Assembly: GCF_902141855.1 (NCBI RefSeq)
Contig: NZ_CABFVH010000004.1
Span: 124,001-188,000, forward strand
Source: Methylobacterium dankookense
GTDB taxonomy: Bacteria > Pseudomonadota > Alphaproteobacteria > Rhizobiales > Beijerinckiaceae
Direction: 5' to 3'
DNA length: 64,000 bases
The position numbers were made by a program, and so were the translations under genes. Shown one piece after another: positions 1 to 64,000 of the stretch (position 1 is its first letter; the number at the start of each line of letters is the position of its first letter). Under the pieces are notes generated by a model. The model did not search any database. It was not told the origin of the DNA and saw nothing but the letters and a program-made list of their open reading frames with translations.

Positions 1-35
1 GGCCCCGCCGGGCCGCATCGGACGAGGATCGAACC

Positions 36-1109
36 ATGGCCCGCATCACCCTTCGGCAGCTTCTCGACCATGCCGCCGAGCATGAGTATGGCGTGCCCGC
101 GTTCAACCTGAACAACATGGAGCAGGGGCTGGCCATCATGGCCGCCGCCGATGCCACCGATTCCCCGGTCATCCTGCAGGCGAGCCGCGGCGCGCGCGCC
201 TACGCCAACGACGTGGTGCTGGCCAAGCTCATCGACGGCCTCGTCGAGATCTACCCCCACATCCCCGTCTGCATGCATCTCGACCACGGCAACAACGAAG
301 CCACCTGCGCCACCGCGATCCAGTACGGCTTCACCTCGGTGATGATGGACGGATCGCTCAAAAGCGACGGCAAGACCCCGGCCGACTACGCCTACAACGT
401 CGAGATCACGGGCAACGTCACCCGGATGGCCCACTGGGCCGGCGTCTCCGTGGAGGGCGAGCTCGGCGTGCTCGGCTCCCTGGAGAGCGGCCAGGGCGAG
501 GCCGAGGACGGCCACGGCGCCGAGGGCACCCTCTCCCACGACCAGCTCCTGACCGACCCGGACGAGGCGGTGAAGTTCGTGGCCGCCACCAAGGTCGACG
601 CGCTCGCCGTCGCCATGGGCACCAGCCACGGCGCCTACAAGTTCACCCGCAAGCCCGACGGCGCCGTGCTCGCGATGAACGTGATCGAGGAGATCCACCG
701 CCGCCTGCCGACGACCCACCTCGTCATGCACGGCTCCTCCTCGGTGCCGCAGGACCTCCAGGACATCATCAACAGCTACGGCGGCCAGATGAAGCCGACC
801 TGGGGCGTGCCGGTGGAGGAGATCCAGCGCGGCATCAAGCACGGCGTGCGCAAGATCAACATCGACACCGACAACCGCATGGCGATGACCGGCCAGATCC
901 GGAAGGTGCTCACCGAGAACCCGTCCGAGTTCGACCCGCGCAAGTACCTGAAGCCGGCGATGGAGGCGATGACGAAGCTCTGCAAGCAGCGCTTCGAGGA
1001 GTTCAACACCGCGGGCCAGGGCTCGAAGATCCGCCCGATCTCGGTGGCCGAGATGGCCAAGCGCTACGCCAGCGGCTCGCTCGATCCGAAGATCGAGGCC
1101 GCCGCCTGA
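36..1109 (+). CDS. fba: Class II fructose-bisphosphate aldolase, Calvin-cycle subtype
   Basis: This 357-residue enzyme cleaves fructose-1,6-bisphosphate (and in Calvin-type enzymes sedoheptulose-1,7-bisphosphate) to DHAP and an aldose in the cytosol. Visible zinc and catalytic motifs are HLDHG at residues 81-85, VEGELGVLG near 140, GTSHGAYKF near 205, HGSSS near 235 and the phosphate-binding KINIDTDNR. The length and the inserted acidic-glycine segment after the VEGELG motif match the class IIB/CbbA subtype rather than E. coli FbaA. The first in-frame ATG gives the expected [10 protein letters not shown] start. It is followed after 5 bp by a ThiE-like gene, so the two are probably co-transcribed, and upstream partners such as pgk would lie outside the window. 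Identification is secure; assignment to CO2 fixation rather than glycolysis is inference. Confidence 0.96.
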
Positions 1110-1114
1110 CGCGC

Positions 1115-1759
1115 ATGACCGAGTCCGCTCCCCGTCTCGCCCTCCTCACCCCGCACGGGGTCGGCGCGGGCGATCTCGACAGCCTGATCCCGGCGCTCGC
1201 CACGGCCTGCGCCGCGGGCGACGTCGCCGCCGTGATCCTGCGCCTGGCGCCCGCCGACGAGCGGGCGCTGACGGCGCTCGTGAAGCGCGTGGCGCCCGTG
1301 GTGCAGGAGCGGGAGGCGGCCCTCGTCGTCGCGGCCCGCGACTTCGTGGGCGACCTCGTCAGCGTCGCCATGCGCGGCGGCGCGGACGGCGTCCATGTCG
1401 ACCGGCCGGGCGACCTCGCGGATCTGCGCGGGCGCCTGCGCGACGGCCGCATCCTCGGCACCGGCGGGTTCGAGACGCGCCACGCCGCCATGGATGCGGG
1501 CGAGGGGGGCGCCGACTACCTGATGTTCGGCGGCCTCTACCCGGATGGCGAGGCGCCCGATCCGGAGAGCGTGCGGGCACGCGCCGCGTGGTGGGCCGAG
1601 ATCTTCGAGACGCCCTGCATCGCGGTCGCCTGCACCTTCGACGAGGTCGCGGGCCACGCCGCCACGGGCGCCGAGTTCGTGGGGCTCGAAAGCGCGCTCT
1701 GGCTCGCCGATCCGGCGGGCGTCGCCCGCGCGCAGGAGGCGCTGGGAGGCGCCGCATGA
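1115..1759 (+). CDS. Divergent thiamine-phosphate-synthase (ThiE)-like TIM-barrel protein
   Basis: This 214-residue protein has the order of a ThiE/TenI barrel: a beta strand with ILRLAP, then a DGVHV segment near residue 95, then GGADYLMFGGLYPDG. Canonical ThiE places an R-x-K pair on the first of these strands and a Thr-rich TxTK loop after ADY; here the first reads R-L-A and the second lacks the Thr-Thr-Lys residues. The fold call is good, but activity as thiamine phosphate synthase is doubtful, and a TenI-like or new role is possible. It starts 5 bp after fba and its TGA overlaps the ATG of the SEL1 gene (ATGA), indicating translational coupling in one operon. Confidence 0.75.
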   Translation: MTESAPRLALLTPHGVGAGDLDSLIPALATACAAGDVAAVILRLAPADERALTALVKRVAPVVQEREAALVVAARDFVGDLVSVAMRGGADGVHVDRPGDLADLRGRLRDGRILGTGGFETRHAAMDAGEGGADYLMFGGLYPDGEAPDPESVRARAAWWAEIFETPCIAVACTFDEVAGHAATGAEFVGLESALWLADPAGVARAQEALGGAA

Positions 1760-2784
1760 GGATGCGGATCGTGGCGGGGCTCGTCCTCGCAGGATTGATC
1801 GTGCCGGGGCCGGCCCGCGCGGCGCAGAGCGCGGCCGACCCGACCAAGGCGGCCCCTGCCGACCCGGCCAAGAAGCCGGCGATGCGGGAGCTGCCGAGCC
1901 CCTACACGCCGAACTATGTCGGCGGCGCCCGGCCGCCCGCCGGCAACCGGCCGCCCGACTTCGCCTACGGCGCCTACCAGCGCGGCCAGTACGTCACCGC
2001 CTTCCGCGAGGCGACCAAGCGCATCGAGACCGATCGCAAGGATGCGGCGGCGATGACGCTGCTCGGCGAGCTCTACAACCAGGGCCTCGGCATCCGGCAG
2101 GATCCGGTCAAGGCCGCCGAATGGTACCGGCTTGCCGCTGCCCAGAGCGACCCCGCAGCCATGTCCTCCCTCGGCCTGATGACCCTCGACGGCCGCGGCG
2201 TGGCCAAGGACGCGAAGGAGGGCCGGCGCTGGCTGGAGCGGGCGTCGGAGGCCGGATCCCCCACCGCCGCCTACAACCTCGCCCTGCTCCTGCTCGGCAC
2301 CGGCTCGCCCCAGGACGAGGCCCGCGCCGCCACCCTGTTCCAGAAGGCGGCGGAGGGCGAGATCGGACCGGCCCAGCACGCGCTCGGCGTGCTCTACCTC
2401 CAGGGCCGCGGCCTGCCGAAGGATCCGGCCAAGGCTGCCGAATGGTTCCGCCGCGCTGCCGACAACGGCGACCTCGCCGGCGAGGTCGAGTTCGCGATCC
2501 TGCTGTTCAACGGCACCGGCCTGCCGAAGGACGAGGTCCGGGCCGCCCGCTACTTCCTGCACGCGGCCCAGCGCGGCAACGCCATCGCCCAGAACCGTGT
2601 CGCCAAGATCTACGCCACCGGCCGCGGCCTGCAGAAGAACCCGCTGGAGGCCGCGATCTGGAACCTGATGGCGGCGCAGCAGGGCCTCTCGGATGCCTGG
2701 CTCGACCAGACCCTGTCGGGCCTGTCGAGCGACGAGAAGGCGCGGGCCGAGCGGATCGCCGCCGAGCGGACGGAGACGCGGTAG
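1756..2784 (+). CDS. Secreted SEL1-repeat (TPR-like) protein
   Basis: A 342-residue protein with a signal peptide (hydrophobic VAGLVLAGLIV, probable cleavage after ARA near residue 22) followed by about six SEL1-like repeats of roughly 36 residues, recognisable by the recurring G-x-G-x-x-K/Q-D-x-x-x-A-x-x-W/Y pattern. SEL1 proteins are periplasmic or envelope scaffolds for protein-protein contact; no substrate can be assigned. The ATG overlaps the previous stop as ATGA, which fixes the start and couples it to the ThiE-like gene. A longer in-frame extension to 1588 exists but would overlap that gene extensively and lacks the signal peptide at its N-terminus, so it was not used. Confidence 0.88.
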   Translation: MRMRIVAGLVLAGLIVPGPARAAQSAADPTKAAPADPAKKPAMRELPSPYTPNYVGGARPPAGNRPPDFAYGAYQRGQYVTAFREATKRIETDRKDAAAMTLLGELYNQGLGIRQDPVKAAEWYRLAAAQSDPAAMSSLGLMTLDGRGVAKDAKEGRRWLERASEAGSPTAAYNLALLLLGTGSPQDEARAATLFQKAAEGEIGPAQHALGVLYLQGRGLPKDPAKAAEWFRRAADNGDLAGEVEFAILLFNGTGLPKDEVRAARYFLHAAQRGNAIAQNRVAKIYATGRGLQKNPLEAAIWNLMAAQQGLSDAWLDQTLSGLSSDEKARAERIAAERTETR

Positions 2785-2792
2785 AAGTCCGT

Positions 2793-2904
2793 GTTTCCAA
2801 AGGCCTCAGGCCTTTGGCGGGTCCAGGGCAGAGCCGTGGGATGGCTCATCGGGGCTTTGCCCCGATACCCCACCGAAGGGACATTGTCCCTTCGGGATCC
2901 CCTG
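2793..2904. repeat. Dispersed intergenic repeat, family B copy 1
   Basis: This stretch consists of successive hairpins: AAAGGCCTcaGGCCTTT, CATCGGGGCtttGCCCCGAT, and GAAGGGACattGTCCCTTC. Blocks such as CCTTTGGCGGG, CAGGGCAGAGCC and CATCGGGGCTTYGCCCCGAYACCCCACC recur at 43164-43270 and 62864-62932. It lies between the convergent SEL1 and DUF779 genes and may also serve as a bidirectional terminator. Confidence 0.75.
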
Positions 2905-2907
2905 GTC

Positions 2908-3345
2908 TCAGAGCTTGCAGGCGCCGGCGAGCGCGGCGTTCTCGGCCTCGGTGAACAGGCGAGAGCGGATGTGGAAGCGCTTCTCGCGGCCGTTCTCCAG
3001 GGAGAACATGCCGCCGCGGCCCGGCACCACGTCGAGGATGATATGGGTATGCTGCCAGACGCCGAACTGTGAGCGCGAGATGTAGAAATCCGCGCCTCCG
3101 ACCTGGCCGAGATGCACGTCGCCGTCGCTGACGAGGAAGTCGCCGACGGGGTAGCACATCGGCGATGAGCCGTCGCAGCAGCCGCCGGACTGGTGGAACA
3201 TCACCGGCCCGTACTCGGCCTTCAGCTCCTCGATCAGCGCAAGCGCCGCGGGCGTCGCGGTGACGCGCAGCGGCGTGCCGGCGGCGTCCGCCTGCTCGGC
3301 GGTGACGGGGTCGACGGTCTCGGCGGCTTGAGCCTGCTCGGTCAT
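2908..3345 (-). CDS. DUF779 family protein
   Basis: A 145-residue cytosolic protein of the DUF779 family. Its signature FHQSGGCCDG is at residues 50-59 (Cys56, Cys57) with a further Cys64, and then FYISRSQFGVWQHTHIILDVVPGRG. DUF779 genes are repeatedly found beside acetaldehyde/aldehyde dehydrogenases of the ExaC/AcoD type, as here, where the dehydrogenase lies immediately upstream on the same strand. The paired cysteines suggest metal binding or redox, which is inference. The start at MTEQ was chosen because the upstream in-frame sequence is not protein-like. A terminator hairpin at 3431-3452 lies between the dehydrogenase and this gene, so it may be read through or have its own promoter. 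Confidence 0.85.
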   Translation of the reverse strand: MTEQAQAAETVDPVTAEQADAAGTPLRVTATPAALALIEELKAEYGPVMFHQSGGCCDGSSPMCYPVGDFLVSDGDVHLGQVGGADFYISRSQFGVWQHTHIILDVVPGRGGMFSLENGREKRFHIRSRLFTEAENAALAGACKL

Positions 3346-3425
3346 GGGGCGTCTCCCTGATGGTCCCGGCCTTATCTCGCGTCCCGGGCCCCGGACTTCC
3401 ACGCTGTCGGTCGATGCCCGAGACG

Positions 3426-3452
3426 AAAAAGCCCCGGCGGGGGCGCCGGGGC
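3426..3452 (-). terminator. Rho-independent terminator after the aldehyde dehydrogenase gene
   Basis: On the minus strand an 8-bp stem (GCCCCGGC / GCCGGGGC) with a 6-nt loop is followed directly by five T residues. It sits 28 bp downstream of the dehydrogenase stop codon. Confidence 0.8.
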
Positions 3453-3479
3453 AAGGTTCCTCTCGGGAGGATCGGGTTC

Positions 3480-5003
<1,524 letters not shown>

Positions 5004-5081
5004 CTCAGGCTTCCTCCGTGCGGCGCACTCGCCTTCGTGGGCGTTTTCGCCGGCGCTTGTTCGGCTCGCGCTGCAGCCAAC

Positions 5082-5098
5082 GGCAGCCGGGCTGCCAA
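5082..5098 (-). promoter_or_regulatory. Candidate sigma-54 promoter for the aldehyde dehydrogenase
   Basis: The minus strand reads TTGGCAGCCCGGCTGCC. GG and GC are 12 bp apart as in the TGGCAC-N5-TTGC consensus, about 80 bp before the ATG. Dehydrogenases of this type are often controlled by sigma-54 activators of the AcoR family. The sequence is also a perfect inverted repeat (GGCAGC/GCTGCC), so it could instead be an operator or chance. Confidence 0.35.
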
Positions 5099-5285
5099 AT
5101 CAAGTTGGACTTTAGGGGCAGGGGCATCGGCGACGCCCCGCCGGCGGCCTCCGCTGCGGCGTGCGACGATGCTAGCGCGGATCCCGGCCCCTGGCGAGGC
5201 AGGGCTCCGCGGGTCGCCATGACCAGCCCCCATGGCCAGCGGGCAAGCGCCCGCGAAGCGCCGCGCGGGCTCGGCCGGTCTCATA

Positions 5286-5322
5286 CGACATCCGGGTGAT
5301 CCCTTCGGGATGGCGGATGTCG
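5286..5322. repeat. Dispersed palindromic repeat, family A copy 1
   Basis: A 37-bp element of the form CGACATCCG-N-TGATCCC-TTC-GGGATGGCGGATGTCG. Its arms pair to form a long hairpin. Near-identical copies lie at 25408-25445 and 29744-29780. It sits just beyond the Ggt-family stop codon. Confidence 0.85.
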
Positions 5323-5346
5323 CCTTCGCCCAAGCGCCGCGCGGTC

Positions 5347-6945
5347 TCAGAGGCCCAGCGCGCCGCCGTCCGAGCGGGGATCATGGGTCGCCTCGATGCG
5401 GCCGTCGCGCGGGTGGCGCACCAGCATGCCGGCATGGCCGAGGGAATCCGTATAGGGGAAGCCCAGCTCCTCGATCTCGTGGCCGAGCCGGCGCAGGGCC
5501 GCGATACAGCCCGGATCGATGCGGTTCTCCACCTTCACGCTGAGCGAGGGGGCGCCCCAGGTGCGCCCGTAGAGGAGCCGCGGCGCGTCGACGGCGTCGG
5601 CCGGGCTCATGCCGTAATCGGCGTATCGGGAGAAGATCTGGGCCTGGAACTGCGGCTGCCCGTCGCCGCCCATGCTGCCGTAGCTCATCACCCGCCCATC
5701 GTCGAAGGCGGCGAGCGCCGGGATCAGGGTGTGGAACGGGCGCCGTCCCGGCTCCAGCGGGTTCACCGCCTCCGGGTCGAGGGAGAAGGACATGCCCCGG
5801 TTCTGCCAGCAGATGCCGGTGGCCGGCAGCACCGTGCCCGAGCCGTATTCCCAGTAGACCGACTGGATGTAGGACACGGCGAGGCCGTCATTGTCGATCG
5901 CGCCCATCCACACCGTGTCGCCATGGCCGGGCTCGGGCAGCGGAACCCGCGCCGCGCGGGCCATGTCGACCTGCGCCGCCTCGCGGGCCAGGCGCTCTGG
6001 GGTGAGGAAGGCGGCCGGGTCGTGCCGCAGGCGGCCGAAATCGGTCACCACCCGGTCGCGGATCGCGAAGGCCCGCTTCGTGGCCTCGATCAGGCCGTGA
6101 TAATGCGCCGGCGTCTCGGGTGCCGTCACGTTCAGCCGGTCGAAGATCCCGAGGATCAGGAGCGCGGCGAGCCCCTGGGTCGGGGGCGGGAAGTTGTAGA
6201 GCGTGGCGTCCCGCCGCCGGATCGAGAGCGGCACCCGCTCGGCCGCGGCATAGGCTTCGAGGTCGGCCCGCGTCACCGGCGCGCCAAGGCGCTCGAGGTC
6301 GGCGGCGATCTCGCGGCCGACGTCGCCGCGGTAGAAATCGGCGAGCCCGGCATGGGCGAGCTGCTCCAGCGTCGCGGCGAGCTTCGGCAGCGCGCGGATC
6401 TCGCCGGCCGGCCAGGGCTTGCCGTCCTTGAGGAAGGTCGCGGCGAAGTTCGGGGCGTCGTGGAGCGTGTCGAGCTCCTGCGGCACGTAGCGTGCCTCGG
6501 AGGGCGAGACCGGCACGCCGCCGCGCGCCTGGGCGATCGCGTCGGCGAGCAGCGTGGCGAGCGGCAGGCGCCCGCCGAGGGCGCGGGACAGCTCCAGGGC
6601 GAGCTGCCAGCCGCCGACCGCGCCCGCCACCGTCACCATGGCGTCGGGGCCGCGCGAGGGGATCGCGTCGAGCTCCTTCTCGCGGTAGCGCGCCATGGTG
6701 GCGAGCCGGCCCGCCGGCCCGCAGGCCTCGATCCCGCGGACCCGGCCGCCACGCTCGCGCACCAGCCAGAAGCCGTCGCCGCCGATCCCGTTCATGTGCG
6801 GGTAGACCACGGCGATCGAGGCCGCCATCGCCACCATGGCCTCGATCGCGTTGCCCCCCTGCGCGAGCACGCTCTGCCCGGCCTGGGCGGCGAGGCTGTG
6901 GGGGGCGGCGACGGCGCCGTGGCCGAAGACGGGGGTGTCGGGCAT
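5347..6945 (-). CDS. Gamma-glutamyltransferase-family N-terminal-nucleophile hydrolase
   Basis: A 532-residue Ntn-hydrolase of the Ggt family. The proenzyme is expected to self-cleave before Thr344 in GHGDTVWMG; the substrate-binding region GSMGGDGQPQ and the MNGIGGDGF loop near residue 51 are present. There is no signal peptide, unlike periplasmic Ggt, which points to the cytosolic YwrD/HpxW-like branch; oxamate amidohydrolase (HpxW) is one member of that branch. The substrate therefore remains open between glutathione-type gamma-glutamyl compounds and oxamate-type amides. A family A palindrome follows the stop. The gene is divergent from the antiporter gene, with about 115 bp between them. 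Confidence 0.85.
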   Translation of the reverse strand: MPDTPVFGHGAVAAPHSLAAQAGQSVLAQGGNAIEAMVAMAASIAVVYPHMNGIGGDGFWLVRERGGRVRGIEACGPAGRLATMARYREKELDAIPSRGPDAMVTVAGAVGGWQLALELSRALGGRLPLATLLADAIAQARGGVPVSPSEARYVPQELDTLHDAPNFAATFLKDGKPWPAGEIRALPKLAATLEQLAHAGLADFYRGDVGREIAADLERLGAPVTRADLEAYAAAERVPLSIRRRDATLYNFPPPTQGLAALLILGIFDRLNVTAPETPAHYHGLIEATKRAFAIRDRVVTDFGRLRHDPAAFLTPERLAREAAQVDMARAARVPLPEPGHGDTVWMGAIDNDGLAVSYIQSVYWEYGSGTVLPATGICWQNRGMSFSLDPEAVNPLEPGRRPFHTLIPALAAFDDGRVMSYGSMGGDGQPQFQAQIFSRYADYGMSPADAVDAPRLLYGRTWGAPSLSVKVENRIDPGCIAALRRLGHEIEELGFPYTDSLGHAGMLVRHPRDGRIEATHDPRSDGGALGL

Positions 6946-7060
6946 CGCGGATCCTGGAATCTTCCTGGCGCAGCGTTAGGGGAGCCCGCTCCGCCTGCAA
7001 AGCCCGGGCCCGAGGCGATGCGTCCGGGAACGCTCGCGGGCCCTTGCCTCTTTTCGCGGC

Positions 7061-8602
7061 ATGTTGATCTTCGAATGGGTCGTCGGCGTTCTGCTCGGCG
7101 CGGTGGTGCTGGCGGCGCTCGCCCGGCGGGTGGGCGCGCACTATCCGGCCTTCCTGGCTCTCGGCGGCTGCGCCCTGGCCTTCGTGCCCGGCGTGCCGAA
7201 CCTCGCCCTCGATCCGGAACTGGCGCTCGCCCTGTTCCTCGCCCCGGTGCTGCTCGATGCCGGCTACGACATCTCGCTGCGCGATCTGAAGGCAGATTGG
7301 CGCTCGGTCGGCGGCCTCGCCCTCGGTGCCGTGGCGGCGACCACCGCCGCCGTCGCCCTCGTCGCGCATCTCGTCGTGCCGGAGATGCCGCTCGCGGCCT
7401 GCGTGGTGCTCGGCGCCGTGGTGGCGCCGCCGGACGCGGTCGCGGCCCTCTCTGTACTCCGCCATGTCGAGCTGCCGCACCGGGTCGCGGTGATCCTGCG
7501 CGGCGAGAGCCTGCTGAACGATGCCGGCTCGCTGCTGATCTACCGCCTCGCCGTGGCGGCAGCGGTGACGGGCAGCTTCCACATCTCCGAGGTGGCACCG
7601 ACCTTCCTCCTCGGCATCGTCGGCAGCCTCGTCGCGGGGCCCTGCCTCGCGCGGCTCTACCTGCCCCTCGCGCACCGCTTCTCCGACGCGCCGAGCACCA
7701 TCGTGCTGCAATTCGTGGCCGCCTTCGGGATCTGGCTGGTCGCGGAGCGGCTGCACCTGTCGGGCGTGCTGACCGTCGTGAGCTTCGCGATCACCGTGGC
7801 GCGCTACAGCCCCGGCCTCACCGCGCCGCGCACCCGCATCCTCTCCTACGCGGTGTGGGACACGGCGGTCTTCGTCCTCAACGTGCTCGCCTTCGTGCTG
7901 ATCGGCATCCAGATCGGCCCGATCCTCGACCGCCTGACCGGAAGCGACCGCAGCGACGCGCTGCTCCTCGCCGCGGCGGTGTTCGCCACGGTGGTGGTGG
8001 TGCGCATCGGCTGGGTGCTCGCGGCCAACGGGCTGCGCGGCCTCGGGCGGAAGCTGCGGCGCGGCGCCAAGCCGAGCCTCGCCCCGGCGCTCGCCATCTC
8101 CTGGTCCGGGATGCGGGGCATCGTCACCATCGCCACCGCCCTGGCGCTGCCCACCGAGGGCTTCCCGCAGCGCGACCTCATCGTGTTCGGCGCCTTCTGC
8201 ACGGTGATCGGAACCCTCGTCGTGCAGGGCCTGACCCTCGCGCCCCTCCTGCGCCTGCTGCGGCTGGAGGACGACGACCCGGTCGGCCGCGAGACGGGCC
8301 GCGCCCGCGCCGAGGCCTATGCCGCCGCCCTGGAGAGCCTGCGCTCGGCCGGGGAGGATTCCTCGGTCGCGGCCCTCAGGGCCGAGTTCGAGGCGGCGCT
8401 TGCGGAGGCCGAGCGCCACGACGAGGGCCGCGCCCCGGAATCCTTGCCCTCCGACGCGGCGCGCCGGCAGGCCATCGGCGCCGCCCGCGACACGGTCCTG
8501 CGCCTACGCCGCGAGGGCCGCATCGGCGACGACGCCTACTACCTCCTGGAGGAGGAGTTCGACTGGGCCGAGCTCAACGTCACGCCGCGGGCGGAGGCCT
8601 GA
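7061..8602 (+). CDS. Na+/H+ (CPA1-family) antiporter
   Basis: A 513-residue inner-membrane cation/proton antiporter with about 12 hydrophobic segments over residues 1-390 and a charged cytoplasmic tail from about 395. Family motifs include VVAPPDAVAAL near residue 123, LRGESLLNDAGSLLIYR near 146 and SWSGMRGIVTIATALALP near 346; the paired acidic residues of the ND motif in the GESLLND region are intact. Such proteins maintain pH and Na+/K+ balance. Its last 23 bp overlap the 3' end of the convergent Crp/Fnr gene, so antisense interference at the ends is possible. Confidence 0.92.
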   Translation: MLIFEWVVGVLLGAVVLAALARRVGAHYPAFLALGGCALAFVPGVPNLALDPELALALFLAPVLLDAGYDISLRDLKADWRSVGGLALGAVAATTAAVALVAHLVVPEMPLAACVVLGAVVAPPDAVAALSVLRHVELPHRVAVILRGESLLNDAGSLLIYRLAVAAAVTGSFHISEVAPTFLLGIVGSLVAGPCLARLYLPLAHRFSDAPSTIVLQFVAAFGIWLVAERLHLSGVLTVVSFAITVARYSPGLTAPRTRILSYAVWDTAVFVLNVLAFVLIGIQIGPILDRLTGSDRSDALLLAAAVFATVVVVRIGWVLAANGLRGLGRKLRRGAKPSLAPALAISWSGMRGIVTIATALALPTEGFPQRDLIVFGAFCTVIGTLVVQGLTLAPLLRLLRLEDDDPVGRETGRARAEAYAAALESLRSAGEDSSVAALRAEFEAALAEAERHDEGRAPESLPSDAARRQAIGAARDTVLRLRREGRIGDDAYYLLEEEFDWAELNVTPRAEA

Positions 8603-9407
8603 ACCCTTCCGCCGCCGCGCCCTTCCGGCCGCCCTCGATGAGCCGGGCATAGGCGGCCTCGGGGACGCCGTAGCTGCCCTCGGTCAGTCCTTCCAGGCCG
8701 CCCCGGTCGAGGATCTCGATGCGCTTGCGGCGCCCCCGGATCATGCCGGCGCCCTCCAGCCCCTGCAGGGCGAGGGTCACGCCCGCCCGCTGCACGCCGA
8801 GCATGATCGAGAGGAACTCGTGCGTGAGGGCGATGGCGTCCCCGCTCACCCGGTCCTGGCACATCAGCAGCCAGCGGGCGAGCCGGGCCTCCAGGTTCAG
8901 CGCCGCCTGCGCGTAGATCGACTCGGCGAGCTGCAGGACCTGGGTCTGGATGTAGGCGAGCAGGGTGTGCTGCAGGCTCGCGCTGCGCGAGACCGCGGCG
9001 CGCAGGGCCTGGCTCGGGATGGCGAGCCCGTGCCCCGGCACCTGAACGATATGCGCGTAGGGCGCACGGGCGTCCCCGAGCAGGACGGGCATCGCGCCGA
9101 CCAGACCCTCGCTGCCCACCAGGCCAAGCTCGATGCGCGTCGGCCGCTCCACGGTCGCCACGGAGACGACGCCCTCCTCGACGAAGCAGCAGCTGGTCGT
9201 CGGCTCGTCCGGCGCGATGACCACGCTGCCCAGTTGCAGGTCCACCGGCCGCAGATGGGGTGCGACGAGCGCGAAATCGTCCGGTGCCAGGACCCTGAGC
9301 AGCCTGTTCCGCAGCATCGGCTGCGACCACCGGACGCCGCCCTCTCCCTGAAAGCCGGACAGGTGCTCCGACATCATCTCCCCAACCGATTCAACATTGC
9401 AACGCAT
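8580..9407 (-). CDS. Crp/Fnr-family transcriptional regulator
   Basis: A 275-residue regulator with an N-terminal cyclic-nucleotide-binding-like beta-roll (about residues 35-150), a dimer helix (SLQHTLLAYIQTQVLQLAESIYAQAALN) and a C-terminal winged helix (about 175-250) whose recognition region reads EFLSIMLGVQRAGVTLAL. The Cys cluster of oxygen-sensing Fnr is not visible and the residues for cAMP contact are not obvious, so the ligand is unknown. It is transcribed divergently from a second Crp/Fnr gene across a 375-bp AT-richer gap. An alternative start lies 11 codons downstream. Confidence 0.88.
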   Translation of the reverse strand: MRCNVESVGEMMSEHLSGFQGEGGVRWSQPMLRNRLLRVLAPDDFALVAPHLRPVDLQLGSVVIAPDEPTTSCCFVEEGVVSVATVERPTRIELGLVGSEGLVGAMPVLLGDARAPYAHIVQVPGHGLAIPSQALRAAVSRSASLQHTLLAYIQTQVLQLAESIYAQAALNLEARLARWLLMCQDRVSGDAIALTHEFLSIMLGVQRAGVTLALQGLEGAGMIRGRRKRIEILDRGGLEGLTEGSYGVPEAAYARLIEGGRKGAAAEGFRPPPAA

Positions 9408-9782
9408 CCGTTCGGCGCCAAGGATATCCGGATCGGGCCGATGAAGAACTATCAGAGTATAAGCTCAAAGATTGATCCATGTTAAGCATCTCAGATTTGC
9501 ACAATAAGGTTTGTTCGATACCGCACCGAGGGCCAAGAGTCTCTGGCGCCACGTTTTTCGCCTGACTACAAGCCGAGGGATGAAGCTGGGCAGGTGTGAG
9601 TCCGACGATATTGTTCCGGTGGGCCGAAGGCTGCCGCGGATCGTCGTCGCTTCCCGTGCGGCCGCACTCTTTAGTCAGAAACACGCTGCACCCCGCCACC
9701 GATCCGAACGCAGATCCATGAGCGCCGGGCGTTCCATGCCGTTCCCGGCTGCCGCGACGCGGCTCGAAGGTGCGAGAGCCTG
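9408..9782. other. AT-richer divergent promoter region between two Crp/Fnr genes
   Basis: This 375-bp gap has a noticeably AT-rich stretch at about 9420-9560. A TTGATCCATGTTAA sequence near 9472 resembles one half of an FNR/FixK box (TTGAT-N4-ATCAA) but the second half does not match. Short open frames across it have no recognisable features. It probably contains both divergent promoters. Confidence 0.45.
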
Positions 9783-10598
9783 ATGGACCTGTCCGTCGAG
9801 CCGTTTCCGGCACAGGAGGCGCGGGCCCCCGGCGACGCGGCCGAGGCTGTGTTCGTCCGGAAGCTCGCGTGGATGGGCCCGCTCACGGCCGCCGACCGAG
9901 CCGCCCTGGAGCAGGTCTGCGCCCGGTCCCGGCGCTACGGACCCCATGCCGAGCTGCTGCGGCAGGGCGAGGTGCCCGATTCCGCGATCGTCGTCCTCCA
10001 GGGCTTCGCGGGCCGCTACCGCCACCGCTCGAGCGGCGCCTGCCAGATCCTGGCCCATCTCCTGCCGGGCGACCTCTGCGACCCGAACCTCGCCTATCCC
10101 CGCGCGATGGACCACACGGTCGGCACGCTCTCGTCCTGCACGGTGGCGCGGATCCCGCGCGAGAGCTACCTCACCCTGGTGGAGCAGCACCCGGCCGTGG
10201 CCCGCGCCCTCGACCTCGCCCGGCTCGTGGACGAGGCGGTCGCCCGCGAATGGCTGGTGAGCATCGGGCGCCGCTCGGCGCGCGAGCGCCTGGCGCACCT
10301 GTTCTGCGAGCTGCACGCGCGCCTCGCCCGGGTCGGCCTGACGAGCGGCTACGCCTTCGACCTGCACCTCACCCAGGTCGGCCTCTCGGACACCACCGCC
10401 CTGACCAGCGTGCACGTCAACCGCACCCTGCGGGACATGCGGCGCGAGGATCTGATCGAGCTGAAGGGGCGCCGCTTCGTGATCCGCGATCCCGAGCGCC
10501 TGCGCGCGATCGCCGAGTTCGACGGCGCCTATCTCAGGCCGGCCGAGATCCCGCCATCGCGCCCGCCGGGGGACGGGGCGGCGAACGCGGGCGCCTGA
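9783..10598 (+). CDS. Crp/Fnr-family transcriptional regulator
   Basis: A 271-residue regulator with a cNMP-binding-like domain (about residues 30-150), a dimer helix and a C-terminal Crp-type winged helix (about 165-240) with LTQVGLSDTTALTSVHVNRTLRDM as the helix-turn-helix region. The ligand is unknown; FixK-type residues are not diagnostic here. It differs substantially from the divergent regulator at 8580-9407, so the pair is not a recent duplication. The gene ends 22 bp before the convergent gshB stop. Confidence 0.88.
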   Translation: MDLSVEPFPAQEARAPGDAAEAVFVRKLAWMGPLTAADRAALEQVCARSRRYGPHAELLRQGEVPDSAIVVLQGFAGRYRHRSSGACQILAHLLPGDLCDPNLAYPRAMDHTVGTLSSCTVARIPRESYLTLVEQHPAVARALDLARLVDEAVAREWLVSIGRRSARERLAHLFCELHARLARVGLTSGYAFDLHLTQVGLSDTTALTSVHVNRTLRDMRREDLIELKGRRFVIRDPERLRAIAEFDGAYLRPAEIPPSRPPGDGAANAGA

Positions 10599-10620
10599 CG
10601 GGTGTAGCTCTAGTCTAGGC

Positions 10621-11565
10621 TCAGCCGGCGCGGCGCGCCTCGATCGCGTCCCAGACGGAGACCGCGAGGTCGGGGCCGCCGAGCCGCCGGATCGCGCGGA
10701 TGCCGGTCGGCGAGGTCACGTTGATCTCTGTGAGGTGACCGTCGATCACGTCGATCCCGACGAGGATCAGGCCGCGCCGCCGCAGTTCCGGGCCGATCGT
10801 GGCGCAGATCTCGCGCTCGCGCTCCGTCAGATCGGAGGCCGCCGCCGCGCCGCCGCGCACCATGTTGGAGCGGATGTCGTTCAGGGCGGGCACCCGGTTG
10901 ATCGCGCCCATCGGCTCGCCGTCCACGAGGATGATGCGCTTGTCGCCCTCGGTGATCCGCTCCAGGAAGCGCTGCACCACCCAGGGCTCGCGGAAGGTCG
11001 CCGCGAACAGGTCGAACATCGAGCCGAAATTCGGGTCCGTCTCCGAGACGCGGAACACCGCCGCGCCGCCATGGCCGTGCAGCGGCTTCATCGCCACCGT
11101 GCCGTGCTCGCGGCGGAAGGCCTCGATCTCCGCCTTGTCGCGGCTGATCAGGGTCGGCGGCATCAGCTGGGGGAAGTCGAGGACGAAGAGCTTCTCGGGG
11201 GCGTTGCGCACCTCGAAGGGGTTGTTCACCACGAGCGTCTTCGGGTGGATGCGCTCCAGCATGTGCGTGGCCGTGACGTAGGCCATGTCGAAGGGCGGAT
11301 CCTGGCGCATCAGCACCACGTCCGTCTCCGCGAGGTCGACCCGCGCGATCGGGCCGAGCTCGAAATGCGCGCCCTCGACATCCTGCACCCGCAGCGGCTC
11401 GACCCGGGCGGTGACGCGCCCGTTCTGCAGGGAGAGCCGGTCCGGCGTGTAGTAGAGCAGGCGGTGGCCCCGCGCCTGCGCCTCCAGAAGGAGGGCGAAG
11501 GTGGTGTCCCCGGCGATCCGGATCGCCTGGATCGGGTCCATCTGGACCGCCACGGTCAGGGCCAT
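10621..11565 (-). CDS. gshB: Glutathione synthetase
   Basis: A 314-residue ATP-grasp enzyme that joins gamma-glutamylcysteine and glycine to make glutathione. It begins [15 protein letters not shown] and shows the family motifs [31 protein letters not shown] (ATP loop) and NVTSPTGIR (C-terminal Mg/ATP ligand). The length is that of E. coli GshB. The in-frame extension to 11628 is not protein-like, so the MALTV start was chosen. Glutathione matters in methylotrophs for formaldehyde handling and redox. No gshA neighbour is present. Confidence 0.96.
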
Positions 11566-11704
11566 GTCGCTTCCGCTCGTCGCGTGGGGCGCCCGCACGC
11601 GCCCCGTTTCCTCGGATGGGGCGGGCACCCCGGCGCGAGAGAGCGCGAAGAGCGGGGGACTTGCAACCCCCGCCGGACGCGGGCGCGCCCTGCGGGTGGA
11701 GGTT

Positions 11705-12034
11705 CTAGTCCTCGGGCATCGACCTGCCGCCGGTGCGGCGGTCGTAGTCGCCGATCGCGGCGCGGCACTCGGGCGAGAGGCGCTTGCGGTTGCGCGTCAT
11801 GCAGCGCTCGGCCTCGGGGCTGTTCGGATCGACGCCGACGCAGAGGCGGAAATAATCGTTGGCGCAGCCGAGCTGCAGGCCCTGGTCCTCGCGCTGGGCG
11901 AGCGCCGGGACCGTGCCCAGCGCCGTGAGGGCGAGGGCCAGCGACAGGCTGGCGAGGATGGGCGTGTGGGCCGCCGGCCGGCCAGTCCGCTGGGTCGAGG
12001 CCGAGGGCTCGAATGGTGCCGTATCCAGTCGCAT
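11705..12034 (-). CDS. Small secreted cysteine-repeat protein (paralogue 1)
   Basis: A 109-residue protein with an N-terminal hydrophobic signal segment ([15 protein letters not shown], cleavage near ALA-Q). The mature part has four cysteines spaced C-x7-C-x12-C-x11-C, ending [13 protein letters not shown]. The same spacing and the LS-x2-CR ending occur in the proteins at 13477-13746 and 33087-33338. The pattern resembles the Cys-rich repeat first described in GLG1/FGFR-type proteins (Pfam PF00839), which is widespread in small alphaproteobacterial secreted proteins of unknown role. The start at MRLDT follows an AAGGA site; an ATG six codons upstream is an alternative. Confidence 0.72.
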
Positions 12035-12204
12035 CCAGCCGTGTCCTTGCATGCCCACCCGCAGGTCTCGTGCGCGCGGCCCCGCCATATCGGTCCGCGG
12101 CGCCGGTAGGCAAGCGCCGGATCGCCCTTCGGGTTCCAGGGCGGGCGCCAGAGTGCGGGGCCGTCGTCCGGCCTCGTCCCGCGCGAGTTCCGGCAAGGAA
12201 TCTG

Positions 12205-12297
12205 GCAAGAAAAAGGCCCTGCCCCGTTGGGGGCAGGGCCAAGTCTTAAGGGAGGAAACGCCCGCCATGGGCGGAATGTGCGATGCAAGCCACGCGC
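12205..12297 (-). ncRNA. Candidate trans-acting small RNA
   Basis: On the minus strand, a small hairpin from CGCCCATGGGCG is followed by an unpaired TTTCCTCCC stretch and then a terminator stem GGCCCTGCCCC/GGGGCAGGGCC with a T5 tail. No minus-strand coding region ends here, so the terminator appears to serve an independent short transcript. A TTGACG -35-like hexamer at 12327-12332 would place the 5' end near 12297, giving roughly 90 nt, though no good -10 is seen. CCUCC-loop small RNAs are known in alphaproteobacteria (alpha-r14/cuckoo and CcsR types). The 5' end is a guess. Confidence 0.42.
12209..12240 (-). terminator. Strong rho-independent terminator (minus strand)
   Basis: A stem of 10-11 bp rich in GC (GGCCCTGCCCC with its complement) closes a tiny loop and is followed on the minus strand by TTTTTC. 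It is one of the clearest terminators in the window, yet no minus-strand ORF lies upstream of it. Confidence 0.8.
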
Positions 12298-12435
12298 CAT
12301 CCGCTTCGCGAGATCCGGGTCGAAGCCGTCAAGCTCTCGTTAACCACGTCGTGCTGATCTCCCGCCATTGCCCTTGCCGACGCCCTTCCCGGAGGGCCCG
12401 GGCCCCGCGTCCGGATCGCCGACAGGAGCCGAACC

Positions 12436-12657
12436 GTGCAGCTCTCGACCTATCTCTGCCCTCCCGCCCTGCCGGCGCGCGCCGCCAACGAGGGCGGCGT
12501 CGCCCGCGACCATGCCGCGTCCGGGCGCCGCCCGATCCCCTCCGCCGCCATCGTGCCGCTGCCGCAGGCGCGCCCCCGGCGCAGCACCGCGCCGGACGAG
12601 CGCCGCGGCGAGATCCTCCTGTTCCTCGGCGTGCGCTACGAGCGCCGCGCTTGCTGA
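12436..12657 (+). CDS. Small conserved-looking protein with GEILLFLGVRYER C-terminus
   Basis: A 73-residue basic protein starting at GTG, eight bases after an AGGAG site. The middle is rich in Pro, Arg and Ala. The C-terminal RRGEILLFLGVRYERR resembles a short tail found in small rhizobial/Methylobacterium hypothetical proteins. No domain or function can be given. Its stop overlaps the probable TTG start of the next gene, suggesting coupling. Confidence 0.55.
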   Translation: MQLSTYLCPPALPARAANEGGVARDHAASGRRPIPSAAIVPLPQARPRRSTAPDERRGEILLFLGVRYERRAC

Positions 12658-13436
12658 CGGGCCGCCTCACGGCCGCGGCGCTTCTCGCCCTCCTGCCCGG
12701 AGCCTGCGCGCAGCCGGGCGATTTCGGGCGCCCGGCGCCGAGCGCCTGGAATTCCCTCGTCGAGACCACGGGCACCCTCTCCGCCGCGGCCCGGGGCGAG
12801 GCCGCGCTGCTGCCGCTGACCGACGACGAGCAGGTCCTGCGCGACCGCGCCTGGCGCTTCCTGATGCCGGCGATCCCGGGCGACGCCTTCCGGGACGCGC
12901 TCGCCAATCTCGCACGCGCGCGCGTGCTGCCGCCGGGCTTCGCGCCGGAGCCGGTCCAGGCCTATTACGACGGGCTGATGGCGCCCCCGGCGCGCTCGCA
13001 GGTCCCGCTCTACCGCCGCCTGTCCGAGGATGCGGGCGCGGATGCCCGCCTGCTGCCGGTCTTCGCCGACGCCGCCGCGCGGGTGGTCGCCGCCGATGCG
13101 CGACGCCTGCGCAGCCTGCCCTTCGCGCGGAGCCTGGAGGATGGGGCGGTGCGCGAGGCGGCCCTGCGGGTGGCCGAGAACCGCTGCCTGATCGCCTGGG
13201 TGCGCCTGGAGGCGGGCGTGCGGGTGGAGCGCTACCGCTACGCCCTCGAGCACCTCTTCGCCGCGCTGCCGGGCTCGGGGGGCGTCGAGGCGGAGCGCGC
13301 CATCGCGGCCCTGACCGCGCGGCGCCCGCTGCTCGACCCGCTCGTGGCGCCGGACGCCGCCGCCCGCTGCGGCCTCGTCGCCGTTCCGGTCGCCGCGGCG
13401 CCCATCGAGGGGGCGCCGCTCAGCGTGCGCTATTGA
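12651..13436 (+). CDS. Putative lipoprotein of unknown function
   Basis: A 261-residue protein if started at TTG, overlapping the previous gene by 7 bp. It begins with a short hydrophobic segment ending LLPGACAQ, a plausible lipobox with the modified cysteine near residue 20. The rest is helical and Ala/Arg rich, with no recognised domain, and two further cysteines in the C-terminal half (CLIAW, RCGLV). An alternative in-frame ATG at 12267, preceded by GGAGGAAA, would give 389 residues but would put Arg/Pro-rich sequence before the lipobox and overlap the small gene entirely; it is judged less likely. Confidence 0.65.
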   Translation: MLTGRLTAAALLALLPGACAQPGDFGRPAPSAWNSLVETTGTLSAAARGEAALLPLTDDEQVLRDRAWRFLMPAIPGDAFRDALANLARARVLPPGFAPEPVQAYYDGLMAPPARSQVPLYRRLSEDAGADARLLPVFADAAARVVAADARRLRSLPFARSLEDGAVREAALRVAENRCLIAWVRLEAGVRVERYRYALEHLFAALPGSGGVEAERAIAALTARRPLLDPLVAPDAAARCGLVAVPVAAAPIEGAPLSVRY

Positions 13437-13443
13437 CGGGACG

Positions 13444-13465
13444 CGCTCCCCAATGCTGGGGAGCG
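13444..13465. terminator. Bidirectional hairpin between convergent genes
   Basis: A 9-bp perfect stem CGCTCCCCA/TGGGGAGCG with a 4-nt ATGC loop lies 8 bp after the lipoprotein stop and 12 bp before the convergent gene's stop. There is no T-run, so termination efficiency is uncertain. Confidence 0.55.
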
Positions 13466-13476
13466 GGCGCCTCGCG

Positions 13477-13746
13477 TCAGCCGCGCTTGTTGCCCTTCGC
13501 GCCCTGCTGGGCCTGGTAGGCGTCGATGGCGCGGCGGCAATTCTCCGAGAGCGAGTTCCAGTTCCGCTCGAAGCAGGCGTCCAGCGCCGGATCCTCGGGG
13601 GCGAGGTTGCCGCAATAGTTCAGATAGTCGCCGGTGCAGTACTTCTTCAGCGTCTCGTTGCCCCGCCTCGTCTGCTGCGCGGCGGCAGGCACGCTGAGGG
13701 CGGCGATGCCGAGCGCGAGGGCGAAGGTCGTGAGCTTGAGGGCCAT
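13477..13746 (-). CDS. Small secreted cysteine-repeat protein (paralogue 2)
   Basis: An 89-residue protein with a clear signal peptide (MALKLTTFALALGIAALSVPAAAQ, cleavage after AAA near 23; shown here only to that point in part). Four cysteines follow the same C-x7-C-x12-C-x11-C spacing as paralogues 1 and 3, including DYLNYC and LSENCRRAID. The C-terminus is a short Gln/Gly/Lys tail. Export to the periplasm with two disulfides is expected; the function is unknown. The ATG was chosen because it begins the signal peptide; the longer frame upstream is a shadow. Confidence 0.75.
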   Translation of the reverse strand: MALKLTTFALALGIAALSVPAAAQQTRRGNETLKKYCTGDYLNYCGNLAPEDPALDACFERNWNSLSENCRRAIDAYQAQQGAKGNKRG

Positions 13747-13864
13747 GGTGCCTCGTTCCATCTGTCCGATTCTCGTCAAAGTGACGCTCCGATGATGCCT
13801 TTGCGTGGTCGAAACAAGGCACCCCCCACCGGATTGGCGGGGGTCCCGCGCGCGATGTGCGGGA

Positions 13865-14572
13865 TCAGCCGCGCAATGTGGCCACGGAAGGGGTCGCCTG
13901 GGCCGGGAACGCGCCGGCCGCGGGCAGGCGCTCGCGCCGGGTGAGCGCGTCGGCGACCTCGCCGATCCGGGTGCGCAGGTCGGCATTCTCCTGCTCGACC
14001 GCGTCGCGGCGGGCCGACAGGGCCTGGGCGAGGGCGTCCTCCGCGGCCGAGAGCCGGGCGCGCAGGTCGGCCTGCTCGGAAGCGGCCCCGCTCTCGCCGG
14101 CCGCCGCCCGCTCCCGCCGCGCGGCGAGGAGCCCGTCGAGGAGATCGGCATGGGCCTCCTCCAGGGCGTGAAGCGTGGCGAGGCTCGCCTGCCCGTCGGC
14201 GCGGGCCGTGTCGAGCTCGTCCGAGAGGCGCGCGCGCAGGGCCTCGCCCTCCGCGATCTCGGCCTTGCGGCGGCCCAGCTCGTCCGAGAGGCGGGCCGCC
14301 TCCACGGTGCGCGCGCCGATCGCGGCCATGTCGGCCTGACGGCGCGCCGTCACCGCCTCCACCCTGCGCTCCATGCGGCGCTGCTCCACGGCGAAGCGCG
14401 CGCGCAGGAAGTCGCGCTCGGCGGCGATCTCCTCAGGGGCCAGCGGCACCAGCGCCTCCGCCCGGCGGCGGGCGAGGCGGGCGGCGCGCGTGTTCAGGGC
14501 CGGCAGCAGGAGGAGGCCGCACAGGCTCGCGGCGAGGAAGCCGAGAGCGAAGATCATCAGGGACTCGATCAC
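13865..14572 (-). CDS. Single-TM coiled-coil protein
   Basis: A 235-residue protein starting at GTG (VIESLMIFALGF), with a single N-terminal membrane segment (about residues 5-25). A long Ala/Glu/Arg-rich heptad region (about 45-215) is predicted to be coiled coil. This resembles membrane-anchored envelope or division scaffolds in architecture only; no family is recognised. An ATG five codons downstream is an alternative start. It stands alone on the minus strand, with a hairpin upstream at 14683-14719 separating it from the DUF1134 gene. Confidence 0.7.
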   Translation of the reverse strand: MIESLMIFALGFLAASLCGLLLLPALNTRAARLARRRAEALVPLAPEEIAAERDFLRARFAVEQRRMERRVEAVTARRQADMAAIGARTVEAARLSDELGRRKAEIAEGEALRARLSDELDTARADGQASLATLHALEEAHADLLDGLLAARRERAAAGESGAASEQADLRARLSAAEDALAQALSARRDAVEQENADLRTRIGEVADALTRRERLPAAGAFPAQATPSVATLRG

Positions 14573-14682
14573 GCGCGGGACAGCTCCCAACGGGCCGGGC
14601 GGGGCCTGCCCCGGCGACAGGGCACGATGCGGAAACGTCGAAGCCGGCTTTCCGAAACCATCGTGCGGTCGCCATGGATATA

Positions 14683-14719
14683 GAGCACGTCGCCGCCCCT
14701 GTGAGGCGGCGACGTGCTC
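14683..14719. terminator. Perfect 15-bp hairpin between DUF1134 and coiled-coil genes
   Basis: GAGCACGTCGCCGCC and GGCGGCGACGTGCTC pair perfectly across a 7-nt loop. On the minus strand the stem is followed by TATAT rather than a T-run. It lies 89 bp past the DUF1134 stop and probably terminates that transcript or stabilises its 3' end. Confidence 0.55.
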
Positions 14720-14807
14720 CAATGTAGCCGAAGCGGGGCCGCCCGGGCCACCCCGCCACGCGAACGACGTCGCGGCAGGCGGGCGCGGCGGCCGGCTGCG
14801 GATCTCC

Positions 14808-15452
14808 TCAGAACGGGTTCCAGGTCGGCTGCGCGGTGAACTTCAGATAGCCGACATTGATGCCGAGCCGCGCGCCGACGCCGCTGCGGATGGGCACGAC
14901 CACGACGCCGTCATTCGTCACCGCCGTCATGCCGAAGCCGCCGATGAAGTAGGCCGAGCCGTCGACGCCGCCGAAGCGGCGGTAGAGCCCGCGCACGGAG
15001 GGCAGGTTGTAGACGAGCATCATGGTGCGCGCCCCGTCCCCGCCCACGTCGAAGCCGAGCGAGGGGCCCTGCCAGTAGATCCGCCGGCTGCCGGCGTTGC
15101 GGGTGTAGAGCGTGCCCTCGCCGTAGCGCAGGCCGCCGACGATCGCGCCGCCCGCCTCCTGGCCGAGGATGTAGCCGTTCGGCTCGCCCCAGCGCCGGGT
15201 CGCCTCCTCCACGGTCAGGGCGAGACCGCGGGAGACCGAGCCGAAGAAGCGGTGGCCGTTGTCGACGATCTCGCCGGGGCGGAAATTGTCCGGCAGGGCG
15301 CCGTCGTCGCCGGGGCGGGCCTGGGCGGTGCCGCCGATGCAGAGGCCGGCCGCCAGCGCCGCGAGCCCGGCCAGGGCGTCGCGGCGGGATCCGCGCTGCG
15401 GCCCCTGCGGGGTCTTGCGCCGGGCGGCGTCGTGATGGTCTCGTGCCGTCAT
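14808..15452 (-). CDS. DUF1134 family exported protein
   Basis: A 214-residue protein with an N-terminal RRDALAGLAALAAGL segment consistent with a signal peptide containing twin arginines, followed by the DUF1134 domain. Conserved-looking blocks are EIVDNGHRFFGSVSRGLA, WGEPNGYILGQEAGGA, GLRYGEGTLYTRNAG and SLGFDVGGDGAR. DUF1134 proteins occur in alphaproteobacteria and are exported; their function is not established. The start at MTARD was chosen since upstream residues are unlike a protein start. Confidence 0.85.
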   Translation of the reverse strand: MTARDHHDAARRKTPQGPQRGSRRDALAGLAALAAGLCIGGTAQARPGDDGALPDNFRPGEIVDNGHRFFGSVSRGLALTVEEATRRWGEPNGYILGQEAGGAIVGGLRYGEGTLYTRNAGSRRIYWQGPSLGFDVGGDGARTMMLVYNLPSVRGLYRRFGGVDGSAYFIGGFGMTAVTNDGVVVVPIRSGVGARLGINVGYLKFTAQPTWNPF

Positions 15453-15602
15453 CTGTCTCCTCCGGCGCGGGGCCCGCGGTTCAGGTCGAGCGGGTGGCTG
15501 ACTCTCGCTCCGAAATTGCGGCAAACCGGGGATGGCCTGTCGCGGCATCCCGCCCGGACGGCCGCGGCGTCCGGTCCGGCGGGACGGCGGAGTAGAGCGA
15601 CG

Positions 15603-16067
15603 ATGTGGTTAACGCGCCGTAACCTCCTCGCCATCGCGGGTGCCGCGCTCCCGGGGGCGGCCGCCGGCGCCCCCGGCGCGCCGGGCGGCCTGGCGCTGCG
15701 CGGCTTCGACGCGGTGAGCTACTTCCTGCCGTACGGGCCGCAGGCGGGCTCGCCCGCGCACGAGATCGCCTGGCGGGGCCGCGGCTGGCGCTTCGCCAGC
15801 GCCTCCAACCGCGCGGCCTTCGCCCGCGATCCGGAGGTCTACGCCCCGCGCCTCGGCGGTCACGATCCCGTGGGCGTGCTGGAGGGCCGCATCGTGGATG
15901 CCGACCCCCTGGTCTTCGCGCTGTTCGAAGGCCGGCTCTACCTGTTCCGCGATTCGGCCCGGCGCGACCGGATGATCGCCGGCCTCGCCGAGGAGCCGGG
16001 CCTGATCGTCCGGGCGGAGAGCCTGTGGCCGAAGCTCGACCGGTTGCAGGATGGCGAGCCGGGCTGA
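15603..16067 (+). CDS. Exported YHS-like domain protein
   Basis: A 154-residue protein with an N-terminal twin-arginine-like signal (TRRNLLAIAGAALPGAAAG). The following domain carries the YHS-type sequence LRGFDAVSYF, then HEIAWRGRGWRFASASNRAAFARDPEVYAP, matching the family layout of strand, W-x-F-x-S and an Ala/Phe helix. YHS domains are small metal-associated modules found alone in many proteobacterial periplasmic proteins. The domain Cys of metal-binding members is not visible. Divergent from DUF1134 with about 150 bp between. Confidence 0.8.
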   Translation: MWLTRRNLLAIAGAALPGAAAGAPGAPGGLALRGFDAVSYFLPYGPQAGSPAHEIAWRGRGWRFASASNRAAFARDPEVYAPRLGGHDPVGVLEGRIVDADPLVFALFEGRLYLFRDSARRDRMIAGLAEEPGLIVRAESLWPKLDRLQDGEPG

Positions 16068-16095
16068 GCGGGGGTTGGCTGGCCGGTGTCTGGCC

Positions 16096-16944
16096 TCAGC
16101 GCCGCGCCGGCAGGGCGACGCGGGCGGAGAGGGCCGGATCGCCGAGGGCGGCGAAGGCGCCGTTGCGGTAGCCCTTGGCCAGGCGCCCGTAGGCCATGGG
16201 CTCGCCCGAGGGCGTCACCACGCGGCCGCCGGCCGCCGCGACGATGTGGTCCCCGGCGGCGGTGTCCCATTCCATGGTCGGGCCGCAGCGCACGTAGACG
16301 TCCGCCTCGCCCGCCGCCACGAGGCCGAATTTCAGGGCCGAGCCGATGCTGCGCTGCTCGGCGAGGGGCAGGCGCGCGAGGCAGGCATCGGTCTCCGGGT
16401 CGCCGTGGCGCCGGCTGCCGAGCGCGATCAGCCCGTCCGCCGGGGCGGTCCGCACCCGGATCGGATGCCCGGGGCCGGGCCGCCCGTCGGAGATCGCCGC
16501 CTCCTCGGCGCTCTCGCCCGCATACCAGACGCGGCCGTGGCCGGGCGCCGCGAGCGCCGCCGCGATCGGGCGCGCGCCCTCGATCAGCGCGATGTTCACG
16601 GCGTAGTCCGGCGTGCCGGCCAGGAACTCGCGGGTCCCGTCGAGGGGGTCGACCAGGAAGAAGCGCGGCGCCGGGGGCACGTCGCGGCAGGTCTCCTCGG
16701 CCACGACCGGGATGCCGGGAAAGCTCTCGGCGAGTTGCGCGATGATCAGCGCCTCGGCCTCGAGATCCGCCACGCTCGCGGGCGAGCCGTCCTCCTTGAA
16801 GCTGTGCGGGCAATGGCCGCCATGGTGGCCGATCAGCACCGTGCCGGCCGCGCAGGCGATCTCGGCCAGCCGCCGGGCGATCCGCCCGCGCTCCGTGCCG
16901 GCCTCAATGCCGCGCTCCCCCTCCGCCGTCATCGTCACGCCCAT
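16096..16944 (-). CDS. cysQ: 3'(2'),5'-bisphosphate nucleotidase / inositol-monophosphatase family
   Basis: A 282-residue Mg-dependent, Li-sensitive-type phosphatase. CysQ members hydrolyse PAP/PAPS in sulfur assimilation. Motif 1 is VVAEET and then FFLVDPLDGTREF (metal ligands Asp-x-Leu-Asp-Gly-Thr); motif 2 is MEWDTAAGDHIVAAAGG; SFKEDGSP near the N-terminus matches the CysQ substrate loop. These favour CysQ over a plain inositol monophosphatase. An inner ATG is four codons downstream. It is divergent from chpT. Confidence 0.9.
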   Translation of the reverse strand: MGVTMTAEGERGIEAGTERGRIARRLAEIACAAGTVLIGHHGGHCPHSFKEDGSPASVADLEAEALIIAQLAESFPGIPVVAEETCRDVPPAPRFFLVDPLDGTREFLAGTPDYAVNIALIEGARPIAAALAAPGHGRVWYAGESAEEAAISDGRPGPGHPIRVRTAPADGLIALGSRRHGDPETDACLARLPLAEQRSIGSALKFGLVAAGEADVYVRCGPTMEWDTAAGDHIVAAAGGRVVTPSGEPMAYGRLAKGYRNGAFAALGDPALSARVALPARR

Positions 16945-17119
16945 GCTGCCGTCATCGTCCCGTCATGCCCGAGCATCGTCCCGCTGTCGACCGCGCGCCC
17001 CGGCCGCGGCGGCACCCTGCGGGCCCGTAACGCTTTCCAAAGCGGGCGATGGGATCTATCCCCTCTGGCCCGCGGCCCGCGAGCCGAAACCGGATCATCC
17101 GAAACCCCCGGAGCGTGCC

Positions 17120-17827
17120 ATGCCCACCGTGAACCTCGAAGCGCTCGATCTCTCCGCGCTGCTCTGCTCCCGCGTCTGCCACGACGTGATCAGTCCGGTC
17201 GGCGCCATCGTGAACGGGCTGGAGGTTCTGGAGGACGACCAGGACGAGTCGATGCGCGACTTCGCCCTCGACCTGATCCGCAAGAGCGCGCGCCAGGCCT
17301 CGGCCCGGCTGCAATTCGTCCGCATCGCCTTCGGCGCGGCAGGCTCGGCCGGCGCCTCGATCGACCTCGCCGATGCCGAGAAGGTCTCGCGCGGGATGTT
17401 CGCCGACGACAAGACCCAGCTCGCCTGGAGCGCGCCGCAGGCCCTGTTCCCGAAGAACAAGGTCAAGCTGCTCCTGAACCTCGTGATGATCGCGACCCAG
17501 GCGATTCCGCGCGGCGGCCTGATCGACGTGACGGTGAGCGGCGACGGCGACGCGCCGACCCTGCTGCTGAAGGCCAAGGGCTCGCATGCCCGCATCCCGC
17601 CCCATGTCGAGGCGCTGATGGCCGGAACCTCGGAGACCGGCACGGTCGACGCGCACGGTATCCTCGCCTTCTATGCCGGCCTCGTGGCGCGCGCTGCCGG
17701 CATGGGCGTCTCCTTCACGATCGAGGGCGACACGGTCACGATCCGCGCCGAGCCGGCCGCGGCCGAGCCCGCCGCCGAGCCGGCCCAGCCCTCGGACGGC
17801 GAATCCCCGGACACGGCGCTGGCCTGA
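17120..17827 (+). CDS. chpT: Histidine phosphotransferase ChpT
   Basis: A 235-residue protein with a HisKA-like dimerisation helix holding the phospho-accepting His in SRVCHDVISPVGAIVNGLEVL (His21), followed by a degenerate ATPase-like fold. ChpT relays phosphate from the hybrid kinase CckA to CtrA and CpdR in the alphaproteobacterial cell-cycle pathway. The D-V-I-S-P-V-G-A-I motif is diagnostic. An Ala/Pro/Glu-rich tail (about residues 215-235) is probably disordered. The start ATG follows a GGAG site. An RcdA-type gene of the same pathway lies at 58475-58996. Confidence 0.93.
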   Translation: MPTVNLEALDLSALLCSRVCHDVISPVGAIVNGLEVLEDDQDESMRDFALDLIRKSARQASARLQFVRIAFGAAGSAGASIDLADAEKVSRGMFADDKTQLAWSAPQALFPKNKVKLLLNLVMIATQAIPRGGLIDVTVSGDGDAPTLLLKAKGSHARIPPHVEALMAGTSETGTVDAHGILAFYAGLVARAAGMGVSFTIEGDTVTIRAEPAAAEPAAEPAQPSDGESPDTALA

Positions 17828-18142
17828 TCCCGGCCCGACCCGTGACGGCTTTCCGCGCAGCCCGCCGGGCAGGGCGCGGCCCGCGCTAAGGGTTCGGCAA
17901 CCCTGACGGGCGCCGCGGGGATCCGCGGCTCCCGGCCGATGCGGTGCCGATGCCCGCAAGGTGCTGCGCCGGCTCGCATTCCGGCGGGCGGCAGGGCGCA
18001 TTCCGGCGGAAGATCCCGCCCCGCCGCGGTTCTTTCGGCTCCGCGCCAAATCGCGAAACTGGCGAAACGCTTTCCTAACCTCGCTTGCTTACCGTGAGTA
18101 CTCGAAGCGGCGCGCGTGCGGCCCGTAGTTCGAGTACCGGCG
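17828..18142. other. chpT-cheA intergenic region
   Basis: This 315-bp gap has no convincing gene. It becomes AT-richer at about 18050-18110, where the cheA promoter is expected, and contains an inverted repeat at 18098-18137 immediately before cheA. Confidence 0.5.
18098..18137. promoter_or_regulatory. Inverted repeat in the cheA leader
   Basis: GTACTCGAA at 18098-18106 and TTCGAGTAC at 18129-18137 are exact complements 22 bp apart, ending 5 bp before the cheA ATG. The arms could bind a dimeric regulator or fold into a leader hairpin that masks the ribosome site. Confidence 0.45.
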
Positions 18143-20878
18143 ATGGATGATCTGCTGCGAGAATTTCTGACCGAGAGCAGTGAGCATCTCGACACTGTCG
18201 ATACGGAGCTGGTCCGGTTCGAGCAGGATCCGAACAACGAGACCATCCTGCGCAACATCTTCCGCCTGGTGCACACCATCAAGGGCACCTGCGGCTTCCT
18301 CGGCCTGCCCCGCCTGGAGGCGCTGGCGCACGCCGCCGAGACCCTGATGGGCCGCTTCCGGGACGGCCTGCCGGTGAGCGGCGCCTCGGTCAGCCTGATC
18401 CTCGCTACCCTCGACCGCCTGAAGGCGATCCTGGCCGATCTCGAGATCGCCGGCACCGAGCCCGCCGGCTCCGATTCCGACCTGATCGAGGCCCTGGAGC
18501 ACATGGCCTCGGCCGAGGCGCCCGCCGCGGCGCCGCTCGTCGCTCCCCCGCCGCCGCCCCCGCTTCCGGCCATCGTCGAGCGCGAGCTGAAGCCCGGCGA
18601 GGTCAGCCTCGCGGATCTCGAGGCCGCCTTCCTGGCCGCGCCCGGCCCCGACGAGGAGCCGGAGCCCGCGCCGCTGCCGGCTCCCGCGCACGTCGCCCAG
18701 CCTGCTCCCGCGCCCGCCGCCGTCGCGCCGCCGCCGGCCCCCGCTCCGGCCCCGGTCGCGAAGAAGGCCGAGGCGCCCGCCGCCCAGGCCGCCACCCAGC
18801 CCTCGGGCCAGGCCTCCGAGGGCGAGGGCCCGGCCAAGGTCCAGACCATCCGGGTCAACGTCGACACCCTCGAGCACCTGATGACCATGGTCTCGGAGCT
18901 GGTGCTCACCCGCAACCAGCTCCTCGAGATCGCCCGACGCCACGAGGATTCGAGCTACAAGGTGCCGCTGCAGCGGCTCAGCCACGTCACCGCCGAGCTG
19001 CAGGAAGGCGTCATGAAGACGCGCATGCAGCCGATCGGCAACGCCTGGCAGAAGCTGCCGCGCGTGGTGCGCGACCTCTCGGCCGAACTCGGCAAGCAGA
19101 TCGAGCTCGTCATGGTCGGCGCCGAGACCGAACTCGACCGCCAGGTCCTCGACGTGATCAAGGACCCGCTCACCCACATGGTGCGCAACTCCGCCGATCA
19201 CGGCCTGGAGGCGACCTCGGTGCGCGTCGCCGCCGGCAAGCCGGCCCGCGGCACGATCCGCCTCTCCGCCTATCACGAGGGCGGCACGATCACGATCGAG
19301 ATCGCCGACGACGGCAAGGGCCTCGACCTCGCCGCCATCCGCCGCAAGGCGGTGGAGCGTGGGCTCGTGAGCCAGGCCGAGGTCGAGAAGATGACCGACG
19401 CGCAGGTCGCGAAGTTCATCTTCGACGCCGGCTTCTCGACGGCGGCGGCCGTCACCTCGGTCTCGGGCCGGGGCGTGGGCATGGACGTGGTCAAGACCAA
19501 CATCGAGACCATCGGCGGCGTCATCGACATCAACACCCAGGCCGGCCGCGGCACCACCTTCACCATCAAGATCCCGCTGACGCTCGCAATCGTCGCGGCG
19601 CTGATCGTGCGGGCCGGCGAGAGCCGCTTCGCCCTGCCGCAGGTGGCGGTGCTGGAACTGGTGCGGGTCGATCGCTCGGCCGCCCAGAAGATCGAGCGCA
19701 TCAACGGCGCGCCGGTGCTGCGCCTGCGTGAGCGCCTTCTGCCGATCGTGACGCTGACCGGCCTGCTCGGCCAGGACGGCGGCGAGGCGGAGGTCCAGTC
19801 CGGCTTCGTGGTGGTGGCCCAGGTCGGGCGCCAGCGCTTCGGCATCCTCGTGGACGAGGTCTTCCATACGGAGGAGATCGTCGTGAAGCCGATGTCGACC
19901 AAGCTGCGCCACCTGTCGCTGTTTGCCGGCAACACGATCCTCGGCGACGGCGCCGTGGTGCTCATCATCGACCCGAACGGCGTCGCCCGGCAGGTCAGCC
20001 AGAGCGCCCAGGCCGGCCAGATCCCGGTCGAGGCCGAGGCCGAGGAGGCCGAGATCGGCGAGGCCCGCACCACGCTCCTCGTCTTCAAGGGCGGCAACGG
20101 CGCCTTCAAGGCCGTGCCCCTGTCGCTGGTCACGCGCCTGGAGGAGATCGACGCGAGCAAGGTCGAGTGGCTCGGCGGGCGCCCGCTGATCCAGTACCGC
20201 GGCCGCCTGATGCCGCTCGTCGTGGCCGACGAGGCGATCCAGATCCGCAGCGAGGGCACGCAGGCGCTCGTGGTGTTCTCGGACGGTGACCGGGCGATGG
20301 GCCTCGTGGTCGACCAGATCGTCGACATCGTGGACGAGCGCCTCGACATCGAGATCGCGGCGGAGCGCTCGGACCTGATTGGCTCGGCGGTGCTGCGCGG
20401 CCGGGCGACCGACATCATCAACATCGCCCACTTCCTGCCGCTCGCCTACGACGACTGGGCGCGCGGGCCCCGCAAGACCGCGGCCGCCAAGGCGCGGACC
20501 CTGCTGCTGGTCGACGACTCGGCCTTCTTCCGCGACATGCTCACCCCGGTCCTGAAGGCCGCGGGCTTCAGCGTGGTGGCGGCCTCGGGCGCCGAGCAGG
20601 CGCTGGCCATCCTCTCCGGCGAGACCCGCATCGACGTGGTGGTCGCCGACCTGGAGATGCCCGGCAAGGGCGGCTTCGACCTCGTCGCCGAGATGCGCCG
20701 GGCGGGCGGGGCGCTCGCCAGCCTGCCGGTGGTGGCGCTGGCCGGCACCGTCGGCCCCGAGATGGTGGAGCGGGCGCGCCGCCTCGCCATCAGCGACCTC
20801 GTCGCGAAGTTCGACCGCAGCGGCCTCGTGGCGGCGCTCGCCGAGATCGAGACCCCCGGCCTTGCCAAGGCCGCCTGA
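18143..20878 (+). CDS. cheA: Hybrid chemotaxis histidine kinase CheA with C-terminal receiver
   Basis: A 911-residue kinase that receives chemoreceptor input through CheW and phosphorylates CheY and CheB. Domains in order: Hpt (1-110, phospho-His44 in HTIKGTCGFLG), a Pro/Ala linker (about 135-225), dimerisation and HATPase domains (about 230-480; N-box HMVRNSADHGLE, G-box SGRGVGMDVV), a CheW-like domain (about 485-620), a second CheW-like region (about 645-770), and a receiver (785-911, phospho-Asp836 in VVADLEMPG). The usual P2 CheY-binding domain is replaced by the linker. A receiver fused to CheA may act as a phosphate sink. The ATG at MDDLL was chosen over one nine codons upstream. Confidence 0.95.
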   Translation: MDDLLREFLTESSEHLDTVDTELVRFEQDPNNETILRNIFRLVHTIKGTCGFLGLPRLEALAHAAETLMGRFRDGLPVSGASVSLILATLDRLKAILADLEIAGTEPAGSDSDLIEALEHMASAEAPAAAPLVAPPPPPPLPAIVERELKPGEVSLADLEAAFLAAPGPDEEPEPAPLPAPAHVAQPAPAPAAVAPPPAPAPAPVAKKAEAPAAQAATQPSGQASEGEGPAKVQTIRVNVDTLEHLMTMVSELVLTRNQLLEIARRHEDSSYKVPLQRLSHVTAELQEGVMKTRMQPIGNAWQKLPRVVRDLSAELGKQIELVMVGAETELDRQVLDVIKDPLTHMVRNSADHGLEATSVRVAAGKPARGTIRLSAYHEGGTITIEIADDGKGLDLAAIRRKAVERGLVSQAEVEKMTDAQVAKFIFDAGFSTAAAVTSVSGRGVGMDVVKTNIETIGGVIDINTQAGRGTTFTIKIPLTLAIVAALIVRAGESRFALPQVAVLELVRVDRSAAQKIERINGAPVLRLRERLLPIVTLTGLLGQDGGEAEVQSGFVVVAQVGRQRFGILVDEVFHTEEIVVKPMSTKLRHLSLFAGNTILGDGAVVLIIDPNGVARQVSQSAQAGQIPVEAEAEEAEIGEARTTLLVFKGGNGAFKAVPLSLVTRLEEIDASKVEWLGGRPLIQYRGRLMPLVVADEAIQIRSEGTQALVVFSDGDRAMGLVVDQIVDIVDERLDIEIAAERSDLIGSAVLRGRATDIINIAHFLPLAYDDWARGPRKTAAAKARTLLLVDDSAFFRDMLTPVLKAAGFSVVAASGAEQALAILSGETRIDVVVADLEMPGKGGFDLVAEMRRAGGALASLPVVALAGTVGPEMVERARRLAISDLVAKFDRSGLVAALAEIETPGLAKAA

Positions 20879-20912
20879 GACGCGACCCCGAGACACGGAT
20901 ACGAGGCGGATC

Positions 20913-21446
20913 ATGCAGCACGCCAACAGCAACGGGGCCGCGGGCGCGGCCAAGGACGGCGCGAAGGACACGGGCGCGGTCCAGGAATTCGTGACGGTGT
21001 TCGTCGGCGAGACCATGTTCGGCCTCGCCATCAACCGGGTCCACGACGTCTTCATCCCCACCGGCATCACGCCGGTGCCGCTGGCGCCGCCGGAGATCGT
21101 GGGCCTGCTCAACCTGCGCGGCCGCGTCGTCACCGCGATCTGCCTGCGCCGCCGCCTCGGCATGGGCGCCGCGGCTCAAGCGGCCGCGGGCGCCACCGGC
21201 CAGGCCACGGGCATGGCGATCGGCCTGGAGCAGGGCGGCGAGACCTTCGGCCTCGTGGTCGACGGGGTCGGCGAGGTGCTGAAGCTCGGGGCCGAGACCC
21301 ACGAGGCGGTTCCGATCAACCTCGATGCGCGCTGGCGCGACCTCGCGCTCGGCGTTCACCGCCTCGACGGGCGCCTGCTCGTCATCCTCGACGTGGACGG
21401 TCTCCTGGCCTTCGGGTCGGACCGGGCCTCGACGAAGGCCGCCTGA
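20913..21446 (+). CDS. cheW: Chemotaxis coupling protein CheW
   Basis: A 177-residue SH3-like adaptor joining receptors to CheA. It shows EFVTVFVGETMFGLAINRVHDV, GLLNLRGRVVTAICLRRRLG (the conserved N-L-R-G-x-V loop) and LVVDGVGEVL. The N-terminus has about 25 Ala/Gly-rich residues. It starts 35 bp after cheA, within the same operon. An in-frame start 17 codons upstream would overlap cheA and is less likely. Confidence 0.94.
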   Translation: MQHANSNGAAGAAKDGAKDTGAVQEFVTVFVGETMFGLAINRVHDVFIPTGITPVPLAPPEIVGLLNLRGRVVTAICLRRRLGMGAAAQAAAGATGQATGMAIGLEQGGETFGLVVDGVGEVLKLGAETHEAVPINLDARWRDLALGVHRLDGRLLVILDVDGLLAFGSDRASTKAA

Positions 21447-21462
21447 GGGACGGAGGCGACGC

Positions 21463-21843
21463 ATGAAGACCTGTCTCGTCGTTGACGATTCCGCCGTGAT
21501 CCGAAAGGTCGCCCGCCGGATCGTCGAGGTGCTCGGCTTCTCGGTCGTCGAGGCCGAGGACGGTGCCGAGGGCCTGGAGCGTTGCCGCGAGGCGATGCCG
21601 GACGTGATCCTGCTCGACTGGAACATGCCGAACGTGGACGGCTACGCCTTCCTCCAGGCGCTGCGCCAGATGCCGGACGGCACCGAGCCGAAGATCCTGT
21701 TCTGCACCACCGAGAACGATGTCGGCGCCATCGCCCGCGCCCTGCGGGCGGGGGCGGACGAGTACATCATGAAGCCCTTCGACCGCGACATCCTGACGGC
21801 CAAGCTGGAGCAGGTCGGGATGGTCCACGCGACCGCCGCCTGA
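21463..21843 (+). CDS. cheY: Single-domain response regulator CheY
   Basis: A 126-residue stand-alone receiver. The acidic pair VVDDS (residues 7-8), phospho-Asp52 in LLDWNMP, Thr/Ser in CTTEN and Lys in MKPF are all present. It lies 17 bp after cheW and before cheB, so it is the CheY of this operon, controlling the flagellar switch or acting as a phosphate sink. Confidence 0.95.
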   Translation: MKTCLVVDDSAVIRKVARRIVEVLGFSVVEAEDGAEGLERCREAMPDVILLDWNMPNVDGYAFLQALRQMPDGTEPKILFCTTENDVGAIARALRAGADEYIMKPFDRDILTAKLEQVGMVHATAA

Positions 21844-21945
21844 GGGCCTGGGACGTCCCGGACACGCGCTTCCGGACCACCAGCGCCCCGCAACTGACCG
21901 CGCCGGCCCGTTGCCGGCAGACCGTGACCGAGGCGTGAACCCCCC

Positions 21946-23151
21946 ATGCTCGCAGCGTCCCCGCAGATCCCGCCCCGGCCGGTGCCGAAACCCCTCGCGC
22001 CGGCCGCGGCCGGCCCCGCGCCGGGACAGATCCGCGTCCTCATCGCCGACGATTCCGCCGTGGTGCGCGGCCTCGTCGCCCGCTGGATCGGCGAGGCCGG
22101 GTTCAACGTCGTCGGCACCGCCTCGAACGGGCGCATTGCCCTCGAGATGATGGCGCGCCTCGACCCGGACGTGGTGCTCCTCGACATCGACATGCCCGAG
22201 CTCGACGGGACCGAGGCGCTGCCGCGCATGCTGGCGGCGAGCCCCTCGCTCCAGGTCGTGATGATGTCGACGCTGACCACGCGCAACGCCGACATCTCGC
22301 TGAAATGCCTCGCGCTCGGCGCCGTCGACTATCTCGCCAAGCCCGAGAGCAACCGCGGCGTCACCACCTCGGACGCCTTCCGCGCCGAGCTGATCGAGCG
22401 CGTGCGCCTGTTCGGCGCGGTCCGCGCCCGCGGCCGCCGGCCGGCCCCGCTCTCGGCGCCCGCCTCCACCCCTGCGGCAGAAGCCGCCATCGCCCCCGCC
22501 CCGGCGGCCTCGCGGCTCTCCGCCCCCTTCACCCTGCGCCCCAAGGCGCGGCCCGCCGGCCTGCCCAAGGTCCTGCTGATCGGCTCCTCCACCGGCGGCC
22601 CCCGCGCCGTCGGCGAGGTGCTCGAGAAGATCGGCGCGCCGACCCTGCGCCGCCTGCCGGTGCTGATCGTCCAGCACATGCCGCCGATCTTCACCGCGGT
22701 CTTCGCCGAGCATATGGGCAGCCGCGTCGGCCTGCCCGCCGGCGAGGGCAAGGCGGACGAGCCGCTGCTTCCGGGCCGGATCTACGTCGCGCCGGGCGGG
22801 CGCCATATGGGCCTCGTCGCCGGCCACGGCCGCGAGCCGGTGATCCGGCTCGACGACGGGCCCCCTGTGAATTTCTGCCGCCCGGCCGTGGACGTGCTGT
22901 TCAAGGATGCCGCCGCGATCTTCGGCTCGGCCACCGTCTCGGTGATCCTCACCGGCATGGGCTCGGACGGCACGCATGGCTGCCGGGCGCTCGTCGATGC
23001 CGGCGGCCCGGTCCTCGCCCAGGACGAGGCCACCAGCACGGTCTGGGGCATGCCGGGGAGCGTGGCCAAGGCCGGCCTCGCCCAGGCCGTCCTGCCGCTG
23101 CCCGAGATCGGGCCGGCGCTCCGCAGCCTCATCACGGGGCAGCCGGCATGA
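21946..23151 (+). CDS. cheB: Chemoreceptor glutamate methylesterase/deamidase CheB
   Basis: A 401-residue enzyme that removes methyl groups from chemoreceptors during adaptation. It has an N-terminal receiver (about 28-150, phospho-Asp80 in VLLDIDMPELDG), a linker rich in Ala/Pro, and a C-terminal methylesterase with Ser in GSSTGGPRAV, His in IVQHMPP and Asp in GMGSDGTHG. It overlaps cheR by ATGA, so CheB and CheR are made in step. Confidence 0.96.
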   Translation: MLAASPQIPPRPVPKPLAPAAAGPAPGQIRVLIADDSAVVRGLVARWIGEAGFNVVGTASNGRIALEMMARLDPDVVLLDIDMPELDGTEALPRMLAASPSLQVVMMSTLTTRNADISLKCLALGAVDYLAKPESNRGVTTSDAFRAELIERVRLFGAVRARGRRPAPLSAPASTPAAEAAIAPAPAASRLSAPFTLRPKARPAGLPKVLLIGSSTGGPRAVGEVLEKIGAPTLRRLPVLIVQHMPPIFTAVFAEHMGSRVGLPAGEGKADEPLLPGRIYVAPGGRHMGLVAGHGREPVIRLDDGPPVNFCRPAVDVLFKDAAAIFGSATVSVILTGMGSDGTHGCRALVDAGGPVLAQDEATSTVWGMPGSVAKAGLAQAVLPLPEIGPALRSLITGQPA

Positions 23152-24059
23152 CCGACCTCGATTTCGACTTCCTGCGCGGCTTCCTCAAGAACCGCTCCGG
23201 CCTCGCGATGACGGCCGAGAAGCGCTACCTCGTCGAGAGCCGCCTCGCGCCGGTCTGCCGCCGGTTCAACCTCACCAGCCTGCGCGACCTCGTCGGCCTG
23301 CTGAAGGTGGGCCACAACACCGCCGTCGAGCGCGCGGTCATCGAGGCGATGACCACCAACGAGACCTTCTTCTTCCGCGACCGGGTGCCCTTCGACCTGT
23401 TCCGCGACGTGCTGCTGCCCCAGGCGATCACGCGCAACCAGGCCCGGCGGCGCCTGCGCATCTGGTGCGCGGCGGCCTCGACGGGGCAGGAGCCCTACTC
23501 GATCGCCATGCTGCTGCAGGAGGCGGCCCCGCGGCTCGCGGGCTGGCAGGTCGAGGTGGTGGCGACCGACCTCTCCACGGAGGTGATCGAACGGGCGAAG
23601 CTCGGCCTCTACAGCCATTTCGAGGTGCAGCGCGGCCTGCCGGTGCAGTGGCTGATCAAGCACTTCACCCAGATCGGCGAGCAGTGGCAGATCTCGCCCT
23701 CCCTGCGCACGATGATCGACTACCGGCAGCTCAACCTGCTGCAGGGCTTCGAGGGGCTGGGGCAGTTCGACATCGTGTTCTGCCGCAACGTGCTGATCTA
23801 TTTCGACGCCCCGACCAAGGCCGACGTGCTCAACCGGATCGCGGCCTGCCTCGCCCCGGGCGGCGCCCTGGTCCTCGGCGCGGCCGAGACGGTGATCGGC
23901 CTGACCGAGCGGCTCAGCCCGCATGCCGAGCATCGCGGCCTCTACGGCCATGCCGCGGCGTCGGCGTCCTCCGTCGCTCCGGCACCCTCGATCACATTGC
24001 CGCCGGTCCAGCCGGCGGTTCCGGTCCTGCCGCAGCTCCGCGTCGCGATCGGGCGATAG
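23148..24059 (+). CDS. cheR: Chemoreceptor methyltransferase CheR
   Basis: A 303-residue SAM-dependent methyltransferase that methylates receptor glutamates. It has an N-terminal helical CheR domain, NETFFFRD at residues 71-78, the SAM site RIWCAAASTGQEPYSIAM near 105, and FDIVFCRNVLIYF near 205. The C-terminal Pro/Val-rich tail (about 270-303) is not part of the core. It is translationally coupled to cheB. No cheD or receptor gene follows. Confidence 0.96.
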   Translation: MTDLDFDFLRGFLKNRSGLAMTAEKRYLVESRLAPVCRRFNLTSLRDLVGLLKVGHNTAVERAVIEAMTTNETFFFRDRVPFDLFRDVLLPQAITRNQARRRLRIWCAAASTGQEPYSIAMLLQEAAPRLAGWQVEVVATDLSTEVIERAKLGLYSHFEVQRGLPVQWLIKHFTQIGEQWQISPSLRTMIDYRQLNLLQGFEGLGQFDIVFCRNVLIYFDAPTKADVLNRIAACLAPGGALVLGAAETVIGLTERLSPHAEHRGLYGHAAASASSVAPAPSITLPPVQPAVPVLPQLRVAIGR

Positions 24060-24104
24060 CGCACCGTGCCGCTTCGGCGCGGCGGCAGGGGAGGGGACGA
24101 CCGC

Positions 24105-25400
24105 ATGGCACCGCGCGAGCGGACCGCGCCCGAGGCTGCGCCCGTCATGGGGCGCGGTCTCCTCATCCTGCTCGTGCTGCTCCTCGGCCTCGGCGGAGTG
24201 GTGAACGCCCTCCGCAAGGACATCGCCAAGGGCTTCGACGAGGTCGCCCACGTCTCCTACGTGGCGCAGATCCAGCGGGACGGCGTCTCCTGGCCGGATT
24301 TGCGCGCCCTGCGCCTGCTCGACCCGGCGAGCCTCGCGCCGACGGGTGCGCCGAACTACCTCAACCACCCACCGCCCTATTACGCGGCGCTGGCCCGGAT
24401 CGGGCCGGCGATCGGGGCGGAGCCGGGCGCGCTGCTGACCTTGCGTCTCGTCAACGTCGCGCTCGCGACGGCCGCGTTCGCGGCGCTGCTGCTGCTGGCC
24501 GCCGGCCTCGCCCGCAGCCGGCTGGAAGTCTGGGCCTATGCGCTGCCCCTCGTCACCATCCCGACCGCGCTCGCCCTGAACGGCGCGGTCAACAACGACA
24601 ACCTCGCGATCCTCGGCGGCGCGCTCGCCCTGCTCGGCCTGCAGCGCCTGCTCTGCGGCGGGCGCCGGACCTGGCTCGCCTGCGCGCTCGCCGGGCTCGT
24701 CGCGGCGGGGCTCGCGAAGTTCACCGCGCTCCTGCTCGTGGGCGGCTGCGTCGGGCCGGTCCTCCTCTGGCTCGTCGCCCGTGGCCGGCTGCCGGCCGCG
24801 GCGCTCCTTCCCGCCGCGCTCGCCCTCGCTCTCGCCGCCGCGCCCTACGCGGTCCTGGTCGCCCAGTACGGCAGCCCGGTCCCCGAGGTGCCGGGGCATC
24901 TCGCGATGATGCGGGACGGCGCCCGCGAGGCCGGCTGGGACGGGACGCGGCTCGGCCTGCCCGCCTATCTCCTGACCTTCGCCGCGCTCTTCGCCAGCCA
25001 GTTCCGCCCGGTGCTGACGGAGCCCGACGCCGTCGAGACCGTCTCGCTCGTGCTGCCGCTCGCCCTGATGGGGCTCAGCCTCGCGGGCGGGGCCGTCGCG
25101 CTCGCGCGTCTCCGCGCCGGGCGCGCGCAGCCGCTCGATCCGCTGGCGGTGGCCGGCTGGGGGGCGATCGGCCTCGTGCTCGCCGCCCATATCCGCTTCA
25201 GCTACCTCAACCATCTCGCCACCGGCTGGCGGCTCGACGCCTATCCCCGCTACTACCTGCCGCTCGCGGGCATCACCGTGATCGCCTGCGCCTGCCTCGC
25301 CGGCGGCCTGCCCGAGGGCCGGATCCGGCGCGGGCTCCTGGTCTTCCTCGCCGCCTCGCCCCTGGCCTTCGGCCTGCTCGGCGGCACGCTCGGCGGCTGA
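24105..25400 (+). CDS. Polytopic membrane protein, GT-C glycosyltransferase-like
   Basis: A 431-residue inner-membrane protein with about ten hydrophobic segments. An acidic motif after the first segment (GFDEVAHVSYV) and NHPPPYYAALA, plus the loop GAVNNDNLAILGGALALLG, resemble the DUF2142/ArnT-PMT type of lipid-linked-sugar transferases, which use a short acidic loop for catalysis. The sugar and acceptor are unknown. The start at 24105 follows GGAGGGG; ATGs at 24066 and 24147 are alternatives. It lies 45 bp after cheR but appears functionally unrelated. Confidence 0.7.
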   Translation: MAPRERTAPEAAPVMGRGLLILLVLLLGLGGVVNALRKDIAKGFDEVAHVSYVAQIQRDGVSWPDLRALRLLDPASLAPTGAPNYLNHPPPYYAALARIGPAIGAEPGALLTLRLVNVALATAAFAALLLLAAGLARSRLEVWAYALPLVTIPTALALNGAVNNDNLAILGGALALLGLQRLLCGGRRTWLACALAGLVAAGLAKFTALLLVGGCVGPVLLWLVARGRLPAAALLPAALALALAAAPYAVLVAQYGSPVPEVPGHLAMMRDGAREAGWDGTRLGLPAYLLTFAALFASQFRPVLTEPDAVETVSLVLPLALMGLSLAGGAVALARLRAGRAQPLDPLAVAGWGAIGLVLAAHIRFSYLNHLATGWRLDAYPRYYLPLAGITVIACACLAGGLPEGRIRRGLLVFLAASPLAFGLLGGTLGG

Positions 25401-25407
25401 GCGAAGA

Positions 25408-25445
25408 CGACATCCGCCATCCCGATAAGGATCGGCCGGATGTCG
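25408..25445. repeat. Dispersed palindromic repeat, family A copy 2
   Basis: CGACATCCGCCATCCCG and its diverged complement GGATCGGCCGGATGTCG flank a short loop. It is inverted relative to copies at 5286-5322 and 29744-29780, which share the same arms, and sits 7 bp after a stop codon. Confidence 0.8.
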
Positions 25446-25456
25446 TGAGACCTGCC

Positions 25457-25491
25457 GAACGCGGGCTGTACGATCCCATCAGCCCGCGTTC
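25457..25491. terminator. Hairpin between membrane-protein and histidine-rich genes
   Basis: GAACGCGGGCTG and CAGCCCGCGTTC are perfect complements (12 bp) across an 11-nt loop. No T-run follows on either strand. It probably closes the upstream transcript. Confidence 0.45.
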
Positions 25492-25557
25492 AGGGCGCGG
25501 GACTGAAAGTCTCTCCACCCGGGCTCGTCGGCCCGGACGCTGACCAGGAGAGCGCCC

Positions 25558-25878
25558 ATGCACCGCACGCATCCCGCACCTCGTCCCCTCGGCCGCCGCG
25601 TGCTGGCGGCCCTCGCCCTGGCCTGCGGCCTCGCCGCCGCGGCGCCCGCTGCCCAGGCCGCGCCGCTGGCCGTCGCGCCGGTCGAGCCCGCCTCCGGCAT
25701 CACGCAGGTGCAGTACGGCTGGGGCCACCACCACCATCATTACCGGCGCCATCACCACCACGACGGGTGGGGGCACCGCCGTCACCACCATCACCATGGG
25801 TGGGGCCATCACCGCGGCTGGGGCCACCATCACCACCGCCATCACGGCTGGGGCCACCGGCACCATCACCACTGGTAG
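25558..25878 (+). CDS. Small secreted histidine-rich protein
   Basis: A 106-residue protein with a signal peptide (RRVLAALALACGLAAAAPAAQA, cleavage near residue 34). The last 55 residues are almost only His, Gly, Trp, Arg and Tyr, arranged as repeated GWGH(H)n units (about five). This composition suggests periplasmic nickel, copper or zinc sequestration, which is inference; no metal transporter gene is adjacent. The start ATG follows a GGAGAG site. Confidence 0.78.
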   Translation: MHRTHPAPRPLGRRVLAALALACGLAAAAPAAQAAPLAVAPVEPASGITQVQYGWGHHHHHYRRHHHHDGWGHRRHHHHHGWGHHRGWGHHHHRHHGWGHRHHHHW

Positions 25879-25890
25879 GGCCGGAAGGGC

Positions 25891-27201
25891 TCAGGCGATC
25901 CGCTCGATCACCGCGGGCCGCTCGGCCGAGGTCTCGCCGGACGTCTCACCCATGCGGTAGGCCGCGCGGAGCGCCCGCTCGGCGCGGTCGGCGGCCTCGG
26001 CATCGGCGGCGTGGACCACGCCGAGCAGGCCGCCCGCATCGCCGGGCCGGGCGAGATCGGTGAAGCCGACGCGCGGGTCGATCCCGTCCTCCGGCCGCGT
26101 CCGGCCGCCGCCGAGGCCGATCACCGCGAGGCCGATCGCCCGCGTATCGACCGACGCGACGGTGCCGGCCTGCCGGACCTCGCGGGTCACCGGCGCCGCG
26201 GCGAGGTGCCGCTCCGGCGCCTCCACCAGATCCGGCGGCCCGCCCAGCGCGGCGACCATGCGCGCGAAGGTCTCGGCCGCCGCGCCCGAGGCGAGGACGG
26301 ATTCGAGCCGCGCCGAGGCCTCCTCGGTGTCGCGGGCGAGGCCACCGGCCACCAGCATCTCGGCCCCGAGCGCCAGGGTGACCGCGTGGAAGCGCGGCTC
26401 GCGGGCGCGGCCCGTCAGGTAGTCGATGGCATAGGCCACCTCGACGGCGTTGCCGGCCGCCGAGGCCAGCGTCGCGTCCATGCAGGTGATGAGCGCGGCG
26501 GTGCGCAGGCCCGCCCCCGCCGCCACCGCGACGATGCTCTCGGCGAGCGCGCGCGCCTCGGGCAGGGCGGCCATGAAGGCGCCCGAGCCCACCTTCACGT
26601 CCATCACGAGGCCGCCGAGCCCGGCCGCGAGCTTCTTCGAGAGGATCGAGGCGGTGATCAGGTCGAGGGATTCGACCGTCCCGGTCACGTCGCGGATCGC
26701 GTAGAGGCGCCGGTCGGCCGGGGCGAGCTCCGCCGTCTGGCCGATGATGGCGCAGCCGGTCTCGCGCACCACCGCCTGGAAGCGGTCGAGGCCGGGCGTG
26801 GCGTCGTAGCCCGGGATGCTCGCGAGCTTGTCGAGGGTGCCGCCCGTATGGCCGAGCCCGCGCCCCGAGATCATCGGCACGTAGCCGCCGCAGGCCGCGA
26901 CCATGGCCGCGAGGGGGAGGCTCACCGTGTCGCCGATGCCGCCGGTCGAGTGCTTGTCGAGCACCGGTCCGGGCAGGTCCCAGGCGAGCACGCTGCCCGA
27001 TTCCGTCATGGCGCGGGTCAGCGCCACGCGCTCGGGCAGCGAGAGGCCGCGGAAGAACACCGCCATCGCGAAGGAGGCCGCCTGGCCCTCTCCGACATGG
27101 TCCCCGGCGAGGCCGGCGACGAAGGTGCGGATCTCCTCCGGATCGAGGACCAGCCCGTCGCGCTTCCGGCGGATCGTCTCCTGAGGCAAGAACCGGCTCA
27201 C
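25891..27201 (-). CDS. deoA: Thymidine (pyrimidine-nucleoside) phosphorylase
   Basis: A 436-residue enzyme that splits thymidine or deoxyuridine with phosphate to the base and deoxyribose-1-phosphate. The phosphate-binding signature [13 protein letters not shown] near residue 85, [15 protein letters not shown] near 115, and [21 protein letters not shown] (in part) near 190 are intact. It is the last gene of the salvage operon and overlaps deoC by 4 bp. Confidence 0.96.
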
Positions 27202-27944
27202 GCAGCCGCTCCCCGCGCGTCCATCAGGGCGCCGTAGAGGCTGCTCGCCCCGAGGCGGAAGGTCTTCGGCGTGGCCCAGCCCGGCCCCATCAAGGCGTCG
27301 GCGATGGCGAGATAAGCGGCGGCATCCGCGACCCGGCGCAGGCCGCCCGAGACCTTGAGCCCGGCCGGTTTGCCGCTCGCGGCGATCGCGGCGAGCATCA
27401 GGCCGGCGGCCTCGGGCGTCGCCGAGACCGGGCTCTTGCCGGTCGAGGTCTTGAGGAAGTCGGCGCCTTCCTCCAGCGCCAGGAGGCTCGCCTGCGCGAC
27501 GCGCTCCGGCGTCTCCAGGCTGCCCGTCTCCAGGATCACCTTGAGGCAGGCCGGCCCGCAGGCGGCCCGCACGGCCGCGACCAAGGCCCGGGCGCGCGCC
27601 GCGTCGCCGCGCATCACGGCGCGATAGGGCAGGACGAGGTCGATCTCGTCCGCCCCGGCCGCCCGCGCCGCCTTGGTCTCGGCGGCCGCCGCGGCGGCAT
27701 CCTCGCCGCCATCGGGGAAGTTCACCACGGTCGCGACCTTGATGCCGCTGCCGGCGAGCAGCGCGGCGCCCTGTTTGACGAAGGCCGGCCAGACGCAGAT
27801 CGCGGCGACGCCGCCGTCCCGCGCGTCGCGGCAGAGCACCGCGATCCGGTCGGGTGTGCAGCCCTCGCCGAGATCGGTGAGGTCGAGGAGCGGCAGGGCG
27901 CGCCGCGCCACCGAGGCGGCGCCGGGATCGGTCGGGTTCGTCAA
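27198..27944 (-). CDS. deoC: Deoxyribose-phosphate aldolase
   Basis: A 248-residue class I aldolase that converts deoxyribose-5-phosphate to acetaldehyde and glyceraldehyde-3-phosphate. Conserved blocks are [36 protein letters not shown] and FLKTSTGK with the Schiff-base Lys, and LKVSGGLR. Overlapping stop/start sequences couple it to deoA downstream and punA upstream. Acetaldehyde made here could feed the aldehyde dehydrogenase at 3480, which is an inference. Confidence 0.95.
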
Positions 27945-28774
27945 GGCTGCGAATCCTGGGTCAGGCCGGCGGCGAAGGCGCCGATCAGGTGGGCGAGATC
28001 GTCCGCGGCGGCACGCGCCGCCGCCTTGGTCTCGGCATGGTGGGGGGCGCCGCCCGCGATGCCGGCGGCCCAGTTCGTCACCACCGAGACGGCGGCGACG
28101 GGCAGGCCGAGGAAGCGGGCGAGGATCACCTCCGGCACGGTCGACATGCCGACGAGGTCGGCGCCGAGGCGCCCGGCCATGCGCACCTCGGCCGGCGTCT
28201 CGAAGCTCGGGCCGGAGAACCAGGCGTAGATGCCCTCCGCGAGGGCGATGCCGGCGGCCTGCGCCGCCGCACCGAGCCCGGCGCGCATCCCCGGATCGTA
28301 GGCGTCGTTCATCGGCACGAAGCGGGCCTCGTCCGCCTCGCCGATCAGCGGGTTCAGGCCCGACAGGTTGATGTGGTCCGAGAGCAGGACGAGCCGGCCC
28401 GGCCCGACCTCCGGCAGGAGCGAGCCGCAGGCATTGGTGAGGAGCAGGCGCCGCACGCCGAGTCCCTGGAGCGCGGCGAGCGGCAGGCGCATGGCGGCGG
28501 GGTCGCCGTGCTCGTAGGCATGGGTGCGGCCCTCCAGCACCAGCACGGCGCGGCCGGCGATGCGCCCGCGATGCAGCCGGCCGCCATGCCCGGTGACGCC
28601 CGGGGTCGGGAAGCCGGGGATGTCGGCATAGGGCAGCGCGGTCGCTGCCTCGAGCAGGCCCACCACGGCGCCGAGCCCGGTCCCGGTGACGATGGCCAGA
28701 TCATGCGGCCCGGCGAATCCCGCCGCCGCGAGATGCTCGGCGGCCCGTGCGGCCTGCGCGCGCCAGCCGCTCAA
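27941..28774 (-). CDS. punA: Purine-nucleoside phosphorylase (trimeric type)
   Basis: A 277-residue enzyme that phosphorolyses purine (deoxy)nucleosides. Motifs of the trimeric class are [44 protein letters not shown] and [12 protein letters not shown] with VGMSTVPE. The start is TTG, chosen because it overlaps the cdd stop as TTGA and opens the normal N-terminus ([14 protein letters not shown]). A much longer frame upstream is antisense noise. It is the second gene of the cdd-punA-deoC-deoA operon. Confidence 0.93.
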
Positions 28775-29211
28775 CCGAGGGTCTCCGGCCCGAACGAGGC
28801 GGGCAGCAGCTCCTCCAGGGTGAAGCGGGCGAGCACGCCCTCGGGGCCGGCGGCGTGGATCGGGGTGCCGGGATCGGCGAATTCGCGGATGCGCTGGCGG
28901 CAGGCGCCGCAGGGCGTCACGGGCCGGGCGCCCGCGGCGAGAACCAGGATCGTGCGGATGCGCCGGCCGCCCGCGGCGACCATCGCGGCGATGGCCCCGG
29001 CCTCGGCGCAGGTGCCGACCGGATAGGCGGCGTTCTCGACGTTGCAGCCGGCATGGATCCGGCCCTGCTCGTCCGTCAGGGCCGCGCCGACCGCGAAGCC
29101 GGAATAAGGCGCGTGCGCATGGGCCCGGACGGCGGCGGCCGCCGCGAAGAGGGCGTCGAGTTCCGCCGTCACCGTGTCCTGCCCCGCCGCCTGCATGCCG
29201 CTGTTTGGCAC
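28771..29211 (-). CDS. cdd: Cytidine deaminase
   Basis: A 146-residue zinc enzyme that deaminates cytidine and deoxycytidine to uridine forms. The zinc and catalytic motifs GCNVENAAYPVGTCAEAGAI (Cys, Glu) and PCGACRQRIREF (two Cys) are present. The start shown is a GTG; an ATG five codons downstream is equally plausible. It opens the nucleoside-salvage operon. Confidence 0.94.
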   Translation of the reverse strand: MPNSGMQAAGQDTVTAELDALFAAAAAVRAHAHAPYSGFAVGAALTDEQGRIHAGCNVENAAYPVGTCAEAGAIAAMVAAGGRRIRTILVLAAGARPVTPCGACRQRIREFADPGTPIHAAGPEGVLARFTLEELLPASFGPETLG

Positions 29212-29256
29212 CGGGCGGGGTGACCTGTCGAGAGCGCGGGGAGTCCACCGGTCCGC

Positions 29257-29643
29257 TTACGGGGCCGTCTTCAGCTGCTGCTCGGCGCGGGTGACGGCCG
29301 CCTCGCAACCCTTGGCGTCGCCCTTGGCATCGGCGGTGCGGGCCTCGTCGAGGGCGACCTTGGCCTGCTGGGCCGCCTCCGCGCCCTTGCCCGCCTCGGC
29401 GGCCTGCGCGGGCGGGGCGGTGCGCCGGTCGCTCTCGCCACCCGTGCCGGTCAGGCCCTCGCCCTCGCGCCGGGCCGCCGTCTCCTTGCCGCTGGTCGAG
29501 GCCGCGATCGCCGCGGTCGATTCCGACTTCACCTGCTTGGAGAGGGCGTCGATCCGCTGCGAGCAGGGGGAGGCGAGGGTGGGGGTGGAGACGAGGGCGG
29601 GGGTGGCGGCGAGAGCGGCCACGAGCCACGCGATGCGCTTCAT
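29257..29643 (-). CDS. Small secreted protein of unknown function
   Basis: A 128-residue protein with a signal peptide (MKRIAWLVAALAATPALV, cleavage near ASP). The mature part is Ala/Glu/Lys rich, with two cysteines (SPCSQRIDALSKQV near the N-terminus and GCEAAV near the C-terminus) that could form one disulfide linking two helices. Related short proteins occur in Methylobacterium by general appearance only. It sits between cdd and the iorB-like gene, on the same strand. Confidence 0.65.
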   Translation of the reverse strand: MKRIAWLVAALAATPALVSTPTLASPCSQRIDALSKQVKSESTAAIAASTSGKETAARREGEGLTGTGGESDRRTAPPAQAAEAGKGAEAAQQAKVALDEARTADAKGDAKGCEAAVTRAEQQLKTAP

Positions 29644-29743
29644 CGAGGGGGTTCCTGAACGAGAATGGCGTGCCGCGGGGGGATCCCGCGACACGCCAAC
29701 GTTCCTCACCACCTCGCGGCTCCCGTCGCCGTGCGGGATCATA

Positions 29744-29780
29744 CGACCTCCGGCTGATCCCTTCGGGATGGCGGATGTCG
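29744..29780. repeat. Dispersed palindromic repeat, family A copy 3
   Basis: This 37-bp element is nearly identical to the copy at 5286-5322, with the same TGATCCCTTCGGGATGGCGG core. It lies 8 bp beyond the iorB-like stop codon. All three family A copies sit directly after stop codons. Confidence 0.85.
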
Positions 29781-29787
29781 TCCTCGC

Positions 29788-32139
29788 TCAGGCGCTCGCC
29801 GCCTGCCCGCGGATGGGGAGCTGGCGCACGCGCCGCCCCGTCGCCGCGAAGACCGCGTTGGCGATGGCCGGCGCCACCGGCGGCACGCCGGGCTCGCCGA
29901 CGCCGCCGAGCGGCCCGGCATAGTCGCCGGACGGCACCAGATGGACGCGGATCTCCTTCGGGGCGGCGTCGATCCGGATGATCTCGTAGCCGTCGAAGTT
30001 GTTCTGCTGCGCCCGGCCGTTCTTGAAGGTGATCTCGGAGGTGAGCGCGAGGCCCATCCCCATCACCACGGCGCCCTCCATCTGCGAGCGGATGCGCTCC
30101 GGGTTCACCTGCGCCCCGCAATCGACGGCGATGTCGACCGCGTTCACCTTCACCTGGCCCTTGGCATCGACCTCCACCTCGGCCGCGCAGGCCGTGTAGG
30201 TGACGAAGCTGTAGTGCCCGGCGACGCCGAGGCCGCGGCCCTTCTCGAGCTTCCGGCCCCATTTGGCGCCGTCGGCCACCGTCTCGATCACCCGGCGCAG
30301 GCGCCCGGTATCGATGGGATAGCGCTTCGGATCCTCGCCGTAGTTCCAGACGTCGCCGATCTCGGTCGGGTCGATCTTGCGGCCCGGCCCGATCAGCTCG
30401 AGCAGGTACTCCTTCGGGTCGCGTCCCGCCGCATGCGCGAGCTCGGCCACGAAGGACTGGATCGCGAAGGCGTGCGGGATGTTCGAGACCGAGCGGAACC
30501 AGCCGATCCGGACATGGGCCGGGGCGGCGGGGTTCTCCAGCCGCATGTTCTTGATGTTGAGCGGGTTGTTGACGAGCCCCATGCCGAGCTCGAAGGGCAG
30601 CTCGTGCTTGGGATCCGGCGCGAAGATCGAGCCGATGGTCGGCGCGGTCGAGCGGTGCAGCCAGGCGGTGGGCATGCCCTTCTCGTCCACCGCCGCCTCG
30701 ATCCGCTCCACCGAGATGGTGTGGTAGTAGCCATGGTGGATGTCGTCCTCGCGCGTCCAGGCGAGCTTCACCGGGGCGCCGACCGCCTGCGAGCAGAGGG
30801 CCGCCTCGACCACGTAGTCGGGCTTCGACTTGCGGCCGAAGCCGCCGCCGAGCAGCGTCACGTTCACGCGCACCTTGTCGGCGGGCAGGTTGAGGCGCTT
30901 GACCAGCCGGTCATGCGCCGCCTGCGGCCCTTGCGTGCAGGCCCAGGCCTCGCAGGTGCCGTCCGTCTTCACCCAGACCACGGCCGCGGGCGGCTCCATC
31001 GGGGCCTGCGCGAGATGGGGCACGAAGTACTCGGCCTCGAACTTCTTCTTGGCCTTGGCGAAGGCGCCGTCCACGTCGCCCTGGTTGCGCACCACCTTGC
31101 CGGGCTGGCGCGCCGCCTTCTCCAGCTCCGTGCGGAAGGCATCGGTGTCGTAGCTCGCGTTCGGCCCGTCGTCCCAGGTGATCTTGAGGGCCTCGCGGCC
31201 CTTCATCGCCGCCCAGGTGTTCCTGGCGACCACCGCGACGCCGCCGAGCGGCATGAACTCGGACGGGATCTCGCCGCCCTCGATCCGCACGGTCTTCACG
31301 ACGCCCGGGACCTTGAGGGCCTCGGCATCGTCGACGGACTTGATCTTGCCGCCATAGACCGGCGGGCGCGCGACGACGGCGTAGAGCATCCCGTCGAGCT
31401 TCACGTCGAGGCCGTAGACGGCCTTGCCGGTGGTGATGTCGTGGTTGTCGATCAGCCCGATCTTGCCGGTGCCGATATAGCGGAAGGCCTTCGGGTCCTT
31501 CAGCTTCACGCTGTCGCGCTCGGGGACCGGCAGCTCGGCCGCCGCCGCCGCCACGTCGCCGTAGCCGAGCTTGCGGCCCGACTTGGCGTGGACGAGCTGG
31601 TGGTTCTCGGACCTGACCTCGGAGGCCGGCACGCCCCATTGCTTGGCCGCGGCCTGGACCAGCATGAGCCGCGCCGCCGCGCCCGCATGGCGGAAATGCT
31701 GGAAGAAGTGACGCAGGGAGCGCGAGCCGTCGGTGTCCTGGTTGCCGAAGCGCTCCTCGTCGCCATAGGCCTGGGTCACCCGGACCTTCGACCAGTCGGC
31801 CTCGAGCTCGTCGGCCACCACGAGGGCCACCGAGGTGCGCACGCCCTGGCCCATCTCGGAGCGGTGGTTCGTCACCGTCACCGTGCCGTCCTTGGCGATG
31901 GCGATGAAGATCTTCGGATCGTCGCGCCAGCCATGCGGCATGCCGTCGGCGCCGAACTTCTGCTGCTTCTGCTCCTCGGTCTGGCCCTCGTCGGCGCGGG
32001 CCGTGTCACGCAGCGACAGGGCGAGCACGAGGGCGCCCAGGCCGCCGAGCACCGCGCGGCGGCTGGCATTGGCGAGGATCGGGGTCGCGGTCGGGGTCTG
32101 CGCGGCCATCTCGGCCATCGTCTTGGCGTCGTGGATCAC
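29788..32139 (-). CDS. Tat-exported molybdenum hydroxylase large subunit (IorB-like)
   Basis: A 783-residue molybdopterin-binding subunit of the xanthine-oxidase family, resembling the beta subunit of isoquinoline 1-oxidoreductase and periplasmic aldehyde dehydrogenases. The N-terminus carries a twin-arginine-type signal, [16 protein letters not shown] near residue 26. Pterin-contact regions such as [13 protein letters not shown] and [11 protein letters not shown] and the catalytic Glu in GGVGEPG near the C-terminus are present. With IorA it would hydroxylate an N-heterocycle or aldehyde and pass electrons to a cytochrome; no cytochrome gene is beside it here. It overlaps iorA by 4 bp. Confidence 0.88.
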
Positions 32140-32612
32140 AGGCGCTCTCCCTTGGTGGCGGAGGTCTGGCCGGCGGCCTGATGGATCGCGGCGCGGATGC
32201 GCGGGTAGGTCCCGCAGCGACAGATGTTGCCGCTCATCGCCTCGTCGATCTGGTCGTCAGAGGGCTTCGGCGTGTCCTTGAGGAGGGCGGCGGCCTGCAT
32301 GATCTGGCCGCACTGGCAGTAGCCGCACTGCGCGACGTTGAGGTCGCGCCAGGCCGCCTGGACCGGGTGGTTCCCGTCGCCCGACAGGCCCTCGATGGTG
32401 ACGACGTCCTGCCCCTCGGCCGCCGAGACCGGGGTGACGCAGGCGCGGGCCGCGGTGCCGCCGAGATGGATGGTGCAGGCGCCGCACAGGGCCTGCCCGC
32501 AGCCGAACTTGGTGCCGGTCAGCCCCAGCTCGTCCCGCAGGTACCAGAGCAGCGGCATGTCGGGATCGCCGTCGAAGCTGCGCGACGCTCCGTTCACGGT
32601 GAGTTTGATCAT
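32136..32612 (-). CDS. [2Fe-2S] small subunit of molybdenum hydroxylase (IorA-like)
   Basis: A 158-residue iron-sulfur subunit with the plant-ferredoxin cluster motif [15 protein letters not shown] and the second, four-Cys cluster motif [10 protein letters not shown] ... [12 protein letters not shown]. It passes electrons from the molybdenum centre of the large subunit. It has no signal of its own, as is normal since it is carried across by the partner's Tat signal. The start at MIKLTVNG matches the family. Confidence 0.93.
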
Positions 32613-33086
32613 CGGTTCGTCCTTCTCGCCCGCGGCCTCGCGGGCCCGGTGACGGCTCCGCCCATGAAGAGGTTCCACGGGGCGGTCCTCGATGTTTCCA
32701 ACCGGCGCGGGTCGGGCTCGGATTGGGCTGCCGGGATCCGGGCGTGCCGGGACGACGACAGGCCACGGCGCGGCCGAAGGCCGACCGCGGCACCGCCCCC
32801 GATGCGCGCTCTCAAGTCAGAATAACTTCGATCTAGGGCAGGCCCCCGCCGGGAGGCAACGCGGGCGGGGCCCCAATGGCCGCGCGAGTCCGGCGTTGCG
32901 GGCATGGCATGTGCCATCCCGCACACCGCGTACCGAATTCGCCGCAATCGGGCGATCCGGCCCGGGGCAGCGTGGCCGCGTGCGCCCGGGCACCGCGGCC
33001 GGAACGGCTTGGCTTACCGTATCGACAGCTTCGCGATCGCGACGGGGCGGCGAACACGGTCATCGCGAGAGCAAGGGTCGAAAGCC
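32613..33086. other. Intergenic region upstream of iorA
   Basis: This 474-bp gap is divergent. Promoters for iorAB (minus) and the cysteine-repeat gene (plus) must lie here. A short AT-richer patch occurs near 32815-32835. Several open frames cross it, but none has a protein-like composition, start site or recognisable motif. Confidence 0.45.
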
Positions 33087-33338
33087 ATGAAACGCCTCGG
33101 TGCCGTCCTCCTGATCGCCGCCATCGCGACCCCGGCCCATGCCGAGACCAGCGCCCAGCGCGCCGCCTGCACGCCGGACGTCTGGCGCCACTGCGCCTCA
33201 GAGATCCCGAATGTCGGGGCGATCAAGAGCTGCCTGCGCCGCGAGCGCGTGAAGCTCTCGGCCGCCTGCCGGATGGTGATGGACGAGGCCGACAATGCGA
33301 AGCTGGTGAGCCGCCCGGTCGCCCTGAGCCGGAACTGA
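33087..33338 (+). CDS. Small secreted cysteine-repeat protein (paralogue 3)
   Basis: An 83-residue protein with a signal peptide (MKRLGAVLLIAAIATPAHA, cleavage after AHA at 19) and four cysteines in C-x7-C-x12-C-x11-C spacing, including DVWRHC and LSAACR. It is the shortest of three such paralogues in the window. A second LS-x2-CR block is present, as in the GLG1-type repeat. Convergent with kup, 11 bp apart. Function unknown. Confidence 0.75.
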   Translation: MKRLGAVLLIAAIATPAHAETSAQRAACTPDVWRHCASEIPNVGAIKSCLRRERVKLSAACRMVMDEADNAKLVSRPVALSRN

Positions 33339-33349
33339 GGCGCTGGGCC

Positions 33350-35314
33350 TCAGACCGTGACCTGCGTCCCCACCTCCACCACGCGGCCGGTGGGGATCTG
33401 GAAGAAGTCCGTGGCGTCGTTGGCGTTCTTGGCCAGCGTGATGAAGATCCGGTCCTGCCAGAGCGGCATGCCGGAATGGGCGGCGGGCCGGATCGAGCGC
33501 CGCGACAGGAAGAACGACGTCGCCATGATGTCGAACTTGAAGCCCTGGCGGCGCAGGAGCGTCAGGGTCTTGGGGATGTTCGGCGTCTCCATGAAGCCGA
33601 ACTTCATCACGACCTTGTAGAAATGCGGCCCGATCGGCTCGATGCGGATCTTGTCGGCCTCGTTCGAGCGCGGCGTGTCGACCGTCTCCACCGTCAGGAT
33701 GACGTTCTTCTCGTGCAGCACCTTGTTGTGCTTCAGGTTGTGCAGCAGCGCGGCCGGGGCGATCTCGGGGTCGCTCGTCAGGAACACGGCGGTGCCGCGC
33801 ACGTGGTGCGGCGGGCTCTTCTCCAGCATGCCGACGAGCTCCAGGATCGGCACGTCGGTCTTGCGGGTCTTGTTGAACAGGATCGTGACGCCGCGCACCC
33901 AGGTCCACATCAGGATGATCAGGCCGCCCGCCAGGATGAGCGGCACGTAGCCGCCCTCGAAGACCTTGAGCAGGTTCGAGAGCAGGAACAGGAACTCGAT
34001 CACGATGAAGGGCAGCATCACCGCGGCCGAGGCCAACGGCGACCAGCGCCACATCTTCCACATCACGAGATAGGTCATGCTCGCGGTGAGCAGCATCGTC
34101 CCCGTGACGGCGATGCCGTAGGCGGAGGCCAGCGCCGAGGAGGTGCGGAACAGGACCGCCAGAGCCACCACGCCGAGCAGGAGCAGGGTGTTGATCTGCG
34201 GCAGGTAGATCTGCCCGGAATGCGATTCCGAGGTGTGGCGGATCTCGAGCCGCGGCAGCAGGCCGAGCTGGATCGCCTGGCGCGAGAGCGAGAAGGCGCC
34301 GGTGATCACCGCCTGGCTCGCCGTCACCGTGGCCAGCGTCGCCAGGATCACCATCGGCAGCAGGCCCCATTCGGGCACGAGCTGGTAGAACGGATCCGAG
34401 GTGTCGGGCTTCTCCAGGACCAGGGCGGTCTGGCCGAGATAGTTCAGGGCGAGGGCCGGGAAGACGAGCCCGATCCAGGCGATCTGGATGGGTTTCCGCC
34501 CGAAATGGCCGAGATCGGCGAAGAGCGCCTCGGCGCCCGTCACGGCCAGGAACACCGCCCCGAGGGCCACCAGCGCGCCGGTGCCGTGGCCGAGCAGGTA
34601 ATGCACCGCGTACCAGGGGTTCAGCGCGGCGAAGACGCCCGGATTGGCCACGACGTGCGGCAGCGCCGCCGCGGCGAGCGCCAGGAACCACACCACCATC
34701 ACCGGTCCGAAGAAGGCCGCGACCCGGCTGGTGCCCCGGCTCTGCACCAGGAACAAGGCGACGATGATGCTCACCGTGATCGGCAGCACCGAGTTCTCGA
34801 AGGCGGGGGTGACGAGCTTCAGGCCCTCCACCGCCGAGAGCACCGAGATGGCCGGGGTGATGATCGCGTCGCCGTAGAACAGGGCGGCGCCGAGCAGCCC
34901 CAGCGTCAGCACGATGCGCGAGCCGCCGAGCGCCTTGCGGGCCAGCGCCATCAGCGAGAGGATGCCGCCCTCGCCGTTGTTGTCCATGCGCAGCAGGATG
35001 GCGACGTACTTGACGGTGACGATCAGGAACAGCGCCCAGAGGATCAGCGAGGCGGTGCCCAGCACCTCCTCGACGAGCAGGATGTTGTCCGCCCGGGCCG
35101 GGGCGAGCGCCTCGCGGAAGGCGTAGAGCGGGCTGGTGCCGATATCGCCGTAGACGACGCCGACCGAGCCGACCACGAGGCTCCAGAAGCCGGCATGGGG
35201 ATGGCTCTCGCCGTCGAGGGCGCCGGCGGGCGTCGTCAGCGCCTCGGACGGGCCGGTAGCGGCTTGCGCGGCGGCGGTGCCGGGTACGGCGCTTTGGCTT
35301 GCGGATTCGCTCAT
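33350..35314 (-). CDS. kup: Low-affinity potassium uptake protein Kup
   Basis: A 654-residue K+/H+ symporter with about 12 membrane segments followed by a roughly 170-residue cytoplasmic C-terminal domain. The family motif [19 protein letters not shown] is near residue 50, [10 protein letters not shown] near 285, and [19 protein letters not shown] near 530. The length is usual for the family. The start at MSESAS was chosen over an ATG 15 codons upstream. Kup commonly supplies K+ at low pH. Confidence 0.95.
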
Positions 35315-35543
35315 CGGATCTGATCGAGGCTCAGGCCTGCCCGGCGCGTCGTTCGGCACGATGGGAATGCGCGAAGGATGCGACGGTTACGCGAAAAGCT
35401 TGCCGGTGCGCGCGCGGCCCCGGCCGCGCGGGAAACCGCGACCCGCTAGCTAACACGCCTGGGGGCAGTGGAAAACAGCGCCCGCCCACCCCCGGCCGCG
35501 GACGAGACCGCGGTCAACAGGCGGGTCGGGCCGGGAGGGCGGC

Positions 35544-36857
35544 CTACTCGGCCGCGTTGCGGGCGCCCTGGCCGAAGCGGCGCTCGATATAGTCGACGAC
35601 GATGGTCTCGAAGTCCTTGGCGAGGTTGGCGCCGCGCAGCGTCATCGCCTTCTTGCCGTCGATGAAGACGGGCGCGCTCGGGCTCTCGCCGGTGCCGGGC
35701 AGGGAGATGCCGATATCGGCGTGCTTCGATTCGCCCGGCCCGTTCACGATGCAGCCCATCACCGCGACGTTGAGCCCCTCGACGCCCGGATAGGTCTTCT
35801 TCCATTCCGGCATGGAGGTGACGATCCAGTTCTGGATGTCGCGGGCGAGTTCCTGGAACGTGGTCGAGGTGGTGCGCCCGCAGCCGGGGCAGGCCGCCAC
35901 CAGCGGCACGAAGGTGCGGAAGCCCATGGTCTGCAGGAGTTCCTGCGCGACCTTCACCTCCACCGTGCGGTCGCCGCCGGGCTCGGGGGTCAGCGAGTAG
36001 CGGATCGTATCGCCGATGCCCTCCTGCAGGAGCACGCCGATCGCGGCCGAGGCCGCCACGATGCCCTTCGAGCCCATGCCCGCCTCGGTGAGGCCGAGAT
36101 GGATCGCGTAGTCCGAGCGGCGCGCCACCTCGCGGTAGACGGCGATCAGGTCCTGCACCGCCGAGACCTTGGCCGACAGGATGATGCGGTCCTTCGGCAG
36201 GCCGAGGTCCTCGGCGCGCTGCGCGGAGGAGAGGGCCGACTGCACCATCGCCTCGCGCATGACCGCGCGCGCGTCGATCGGGCGGGCCGACTTGGCGTTC
36301 TCGTCCATCAGGTGGGTGAGCAGCTCGCCGTCGAGGGAGCCCCAGTTGGCGCCGATGCGCACGGTCTTCCCGTAGCGGATCGCCTGCTCGATGATGGTGG
36401 AGAACTGGGTGTCCTTCTTCTCCTTGAAGCCCACATTGCCCGGGTTGATCCGGTACTTGGCCAGCGCCTCGGCGCAGGCCGGGTGGTCGGAGAGGAGCTT
36501 GTGGCCGATGTAGTGGAAGTCGCCCACCAGCGGCACGTGCACGCCGATCCGGTCGAGGCGCTCGCGGATCTTCGGCACGGCGGCGGCCGCCTCGTCGCGG
36601 TCGACGGTGATGCGGACGAGCTCCGAGCCGGCGCGGGCGAGCTGCGAGACCTGCGCCACCGTGGCGTCGATGTCGGCGGTGTCGGTGTTCGTCATCGACT
36701 GGACGACGATCGGCGCGCCGCCGCCGACGGTGATCGCGCCCTCGCCGGTGCCGACCTTCACGCCCGCGGTGCGGTGACGGGGGGCGGGACCTGCGATCTC
36801 GGGGCCTGTGCCGGCGAGCGGGTTCGCGGGGCGGCTATCGGCTTCCATGGCTTCCAT
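35544..36857 (-). CDS. ispG: 4-hydroxy-3-methylbut-2-enyl-diphosphate synthase
   Basis: A 437-residue [4Fe-4S] enzyme of the MEP isoprenoid pathway, converting MEcPP to HMBPP. The N-terminal TIM barrel opens with [16 protein letters not shown]; barrel motifs such as [10 protein letters not shown] and [13 protein letters not shown] follow. The C-terminal cluster Cys residues are in [10 protein letters not shown] and [11 protein letters not shown]. In a methylotroph it also serves carotenoid and hopanoid synthesis. Two ATGs 9 bp apart (36857 and 36848) are equally possible. A palindromic operator-like site lies upstream. Confidence 0.96.
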
Positions 36858-37296
36858 CGGGGACCTTCGCTCGAGGCCTCGGGCGCGTTCGGGCTTCTGA
36901 ACTTGCCGCCCGCGGCCGTCGCGTCTGTCTTCGCTACGATCTTTGGTACGAATCGTACCCTCATAAAACCGTACGTGTGTACGCACGGAGACGTTTAGCT
37001 GCGGTTGACGGGCCGCAACGTCAAGCCGGGCACGGGCACAGACGGGTCTAGGGTACGGGGCGTACTGACGATTCTCGCGCGTCTCATAGTCCCATCCGGG
37101 CGCGCCTGTCGAGTTCGCACCGCATCGCAGCGGATCATCGGCGCCAGGGCGGGATCCCGCGGCCGTCTCCGTCGTTCTCGGGGCGCGCGCATCGCAGGTG
37201 CGCGGATGCGCGGCGGCGGCGTGCGCCGCCTCACGGCACGCGCATTGCTGCGATGCAACAGTTGCGACCGCGGTGCAGCAATCCCAGTTCGAGGAC
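36858..37296. other. Divergent ispG-patatin intergenic region
   Basis: This 439-bp gap contains both promoters. GTAC occurs repeatedly: a palindrome at 36945-36959, a second GTAC pair at 36971-36983, and another near 37053-37064. The part nearer the patatin gene (37130-37260) is GC-rich with short frames only; nothing else is recognisable. Confidence 0.5.
36945..36959. promoter_or_regulatory. Operator-like palindrome GGTACGA-A-TCGTACC upstream of ispG
   Basis: A perfect 7-bp inverted repeat around a single central base, about 88 bp before the ispG ATG. A looser GTACG dyad follows at 36968-36987. It is the kind of site bound by a dimeric repressor; the regulator is unknown. Confidence 0.45.
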
Positions 37297-38430
37297 ATGA
37301 TGAGCGAGCATCCCCACGGCGCCGAGCCGGAGAATCCCGCCACCGCGGTGCCGAGCACGGCGCTGGCACCCCCCGTCGGCGACAACCCCGCGACCCATCC
37401 GCCGCGCCACGTCCTGGCCGGCCCGCGGGCCGAGAAGAACGTCGCACTGGCCCTCCAGGGCGGAGGGGCGCACGGCGCCTTCACCTGGGGCGTCCTCGAC
37501 TACCTGATCGAGGACGGGCGCCTCGGCTTCGAGGCCCTGACCGGGGCGAGCGCGGGCGCCATGAACGGCGTGGTCATGCTCGACGGCTGGCTGAAGGGCG
37601 GTCCGGACGGCGCCCGCGAGGGGCTGGAGCGGTTCTGGCGCGAGGTCAGCCTCGACAGCGACCTCGGGCCCGCCTCGCGCAGCCTGTTCAACACGGTCCT
37701 CGGCCTGTGGAAGGGCAACCCCGTCGCCGAGTTCTGGCTGAAGGCCCTGACGCCGAGCCCCTACGTCTCGAACCCGCTCAACATCAACCCGCTGCGCAAG
37801 GCGCTGGCCGCGCAGATCGACTTCGAGCGCCTGCGCGCGGCCGACACCGCCGGCATCTACGTCTCGGCCACCAATGTCTGGACGGGAAAGCTCGCGGTGT
37901 TCGAGCGCGAGCGCCTGACCGTGGACCACCTGATGGCCTCGGCCTGCCTGCCGACCGTGTTCCAGGCGGTGGAGATCGACGGCGTGCCCTACTGGGACGG
38001 CGGCTATCTCGGCAATCCGCCGCTCTACCCCCTCCACCGCGGGGCGGAGACCCGCGACATCGTGCTCGTACAGATCAACCCCGTGGAGCGGCGCGAGACG
38101 CCTCGCACCGAGCGCGAGATCCAGGACCGGCTCAACGAGATCACCTTCAACGCCAACCTGATGCGGGAATTGCGCGCCATCGATTTCCTCGACGGGCTGA
38201 TCGAGGAGGGCGTGCTCGGCCAGGGCCAGTACCGGCGCGTGCTCGTCCACCGCATCGACGGCACCGACGCGCTCGAGGATTACAACGCCGCCTCGAAGCT
38301 CGACGCCCGCTGGCGGGTGTTCCAGCGCCTGCGCGACAAGGGCCGCCGGGCGGCCGAGGCCTGGCTCGGCGAGCATTACGACGCGATCGGCCGCGATTGC
38401 AGCCTCGACCTCGAATCGGCCTACCAATAG
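37297..38430 (+). CDS. Patatin-like phospholipase
   Basis: A 377-residue serine hydrolase of the patatin family acting on phospholipids or other acyl esters. The oxyanion loop [13 protein letters not shown] is near residue 50, the nucleophile Ser in [11 protein letters not shown] near 85, and the catalytic Asp in [10 protein letters not shown] near 232. An N-terminal Pro/Ala-rich segment (about 45 residues) lacks a signal peptide. Some family members in PHB-forming bacteria attach to granules, but nothing here shows that. The ATG three bases downstream is an alternative start. A strong hairpin follows the gene. Confidence 0.92.
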
Positions 38431-38447
38431 GCCGGACCCCGGGTGCT

Positions 38448-38506
38448 GCGGCCGATCCGGGCCCTGGCGGCCGTGCGCTGCCGCACCTCGGGCCCGGATC
38501 GGCCGC
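38448..38506. terminator. Perfect 17-bp inverted repeat after the patatin gene
   Basis: GCGGCCGATCCGGGCCC at 38448-38464 pairs exactly with GGGCCCGGATCGGCCGC at 38490-38506 across a 25-nt loop. No T-run follows. It separates the patatin gene from the ECF sigma gene. Confidence 0.6.
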
Positions 38507-38574
38507 CGGGCTCGGGATTACCGGGCGGTGGACCGCCGTTCACGGCTATAGGAGATCAGACTCAAGGGTAGGGC

Positions 38575-39204
38575 ATGGGCCCCGACAAGATGAGCCGACT
38601 CGACATCGTCGACCTGCTGGTGCCGCTGCGGCGCTACGCACGCTCGCTCACCCGCGACACCTTGCGGGCGGACGATCTCGTGCACGACACGCTGGTGCGC
38701 GCCCTCGAATCGCAGGGCTCGCTGCGGCCCAACACCAACCTGCGCACCTGGATGATGACGGTGCTGCACAACGTCTTCATCGACGACCAGCGCCGCAAGC
38801 AGGTGGAGGCCCGCCACGCCGACGTGCTGGTGCAGATGAACGAGGAGTTCGCGCCTCCGGCCCAGGAGGGCCAAGTGCGCCTCGCCCAGATCCGGCAGGC
38901 CTTCCTCACCCTGCCCGAGGAGCAGCGCGCCGCACTGCATCTCGTCACCATCGAGGGGATGGCCTATGCCGACGCCGCCGCGGTGCTCGGCATCCCCATC
39001 GGAACGCTGATGTCGCGCCTCGGCCGCGGCCGTGCCGCCCTGCGGGCCTTCGAGGACGGGTCGCGGACGGCCGACAAGGACGAGAAGGGCGCGGAACGCG
39101 AGGCGTCCGCCCGCACTCCGCTGCGTCTCGTCACCCGCGACGGGGTGGACCAGCGGGACGCGACGCCCGATCCATTCTCGCGGCGGGCGCTGCGCGGGTG
39201 GTAG
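38575..39204 (+). CDS. ECF-family RNA polymerase sigma factor
   Basis: A 209-residue sigma factor with region 2 (YARSLTRDTLRADDLVHDTLVRALE, then LRTWMMTVLHNVFID) and region 4 (LTLPEEQRAALHLVTIEGMAYADAAAVLGIPIGTLMSRLGRGRAAL). The tail after about residue 160 is charged and not part of the core. It is followed 49 bp later by an anti-sigma gene, so the pair is a typical stress-response switch. The signal is unknown. It is not recognisably EcfG, whose partner is NepR. A start five codons downstream is possible. Confidence 0.92.
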   Translation: MGPDKMSRLDIVDLLVPLRRYARSLTRDTLRADDLVHDTLVRALESQGSLRPNTNLRTWMMTVLHNVFIDDQRRKQVEARHADVLVQMNEEFAPPAQEGQVRLAQIRQAFLTLPEEQRAALHLVTIEGMAYADAAAVLGIPIGTLMSRLGRGRAALRAFEDGSRTADKDEKGAEREASARTPLRLVTRDGVDQRDATPDPFSRRALRGW

Positions 39205-39253
39205 GACGTCACCGGCCGGCCAACGGACTATTCGGACGACAGGACTTCGCGCG

Positions 39254-40015
39254 ATGATCGACCCGGTCACAGACAGCGACCTCACCGCCTTCGTCGACGG
39301 CCAGCTCGACGTGATGCGCCGCCTCGAGGTCGAGGCGCATCTGGCGCAGCACCCCGACACCGCCGCCCGCGTGATGGCGGAGATGCACGACCGCGACGCC
39401 CTGCGCGAGGCCTTCGCGCGCTCCCCCGGTCCCGGCCCGGAGCGCAACCGCATGGCCGCCCGCCGGCTCGACCGGTCGCTGCGCTGGCGCAGCGTCGGCG
39501 CCCGGCTGAAGCGGGCCGCGGCGATCGCGGTGCTGGTCGGCGCCGGCTGGCTCGCCCATGACGAGGTCGGCCGCTTCGGCATCCCCGGCACCTACGCGGC
39601 GACCGTCGACCCCACGCTGATCGAGGACGCCCAGCAGGCGCGCCAGGTGGCGCTGCTGCGGGCCGGCATCGCCTCCCAGCGCGGCGGCATCACCTACGAC
39701 CGCGCCGCGATCGAGACGGCCACCGGCATCCGGCTGCCGGTCCTGCCCGACACCTGGACCGTGAGCGACGTGCAGGTCTTCCCCTCGCGCCACGGCACCG
39801 GCATCGAGATCACCGCGCAGGCGGCCGATCTCGGCGAGGTCTCGCTCTTCGCGACGCACCGGCGCGGCAACGGCCCGGCCAACGAGATCGCGGGTGCGGG
39901 CGACGGCACGACCGTGACCTGGAACGGCGCGCATTGCGCCTACGCCCTCAGCGGCAGCCGCGACGAGGAGACCCTGCGCCGCGCCGCCGGCAGGCTCGCC
40001 GCCTCGACTTTGTGA
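39254..40015 (+). CDS. Transmembrane anti-sigma factor
   Basis: A 253-residue partner of the preceding ECF sigma. The N-terminal part (MIDPVTDSDLTAFVDGQLD, then VEAHLAQHPDTAARV) is the usual anti-sigma helical domain, but the zinc His/Cys set of ZAS proteins is not evident. One membrane segment follows at about residues 92-108 (AAIAVLVGAGWLAHD), and the C-terminal 145 residues would be periplasmic. It keeps the sigma factor inactive at the membrane until a periplasmic cue arrives, by analogy. Confidence 0.85.
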   Translation: MIDPVTDSDLTAFVDGQLDVMRRLEVEAHLAQHPDTAARVMAEMHDRDALREAFARSPGPGPERNRMAARRLDRSLRWRSVGARLKRAAAIAVLVGAGWLAHDEVGRFGIPGTYAATVDPTLIEDAQQARQVALLRAGIASQRGGITYDRAAIETATGIRLPVLPDTWTVSDVQVFPSRHGTGIEITAQAADLGEVSLFATHRRGNGPANEIAGAGDGTTVTWNGAHCAYALSGSRDEETLRRAAGRLAASTL

Positions 40016-40056
40016 TCTGATCTCCACTTGATCCGCCCGCCATGAGCGGGCCTCTC

Positions 40057-40160
40057 CTCCCCCTTGCGGGGAGGAGCCGGAGGTGGGGGTGGTGCCGGAC
40101 GACGCTCGGCGCCCCATCCTGAACCACCCCCACCCCGAACCCCTCCCCGCAAGGGGGAGG
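40057..40160. repeat. Large imperfect palindromic repeat (family C)
   Basis: The left arm CCTCCCCCTTGCGGGGAGG plus AGGTGGGGGTGGT is complemented by ACCACCCCCACCCC plus CCCTCCCCGCAAGGGGGAGG, with about 30 bp between. This composition, with CTTGCGGGGAGG ends, is typical of intergenic mobile palindromes in alphaproteobacteria. It lies between convergent genes. Confidence 0.75.
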
Positions 40161-40216
40161 GGACAGGCGCGCGGTCCAAGACACCGACCCAATCGATCGG
40201 CAGGATACGATCGCGT

Positions 40217-41017
40217 CTACCGCCCGCGCTGCGGCTCCAGGGCGCTGATCTCGATCACGAATTTCTGCCGCAGGGCGCGGGCGAAGTCGCCGTAGCCCCG
40301 CGCCGCGAGCAGGAAGGCGCCGGGCCCGCCGATGACGTGGGCGCGGTACCAGCGGTCGAGGCTGGTCTCCTGGCCCTGGCCGGGCCCGACCGGCTTCAGG
40401 CCGTAGCCCGGGGCGCGGAAGGCGCCGGCCCCCACCACGTCGTTCTCGCCCGGCACCAGGATCGGCAGGCCGTTGATGGTGGCGCCGGCCGCGAGCAGCG
40501 CCTCGCGCTCGGCGTCGAGGGCGGAGGCCTCGGTGCAGTTGTCGATGCCGTCGCCCGACACGTCGACCACCATCCGGTCGACCGGCACCGGCAGGGCCGG
40601 CAGCACGCTCGCGGTGACGCTGCGCATCATCTGCCCGATGCAGGTGAACTCGCCGCCCTGGCGCGGCAGGGCGCGGACCTGCGCCGCGGTCGCCGCCGCA
40701 TCGGCCCGGCTGCGCACGCGCCGCCAGCCGAGGGTCAGCCGGGCCTGGTCGGCCCAGGTCACCATCGCGAACAGGATGCCGCCGGGATTGCCGGCGATCG
40801 CCCCCACGACGCCCGGATCCTCCAGGGCCTCGGCGATGCCCTCCATCTGCAGGCGGAAGCGGGCGTCGTCGACCGATTGCGAGACGTCCACGGCGACGAC
40901 GAGGGCCATCGCCGCGCTCTCCTCGGCGGCATGCGCCGGCTGTCCCGCGGCGAGCGCCAGGGCGAGGGCGGCGCCCATGCCCGCACGGCGCCCGCGCCGG
41001 CCGATGCCGTCTGTCAT
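40217..41017 (-). CDS. DUF1194 secreted von Willebrand A-like protein
   Basis: A 266-residue exported protein with signal peptide (GAALALALAAGQPAHA) and the DUF1194 fold. MALVVAVDVSQSVDDARFRLQ carries the MIDAS-like D-x-S-x-S motif, then VDVSGDGIDNC with a second acidic site. Such proteins probably bind divalent metal and a protein partner in the periplasm. An ATG 11 codons upstream is an alternative start. Function unknown. Confidence 0.85.
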   Translation of the reverse strand: MTDGIGRRGRRAGMGAALALALAAGQPAHAAEESAAMALVVAVDVSQSVDDARFRLQMEGIAEALEDPGVVGAIAGNPGGILFAMVTWADQARLTLGWRRVRSRADAAATAAQVRALPRQGGEFTCIGQMMRSVTASVLPALPVPVDRMVVDVSGDGIDNCTEASALDAEREALLAAGATINGLPILVPGENDVVGAGAFRAPGYGLKPVGPGQGQETSLDRWYRAHVIGGPGAFLLAARGYGDFARALRQKFVIEISALEPQRGR

Positions 41018-41239
41018 GCTGTCGACGCTCCCCCTCCGCCGGGTCTGCACGCCCGGACGATCCTCAGCGGGTTAGAGCATGTGAGGGGAGAGGGAAATCC
41101 GGTCTTTCGACCGGGGCCGTCGGGGGATCGCGGCGGGGCCGCGGAGGCGAGGGGCGGGCAGAAAGCTCGCCCCGGGACGGACCTTGCCGGGACGGCGCGG
41201 CGCGGTCTCGTCCGTGATGCCGTGAGGGCCGGTCCGGTG

Positions 41240-41461
41240 TCAGGCGCTCACGGAGAGCGCGTGCTCGTTGCCGTTCAGGCCGGCGCAGAGATCGTCGATC
41301 TCGGTGAGGTCCAGCGCTTCGCCGGTATGGCTGGCGATGGCGTCGATGAGATGGTCCTGGCGCGGGTCGAAGGGGTGCCCCTGCATCCGGTAGAACTGGT
41401 AGTAGCGAAGGGCGGCCAGGAGGGTATCGCGCTCGCGGGCTGTTACGGTGAAGTTCTGCAT
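41240..41461 (-). CDS. Small protein of unknown function
   Basis: A 73-residue acidic protein starting MQNFTVTARERDTLLAALRYYQFY. It has helices and no Cys, signal or membrane segment. Its composition and separate start suggest a real conserved small protein. The AT-rich region upstream (41520-41720) could hold its promoter. No function can be given. Confidence 0.65.
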   Translation of the reverse strand: MQNFTVTARERDTLLAALRYYQFYRMQGHPFDPRQDHLIDAIASHTGEALDLTEIDDLCAGLNGNEHALSVSA

Positions 41462-41797
41462 GGGTTGTCTCTTCCCCCTGTGGCTTCAACGAACGCCTGG
41501 GCGCGACCGCGACGACTCGCCCAAGCTCAACCTTTGTAACCGGATAGACATAATCGCACCATGTCTTGACAGTGGGATGCTGGCTGATTCGGGCTGAAAA
41601 AGCGTATCGTGCACAAGCAAGAGGCACGTACCTGGCAGGAAATGCCAATATAAATAAAGTGCGTAGCAATATACTCCCAATAGATCCGCGCCGCCCGTCC
41701 TTGGATCATGGGAGTGATGTTCCGGTATACCGGCACGACCGATTGCGCCGCGCGTGTCGACGCGGCGGATCTCCTGTTCTGGCTGATTGATCGGAGA
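41462..41797. other. Low-GC intergenic patch
   Basis: This 336-bp gap contains the most AT-rich sequence of the window at about 41525-41720, including TATAAATAAAG and CAATATACTCCCAATAG. Short frames on both strands have no recognised features. It may be a promoter region or a trace of acquired DNA. Confidence 0.5.
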
Positions 41798-42508
41798 TTA
41801 GAGCCCGAGCTCAGTGAGATAGCCCGGCACGATCGTGCTCGCCGGGCCGTAGCGGGCCTCGTCGAAGGCTCCCGCATTGTCCGAGGGTTCGAGGTTCAGT
41901 TCGCAGGTCCGGATTCCGAGCGCCCGGGCCTCGCGCACATAGCCGGCCGCCGGGTAGACCGCGCCCGAGGTGCCGATGGCGACGAAGAGGTCGGATTCGG
42001 CGAGGGCGGCGTCGATCCGGTCGAGATGCTTCGGCATCTCGCCGAACCAGACCACGTCCGGCCGCAGGGCCGCCGCCCCGCAATGCGGGCAGGGATCGTC
42101 GGGCAGGATGTCCGCCCGCCGCTCGGAGACCGTGCCGCAGGCGGTGCAGCGCGCCTTGAGCAGCTCGCCGTGCATGTGCACGACGGCCGCCGAGCCCGCC
42201 CGCTCGTGCAGGTCGTCGACGTTCTGGGTGCAGAGGAACAGGCGCCCGCCGCGGGCCGCGAGAGCCGCCTCGGCGCGGGCGAGGGCCGCATGGGCGGCGT
42301 TCGGCGCGGCTTTGCGCACGCCGCGGCGGCGGTGGTTGTAGAAGTCCAGCACCGTGTCGGGGTCCTCGGCGAAGGCTTCGGGCGTGGCGAGTTTCATGGG
42401 ATCGAAGCGCGCCCACAGGCCGCCGCGATCGCGAAAGGTCCCGAGCCCGCTCTCGGCGGAGATGCCGGCTCCGGTGAGGATGAAGATCTGGCGTGGCTGG
42501 CTTGCCAT
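41798..42508 (-). CDS. cobB: NAD-dependent protein deacylase, class III sirtuin
   Basis: A 236-residue Sir2-family enzyme. GAGISAESG at 13-21 and TQNVD at 94-98 bind NAD; the catalytic His113 is in VVHMHGE; zinc Cys are 121, 124, 140 and 143. The F-Y57-N-H-R60 sequence supplies the Tyr-x-x-Arg pair typical of class III (SIRT5/CobB) enzymes that remove succinyl, malonyl and acetyl groups. In E. coli CobB also reactivates acetyl-CoA synthetase; no such gene is adjacent here. Confidence 0.93.
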   Translation of the reverse strand: MASQPRQIFILTGAGISAESGLGTFRDRGGLWARFDPMKLATPEAFAEDPDTVLDFYNHRRRGVRKAAPNAAHAALARAEAALAARGGRLFLCTQNVDDLHERAGSAAVVHMHGELLKARCTACGTVSERRADILPDDPCPHCGAAALRPDVVWFGEMPKHLDRIDAALAESDLFVAIGTSGAVYPAAGYVREARALGIRTCELNLEPSDNAGAFDEARYGPASTIVPGYLTELGL

Positions 42509-42625
42509 GGGCCGGATCTATAGCGTCGCCGAGGGCTGGCGAGGGTCGCGCCGCCCGCTTCCGGACGCGGCCCGGCAGGCGTGGCACGAATGCCACGGAG
42601 TGCGGGATCCACAGGATAAGAGCAG

Positions 42626-43108
42626 ATGCGCTTCCTCGGTCGCCTCTTCGTCGCGGCGCTCGCCCTGCTCCTGGCGATCCCGGCGGGTGGGTTCGTGCTC
42701 GGCCTCGCGGTGTTCCTCGATCCGGTGGCGGGCGCCTGGATCAGCGCCGGGGCGCAGGCCGGGCTCGACCTCGCCCTGTCGGACCTCTCGGCCGGGCTGC
42801 CGCCGGAGGGGCTCGCGCTGCTCGTCGCGGGCCTCGCCCGGGCGCTGTTCTGGCTGCTCGTGGTGCCGCCCGTGCTCACGGCGCTGATCGGCGGGACGCT
42901 CGGCCTGCGCAGCCTCGCCTGGTACGGCGGCGGCTGCGGGCTGCTCACCGCGCTGCTGCCCTGGCTCGGCCGCGGCGCCGCCCGTGTCGGGCAGGCGCCC
43001 GCCGCGGAGGCGCGGCTCACCGCGCTGCTCTTCCTCGCCGGTGCCGCGGCCGGCCTCGTCTACTGGCTGGCGGCGGGGCGCCACGGAGAGCCGCGCCCGG
43101 CGCGCTGA
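42626..43108 (+). CDS. Small membrane protein of unknown function
   Basis: A 160-residue hydrophobic protein with about four membrane segments (near residues 5-30, 60-85, 88-112 and 130-150). No conserved polar motif points to a transporter family. It is divergent from the sirtuin with 117 bp between and ends before a family B repeat. Confidence 0.68.
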   Translation: MRFLGRLFVAALALLLAIPAGGFVLGLAVFLDPVAGAWISAGAQAGLDLALSDLSAGLPPEGLALLVAGLARALFWLLVVPPVLTALIGGTLGLRSLAWYGGGCGLLTALLPWLGRGAARVGQAPAAEARLTALLFLAGAAAGLVYWLAAGRHGEPRPAR

Positions 43109-43163
43109 GCGAGGGACATTGCGCCGCTCCCCTGCTATCCGTGACCGGCCGGTCCAGAGAACG

Positions 43164-43270
43164 GGATCCCAAAGGGATCATCCCTTTGGCGGGGTGCCGG
43201 GGCAGAGCCCTGGTGTCTTTCCCGGGCTCTGCCCGCACCCGCGAGAGGGATGATCCCTCTCGACGCCCGG
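43164..43270. repeat. Dispersed intergenic repeat, family B copy 2
   Basis: Hairpins in sequence: CCAAAGGGATcaTCCCTTTGG, GGGGCAGAGCCCtgg...cccGGGCTCTGCCC and AGAGGGATgATCCCTCT. Shared words with the copies at 2793-2904 and 62864-62932 include CCCTTTGGCGGGGT and CAGAGCC. It lies between two plus-strand genes and so may attenuate readthrough. Confidence 0.75.
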
Positions 43271-43292
43271 ACCCAGCGAAGGAGAGCACGCC

Positions 43293-43898
43293 GTGAGCGA
43301 GATGCCGAGCCGGGAGGCGATCCGCACCCTCTACGGCGAGCCCACCATGCGCTCGCAGGCCAAGGAGCGCGACCGGCTCGACGCCCATGCCCAGGCCTTC
43401 ATCGCGCGCTCGCCCTTCCTGGTGATCGCCTCGGCGGACGGGGAGGGGCGCTGCGACGCCACCCCCCGCGGCGACGCGCCGGGCTTCGTGGCGGTGCCGG
43501 ATGCGGGCACGCTGCTGATCCCGGACCGGCCCGGCAACCGCCGGGTCGACACGATGATGAACCTCTCGGAGAATCCCCGCCTCGGGCTGCTGTTCTTCGT
43601 GCCGGGCCTGCAGGAGACGCTACGCGTCAACGGGCGCGCCGCCCTCGTCACCGACGCGGCAGATCTGGCCCCGCTCTCCGCCCACGGCAAGCTGCCCTGC
43701 GCGGCCCTGCGGATCGCCGTGGAGGAGGTCTATTTCCACTGCGGCAAGGCGCTGATCCGCTCGGACCTCTGGGCCCAGGGCGCGGGCCCGCGGCCGGACT
43801 TCCCGAGCCTCGGGCGCATCCTGTCCGACCAGATCGGCCTCGACCGCGAGGAGACGGAGCGCTCCGTCGCCGAGGGCTACCGCGACCGGCTCTACTGA
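43293..43898 (+). CDS. Pyridoxamine-5'-phosphate-oxidase-like flavoprotein
   Basis: A 201-residue split-barrel protein of the FMN-dependent PPOX type (MSMEG_1061-like). It shows PFLVIASADGEGRCDATPRGDAPGF (in part), DRPGNRRVDTMMNLSENPRLGLLFFVPG and TLRVNGRAAL, typical flavin and substrate contacts. Probable role is reduction of an F420/FMN-type substrate or detoxification; not certain. The start is GTG, after AAGGAGA. Confidence 0.85.
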   Translation: MSEMPSREAIRTLYGEPTMRSQAKERDRLDAHAQAFIARSPFLVIASADGEGRCDATPRGDAPGFVAVPDAGTLLIPDRPGNRRVDTMMNLSENPRLGLLFFVPGLQETLRVNGRAALVTDAADLAPLSAHGKLPCAALRIAVEEVYFHCGKALIRSDLWAQGAGPRPDFPSLGRILSDQIGLDREETERSVAEGYRDRLY

Positions 43899-43900
43899 AC

Positions 43901-44335
43901 TCAGGCGGTCGGCGTGAGGCGGCCGTAATAATCGTCCACGCGGCCGCCGTAGCGGGGATCGGCGAAGGCGTCCTCCTCGGGGCCGTGGCTCGGCGCGCCC
44001 TCGAGCACGCCCGGATCGATGTCGACCACGTAGCCGCCGAGCTCGGTGCTGTAGGTCAGCGCCCGCCAGGGCAGGGGGTGGTGGTTCTCGCCGAGCCCGA
44101 GGAATCCGCCGAAGGCCAGCACCGCGTAGGCGACCTGGCCCGAGACCTTGTCGACCATGAAATTGTGCACCGAGCCGAGATGCCGGCCGCTGCGGTCGTA
44201 GACGTCGGTGCCCTCGACCTTGTTGGAGGCGATCAGGCGCGGGGTCTCGTCGATGGCCACGCCCTCGCCCGTGGGATCGAGCTCCATCGATCCGGACTTG
44301 CGGATGCTGCGCTCGGTGGGCAGGTCGGTCGGCAT
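43901..44335 (-). CDS. PRC-barrel domain protein
   Basis: A 144-residue cytosolic protein with one PRC-barrel: LIASNKVEGTDVYDRSGRHLGSVHNFMVDKVSGQVAYAVLAFGG (in part), then PLPWRALTYS. Such stand-alone barrels bind RNA-processing or photosynthetic proteins and are common in stress-induced alphaproteobacterial genes. An acidic, Tyr-rich tail (DDYYGRL) ends the protein. Convergent with the PPOX gene, 2 bp apart. Confidence 0.85.
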   Translation of the reverse strand: MPTDLPTERSIRKSGSMELDPTGEGVAIDETPRLIASNKVEGTDVYDRSGRHLGSVHNFMVDKVSGQVAYAVLAFGGFLGLGENHHPLPWRALTYSTELGGYVVDIDPGVLEGAPSHGPEEDAFADPRYGGRVDDYYGRLTPTA

Positions 44336-44442
44336 GGGGGCTCCCGCGAAGATGCGCGCCGCGGCCTCGGCCGAGGGGCGCCGATAACGGGGGTTAGCGC
44401 GCGGGCGGGGCGGGCGGTTCCGTGCCGCGGCCCGGATGGCCG

Positions 44443-44565
44443 TCAGACGAGGCCGGAGCCCTGGCCGGAAGCGGCAGGGGCGGCCTCGGCGCTGACGCCG
44501 ATTCCGAGGCCCAGGACGAGGCCTGCGGCCAGGAGGAGAGCGAGGGCGAGCGCGGACACGAGCAT
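44443..44565 (-). CDS. Possible 40-residue membrane peptide
   Basis: A short frame starting MLVSALALALLLAAGLVLGLG encodes a single hydrophobic helix and a Ala/Ser/Gly tail. It could be a small membrane protein or the remnant of a signal segment. There is no other support, so this is offered with low confidence. Confidence 0.3.
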   Translation of the reverse strand: MLVSALALALLLAAGLVLGLGIGVSAEAAPAASGQGSGLV

Positions 44566-44696
44566 GCGCGCGAGGCTCCGCCCGCACGCCTTAAGGGATG
44601 GTTTCCACGGCCAAGCGGTCCACAGGTTGTGCTCCGAGAGGCGCCCGAAGGCGCCTGCCCTGTGGATGAGAACGGGGATCCGACGAAATTCCCCTT

Positions 44697-44721
44697 GGAA
44701 CGGGTGCCTCACCGCTTAGTT
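44697..44721 (+). promoter_or_regulatory. Candidate EcfG-type general stress promoter of the SWIB gene
   Basis: GGAAC at 44697-44701 and GTT at 44719-44721 are separated by 17 bp, matching the GGAAC-N16/17-(c)GTT pattern of sigma EcfG, 71 bp before the SWIB-gene ATG. The base before GTT is A rather than C. Confidence 0.35.
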
Positions 44722-44791
44722 GATGCTGCTATGCTGCCTTCGCTGCGACGTAGGCTCGTTCGCGCGCCGCAGCGAGAACCGGAGGAATTCC

Positions 44792-45145
44792 ATGGCGACG
44801 AAGACGACGGACAAGGCCGCGCCCAAGGCGGCGAAGGCCAAGGCACCCGCGGCCACCACGGCCGCCGCCCCGAAGGCGACCAAGGCTGCTGGCGCCACCA
44901 AGCCGAACGCCCTGCAGCAACCGCTCAAGCCCTCGGCCGAGCTCGGCGCCATCGTCGGCACCAGCCCGCTGCCGCGCGGCGAGGTGGTGAGCAAGGTGTG
45001 GGACTACATCAAGAAGCACAACCTCCAGAACCCCGAGAACAAGCGCGAGATCGTCGCCGACGACAAGCTGAAGAAGGTCTTCGGCAAGGACAAGTGCAGC
45101 ATGTTCGAGATGAACAAGCATCTCGCCGCGCACCTCAAGGCCTGA
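44792..45145 (+). CDS. SWIB/MDM2-domain protein with histone-H1-like tail
   Basis: A 117-residue basic protein. The first 45 residues are Lys/Ala/Thr repeats like the C-terminal tail of H1 or a nucleoid protein, followed by a SWIB domain (about 50-117): LGAIVGTSPLPRGEVVSKVWDYIKKHNLQ, then DDKLKKVFGKDKCSMFEMNKHL (each in part). SWIB domains are mainly known from eukaryotic chromatin complexes and chlamydia, with scattered bacterial members. DNA binding by the tail is inference. The ATG follows GGAGGAATTCC, a strong ribosome site. Confidence 0.9.
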   Translation: MATKTTDKAAPKAAKAKAPAATTAAAPKATKAAGATKPNALQQPLKPSAELGAIVGTSPLPRGEVVSKVWDYIKKHNLQNPENKREIVADDKLKKVFGKDKCSMFEMNKHLAAHLKA

Positions 45146-45208
45146 TCCCCTCCGGCAGCATCGGCCAGACCGCGTCGGGACGGACGTTCGGGTCCGTTCC
45201 GCGCGTCG

Positions 45209-46018
45209 TCAGGCGATGCTCGTGAGGACGCCCCCGTCGACGCGCAGAGCCGCGCCGCTCGTCGCGCTCGCCGCCGGGCTGCACAGATAGGCCTCCATGC
45301 TGGCCACTTCCTCGACGGTCGCGAGGCGACCGATCAGCGAGGTCGGCCTGTGCTCGGCGATGAACTGCCGCCCGAGCGTGTCGAGGTCGGCATCGCCCTC
45401 GACCCCCGCCATCTGCTTCAGGAAGTCGGACACGCCCTCGGACAGGGTCGGGCCGGGCAGCACGCTGTTCACGGTCACGCCCGTGCCGGCCACCGTCTGG
45501 GCGAGGCCGCGCGAGACCGCGAGCTGCGCGGTCTTGGTCATGCCGTAATGGACCATCTCGTTGGGGATGTTCAGGGCGGATTCGCTGGCGATGAAGATCA
45601 CCCGGCCCCAGCCCCGCTCCGTCATGCCCGGCGCGTAGGCCCGCGACAGGCGCACGCCGCTCATCACGTTCACCTCGAAGAAGCGCTGCCAGTCGGCGTC
45701 CGGGATCTCGAAGAACGGCTTCGGCTCGAAGATCCCGGTATTGTTGATCAGGATGTCCACCACCGGCACGGCCGAGACCAGGGCGCCGACGCCCGCCGCC
45801 GTGGCCACGTCGCCCACCGCCGCGAAGGGGCTGCCCGCGCCCGTCCGCCCGGCGATCTCGCTGCGGAGCCGCGCCAGGGCGGATTCGACCCGCTCGGCGG
45901 TACGCCCGTTCACGCCGACATCGGCGCCGAGTTCGGTGAGCGCGCGGGCGATGCCGTAGCCGATGCCGCCGGTGGAGCCGGTGACGAGGGCGCGCCGGCC
46001 GCTGAGGTTCAGGTCCAT
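45209..46018 (-). CDS. Short-chain dehydrogenase/reductase
   Basis: A 269-residue NAD(P)-dependent SDR. The cofactor motif TGSTGGIGYGIA is at residues 13-24, NNTG near 91, and the catalytic Ser-Tyr-Lys set is visible as ASES and HYGMTKTA. The C-terminal DGG motif is conserved. The substrate is not predictable. An MFS exporter follows on the same strand, and a shared detoxification role is possible. Confidence 0.9.
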   Translation of the reverse strand: MDLNLSGRRALVTGSTGGIGYGIARALTELGADVGVNGRTAERVESALARLRSEIAGRTGAGSPFAAVGDVATAAGVGALVSAVPVVDILINNTGIFEPKPFFEIPDADWQRFFEVNVMSGVRLSRAYAPGMTERGWGRVIFIASESALNIPNEMVHYGMTKTAQLAVSRGLAQTVAGTGVTVNSVLPGPTLSEGVSDFLKQMAGVEGDADLDTLGRQFIAEHRPTSLIGRLATVEEVASMEAYLCSPAASATSGAALRVDGGVLTSIA

Positions 46019-46100
46019 GGGCTCGCGAATCCGTGCAGGGTCGGGATCCGGGACAACGCGCCGGAGCGTGGCCGGTGGCATGCGCCGGACGCTGGCCCGC

Positions 46101-47489
46101 TCAGCGCAGGGGTGTGCGGCGCAGGACGCTGGTGACGATCCCGGTCAGCGCCAGCATCACCGCGCACCACAGGGAGATGTGGACGGCGAAGCCCGCGCCC
46201 TGCCCGCGCGTCAGCCCGAAGATCACCGCCACCAGGGCGGCGCCGAGGGACTGGCCGGTGAGGCGGGCGGTGGATTGCATGCCGCTCGCGCCGCCGCTGC
46301 GCTCGCGCGGGGCGGCGGTGATGATGACCCGGTTGTTCGGCGACTGGAACAGCCCGAAGCCGAGGCCGCAGAGCACGAGGCGCCACGCGATGTCGAGGGC
46401 GTGCGGCTCGGGCGGCAGCAGGGCGACCGCGGCGAGCCCCGCCGCCATCAGCCCGAGCCCGATGCCGCCGAGGAGCCCCGGCGGGTAGCGGTCGGCGAGG
46501 CGCCCGGAGAGCGGCGCCATCAGGGCGATGGCGATCGGCCAGGGGGTCAGCAGGAAGCCGGCCTCGGTGCCGGAGCGGTGCAGCACGTCCTGAAAGTAGA
46601 AGGGCAGGGCGATGTAGGCGATGAGCTGCGCCGAGAAGGCCAGGATCGAGGAGGCCATCGAGAGGGCGAAGGCCGGGATCCGCAGGAGATCGACGGGCAG
46701 GAGGGGCGCGACGAGCCGCATCTGCCGCCGCACGAAGACGCTGCCGACGATGAGGGCGCAGGCGAGGATGGCGAGCGCCTCGCCGCGCCGCTCCGTCTCG
46801 CCGAGCTTGTCGATGCCCACGATCATCAGGCCGAAGGTGAGCGCGTTGAGCACGGCGCTCAGGCTGTCGAAGCGCGCGCCGCTGCGGGGCGTGACCGGCA
46901 GGGTGCGCGAGGCGACGGCCAGCGCCGCGAGGCCGACCGGCACGTTGACCAGGAACAGCCAGGGCCAGTCGGCGAAGGAGAGGATGGCGGCGGCGACCGT
47001 CGGGCCCGCCGCCGAGGCCATGGCCACCATGAGGGCGACGTTGCCGACGCCGCGGCCGATCATCCGGTGGGGATAGATGAAGCGCACGAGCGCGATGTTC
47101 ACGCTCATCACCCCCGCCGCCCCGAGCCCCTGCGCGATCCGCGCCGCGACGAGGGCGGGGAGGCTCGGCGCGAGGGCGCAGGCGAGCGAGGCCGCCACGA
47201 ACACGGCGAGCCCCGCGAGATAGACCCGGCGGTAGCCGAGGATGTCGCCCAGCGAGGCCAGCGGCAGCAGCGCCGCGGTCACCGCGATCTGGTAGGCGTT
47301 GACCACGAAGATCGCCGCATCCGGCTGCACGGCGAGGTCGCGCGCCATCACGGGCAGCGCCACGTTGACGATGGCGCCGTCGAGCACGGCCATGGTCATG
47401 GCCAGCGCGATCGCGAGCATCGCGAGCATGCGCTCGCGCACGGGCAGCCCGTCCTGCACGCGCGTCTCGGGTCCGGCCGCCTCGGCCAT
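46101..47489 (-). CDS. MFS drug-type exporter (DHA2-like, 14-TM)
   Basis: A 462-residue transporter with about 14 membrane segments. The opening AIALAMTMAVLDGAIVNVALPVM is the DHA2-family TM1 motif (D-x-x-I-V-N-V-A-L-P), and the loop G-D-I-L-G-Y-R-R-V near residue 85 is the MFS signature. DHA2 members export drugs and dyes by proton antiport. The ATG at MAEAAG was preferred over one 13 codons upstream. It is divergent from the alpha/beta hydrolase. Confidence 0.92.
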   Translation of the reverse strand: MAEAAGPETRVQDGLPVRERMLAMLAIALAMTMAVLDGAIVNVALPVMARDLAVQPDAAIFVVNAYQIAVTAALLPLASLGDILGYRRVYLAGLAVFVAASLACALAPSLPALVAARIAQGLGAAGVMSVNIALVRFIYPHRMIGRGVGNVALMVAMASAAGPTVAAAILSFADWPWLFLVNVPVGLAALAVASRTLPVTPRSGARFDSLSAVLNALTFGLMIVGIDKLGETERRGEALAILACALIVGSVFVRRQMRLVAPLLPVDLLRIPAFALSMASSILAFSAQLIAYIALPFYFQDVLHRSGTEAGFLLTPWPIAIALMAPLSGRLADRYPPGLLGGIGLGLMAAGLAAVALLPPEPHALDIAWRLVLCGLGFGLFQSPNNRVIITAAPRERSGGASGMQSTARLTGQSLGAALVAVIFGLTRGQGAGFAVHISLWCAVMLALTGIVTSVLRRTPLR

Positions 47490-47634
47490 GGTCGTGCCTG
47501 TTCCTTCCGCGGTGACGCGATGGGCCATCTCACCGCACGCGCCCGCCGTCGAGGCGTGCGATGTGCCCTATGTCACGCCGCGTGCAGCGCGGCCGGTCCA
47601 AGCGGCGCCGGCCCCCGCGAAGACGGAGCCTCCC

Positions 47635-48657
47635 GTGCGCCATGTCCTGACGATCCCCGCCCTCGGCCTTTCCCTCGGCCTCGCCCTCCTCGCGGGCACG
47701 GCGCCGCCGGCCGCCGCCCAGACGGCCGAGCCCCTCGGCATCGCGCTCGAGGGCTTCGCCTATCCCTATCCCGTCTCGTACCTGCCGCTCACCCGCGACG
47801 GCGAGGCGCAGCGGCTCGCCTATATGGACGTGGCGCCGCAGGGCAGCCCGAACGGGCGCACGGTGGTCCTCCTGCACGGCCGCAACTTCCCGTCGAGCTA
47901 CTGGGCCCCGGTGATCGCGGCGCTCTCCGGCGCCGGCTACCGGGTGGTGGCCCCGGACCAGCTCGGCTTCGGCAAGTCCTCGAAGCCGGTCGGGCCCTTC
48001 ACCTTCGACCGCATGGCCGCCGACACCGTGGCGCTCCTCGACGCCCTGTCGCTCCGCCGCGTCGACGTGGTGGCGCATTCGATGGGCGGGATGCTTGCCG
48101 TGCGGCTCGCCCGCAACGCGCCGGACCGGGTGAACAGCCTGCTCCTGGAGGCGCCGATCGGCCTGGAGGATTACCGCTTCAGCGTGCCGCCGGTGCCCGA
48201 TGCCGAACTGCTGAAGCGCGAGGGCGCGCTCACCGCGGAGGCCTACCGCAAGCAGCTGATGACGAGCTACGCGCTCTCGCTGCCCGAATCGGCGATCGAG
48301 CCCTTCGTGGAGATCCGCGAGCGGGTGAAGGGCTCGGGGGAATATCCGCGCTGGCTGCAATCCTTCGTGAATTCCTACCAGGCGATCTGGGGCCAGCCGG
48401 TGGTGCACGAGATCCCGCTGATCCAGGCCCCGACCCTGTTCGTGATGGGCGGCAACGACCACAACGCCCCCGGCAAGCCCTTCGCCCCGCCGGAGCTCGC
48501 CGCGACCATGGGCCGGAACGCCGAGCACGCGCGCACGCTCGCCACCCGCATGCCGAACGGGCGGGCCGAGATCTTCGAAGGGGTCGGCCATCTCGTCCAC
48601 ATGGAGGCGACCGACCGCTTCAACGCCCGGATGCTCGATTTCCTCGACGGGCATTGA
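47635..48657 (+). CDS. Secreted alpha/beta hydrolase
   Basis: A 340-residue hydrolase with a signal peptide (LTIPALGLSLGLALLAGTAPPAAA, starting at GTG after GGAG). Catalytic residues are Ser in VVAHSMGGML near 144, Asp in FVMGGNDHN near 265 and His in GVGHLVHMEAT near 322. The oxyanion motif LLHGRNFPSSYW is present. The substrate is unknown. A diverged copy of its last 18 codons lies at 52306-52362. A strong terminator follows. Confidence 0.9.
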   Translation: MRHVLTIPALGLSLGLALLAGTAPPAAAQTAEPLGIALEGFAYPYPVSYLPLTRDGEAQRLAYMDVAPQGSPNGRTVVLLHGRNFPSSYWAPVIAALSGAGYRVVAPDQLGFGKSSKPVGPFTFDRMAADTVALLDALSLRRVDVVAHSMGGMLAVRLARNAPDRVNSLLLEAPIGLEDYRFSVPPVPDAELLKREGALTAEAYRKQLMTSYALSLPESAIEPFVEIRERVKGSGEYPRWLQSFVNSYQAIWGQPVVHEIPLIQAPTLFVMGGNDHNAPGKPFAPPELAATMGRNAEHARTLATRMPNGRAEIFEGVGHLVHMEATDRFNARMLDFLDGH

Positions 48658-48696
48658 GCCGCCGGGCAGGTCCCTGAACGGCTCCCCCGAACGACG

Positions 48697-48732
48697 ATGG
48701 CCCGGCACGCGAGGCGCGCCGGGCCATTTTTC
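48697..48732 (+). terminator. Rho-independent terminator of the hydrolase gene
   Basis: A stem TGGCCCGGC/GCCGGGCCA with an 11-nt loop is followed by a run of five T residues (48727-48731). It lies 40 bp after the hydrolase stop and could also partly terminate the convergent autotransporter. Confidence 0.85.
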
Positions 48733-48756
48733 AAGGATGGGACAGTCAGGCGACGA

Positions 48757-51700
48757 TCAGAACCGCCAGGTGAAGTTGCCCTTCACGGCATGGTCCTCGA
48801 TCCGGTCGCCGATCTGGCCGGTATAGGCGACGCCGAGGGTGGCGTTCGGAGCCACGCGCAGATCGAGGCCGGCCTGCGCGACCAGGGCGTCCCGGGCGAT
48901 CGGGATGCCGGCGGTCAGGAAGGTCGGGCCGTTGCCGAAGGACAGGAGCGCCGCCGGCACCACGTCGCCGAAGGCGCGGCGATAGCCGACGAGGCCGTGG
49001 GCCGAGACCGGCGCGCCGAGGCCGAGCTCCAGGCCCGTCTGGGCGCGCAGGCCCGCCGTGACCGCGCCCACGTCGTAGTCGCGGGCGAAGCTCGTCAGCG
49101 CGGCGATGCCGCCGGCCTCGACGAAGCGGTCGCGCCCGATCGAGACGTAGGAGCCGCCCACGAACGGCTCGATATAGGTCGCCGCCGCCTGGGCCGGACG
49201 CGCGCCGTCCTTCGCGACGAGCGCGGCCGGACCCGCCTGGCCGAGGAAGAACCGGTAGCCCAGCTCGCCGAAGCCCTGGATGGTCGAGCCGCCGGTGCGG
49301 GCGGTGGCGTTGTCCGAGAAGCCGGCGAACACCACCGAGCGGCGGGTGCGGATGCTGTTGTCGGCGTAGATCGCGCCGAGCCGCAGCGAGACCGGGCCGA
49401 TCTCGTAGCCGCCATAGACGCCGCCATAGCCGCTCTCGATCGTGGCCGATTGCAGCCGGCCCGTCGTGTCGAGGCTGGCCGAGGTGTAGCCGCCGACGAG
49501 GCCGAGCTTCAGCCCGCTCTCGAGCCGCAGGTCGGCGCCGAGCGCGAAGCCCGAGATCTGGCGGCTGAGGCCGGCCGCGTTGCCGTCCGAGCGCGCATCG
49601 CCGAAGCTGCCGAAGCCCTGGCCCCACAGGCCGAACACCGTCGGGTCGAGGATTCGGGCCGGCATCGCCACCACGGGGGCGGCGCGACCGGGCAGGTCGG
49701 CGGTGTAGGTGGCGGGCAGGGTGCCGTAGTTCAGGCCGTCGGCCGTGCCCGGGGTGGTGCCCCAGCGCAGCCGGTCGAGCACCGCCTCGCGCACGAAGAA
49801 GGCGGTGGCGTAGGCGGTGGAGACGGTGCTGGCATGCATGTCGCCCGAGAGCGCCTGGAAGGCGCCCTGCGCCTCGCCGGCCGTGAGGCCGACGGTGCGC
49901 TGGAACTGGGCGGTGGCGGGGCCGCCGGCCTGGATCGCGTCGGCCACCGAGGCCTGGTTGCGGTTCCGGGCGACGCTGGAGAACGCGATGTCGTTGCGCG
50001 TCAGGTTCAGGTCGACCTCGGTGGGGGTGTAGGTCAGGCTCGGGTCGAGGAAGGCGAAGTTCGCGGTCACGCCTGCGAACTGGCCGGTGACGCCGCCGGC
50101 GGCGGTGAGGATGGCGTAGCGGTTGCGCGGGGCGTAGGCGCCCTGGGCGGCGGTGACCTGCACCGTGCCGCCGGAGAGCGTGGCGCTGCCGCCGGCCGCG
50201 ATCCGGTCGGACTGGCCGGCCGCGTTGGCGTCGACCTGGAAGGCCGAGCCCTGCGCGAAGGCGACGTTGCCCGAGACGGTCAGCGTGCCGATGCCGCCCA
50301 TCCCGGCGCCCGGCGCCACCGCGCCGCCGCCGTTCACGACGAGGCCGCCCACCGTGCCGGTGCCCGCGAGCACGCCGGTGGCGCCGACGGCGACGGGGGC
50401 CGTGATCTGGTCGAGCGGGTCGAGGGTGAGCGTGCCGGTGACGTTCCCGAGATAGCCCGCCGCCGCGTAGAGGTCGATGCGGCTCCAGTAGCTCAGCGGG
50501 GTGCCGTAGAACGCCGCGAGCGCGTTGGTTTCGGTGTTCACGACGATCTGGTTGATCGTGCTGGTCTGCAGGGTGCCGTAGAGGCCGCCGTTCGGCGCGA
50601 GGGTGCGCGCGGCCTGCGTGCTGCCGCCGTAGATCGAGGCGAGCAGGATCGAGGCGTCGGGCCCGTTGGCGGGCGCCGCCTCGCGCGGGGCCTGGGCGAA
50701 GGTCAGGGTCGGCAGGCCGTAGGTCAGGCGGCTCTGGTAGAGCGCCTGGTTCGCGTCCGAGGGCAGGTAGGGGTTGCCCGCGGTGTTGGCCGCGCCCGTC
50801 GAGCAGGCCGCGACGGTGTTGCCGCACTGGGCCGAGAGATAGGCCTGCAGCTCGCCCTGCGCCCGCGTGAACAGGCCCGGCAGGTTGAGCGCCGTGCCGG
50901 TGGTCGCGGCGTTGTTGATGTAGGCCGGGTTGGTGAAGGCCTGCGCGAGGTCGTAGGCGCTGAAGGCGCGCGAGGCGATGATGTCGAGCGGGTAGTGCAC
51001 GCCCAGCACGATGCGGCTGTTGCCGTACTCGGCGCCGCGGGCCAGCATGCTCTGGTACTGGGTCGGCACCAGCATGGCGAGCAGGATGCTGTCCGTGAAC
51101 GCGTACTGCGTGTGGCCGCTCGGGAAGGACGCGTTGGTGGTCAGGCCGTTCAGCGCGGTCGGGTCGAAGATGGTGTAGCTGGTCGGCGCCACTTGGATCG
51201 GGCGCGACGAGCCGTACACGTTCTGGCCGGCCTGCGTGTTCGTGACGCCGTAGGCGAGGTCGTAGACGCTGTTGGCGGTGTTGGGCAGGCCGTTGAAGGT
51301 CGGCAGCGTGAAGCCGGCCGGGGCGACGGCCGGGACTGCCACGTAGCCCGCGGGCCGCGTGCTCGGGTTGGTCGCGGCGCCGTTGGCGAAGTAGTTCTTC
51401 GCGACGCCGAGATCGCTGCTCATCACCGAATAGGCGCTGTTCAGCAGGCTGAAGGTCCCGGCGAGCGGGCCGGTCGTCGCGGTGCTGCTGCGGATGCCGG
51501 TCTGGTAGATCGCGCCGAGCTGGGTGCCCAGGCCGCCCACCGGCTGGAGCGGGTTCAGCGTGCCCGGCTGGCCGGGATTGCTCTGGATCGCCTGGAGCGG
51601 CAGGCCGCCCGCGAGGTTGTCGCCCGGGCCGAGATTGACCACCGTGCCGTTCACGAGGGTGATCGAGCCGAGGAAGGGCGTGCTGCCCGGCAGGGCCTTG

Positions 51701-51942
51701 TCGCTGATCGCGAGCTGCCGCTGCGCGGTCGTCGCGCCCTGGTTCTGCGCGATGGCCTGCGACAGGTTGAGCTGGAGCGTCTGCCGGCCCACCGGCGTGC
51801 TGTTCAGCGCCAGGTAGGGTGACAGCAGGTTCAGAACGTTGACGTTGGCCGGCGTCGTGTTGACGGCCTGGGCCCAGGCACTGCCGGGCGCGCAGGCGGC
51901 CGCGGCGAGCGCCGCGACGGATACCCCGTGCTTGAACTTCAT
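48757..51942 (-). CDS. PAP2-phosphatase autotransporter
   Basis: A 1061-residue type V secreted protein. After the signal peptide (about 1-25), a PAP2 acid-phosphatase domain spans about 35-400, with RP at 247-248, SFPSGH at 272-277 and SR-x5-H-x3-D at 309-320 (His316, Asp320). The usual Lys seven residues before Arg247 is Gln here. A beta-helix stalk of Gly/Val repeats follows (about 500-640), then the C-terminal autotransporter beta-barrel (about 790-1061), ending in Trp-Arg-Phe as outer-membrane proteins do. The domain would be displayed outside the cell, releasing phosphate from organic esters. A PHO-box-like repeat lies upstream. Start: the only ATG opening a signal peptide. Confidence 0.9.
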   Translation of the reverse strand: MKFKHGVSVAALAAAACAPGSAWAQAVNTTPANVNVLNLLSPYLALNSTPVGRQTLQLNLSQAIAQNQGATTAQRQLAISDKALPGSTPFLGSITLVNGTVVNLGPGDNLAGGLPLQAIQSNPGQPGTLNPLQPVGGLGTQLGAIYQTGIRSSTATTGPLAGTFSLLNSAYSVMSSDLGVAKNYFANGAATNPSTRPAGYVAVPAVAPAGFTLPTFNGLPNTANSVYDLAYGVTNTQAGQNVYGSSRPIQVAPTSYTIFDPTALNGLTTNASFPSGHTQYAFTDSILLAMLVPTQYQSMLARGAEYGNSRIVLGVHYPLDIIASRAFSAYDLAQAFTNPAYINNAATTGTALNLPGLFTRAQGELQAYLSAQCGNTVAACSTGAANTAGNPYLPSDANQALYQSRLTYGLPTLTFAQAPREAAPANGPDASILLASIYGGSTQAARTLAPNGGLYGTLQTSTINQIVVNTETNALAAFYGTPLSYWSRIDLYAAAGYLGNVTGTLTLDPLDQITAPVAVGATGVLAGTGTVGGLVVNGGGAVAPGAGMGGIGTLTVSGNVAFAQGSAFQVDANAAGQSDRIAAGGSATLSGGTVQVTAAQGAYAPRNRYAILTAAGGVTGQFAGVTANFAFLDPSLTYTPTEVDLNLTRNDIAFSSVARNRNQASVADAIQAGGPATAQFQRTVGLTAGEAQGAFQALSGDMHASTVSTAYATAFFVREAVLDRLRWGTTPGTADGLNYGTLPATYTADLPGRAAPVVAMPARILDPTVFGLWGQGFGSFGDARSDGNAAGLSRQISGFALGADLRLESGLKLGLVGGYTSASLDTTGRLQSATIESGYGGVYGGYEIGPVSLRLGAIYADNSIRTRRSVVFAGFSDNATARTGGSTIQGFGELGYRFFLGQAGPAALVAKDGARPAQAAATYIEPFVGGSYVSIGRDRFVEAGGIAALTSFARDYDVGAVTAGLRAQTGLELGLGAPVSAHGLVGYRRAFGDVVPAALLSFGNGPTFLTAGIPIARDALVAQAGLDLRVAPNATLGVAYTGQIGDRIEDHAVKGNFTWRF

Positions 51943-52002
51943 CTCGATTCCCCTCGCCCTGTTCGGCGAGGTGCTGAATAGCCAAGTCGCACGGACGACG
52001 AC

Positions 52003-52024
52003 CTGTCATAATCCAGTCATAATC
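52003..52024. promoter_or_regulatory. PHO-box-like 11-bp direct repeat upstream of the phosphatase autotransporter
   Basis: CTGTCATAATC and CAGTCATAATC are adjacent 11-bp units, differing at one position. PhoB binds direct repeats of CTGTCAT every 11 bp. It lies about 61-82 bp before the autotransporter ATG, though the repeat reads in the plus direction, opposite to the gene. Confidence 0.55.
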
Positions 52025-52375
52025 TTCAAAGCTCATGGCTGTGCTTTCGGGGCAACGAGATTTGGTTTTAGTTAGCTAAATACGGAAACGTTCCGAAGAG
52101 AGCCGGGCGATCTGCTTCCGCCCGGGCCACGTGGCGGCGCCTAACCGTTCTCGATGTCGGATGTGTCGTGCCAAGACGTCACGAGCGCGTGATCGACCTC
52201 GAGAATGCGTGAGGCCGTAGACGCAGCGCCGCAGGATGAAGTCGGGGAACGGACTATCGGTCAGGCAGATCGGGCTGCGCCAGCGTCCTGGCTCCCGGTC
52301 GTCCCATGACTGCGACCGACCGCTTCAACGCCCAGAGGCTCGATTTCCTGGACGGGCACTGAGCGAGGGCACGAC
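52025..52375. other. Intergenic region with AT-rich promoter area and gene remnant
   Basis: This gap holds an AT-rich stretch at 52025-52085 (TTTGGTTTTAGTTAGCTAAATA), then GC-rich sequence. The only coding trace is the 18-codon hydrolase remnant at 52306-52362. Confidence 0.5.
52306..52362 (+). pseudogene. Displaced C-terminal fragment of the alpha/beta hydrolase
   Basis: The 57 bp encode MTATDRFNAQRLDFLDGH followed by TGA, matching the last 18 residues of the hydrolase ending at 48657 (MEATDRFNARMLDFLDGH) at 15 of 18 positions. Nothing upstream of it resembles the rest of the hydrolase. It is a remnant of a duplication or of a rearrangement. Confidence 0.8.
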
Positions 52376-52942
52376 TCACATCGTGCGCATCGTCTCGGAT
52401 CGATCAGCCGAGGCGACCCCGCAGGCCGGCTCGCCGCCTGCCATCGGCGCATGCATGTCGAGCGCTTGGGCGCCCGCGCCATCGTAGGCGTCGTACAATG
52501 CGGTGAGGATAAGCCGCGCCGGGATGTCGAGATCGGGTGGCATGCCGAGATCGACGGTACGCTGGAAATTTCTCTTCGGATCGGGCTGCGAGAAGCCGAG
52601 CCGATGCAGGGCCGAGACGGCATCCGGTCTCAGGTGGCGACGGATGCCTGCATCGTCCCGGTCGCGATAGACTCCCGACGAGGCTTCGCAGAGCATCGTC
52701 CGGTCTTCGTCGGTGAAGATGCATTGCACGTAGCTCTGCGGGTCGCCGCGGATCGCGACGACGAGGAACCGGTTTCTGGAGGTGTCGTGCGGGCCACGCT
52801 GGTGGATGCGCGTCAGGCGCGTGCGCACGGCGCAGAGATGATCGGTGACAAACTGGTCCCGGGTGGTCGGGGCCGCCTCGGCGGCCTGAGCGAAGAGAAG
52901 AGCGAGGACCGCCGCGACGGACGGCCTTCGCCGGCATGTCAC
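52376..52942 (-). CDS. Exported protein of unknown function
   Basis: A 188-residue protein with a signal peptide (RRRPSVAAVLALLFAQAAEA, starting at GTG). The start is fixed by a GTGA overlap with the metW stop. The mature part contains FVTDHLCAVRTRLTRIHQRG, SYVQCIFTDEDRTMLCEASSG and ALHRLGFSQPDP, with four cysteines in all. No family recognised. It is the third gene of the metX-metW transcript, though its link to methionine is not obvious. Confidence 0.75.
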   Translation of the reverse strand: MTCRRRPSVAAVLALLFAQAAEAAPTTRDQFVTDHLCAVRTRLTRIHQRGPHDTSRNRFLVVAIRGDPQSYVQCIFTDEDRTMLCEASSGVYRDRDDAGIRRHLRPDAVSALHRLGFSQPDPKRNFQRTVDLGMPPDLDIPARLILTALYDAYDGAGAQALDMHAPMAGGEPACGVASADRSETMRTM

Positions 52943-53628
52943 CGCGTGCCGTCCCGCCGCAGCAGGAACACGCCCTGCGCCCCGATCAGGTTCCAGAACC
53001 ACCAGGGCATCGAGAAGCGCATGGGGCGGCCGCTGGCGTCGAGGGCGGCGGCCGTTTCGATCTTGGCGCCGACGATCCGGCACAGGCCGACGAAGTCGCG
53101 GATCGTGCAATGGTGGATGTTGGGCGTCTCGTACCAGGCTTCCGGCAGGATCTCGGTCATCGGCATGCGCCCGCGGAAGGCGAGCTCGGCCCGCACCCGC
53201 CAATGCCCGAAATTCGGGAAGGAGATGATCACCTGCCGGCCGATGCGCAGCAGGTGCTCCAGCACGATCTTCGGGTTGCGCGTCGCCTGGATGGTCTGGG
53301 ACAGCACCACCACGTCGAAGGCGTCGTCGGGGTAGTTGGCGAGGTCGGTGTCGGCGTCGCCCTGGATCACCGGCAGGCCGCGGGCGAGGCAGGCGTTCAC
53401 GCCCTCGCGGGACAGCTCGATGCCGCGCCCGTCGACGCCGCGCCGGTCGCGCAGGAGCGCCAGCAGGGTGCCGTCGCCGCAGCCGATGTCGAGCACGCGC
53501 GCCCCCGGCGGGACGAGGCCGAGCACGACGAGATGGTCGACGCGGGTGGTGCCCCCCTCGGCATCGGCGCGCGGCAGCGCCTCGGTCGCCTGCCAGGGCG
53601 CGATGTCGGTCTTCTGCGCGCCGCTCAC
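52939..53628 (-). CDS. metW: Methionine biosynthesis protein MetW
   Basis: A 229-residue SAM-methyltransferase-fold protein. MetW partners with MetX and is needed for its activity in several proteobacteria. It shows [12 protein letters not shown] near residue 45, [15 protein letters not shown], and [11 protein letters not shown] with [23 protein letters not shown] (in part), which are MetW hallmarks. The start is GTG overlapping the metX stop (GTGA). Co-translation with metX fits. Confidence 0.94.
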
Positions 53629-54839
53629 AAGCCGCGGGCCCGGGCGGCGGCGTCGATGAAGCCGCGGGCGGCCGAGAACATCGCCGGCTCGTCGAGCAGG
53701 AAGGCGTCGTGGCCCTTGTCGCTCTCCACCTCGACGAAGGCGACGGGCGCGGCGGCCGCGTTGAGCGCGTGCACGATCGCCCGCGAATCGGAGGTCGGGA
53801 ACAGCCAGTCCGAGGTGAAGGAGATCACGCAGAACCGGGTCTTCGAGTCGCGGAAGGCGTTGGCGAGCACGCCGCCATGGTCGGCGGCGAGGTCGAAATA
53901 GTCCATCGCCCGGGTGAGGTAGAGATAGGCGTTCGCGTCGAAGCGCTCGACGAAGCTCAGGCCCTGGTGGCGCAGGTAGCTCTCGATCTGGAAGTCGGCG
54001 TTGAACGAGAAGGTCGGCGCGCTGCGGCCCTGGAAGCGCCGGCCGAACTTCCGGTGCAGGGCCGGCTCCGACAGGTAGGTGATGTGCGCGCCCATGCGCG
54101 CGACGCCGAGGCCCTTGGCCGGGCGCGTGCCGGCTTCCAGGTAGCGCCCCTCCGCCCAGGCCGGGTCGGCCATGATCGCCTGCCGGCCGACCTCGTGGAA
54201 GGCGATGTTCTGCGCGGAGTGCCGGGCCCCCGTGGCGATCGGCATCGCCGCGAAGACCCGCTCCGGGAAGAGCGCGGCCCATTGCAGCACCTGCATGCCG
54301 CCCATCGAGCCGCCGATGCAGAGGAACAGGTCCTCGATGCCGAGATGCTCGATCAGCATCGCCTGGGCCCGGACCATGTCGCGGATGGTGACGAGGGGGA
54401 AGTCGAGCCCGTAGGGCCGCCCCGTTGCCGGGTCGAGGGAGGCCGGACCGGTCGAGCCCATGCAGGAGCCGATCACGTTCGAGCAGATCACGAAGTAGCG
54501 GTCCGTGTCGACGGGCTTGCCGGGGCCGACGAGGCTCTCCCACCAGCCGGGCTTGCCGGTGACCGGGTGGCGGTGGGCGAAGTACTGGTCGCCGGTCAGC
54601 GCGTGGCAGATCAGCACCGCGTTCGAGCGGTCCGCGTTCAGCGTGCCCGCGGTCTGGTAGGCGACTTGGAACGGGCTGAGGTCGACGCCCGAATCCATCG
54701 CGAGCGGCCGGTCGGCGCCGAAGCGGGCGACCGGGCTCTGCGGCTCCAGCGCCTGGCTGAGCTCGAGGCTCGGGCGCATCCCGCGGCCGGGCTCCACGGG
54801 GGGAGCCGGGCGGAGGGCGGTGTCGGGGGCGTTGTCCAT
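53625..54839 (-). CDS. metX: Homoserine O-acyltransferase MetX
   Basis: A 404-residue alpha/beta-hydrolase-fold enzyme that acetylates (or succinylates) homoserine in methionine synthesis. The nucleophile is Ser in [15 protein letters not shown] near residue 166; [10 protein letters not shown] holds the catalytic His with the Asp in the preceding SDWLFPT area. [13 protein letters not shown] near 75 forms the oxyanion site. The length and motifs are those of MetX. A weak TTGACG-like promoter element lies at 54934-54939 upstream. The first gene of a three-gene operon. Confidence 0.95.
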
Positions 54840-54910
54840 GACCGTTCGCGTGCGGGCGCGCTGCCGGATGAGGCGCGGGGCTCCGAGAGGCGCGCCGTGC
54901 GTGATCGCCC

Positions 54911-54939
54911 GAGGTAGTATGCGGGGCCCGCAGCGTCAA
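54911..54939 (-). promoter_or_regulatory. Possible promoter of metXW
   Basis: On the minus strand TTGACG (54939-54934) precedes TACTAC and CTACCT with 14 and 16 bp spacers. The -10 is poorly placed, so this is a weak call. No SAM-II type riboswitch was found in the leader. Confidence 0.3.
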
Positions 54940-55070
54940 CGAAACCTGGGAGGCGGCCACCGTTCAGAGGCGGCCCTCGTGTCCGCCCGCACCTGCTCGG
55001 CCCGCTGGCCCTCGGGCCTGCGGGATCGTAAACACGGGGCCAGCCGTCCCGGCCGAACACGCGACCCCCG

Positions 55071-55955
55071 ATGCGCTTTTCCAGCAAGGCTTCACCCAAA
55101 GCTTCCCCGCGCGAGGATCTCGCGACGCTCCGCGCCGAGATCGACCGGATCGACGCCGAGATGCATGCCCTGCTGATCCAGCGCGGCACGATCATCGACC
55201 GGCTGATCGCCGTGAAGGGCACCACCGCCTCAGGCTCGGCCTTCCGCCCGGGCCGGGAGGCAGCGATGATGCGGCGCGTGGCCGAGCGCCATCGCGGCCT
55301 CCTGCCCCTCGACACCGTGGAGGGGATCTGGCGCGTCATCATCGCCACCTTCACCTACGTGCAGGCGCCGTTCTCGGTGCATGCCGACATCTCGGGCGGC
55401 GACCCGGCGATGCGGGATTCCGCCCGCTTCCATTTCGGCTTCACCGTGCCCTACCGCCCGCACCCGACCTGCGCGGCGGTGATCGAGGCGGTGGCCACGT
55501 CGCGCGGCGACCTGGGCATCTTCCGCTTCGAGCCGAAGGCGGCCAACGGCGAGGCGCGCCCGCCCAAGGGCGAGGCGTGGTGGGAGGGGCTGATCGGCGA
55601 GGGCCGGCCCAAGGTGATCGCCCGGCTCCCCTTCATCGAGCGCCCGACCCATCCGGCCGGCACGCCCGTCTTCGTGGTGGCCAAGCCCCTGGAGGACCCC
55701 ACGGCCGCGCAGCGCGACTGGGTGCTCTATGCCGCCCGCACCGAGACCTGGACCTTGGAGGCGGAGCGCGCCCTGCAGGATCTCTACGGCGAGGTGGTGG
55801 GCCGGGCGAAGCAGAAGGGCGAGGCGGAGCGCCTGCTCATCGCAGTGCCCGGCGGCGTCGGCCCGCGCCAGCTCCGCGAGGCCCTCGACCGGGCCGGCGT
55901 CGCGGTCTCCGCCCTCGACGAGACCGGCAGCCACGCCGCCCGCTTCCGGGTGTGA
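55071..55955 (+). CDS. AroQ-type chorismate mutase with C-terminal extension
   Basis: A 294-residue protein. Residues 15-105 are an AroQ chorismate mutase: [26 protein letters not shown], then KG and [13 protein letters not shown], with the catalytic Arg and Lys positions. The C-terminal 190 residues are not a standard prephenate dehydratase; they contain [19 protein letters not shown] and end with [21 protein letters not shown]. This could be a degenerated or novel PheA-like region. It stands upstream of hisC and tyrA on the same strand. Confidence 0.85.
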
Positions 55956-55977
55956 GATAGCGTGTGAGGCGGGACGC

Positions 55978-56328
55978 TCAGGGCGGCTCGACGCTGCACG
56001 CGACCCGGCTCGCCCGCGGCCAGCCGTAATAGGTCGCGCTCCCCTCCGCACGGCCCGCCGGCACCGCGCCCGCGACCCGTTCGAGCACCGCGCCCGCGCC
56101 GTCGAGGAAGGCGCAGGCGAAGGCCACCGGCCCCGCGCGGCCCGGCCCGTCCCCGCGCAGGGTCACGACGGCCCGCTGCGGCTCGTGCGAATCCGAGGGC
56201 TGGACGAGGCGGCCCTCGACGGCGACCGGCCCGGCCCGGGCGGGGCCTGCGAGGGCGGCGAGGAGAAGCAGGGCCGCCCGGGCGCCCGGGGCGGCGCGAA
56301 CGCGGCGGGCTTCATCGGCGGCGGAAAT
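55978..56328 (-). CDS. Small exported protein with uncertain start
   Basis: A probable secreted protein of about 116 residues. The hydrophobic [17 protein letters not shown] looks like a signal peptide; the mature part has two cysteines (FACAFLDG and VACSVEPP). No ATG, GTG or TTG opens the signal in frame: the nearest candidate is an ATT at 56328, so either a rare start is used or the gene is a decayed copy. It is convergent with the chorismate mutase gene. Confidence 0.5.
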
Positions 56329-56370
56329 GCTGTAGACGGGCGGCTCGGTTTCCCTGACCCCCGACGCTCC

Positions 56371-57498
56371 ATGTCCGCCGACCCGTCCTCCGCATCTCCC
56401 GTCCGTCCCGTGCCGCGCCCCGGCGTGATGGCGATCGAGGCCTATGTGCCCGGCAAGAGCGGGGCGCCCGGCGTCGCCAAGATCCATAAGCTGTCCTCCA
56501 ACGAGACGCCGCTCGGCCCGAGCCCGGCCGCCATCGCCGCCATGCGGGAGGCGGCCGCGACGCTCGCACTCTACCCGGACGGCAATTCCACCGCCCTGCG
56601 CGCGGCCATCGCCGCGCGCTACGGGCTCGACCCGGCCCGCATCGTCTGCGGCGCGGGCTCGGACGAGCTGCTCTCCTTCCTCGCCTATGCCTATGTCGGC
56701 CCCGGTGACGAGGGCCTGTTCAGCGCGCACGGCTTCCTCGTCTACCGCATCGCGATCCTGGCGGCCGGCGGCACGCCCGTGGCCGCGCCGGAGCGCGACC
56801 TGACCACCGACGTCGACGCCCTGCTCGCCCGCGTCACCGAGCGGACGAAGATCGTCTACATCGCCAACCCCAACAACCCGACCGGCACCTACCTGCCCTT
56901 CGACGAGGTGCGCCGCCTGCATGCCGGGCTGCCGCCGCACGTGCTCCTCGTCCTCGACGGGGCCTATGCGGAATATGTCCGCCGCAACGACTACTCGGCC
57001 GGGCTCGACCTCGTGCTCAACGCCGACAACGTCGTGATGACCCGCACCTTCTCGAAGATCCACGGGCTCGCTGCCTTGCGCGTCGGCTGGATGGTGGCGC
57101 CCGCCCATGTGGCGGACGCGGTCAACCGCATCCGGGGGCCGTTCAACCTGTCCGGCGCGGCCATCGCGGCGGGCGCCGCGGCCATCGCCGACGAGGCGCA
57201 TGTCGCCGCGGCGGTGGACCATAACGAGACATGGCTGCCCCGGCTCACCGAGGGGGCGGAGGCGCTGGGCCTCGCCGTCACCCCGAGCGTCGGCAACTTC
57301 GTGCTCGTGCATTTCCCCGCGGAGGCCGGCGCCTCGGCGGCGGAGGCGGATGCCTTCCTCACCGCCCGCGGGGTGATCGTGCGCCGGGTCGCCGCCTACG
57401 GCCTGCCGGACGCTCTGCGCGTCACCGTCGGCAGCGCCGAGGCGAACGAGGCCTTCCTCGCCGCGCTCTCCGATTTCGTGCGGGGCCGGCATGCCTGA
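56371..57498 (+). CDS. hisC: Histidinol-phosphate aminotransferase
   Basis: A 375-residue PLP enzyme of fold type I, converting histidinol phosphate and also able to serve aromatic transamination. [41 protein letters not shown] and the PLP-lysine in [14 protein letters not shown] are present. Overlaps tyrA by 8 bp. The gene order chorismate mutase-hisC-tyrA suggests that this HisC serves phenylalanine/tyrosine synthesis. Confidence 0.93.
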
Positions 57499-58438
57499 GG
57501 CGGGCAGGGACAGTGGGGCGCCCGTCGTCGGGCGCCTCGCCATCGTCGGGCTCGGGCTGATCGGCTCCTCGATCGCCCGCGGCGCCCGCCGCTTCGGCCT
57601 CGCCGACACGATCGTGGCGATCGATGCGGACGAGGCGGTGCGCACCCGCGTGGCCGAGCTCGGCCTCGCCGAGGTGGTGACGGGGGATGCCGCCGCGGGC
57701 GCCGCGGAGGCGGATCTCGTGATCCTCTGCGTGCCCGTCGGCGCCGTCGGCACGGTGGCGGCGGAGATCGCGCCCTACCTGAAGCCCGGCGCCGTCATGT
57801 CCGATGTCGGCTCTGTGAAGGGCTCGGTGGTGGCCGCGGTGATGCCGCACCTGCCCGCGGGCGTCGCCTTCGTGCCGGGCCATCCGGTGGCGGGCACCGA
57901 GTATTCCGGGCCGGATGCCGGCTTCTCGACCCTGTTCGAGAACCGCTGGTGCATCCTCACGCCGCCCGAGGGCACGGCGGAGGCGGCGACCCAGCGGGTG
58001 ACGCGCTTCTGGGAGGGCCTGGGCGCCATCGTCGAGACGATGAGCCCGGAGCACCACGACCTCGTGCTCGCCATCACCAGCCACGTGCCGCACCTGATCG
58101 CCTACAACATCGTCGGCACCGCCGCCGACCTGGAGGAGGTCACCCAGTCCGAGGTGATCAAGTTCTCCGCCGGCGGCTTCCGCGACTTCACCCGGATCGC
58201 GGCCTCCGACCCGACCATGTGGCGCGACATCTTCCTGACCAACAAGGACGCGGTGCTGGAGATGCTCGGGCGCTTCAACGAGGACCTCGCGGCCCTCGCC
58301 CGCGCCATCCGCTGGGGCGACGGCGAGGCGCTGCACGCCCTCTTCACCCGCACCCGGACGATCCGCCGCGGCATCGTGGCCATGGGCCAGGAGACGGCGG
58401 AGCCGGATTTCGGACGGCGGCCCAAGGCCGAGGGCTGA
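57491..58438 (+). CDS. tyrA: Prephenate/arogenate dehydrogenase
   Basis: A 315-residue NAD(P)-dependent dehydrogenase of tyrosine synthesis. The dinucleotide motif [13 protein letters not shown] is at residues 18-30; VLCVPVGAV and [11 protein letters not shown] follow; [14 protein letters not shown] holds the substrate His and [11 protein letters not shown] is conserved. Overlap with hisC shows co-translation. Dehydrogenase specificity (prephenate or arogenate) is not resolved. Confidence 0.95.
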
Positions 58439-58474
58439 TAGAGCCCTCCGCAGCCCTCGGGCCGGCGCCGTCGC

Positions 58475-58996
58475 TCAGCGCTGGAAGGCCGAGCGCAGCA
58501 GGCCCTGCTGGGCCGCCACCGGGCTCTCCAGGGGCTTGGGCATCGGCCGGTCGTCCGAGATCAGGCCGTCGAGATGCAGGATGCGGGCGTGGAGCCGGCG
58601 GGTGCGCAGGACGAGGTCCTGCAGCCGCACCGGCAGCAGGCTGAAGCTGTCGGGCTTCGGGGCCTCGGCCGCGGCGAGGCGCACCCGGTTCTTCTCCTGC
58701 AGGGCCTGGGCCGCGGTCAGCTCGCCCTCGGAGACGGCGCGCTGCACCAGCAGCCAGGAGGCGACCTGCATCAGGAGCGTGGTCAGGCGCATGCTCTCGG
58801 AGGCGTAGCTCAGGGTCGCGTCGCGCGAGATCAGCCGCGATTCCTCGCGCCCGTCGCCGTCGAGATAGGCCGCGGTCTCCTCGACCAGCGCCATGCCCTC
58901 GCGGAACAGCACGCGGAACGCCTCGGAGCCGACATAGGTCCGGCCGAAATCCACCCAGTCCCGCTCGTCGCGAAACGTAACGTCGAAGCCGATCAT
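58475..58996 (-). CDS. rcdA: DUF1465 family, RcdA-type adaptor
   Basis: A 173-residue helical protein. Members of DUF1465 include Caulobacter RcdA, an adaptor that brings CtrA to the ClpXP protease. Characteristic segments are FGRTYVGSEAFRVLFREGMALVEETAAYLDG (in part), SYASESMRLTTLLMQVASWLLVQRAV and EGELTAAQA. Its presence with chpT in the same window fits the CtrA pathway. It is convergent with tyrA. Confidence 0.85.
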   Translation of the reverse strand: MIGFDVTFRDERDWVDFGRTYVGSEAFRVLFREGMALVEETAAYLDGDGREESRLISRDATLSYASESMRLTTLLMQVASWLLVQRAVSEGELTAAQALQEKNRVRLAAAEAPKPDSFSLLPVRLQDLVLRTRRLHARILHLDGLISDDRPMPKPLESPVAAQQGLLRSAFQR

Positions 58997-59235
58997 CTTG
59001 CCTCCTGCACCCCGCTTCGGACGGTCAGGCGTCCCGAAACGGGATGCGCCGGCCGATCACGTGGCCATGGCCGCAATCCTAGCGCCGAATGAGGCGGCAC
59101 GCCGGACAAAGCTTTCCACACCGTTAACGCCGGGAGGCGCCGCTCCGGACCCGGCGGGGCGCCGATCCGCCTCACTCCCCGGACTGGACTGTTGCTCCCA
59201 TCTCCGAGGTCTCGATCCGTGCGGGGAGGGGGCGT

Positions 59236-60672
59236 TTGGCGCTGCGTGCGATCACCCTGGGGCCGGGCGCCGATCTCGCCGGCTTCCGTGCCGCCGCGCG
59301 CGCCCTCGTGGCCGCGGGCGTGCCCCCCGAGGGGGCCGCCTGGAGTGTCGGCGGCGCGGCGCAGCTCTTCGGCGAGGCACAGCGCTCGGGCGGGGAGGGT
59401 GGCGGCTCCCCCTTGCGCCTGCCGCGCGCCGTCGCCGACCTCGTGCCGATGGTGGTGCCGCACCGCGACCCCGAGCGCTACGGCCTGCTCTACGCCCTGG
59501 TCTGGCGGGTCGCGGCGGGCGAGCGCCATCTCCTCGAGGTCGCGAGCGACCCGCTCGTTCACCGGCTCGGCCTGATGCGGAAGGCGGTGGCGCGCGACCT
59601 CCACAAGATGCACGCCTTCCTGCGCTTCCGCCGCTGCGAGGATGCGGGGGCCGAGCGCTTCACCGCCTGGTTCGAGCCGGACCACCACATCCTGGAGGCG
59701 GCGGCGCCCTTCTTCGTGGAGCGCTTCCGCGCCCTGCGCTGGTCGATCCTGACACCCGAGGGCTCGGCCCATTGGGACGGAGCGGATCTCCGCTTCGGGC
59801 CGCCCGGGCGCAGGACCGACCTGCCGGAGGGCGACGGCTTCGAGGCCGGCTGGCGCGACTACTATGCCAGCACCTTCAACCCGGCCCGCACCAATCTCAG
59901 GGCCATGCGCGCGGAGATGCCGAAGAAGTACTGGCGGAACATGCCGGAGACGGAGCTGATTCCAACCCTCGTGCGGAGCGCCGAAGCCGGCACCCGCGCG
60001 ATGATCGAGAGGAGCCCGAGCGTGCCAGCCAAGCGCAACCCCGAGCGGGCCGTCGCCGCCATGGCCGACCAGGAGCCGCGCTCCCTCGACGCGCTCAACG
60101 CGATCATCGCCCGCAGCGAGCCGCTGGTGCCGGGCGCGACGCAGGCGGTGCTCGGCGAGGGGCCGATCGGCGCGACCATCGCCTTCGTCGGCGAGCAGCC
60201 GGGCGACCAGGAGGACCGCCAGGGCCGGCCCTTCGTCGGCCCCGCCGGTCAGCTCCTGTCGCGGGCGATGCAGGAGGCGGGAATCGACCGGTCGGCGAGC
60301 TACCTCACGAACGCCGTCAAGCATTTCAAGTTCGAGGAGCGCGGCAAGCGCCGCATCCACCAGAAGCCCACCGCCGGCGAGGTCAGCCATTACCGCTGGT
60401 GGCTCGACCGCGAGCTCGACTTCGTCGGCCCGCGCCTCGTCGTGGCGCTCGGCGCCACCGCAGTGCTGGCGCTCACCGGCAAGGCGGTGCCGATCACCCG
60501 GGCGCGCGGGCCCTTCCGCTTCGAGCGATTCCACAACCGCTTCGAGGGCTTCGTCACCGTCCACCCCTCTTACCTGTTGCGCCTGCCCGATGCGGCCAAG
60601 GCGGAGGCCTACGCCGCCTTCGTGGACGACCTCCGCCGCGCCGAGGCGCTCGGGCGGGAACTTGCGGGGTAA
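59236..60672 (+). CDS. DUF4130-UdgX fusion: uracil-DNA glycosylase
   Basis: A 478-residue protein. Residues 1-260 are a DUF4130 domain (KMHAFLRFRR, FTAWFEPDHHILEAAAPFF, YYASTFNPARTNLRAMRAEMPKKYWRNMPE in part). Residues 285-478 are a family 4-like uracil-DNA glycosylase of the UdgX subtype: GEQPGDQED at 319-327, KRRIH at 371-375 and HPSYLLR at 443-449. In mycobacterial UdgX the KRRIH histidine stays covalently bound to the abasic site, so His375 probably does the same. The start is TTG after GGGGAGGGGG. DUF4130/UdgX genes usually adjoin a radical-SAM gene; none is beside it here. Confidence 0.9.
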   Translation: MALRAITLGPGADLAGFRAAARALVAAGVPPEGAAWSVGGAAQLFGEAQRSGGEGGGSPLRLPRAVADLVPMVVPHRDPERYGLLYALVWRVAAGERHLLEVASDPLVHRLGLMRKAVARDLHKMHAFLRFRRCEDAGAERFTAWFEPDHHILEAAAPFFVERFRALRWSILTPEGSAHWDGADLRFGPPGRRTDLPEGDGFEAGWRDYYASTFNPARTNLRAMRAEMPKKYWRNMPETELIPTLVRSAEAGTRAMIERSPSVPAKRNPERAVAAMADQEPRSLDALNAIIARSEPLVPGATQAVLGEGPIGATIAFVGEQPGDQEDRQGRPFVGPAGQLLSRAMQEAGIDRSASYLTNAVKHFKFEERGKRRIHQKPTAGEVSHYRWWLDRELDFVGPRLVVALGATAVLALTGKAVPITRARGPFRFERFHNRFEGFVTVHPSYLLRLPDAAKAEAYAAFVDDLRRAEALGRELAG

Positions 60673-60860
60673 GAGGGCGCCGTCTCCCTCTCTCGCAGAG
60701 GAGGGAGGGGATGCGCGCCTTGTTTCCGCGATGTCGTGCCGTGCCGATGCACGCCGACCATCCCCACGACCCAAGCCCGTCAGGCCAATCTCAACCTTTC
60801 CAGTCCATGAAGGCGGGATGAGAGGCGGGCCGGCGTATCCGGGCCCGCGGAGACGCGTGC

Positions 60861-62279
60861 ATGAGCTCCAGTCTCGCGATCGGACACGCCGCGCCGGGTC
60901 TGTCGCCGGCCCGGCGGGAGAGGGCGCATCCAGGCCAGGCGACCGCCGGCGGCATCCCCGTGCTGCGGGTCCTGCAGGGGCTCGCCAAGGCGCTGTTCGT
61001 CGCCTTCATCTTCTTCGCCTGCTTCGCCTTCTCGGACGCCTCGCCCTACGACCTCGTGGCGCTGCCGACCATGCTGATCTGGCTCTGCCTCGGCGTGCGC
61101 CTGCACCGGGGCGTGGTGCCGCTGCTCGGCCTCCTGATGCTCTACCTCGTCGCGATCGTGATCGCCCTGATCCCCTATCTCGACGAGAGCGTGCCGGTGA
61201 CCTGGACGGTCCAGCTCGTCTACCTCGCGGTCACGGGCATCTTCTTCGCGATGTTCTTCGCCGACGAGACCCAGTCCCGCATGGAGCTGGCGCTCCAGGC
61301 CTATACCGTGAGCTGCCTGTTCTCGGCCGTGCTCGGCATCATGGGCTATCTCGGCCTGATCGGCGTCGAGGACCTTTTCTACAAGTACGGCCGCGCATCC
61401 GGCACCTTCCAGGACCCGAACGTGTTCGGCTCCTTCCTCACCCTCGGCGCGCTCTACCTGATGCGCAACCTGCTCACCGGGGAGACGCGCAGGCCCATCC
61501 TCTCCTTCCTGAGCCTGCTCGTCCTGCTCGCGGGCATCTTCCTGTCCTTCTCCCGCGGCTCCTGGGCCGGCTCGGTGGTCGCGACCGCGGTGATGGTCGG
61601 CGCCGTCTACCTCACCAGCGATTCGCCGCGGCTGCGCCGGCGCATCCTCGTCCTCGTCGGGGCCACGCTGGTGCTCGGCATCGTCATCCTCCTCGCGCTG
61701 CTCTCCATCGAGAGCGTGCGGACGATGTTCCTGGAGCGGGCCACCGTCACCAAGGACTACGATGAGGGCGAGACCGGCCGCTTCGGCAACCAGATCCGCG
61801 GCATCGCCATGCTGCTCGAACTGCCGCTCGGCATGGGCCCGATGCACTGGCGCCTGATCTTCGGCCTGGAGCCGCACAATTCCTATATCGGCAGCTTCGC
61901 CAATGGCGGCTGGCTCGGCGGCGCCGTCTTCATCGGCCTCGTCCTGGCCACGGGCTTCGTCGGCTTCCGCCTGATGGCCCGGCCCTCGCCGTTCCGCACC
62001 CATGCCCAGATCGTCTGGCCGGCGCTGCTGATGTTCTTCCTGCAGGCCCTGCAGATCGACATCGAGAAGTGGCGCCACGTCTACATGATGCTCGGCATGG
62101 TCTGGGCGCTGGAAGCCGCGCGGCTGCGCTGGGCCGCGCGGCGGGTTCCTTACGCCGCCGGCGTCTCCTCCTCGGGCTCCGGATCGGCCGTCCAGGCGGT
62201 GGCGAAGGCCGCGAGCGCACGCGAATCGGCGAAGGCGAGCACCGTCACCGTCCGCTCGGCCGGGGCGGCCCCCGGATAG
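60861..62279 (+). CDS. O-antigen-ligase-family membrane protein
   Basis: A 472-residue protein with about 11 membrane segments and one large periplasmic loop between about residues 290 and 345 (ATVTKDYDEGETGRFGNQI, then GLEPHNSYIGSFANGG). The HNSYI segment carries the conserved His of WaaL/Wzy-type ligases; SFSRGSWAG is a further family motif. It would join or polymerise surface polysaccharide. The C-terminal 45 residues from about 428, rich in Ala/Ser, are antisense to the next gene and are probably not part of the fold. Confidence 0.85.
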   Translation: MSSSLAIGHAAPGLSPARRERAHPGQATAGGIPVLRVLQGLAKALFVAFIFFACFAFSDASPYDLVALPTMLIWLCLGVRLHRGVVPLLGLLMLYLVAIVIALIPYLDESVPVTWTVQLVYLAVTGIFFAMFFADETQSRMELALQAYTVSCLFSAVLGIMGYLGLIGVEDLFYKYGRASGTFQDPNVFGSFLTLGALYLMRNLLTGETRRPILSFLSLLVLLAGIFLSFSRGSWAGSVVATAVMVGAVYLTSDSPRLRRRILVLVGATLVLGIVILLALLSIESVRTMFLERATVTKDYDEGETGRFGNQIRGIAMLLELPLGMGPMHWRLIFGLEPHNSYIGSFANGGWLGGAVFIGLVLATGFVGFRLMARPSPFRTHAQIVWPALLMFFLQALQIDIEKWRHVYMMLGMVWALEAARLRWAARRVPYAAGVSSSGSGSAVQAVAKAASARESAKASTVTVRSAGAAPG

Positions 62280-62461
62280 GGCGCGAGCGCGATCGTCACC
62301 TGGGCGAGGCGCGCATCCGGCGCCTGCGCCGCGATCCACCCTTGCGCCTCGGCGTTCAGCCGGTCGGGCGCCGCGAGCGCCCGGGAATCGCCGCGCAGCA
62401 CGATCACGTAGGATCCGAGGCTCGGATCCTTCTCCTGCACCGCCTTGACGATATCGATCAC
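62150..62461 (-). CDS. Protein of unknown function overlapping the O-antigen ligase gene
   Basis: A 103-residue protein starting at GTG (VIDIVKAVQEKDPSLGSYVIVLRG). It has an alternating strand-helix composition and an acidic tail, without a recognised family. It ends within the antisense O-antigen-ligase frame (130-bp overlap) and starts 5 bp after the EthD-like gene, with which it is probably co-transcribed. Confidence 0.6.
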   Translation of the reverse strand: MIDIVKAVQEKDPSLGSYVIVLRGDSRALAAPDRLNAEAQGWIAAQAPDARLAQVTIALAPYPGAAPAERTVTVLAFADSRALAAFATAWTADPEPEEETPAA

Positions 62462-62465
62462 GGGC

Positions 62466-62774
62466 TCAGCCTTCGGGGAATTCGTTGATCTGGACCTGGG
62501 CCTGACGGTCCGTGAATTTCGGGATGTCGCCGAAGATCTCCGGCCCATGCGCCGCCGCGGCCTTGGCGAAGGCGTCGGCCGAGTCCCAGGTCAGGAGCGC
62601 CATCACCTGGAAGGGGGCCGGGCCGCCGTCCGGCGTCGAGACGCCCTTGACCACCTTCGCCTCGTGCAGGCCGAAGGACGACCAGCGCTCGCGCACCATC
62701 GGCATGTGGTGGCCGAGATAGTAGTCCATGTCGAACCGGCCGCCGGCCGGGTACATCACGCTGACGAGCACCAT
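62466..62774 (-). CDS. EthD-like dimeric alpha-beta-barrel protein
   Basis: A 102-residue ferredoxin-like fold protein of the EthD family: VSVMYPAGGRFDMDYYLGHHMPMVRERW is the typical N-terminal strand and histidine-containing loop (given here in part, H-H-M-P at about 21-24). EthD proteins are small accessory or degradative proteins, e.g. in ether or quinone metabolism; the substrate is unknown. The start at MVLVSV was chosen over a longer frame with non-protein-like N-terminus. Confidence 0.85.
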   Translation of the reverse strand: MVLVSVMYPAGGRFDMDYYLGHHMPMVRERWSSFGLHEAKVVKGVSTPDGGPAPFQVMALLTWDSADAFAKAAAAHGPEIFGDIPKFTDRQAQVQINEFPEG

Positions 62775-62863
62775 GGGACGTCTCTCCTGACGGGCCCGTC
62801 TTCGCGCGGGCCGCGGCGACAGGAGCACCGAACGGCCCGGCACGCAACGGGACTCGCGCCGAA

Positions 62864-62932
62864 GTCCCGGGAGACATCGGGGCTTCGCCCCGACACCCCA
62901 CCAAAGCGATCATCCCTTTGGAAACCCGGGAT
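62864..62932. repeat. Dispersed intergenic repeat, family B copy 3
   Basis: It contains CATCGGGGCttcGCCCCGACACCCCACC, nearly the same as in the 2793-2904 copy, then CCAAAGCGATcATCCCTTTGG as in the 43164-43270 copy. It lies upstream of the EthD-like gene and after the NDH-2 gene on the minus strand. Confidence 0.75.
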
Positions 62933-62953
62933 CCCGGCCCGCGGCCGAGACCG

Positions 62954-64000
62954 TCAGTGCAGCTTGATCCGCGGCTCGGTGCGGCGGGTCAGCGCCCGGG
63001 CCAGGGCGTCGAGCGCCGTCTTGACCGTGCCGTGCAGCGCCTGCTGGTGCATCTTGTAGAGCGAGCGGTACATCAGCCGCGCGAACAGCCCGGCGATGAA
63101 CATGTTCTTGCCCTGGATGAAGCCCATCAGGCTGCCCACCGTCGAGTATTCGCCCAGCGACACGAGCGAGCCGAAGTCGCGGTACTTGAACGGGATCAGC
63201 GGCCGCCCGTCGATCTTCGCCGGAATCTGTTTGACGAGGTAGCTCGCCTGCTGGTGCGCGGCCTGGGCGCGGGGCGGCACCGGCGTGTCCGAGCCCGCCT
63301 CCACCAGATAGGCGCAGTCGCCGACCGCGAAGATGTCGGGGTCGCGTGTCGTCTGGAGCGTCGGCGTCACCACCAGCTGGTTGGTGCGCGTGGTCTCCAG
63401 GCCCCCGATATCCTTGAGGAAGGGCGGCGCCTTCACGCCCGCCGCCCAGACCACCAGCTCCGATGGGATGAAGGCGCCGTCGGCGAGCGCCACGCCGTCG
63501 GCGCGCACCTCGGTGACGCGGGCGCGCACCCGCACCTCGACGCCGATCTTGGTGAGAAGCGCCATCACCTCCGCCGAGAGACGGTGCGGCACCGCCGGCA
63601 GGATGCGGTCGGCGGCCTCGACCAGGGTGATCTTGAGATCCTTGTCCGGGTCGATCCGGTCGAGGCCGGTGGAGACCACGTGGCGCAGCGTCCGGTGGAG
63701 CTCGGCCGCGAGTTCGGTGCCGGTGGCGCCCGCGCCGATCACCGTGACGTGGAGCTGGCCCGGCCGCACCGGCCCGGTCTGGGTGTGGGCGCGCAGCATC
63801 GCGTTGACGAGGCGCTGGTGGAAGCGCACCGCCTGGGCCTGCGTGTCGAGGGCGATGGCGTGCTCGGCGACGCCCGGCGTGCCGAAATCGTTGGTGGTGG
63901 AGCCCACCGCCATCACCAGCGTGTCGTAGGGGACGGAGCGCTCGGGCGTGACCTCGCGCCCCTCGGCATCGTGGCTCGCCGCGAGCTGGACGGTGCGCGC
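62954..64000 (-). CDS. ndh: Type II NADH dehydrogenase, truncated by the window edge
   Basis: The visible 348 residues are the C-terminal part of an FAD-dependent NADH:quinone oxidoreductase; the N-terminus lies beyond 64000. It includes YDTLVMAVGSTTNDFGTPG, the NADH-binding VTVIGAGATGTELAAEL, DIFAVGDCAYLVE (FAD site) and AAHQQASYLVKQI with the C-terminal membrane-binding helix region (FIAGLFARLMYRSLYKMHQ). It feeds electrons to quinone without pumping protons. Confidence 0.92.
   Translation of the reverse strand, partial: ARTVQLAASHDAEGREVTPERSVPYDTLVMAVGSTTNDFGTPGVAEHAIALDTQAQAVRFHQRLVNAMLRAHTQTGPVRPGQLHVTVIGAGATGTELAAELHRTLRHVVSTGLDRIDPDKDLKITLVEAADRILPAVPHRLSAEVMALLTKIGVEVRVRARVTEVRADGVALADGAFIPSELVVWAAGVKAPPFLKDIGGLETTRTNQLVVTPTLQTTRDPDIFAVGDCAYLVEAGSDTPVPPRAQAAHQQASYLVKQIPAKIDGRPLIPFKYRDFGSLVSLGEYSTVGSLMGFIQGKNMFIAGLFARLMYRSLYKMHQQALHGTVKTALDALARALTRRTEPRIKLH

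Follow-up and report, generated by a model that had tools for sequence, protein, structure and literature searches.

A predicted PAP2 phosphatase autotransporter of Methylobacterium dankookense is preceded by a conserved, reversed direct repeat

The 64,000-nucleotide stretch of Methylobacterium dankookense DNA analysed here (the window) contains a gene for a 1061-residue PAP2 autotransporter (48757..51942, -), called from the open reading frame list and Pfam and matched at 100% in its own genome. The protein starts with a Sec signal peptide, read by eye (residues 1–24, cleavage AWA/Q; 51871..51942, -), and continues into a helical domain resembling class A acid phosphatases (residues 29–373; 50824..51858, -). 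The Pfam PAP2 match (PF01569, residues 241–329; 50956..51222, -; E 3.1e-11, 43.6 bits vs. a cut-off of 27.2) includes the PSGH and SRx5Hx3D motifs. At the C-terminus lies the autotransporter barrel (residues 769–1061; 48760..49638, -), with PF03797 at residues 772–1041 (E 3.1e-50). The original prediction described a PAP2 domain fused to a beta-helix and an outer-membrane barrel; profiles, sequence and predicted fold back this composition, including the PAP2 profile similarity whose absence would have spoken against it. The beta-helix is short, a strand-rich stretch of about residues 504–650 (49993..50433, -) akin to the Ssp autotransporter (8e7f), and the passenger is mainly helical, with the predicted all-helical fold of class A nonspecific acid phosphatases (NSAP). 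The layout of Sec signal, passenger and C-terminal barrel with a helix before it is that of a type Va autotransporter, and judging from the sequence, the passenger is likely displayed at the cell surface.

The PAP2 superfamily signature is K-x6-RP, PSGH and SR-x5-H-x3-D. Read directly from the sequence, motif 1 is QNVYGSSRP (Gln240, Arg247, Pro248), the second is FPSGH (His277), and the third is SRIVLGVHYPLD (Arg310, His316, Asp320). Two of the three motifs are thus complete and motif 1 reads Q-x6-RP, which lowers the claim of canonical catalysis and leaves the profile and fold match unaffected. The missing lysine had been flagged from the beginning, and it is a real and fixed trait of the orthologues. 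By homologue and orthologue alignment, the Gln240 codon (51223..51225, -) stands at the motif-1 lysine position, where 119 of the 120 listed homologues have Gln (the remaining one is off-pattern there) and the 47 aligned orthologues are invariant; a local mutation was rejected on account of this fixation. PSGH was present in 120/120 listed homologues and SRx5Hx3D was exact in 107/120, and the other catalytic motif residues were invariant or nearly so among the 47 orthologues. Paralogues carry Ala (type B), Val (type E) or Lys (types C and D) at the motif-1 lysine position. Among the 50 matches listed, the PAP2-type enzymes were class A acid phosphatases. Gln240 could lower or alter activity, and the invariant Lys182 was considered as a possible stand-in for the lysine.

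Upstream of the gene, 60 bp from the ATG, an 11-bp direct repeat, CTGTCATAATC CAGTCATAATC (52003..52024, +), runs against the direction of the gene, an orientation noted as odd in the original prediction and found to be real. It differs from CTGTCATNNNNCTGTCAT by one mismatch and is the only copy in the window to come that close; none of 100 mononucleotide shuffles of the 250-bp upstream region gave an equally good match. At up to three mismatches, the window held four matches to CTGTCATNNNNCTGTCAT vs. a shuffle mean of 1.47, and 5 of 100 shuffles reached four. A second promoter element, CGTTGC-N6-AGCACA (consensus TGTTGC-N6-GNNACA; 52040..52057, -), is separated from the repeat by 15 bp on its upstream side. 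When the promoters are aligned on the repeat, the conserved columns also point to a putative -10-like stretch, TTGGCTATT (51977..51985, -), which is shifted by one base relative to the consensus tTcgcTaa.

The original prediction would have failed if homologues lacked the repeat. We looked for such cases, and the reversed element TCATAAT-N4-TCAYAWT was found 57–146 bp upstream in all 46 scored orthologue upstreams, strongly in 44. These 44 scored 22.5–36.2 on a matrix trained on the same orthologue sequences, vs. a 99.9% shuffle level of 13.4 and a best forward-strand score of 5.0. The 46 upstreams comprise the window and 45 of 74 loci, namely those with a match starting at residue 1. Fifteen other loci were scored separately, L055 and L066 were examined as outgroups, and the unscored loci either lacked the 5′ part of the gene (L061, L067, L068) or matched in its later part only (L070–L078). 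The second element was conserved as well, mostly 14–16 bp upstream of the repeat, with the -10-like stretch downstream, in a column profile made without L015 and L027, whose spacing is altered. Together with the genome scans, this conservation rejects a chance PHO look-alike.

We scanned 59 genomes of the genus for exact copies. The pattern TCATAATNNNGTCAYA, which is independent of the element matrix, gave 19 matches, one per genome and all directly upstream of PAP2 genes (control pattern, 0). The pattern TCATAATNNNKTCAYAW gave 25 exact matches, all before PAP2 genes with export signals: 24 encode PAP2 autotransporters and the remaining one a 1688-residue phytase-like/PAP2/RTX protein. Some form of the element precedes 30/30 orthologue genes counted in these genomes (23 exact, two with one mismatch, and five by matrix, scoring 27.1, 23.6, 19.1, 12.7, and 12.7), the N-terminal fragment G013:C13 being excluded from the count. 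Since the exact element occurs only before related, predicted exported PAP2 enzymes, it likely serves, on sequence grounds, as the site at which a dedicated regulator of these enzymes binds. Among one-mismatch matches, 51 of 55 were not near a detected PAP2 gene (control at up to one mismatch, 24 matches), so other targets of the element may exist. One such site, TCATAAAACGTTCACAA/T, recurs in six genomes before a gene for a 98-residue protein with no Pfam match.

Regarding the regulator, the repeat had been proposed to be a PhoB box. Part of this holds: like the PHO box of PhoB promoters, the window repeat is an upstream 11-bp direct repeat with a GTCAT core, near the -35 region. The conserved motif, however, is unlike the genus's own pstS box. 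In pstS promoters the TGTCAT repeats follow the direction of the gene and their spacers vary, whereas the element has a near-invariant AAT spacer, does not keep the T of TGTCA or a TG before TCA, has a second element upstream, and is reversed in 46/46 cases (pstS and pit boxes are co-directional with their genes). On a pstS-trained matrix the 46 elements scored from -35.1 to 11.3, 38 of them below zero, vs. 18.4–30.3 for 25 pstS promoters, so the two sets did not agree; the pstS set excluded L113 (other family, weaker forward box), the weak L133–L136 and two matches without loci. At the core positions alone the window's copy scored 18.9, vs. 15.6–25.5 for pstS, and is among the few PHO-box-like members (5/46 elements reach 18). 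These differences in spacer, TGTCA T and orientation weaken the literal PhoB-box claim.

The element was also present in paralogues of type B (2/2) and type C (5/5; degenerate in three, of which two scored under 13.4), and it was reversed in every copy of types A–D. Sister autotransporters of type E had forward PHO-like boxes 47–55 bp upstream in 7/7 scored cases (p <= 0.0035), L049 and L050 being left out for unsure start codons. For the outgroups, the orthologue L252 had a forward PHO-like box that 0/300 shuffles equalled, the box of L055 was weak (p 0.007), and L066 was negative (p 0.16). Soluble PAP2 relatives of about 490 residues lacked the element (0/20), and two of the 20 had a forward PHO-like box, scoring 15.4. 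Among 15 large paralogues, two had the element, seven a forward PHO-like box and six neither at the called start, several of these starts being unsure.

The genomic context points to phosphate. In 15 loci, probably from one group of related species, a divergent Pit transporter gene lies beside the orthologue; it is absent from the window, where no phosphate gene was seen beside the repeat among ORFs read by eye. The pit gene has its own PHO-like box about 40–53 bp from its start in 13 tested loci (L043 and L065 were left out for unsure starts), and this box and the reversed element share one intergenic region yet remain distinct. A role of the repeat in serving a divergent gene was rejected, since none was seen near it in the window and pit uses its own box. 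Moreover, phn genes were found in 8 of the 10 pit loci with full flanks. In one group, MucR (14 loci) and AraC-type (11 loci) genes lie near pit. A response regulator near the orthologues, or any regulator conserved as a neighbour across loci, was sought among the 25 largest neighbour clusters (crude ORF calls), and none appeared. The phosphate link of the gene is thus supported indirectly, by pit and its box, the phn neighbours, the type E boxes and the outgroup L252.

On balance, we lean towards a surface acid phosphatase that frees phosphate and is switched on under phosphate shortage by an OmpR/PhoB-family regulator acting at the reversed repeat. We infer that the passenger would release phosphate from organic phosphate esters at the cell surface, that a response regulator of this family would bind the reversed 11-bp repeat, and that the bound regulator would activate the gene when phosphate is scarce. 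This regulator is more probably some protein other than PhoB; at the least, its specificity would differ from that of the genus's standard PHO box. The closest rival, possible though rather doubtful, is activation by PhoB itself, which would act from the opposite strand with the repeat serving as its PHO box in reverse. The shared 11-bp period and (G)TCA(T/C) core, the single mismatch to CTGTCATNNNNCTGTCAT, and the forward PHO-like boxes at the sister autotransporters, the divergent pit and the outgroup orthologue suit PhoB; the pstS-matrix scores, the fixed AAT spacer, the loss of the TGTCA T, the reversal in all type A–D copies and the two distinct motifs in the pit loci argue against it. 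Salmonella PhoP belongs to the same regulator family as PhoB. In the parts of the PhoP study available (PMC3335776), reverse-oriented boxes located further upstream do activate, whereas a box flipped at the normal position failed. Our element shares that more distant position and a direct repeat facing away from the -10; the PhoP half-site differs, and those natural promoters have a second PhoP box.

A different OmpR-family regulator answering a non-phosphate signal, e.g. envelope stress or a plant-surface cue, seems unlikely. TorR has a half-site similar to that of the repeat, the motif is distinct from the genus's PHO box and none of the window's neighbours was seen by eye as a phosphate gene, but all exact element matches precede PAP2 genes, and the Pit and phn neighbours speak against such a signal. 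We find it similarly improbable that the passenger is no phosphate scavenger, Gln240 making it inactive or turning it to other chemistry (lipid head-group hydrolysis, vanadate-type oxidation): the near-universal Gln in homologues and the Ala and Val of types B and E would fit, but the conservation of the remaining catalytic residues, of PSGH and of SRx5Hx3D, and the class A acid phosphatases among the matches listed, count against it. It is very improbable that the repeat is conserved merely as part of a core promoter or mRNA leader. Provided that the -10-like stretch is correct, its gene-proximal half-site would overlap a -35 hexamer, but two copies with an 11-bp period, and a further spaced element, amount to more than such a hexamer, and in the 59 genomes the exact motif precedes no other gene type. 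Returning to the preferred surface phosphatase under an OmpR/PhoB-family regulator, we tentatively extend it, with somewhat less confidence, to a dedicated regulator with a composite operator (TGTTGC-N6-GNNACA plus reversed TCATAAT-N4-TCAYAWT). Phosphate scavenging would then have a second circuit in addition to the standard PHO box, its operator marking exported PAP2 phosphatase genes by whichever route (autotransporter or RTX), with sister autotransporters using canonical forward boxes.

At the protein level, the nearest known system is the Moraxella catarrhalis autotransporter MapA, an acid phosphatase with reported activity (Hoopman 2008, as described in parts of PMC5424252, PMC9289746 and PMC3419190). 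From these partial descriptions, both architectures pair an N-terminal class A acid-phosphatase-like passenger with a C-terminal autotransporter barrel; unlike for MapA, phosphatase activity of the Methylobacterium protein is predicted. The available parts of two autotransporter surveys name no phosphatase autotransporter besides MapA. The domain at residues 29–373 also resembles class A nonspecific acid phosphatases (PhoN, PhoC, the Escherichia blattae enzyme) in predicted fold, PSGH and SRx5Hx3D, and differs from them in the motif-1 Gln and the fusion to an outer-membrane barrel. A PAP2 autotransporter in Methylobacterium was not found in the literature searched, whose coverage left out most subscription journals. 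The accessible portions of two papers, one on the secretome of Methylobacterium mesophilicum (PMC10673610) and one on phosphate starvation in Caulobacter (PMC2996285), held nothing about this protein. The novelty is the promoter, a similar protein architecture being already known from MapA.

Altogether, Methylobacterium has a large family of predicted phosphatase autotransporters with a promoter motif whose exact matches, in 59 genomes, precede only PAP2 genes with export signals. Paralogous phosphatase autotransporters with two promoter grammars within one genus represent a natural experiment. Should a protein other than PhoB read the motif, this would amount to a second switch for phosphate scavenging in addition to the Pho regulon, whose targets could be recognised from a single short motif.

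The direct repeat CTGTCATAATC CAGTCATAATC lies upstream of the PAP2 autotransporter gene (48757-51942, minus strand), at 52003-52024, 60 bp from the ATG, and reads against the gene direction. This orientation had been pointed out in the original prediction, and it was maintained in the homologues. We scored 46 upstreams (the window and the 45 of 74 loci whose match starts at residue 1): the best match was on the reverse strand in all of them, at 57-81 bp from the start codon (L005 excepted, with 146), and no forward-strand match exceeded 5.0. A check for homologues without the repeat therefore found a best reversed match in 46/46 upstreams, 44 of them well above the shuffle level (22.5-36.2, with a 99.9% level of 13.4); the two low scores were L015 (12.7, period 10) and L027 (7.4). 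Since the matrix was trained on the same sequences that were scored, more weight belongs to the genome scans and to locus L013, which is outside the training set and scored 34.8.

In the 59 genomes of the genus, TCATAATNNNGTCAYA gave 19 matches, one per matched genome, and its control pattern gave none. A PAP2 gene was downstream of all 19 (17 orthologues with 60-100% identity and two paralogues with 31-32%). For TCATAATNNNKTCAYAW at up to one mismatch, we retrieved 80 matches (25 exact and 55 with one mismatch). The exact matches preceded PAP2 autotransporters in 24 of 25 cases, and the remaining one preceded a 1688-aa protein (L249 233-5299) with phytase-like, PAP2, PATR, and RTX calcium-binding repeats. 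Only 4 of the 55 one-mismatch matches preceded PAP2 genes; the other 51 exceed the 24 that the control pattern gave at up to one mismatch (our own count from the match table), so it is possible that the element has further targets beyond PAP2 genes. Besides, TCATAAAACGTTCACAA/T recurs in six genomes (L170 1501-1517 and five further). In L170, this stretch stands in reverse some 45 bp ahead of the gene for a His-rich protein of 98 aa that likely has a signal peptide, and it could be another target of the same putative regulator.

When 44 sequences (effective 23.9) were anchored on the repeat, the column profile presented 1.3 bits per column within the repeat, 0.34 upstream, and 0.45 downstream, with further conserved peaks at tGTTgC...cAC upstream and tTcgcTaa downstream. 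The upstream element TGTTGC-N6-GCAACA, with a consensus taken from the same sequences that were scored, reached a mean of 9.3/12, compared with 6.5 for a control stretch taken from the same upstreams; in 37/46, a match of 8 or more was located at a distance of 14-16 bp from the repeat. The half-site nearer to the gene would overlap a putative -35 hexamer.

The original prediction also likened the repeat to PhoB boxes; the conserved direct repeat stands, whereas its identity with the PHO box of the genus is weakened by low cross-scores. In the 25 pstS promoters used from the genus, two or three GTCAT-type repeats run in the same direction as the gene. The AAT spacer is conserved at 96-98% in the PAP2 element but variable in the pstS PHO box, the T of TGTCA is present in 88% of the latter vs. 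21% of the former, and the G of GTCA can be replaced by T in the PAP2 element. On the pstS matrix, the scores of the PAP2 elements ranged from -35.1 to 11.3, and those of the pstS promoters on the PAP2-element matrix from -12.1 to 9.1. Moreover, the source genome harbors a co-directional PHO-like box, CCGTCATCGAACTGTCAT, 55 bp before ppk (polyphosphate kinase; L103 near 6784). Altogether, these sequence comparisons indicate that an ordinary PHO box exists in the genus, and that the PAP2 element is either a strongly modified version of it or something different. Stretches resembling GTCACAATCCTGTCAC were seen in two contigs of the source genome, C21 (L100 16075) and C89 (L101 221), the latter about 440 bp before urease genes.

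PhoB itself may act through the element in reverse. For PhoP, the sections of PMC3335776 consulted describe reverse-oriented boxes that activate when placed further upstream; a box flipped at its normal place did not work. We favor a separate regulator reading the element, because both its spacer and its orientation are conserved.

We counted 30 orthologue genes in 27 of the 59 genomes (own count from the match table, with at least 64% identity across the main match), and the element was found in some form in all 30: 23 exact, two with one mismatch, and five by matrix (27.1, 23.6, 19.1, 12.7, and 12.7). Two orthologue copies in G052:C1 (1249774 and 1301917), ~52 kb apart, have equal scores and an element of 10-bp period. 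Among paralogues, the element was present in 2/2 of type B (27.5 and 32.8), in 5/5 of type C, two of them placed by their N-termini (28.8, 27.5, 17.6, and 12.1 and 11.5, which fall under the 99.9% level), and in the single type D (27.3, 109 bp from the ATG). It was absent from the type E sister autotransporters and from the 20 soluble PAP2 relatives of about 490 aa. Within 15 large paralogues (L303-L317), two had the element and seven were type E with forward boxes; L303, L304, L308, L310, L316, and L317 had neither where the called start predicts it, with starts unsure in several. A midpoint-rooted tree of 27 PAP2 domains, with long branches flagged, separated types C, D, and E from a side that held types A and B along with the soluble proteins; thus, the element is not limited to one supported group. 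This distribution suggests that it is either old and lost in type E, or gained more than once.

Regarding the phosphate context, a Pit transporter is the divergent neighbor in 15 loci (PF01384 checked in L019), and the pit side presented a co-directional PHO-like box in 15/15 (scores 9.2-18.2; p <= 0.005, 13 tested). A PhnD relative was downstream in 8/10 pit loci with full flanks; the L019 row includes a family-21 glycosyltransferase, TIGR03223, TIGR03308, PhnC, and PhnD. These loci probably belong to related species, and we counted them as few events. Genes for a MucR-family regulator (14 loci: L019 2100-2576 and 13 further) and AraC-type genes (11 loci) were also seen near pit. Forward PHO-like boxes were present 47-55 bp upstream in 7/7 scored type E sisters (1176-1215 aa), and L252, an orthologue in another family, also had one (76 bp, 16.3; 0/300 shuffles as good). 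Of two other outgroup loci, L055 had a weak forward box (10.5, p 0.007) and L066 had none upstream. In L248 (7704-9518), the gene for the type C PAP2 autotransporter is preceded, on the same strand, by one for a PQQ-dependent dehydrogenase, and L247 is arranged likewise. In the window, a 60-nt direct repeat (88%; 48600-48659 and 52305-52364) flanks the phosphatase gene: it is the 3' end of the downstream alpha/beta-hydrolase-like gene (named by reading), recurring upstream of the phosphatase gene, perhaps from insertion or duplication.

At the protein level, the missing motif-1 lysine was confirmed: motif 1 reads Q-x6-RP, and Gln240 is invariant in 47 aligned sequences, together with Arg247, Pro248, Ser275, Gly276, His277, Arg310, His316, and Asp320 (Ser309 nearly so). 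Among 120 listed homologues, 119 have Q at this place, and in the remaining one the pattern was matched at another position; PSGH is present in all 120, and SRx5Hx3D is matched exactly by 107. The paralogues have Ala in type B, Val in type E, and Lys in types C and D. The replacement is a lineage trait.

Databases already list the PAP2 autotransporter fusion of this genus with generic names, and MapA of Moraxella catarrhalis is a known phosphatase autotransporter, according to the parts consulted of PMC5424252, PMC9289746, and PMC3419190. Our literature searches, some of them with results covered in part, found no published description of the promoter element, its PAP2 link, or the two promoter grammars, and these are what is new relative to MapA and the database entries. 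The best single account is that the product is a predicted surface acid phosphatase that would scavenge phosphate, and that a putative OmpR/PhoB-family regulator would switch its transcription through the reversed direct repeat.
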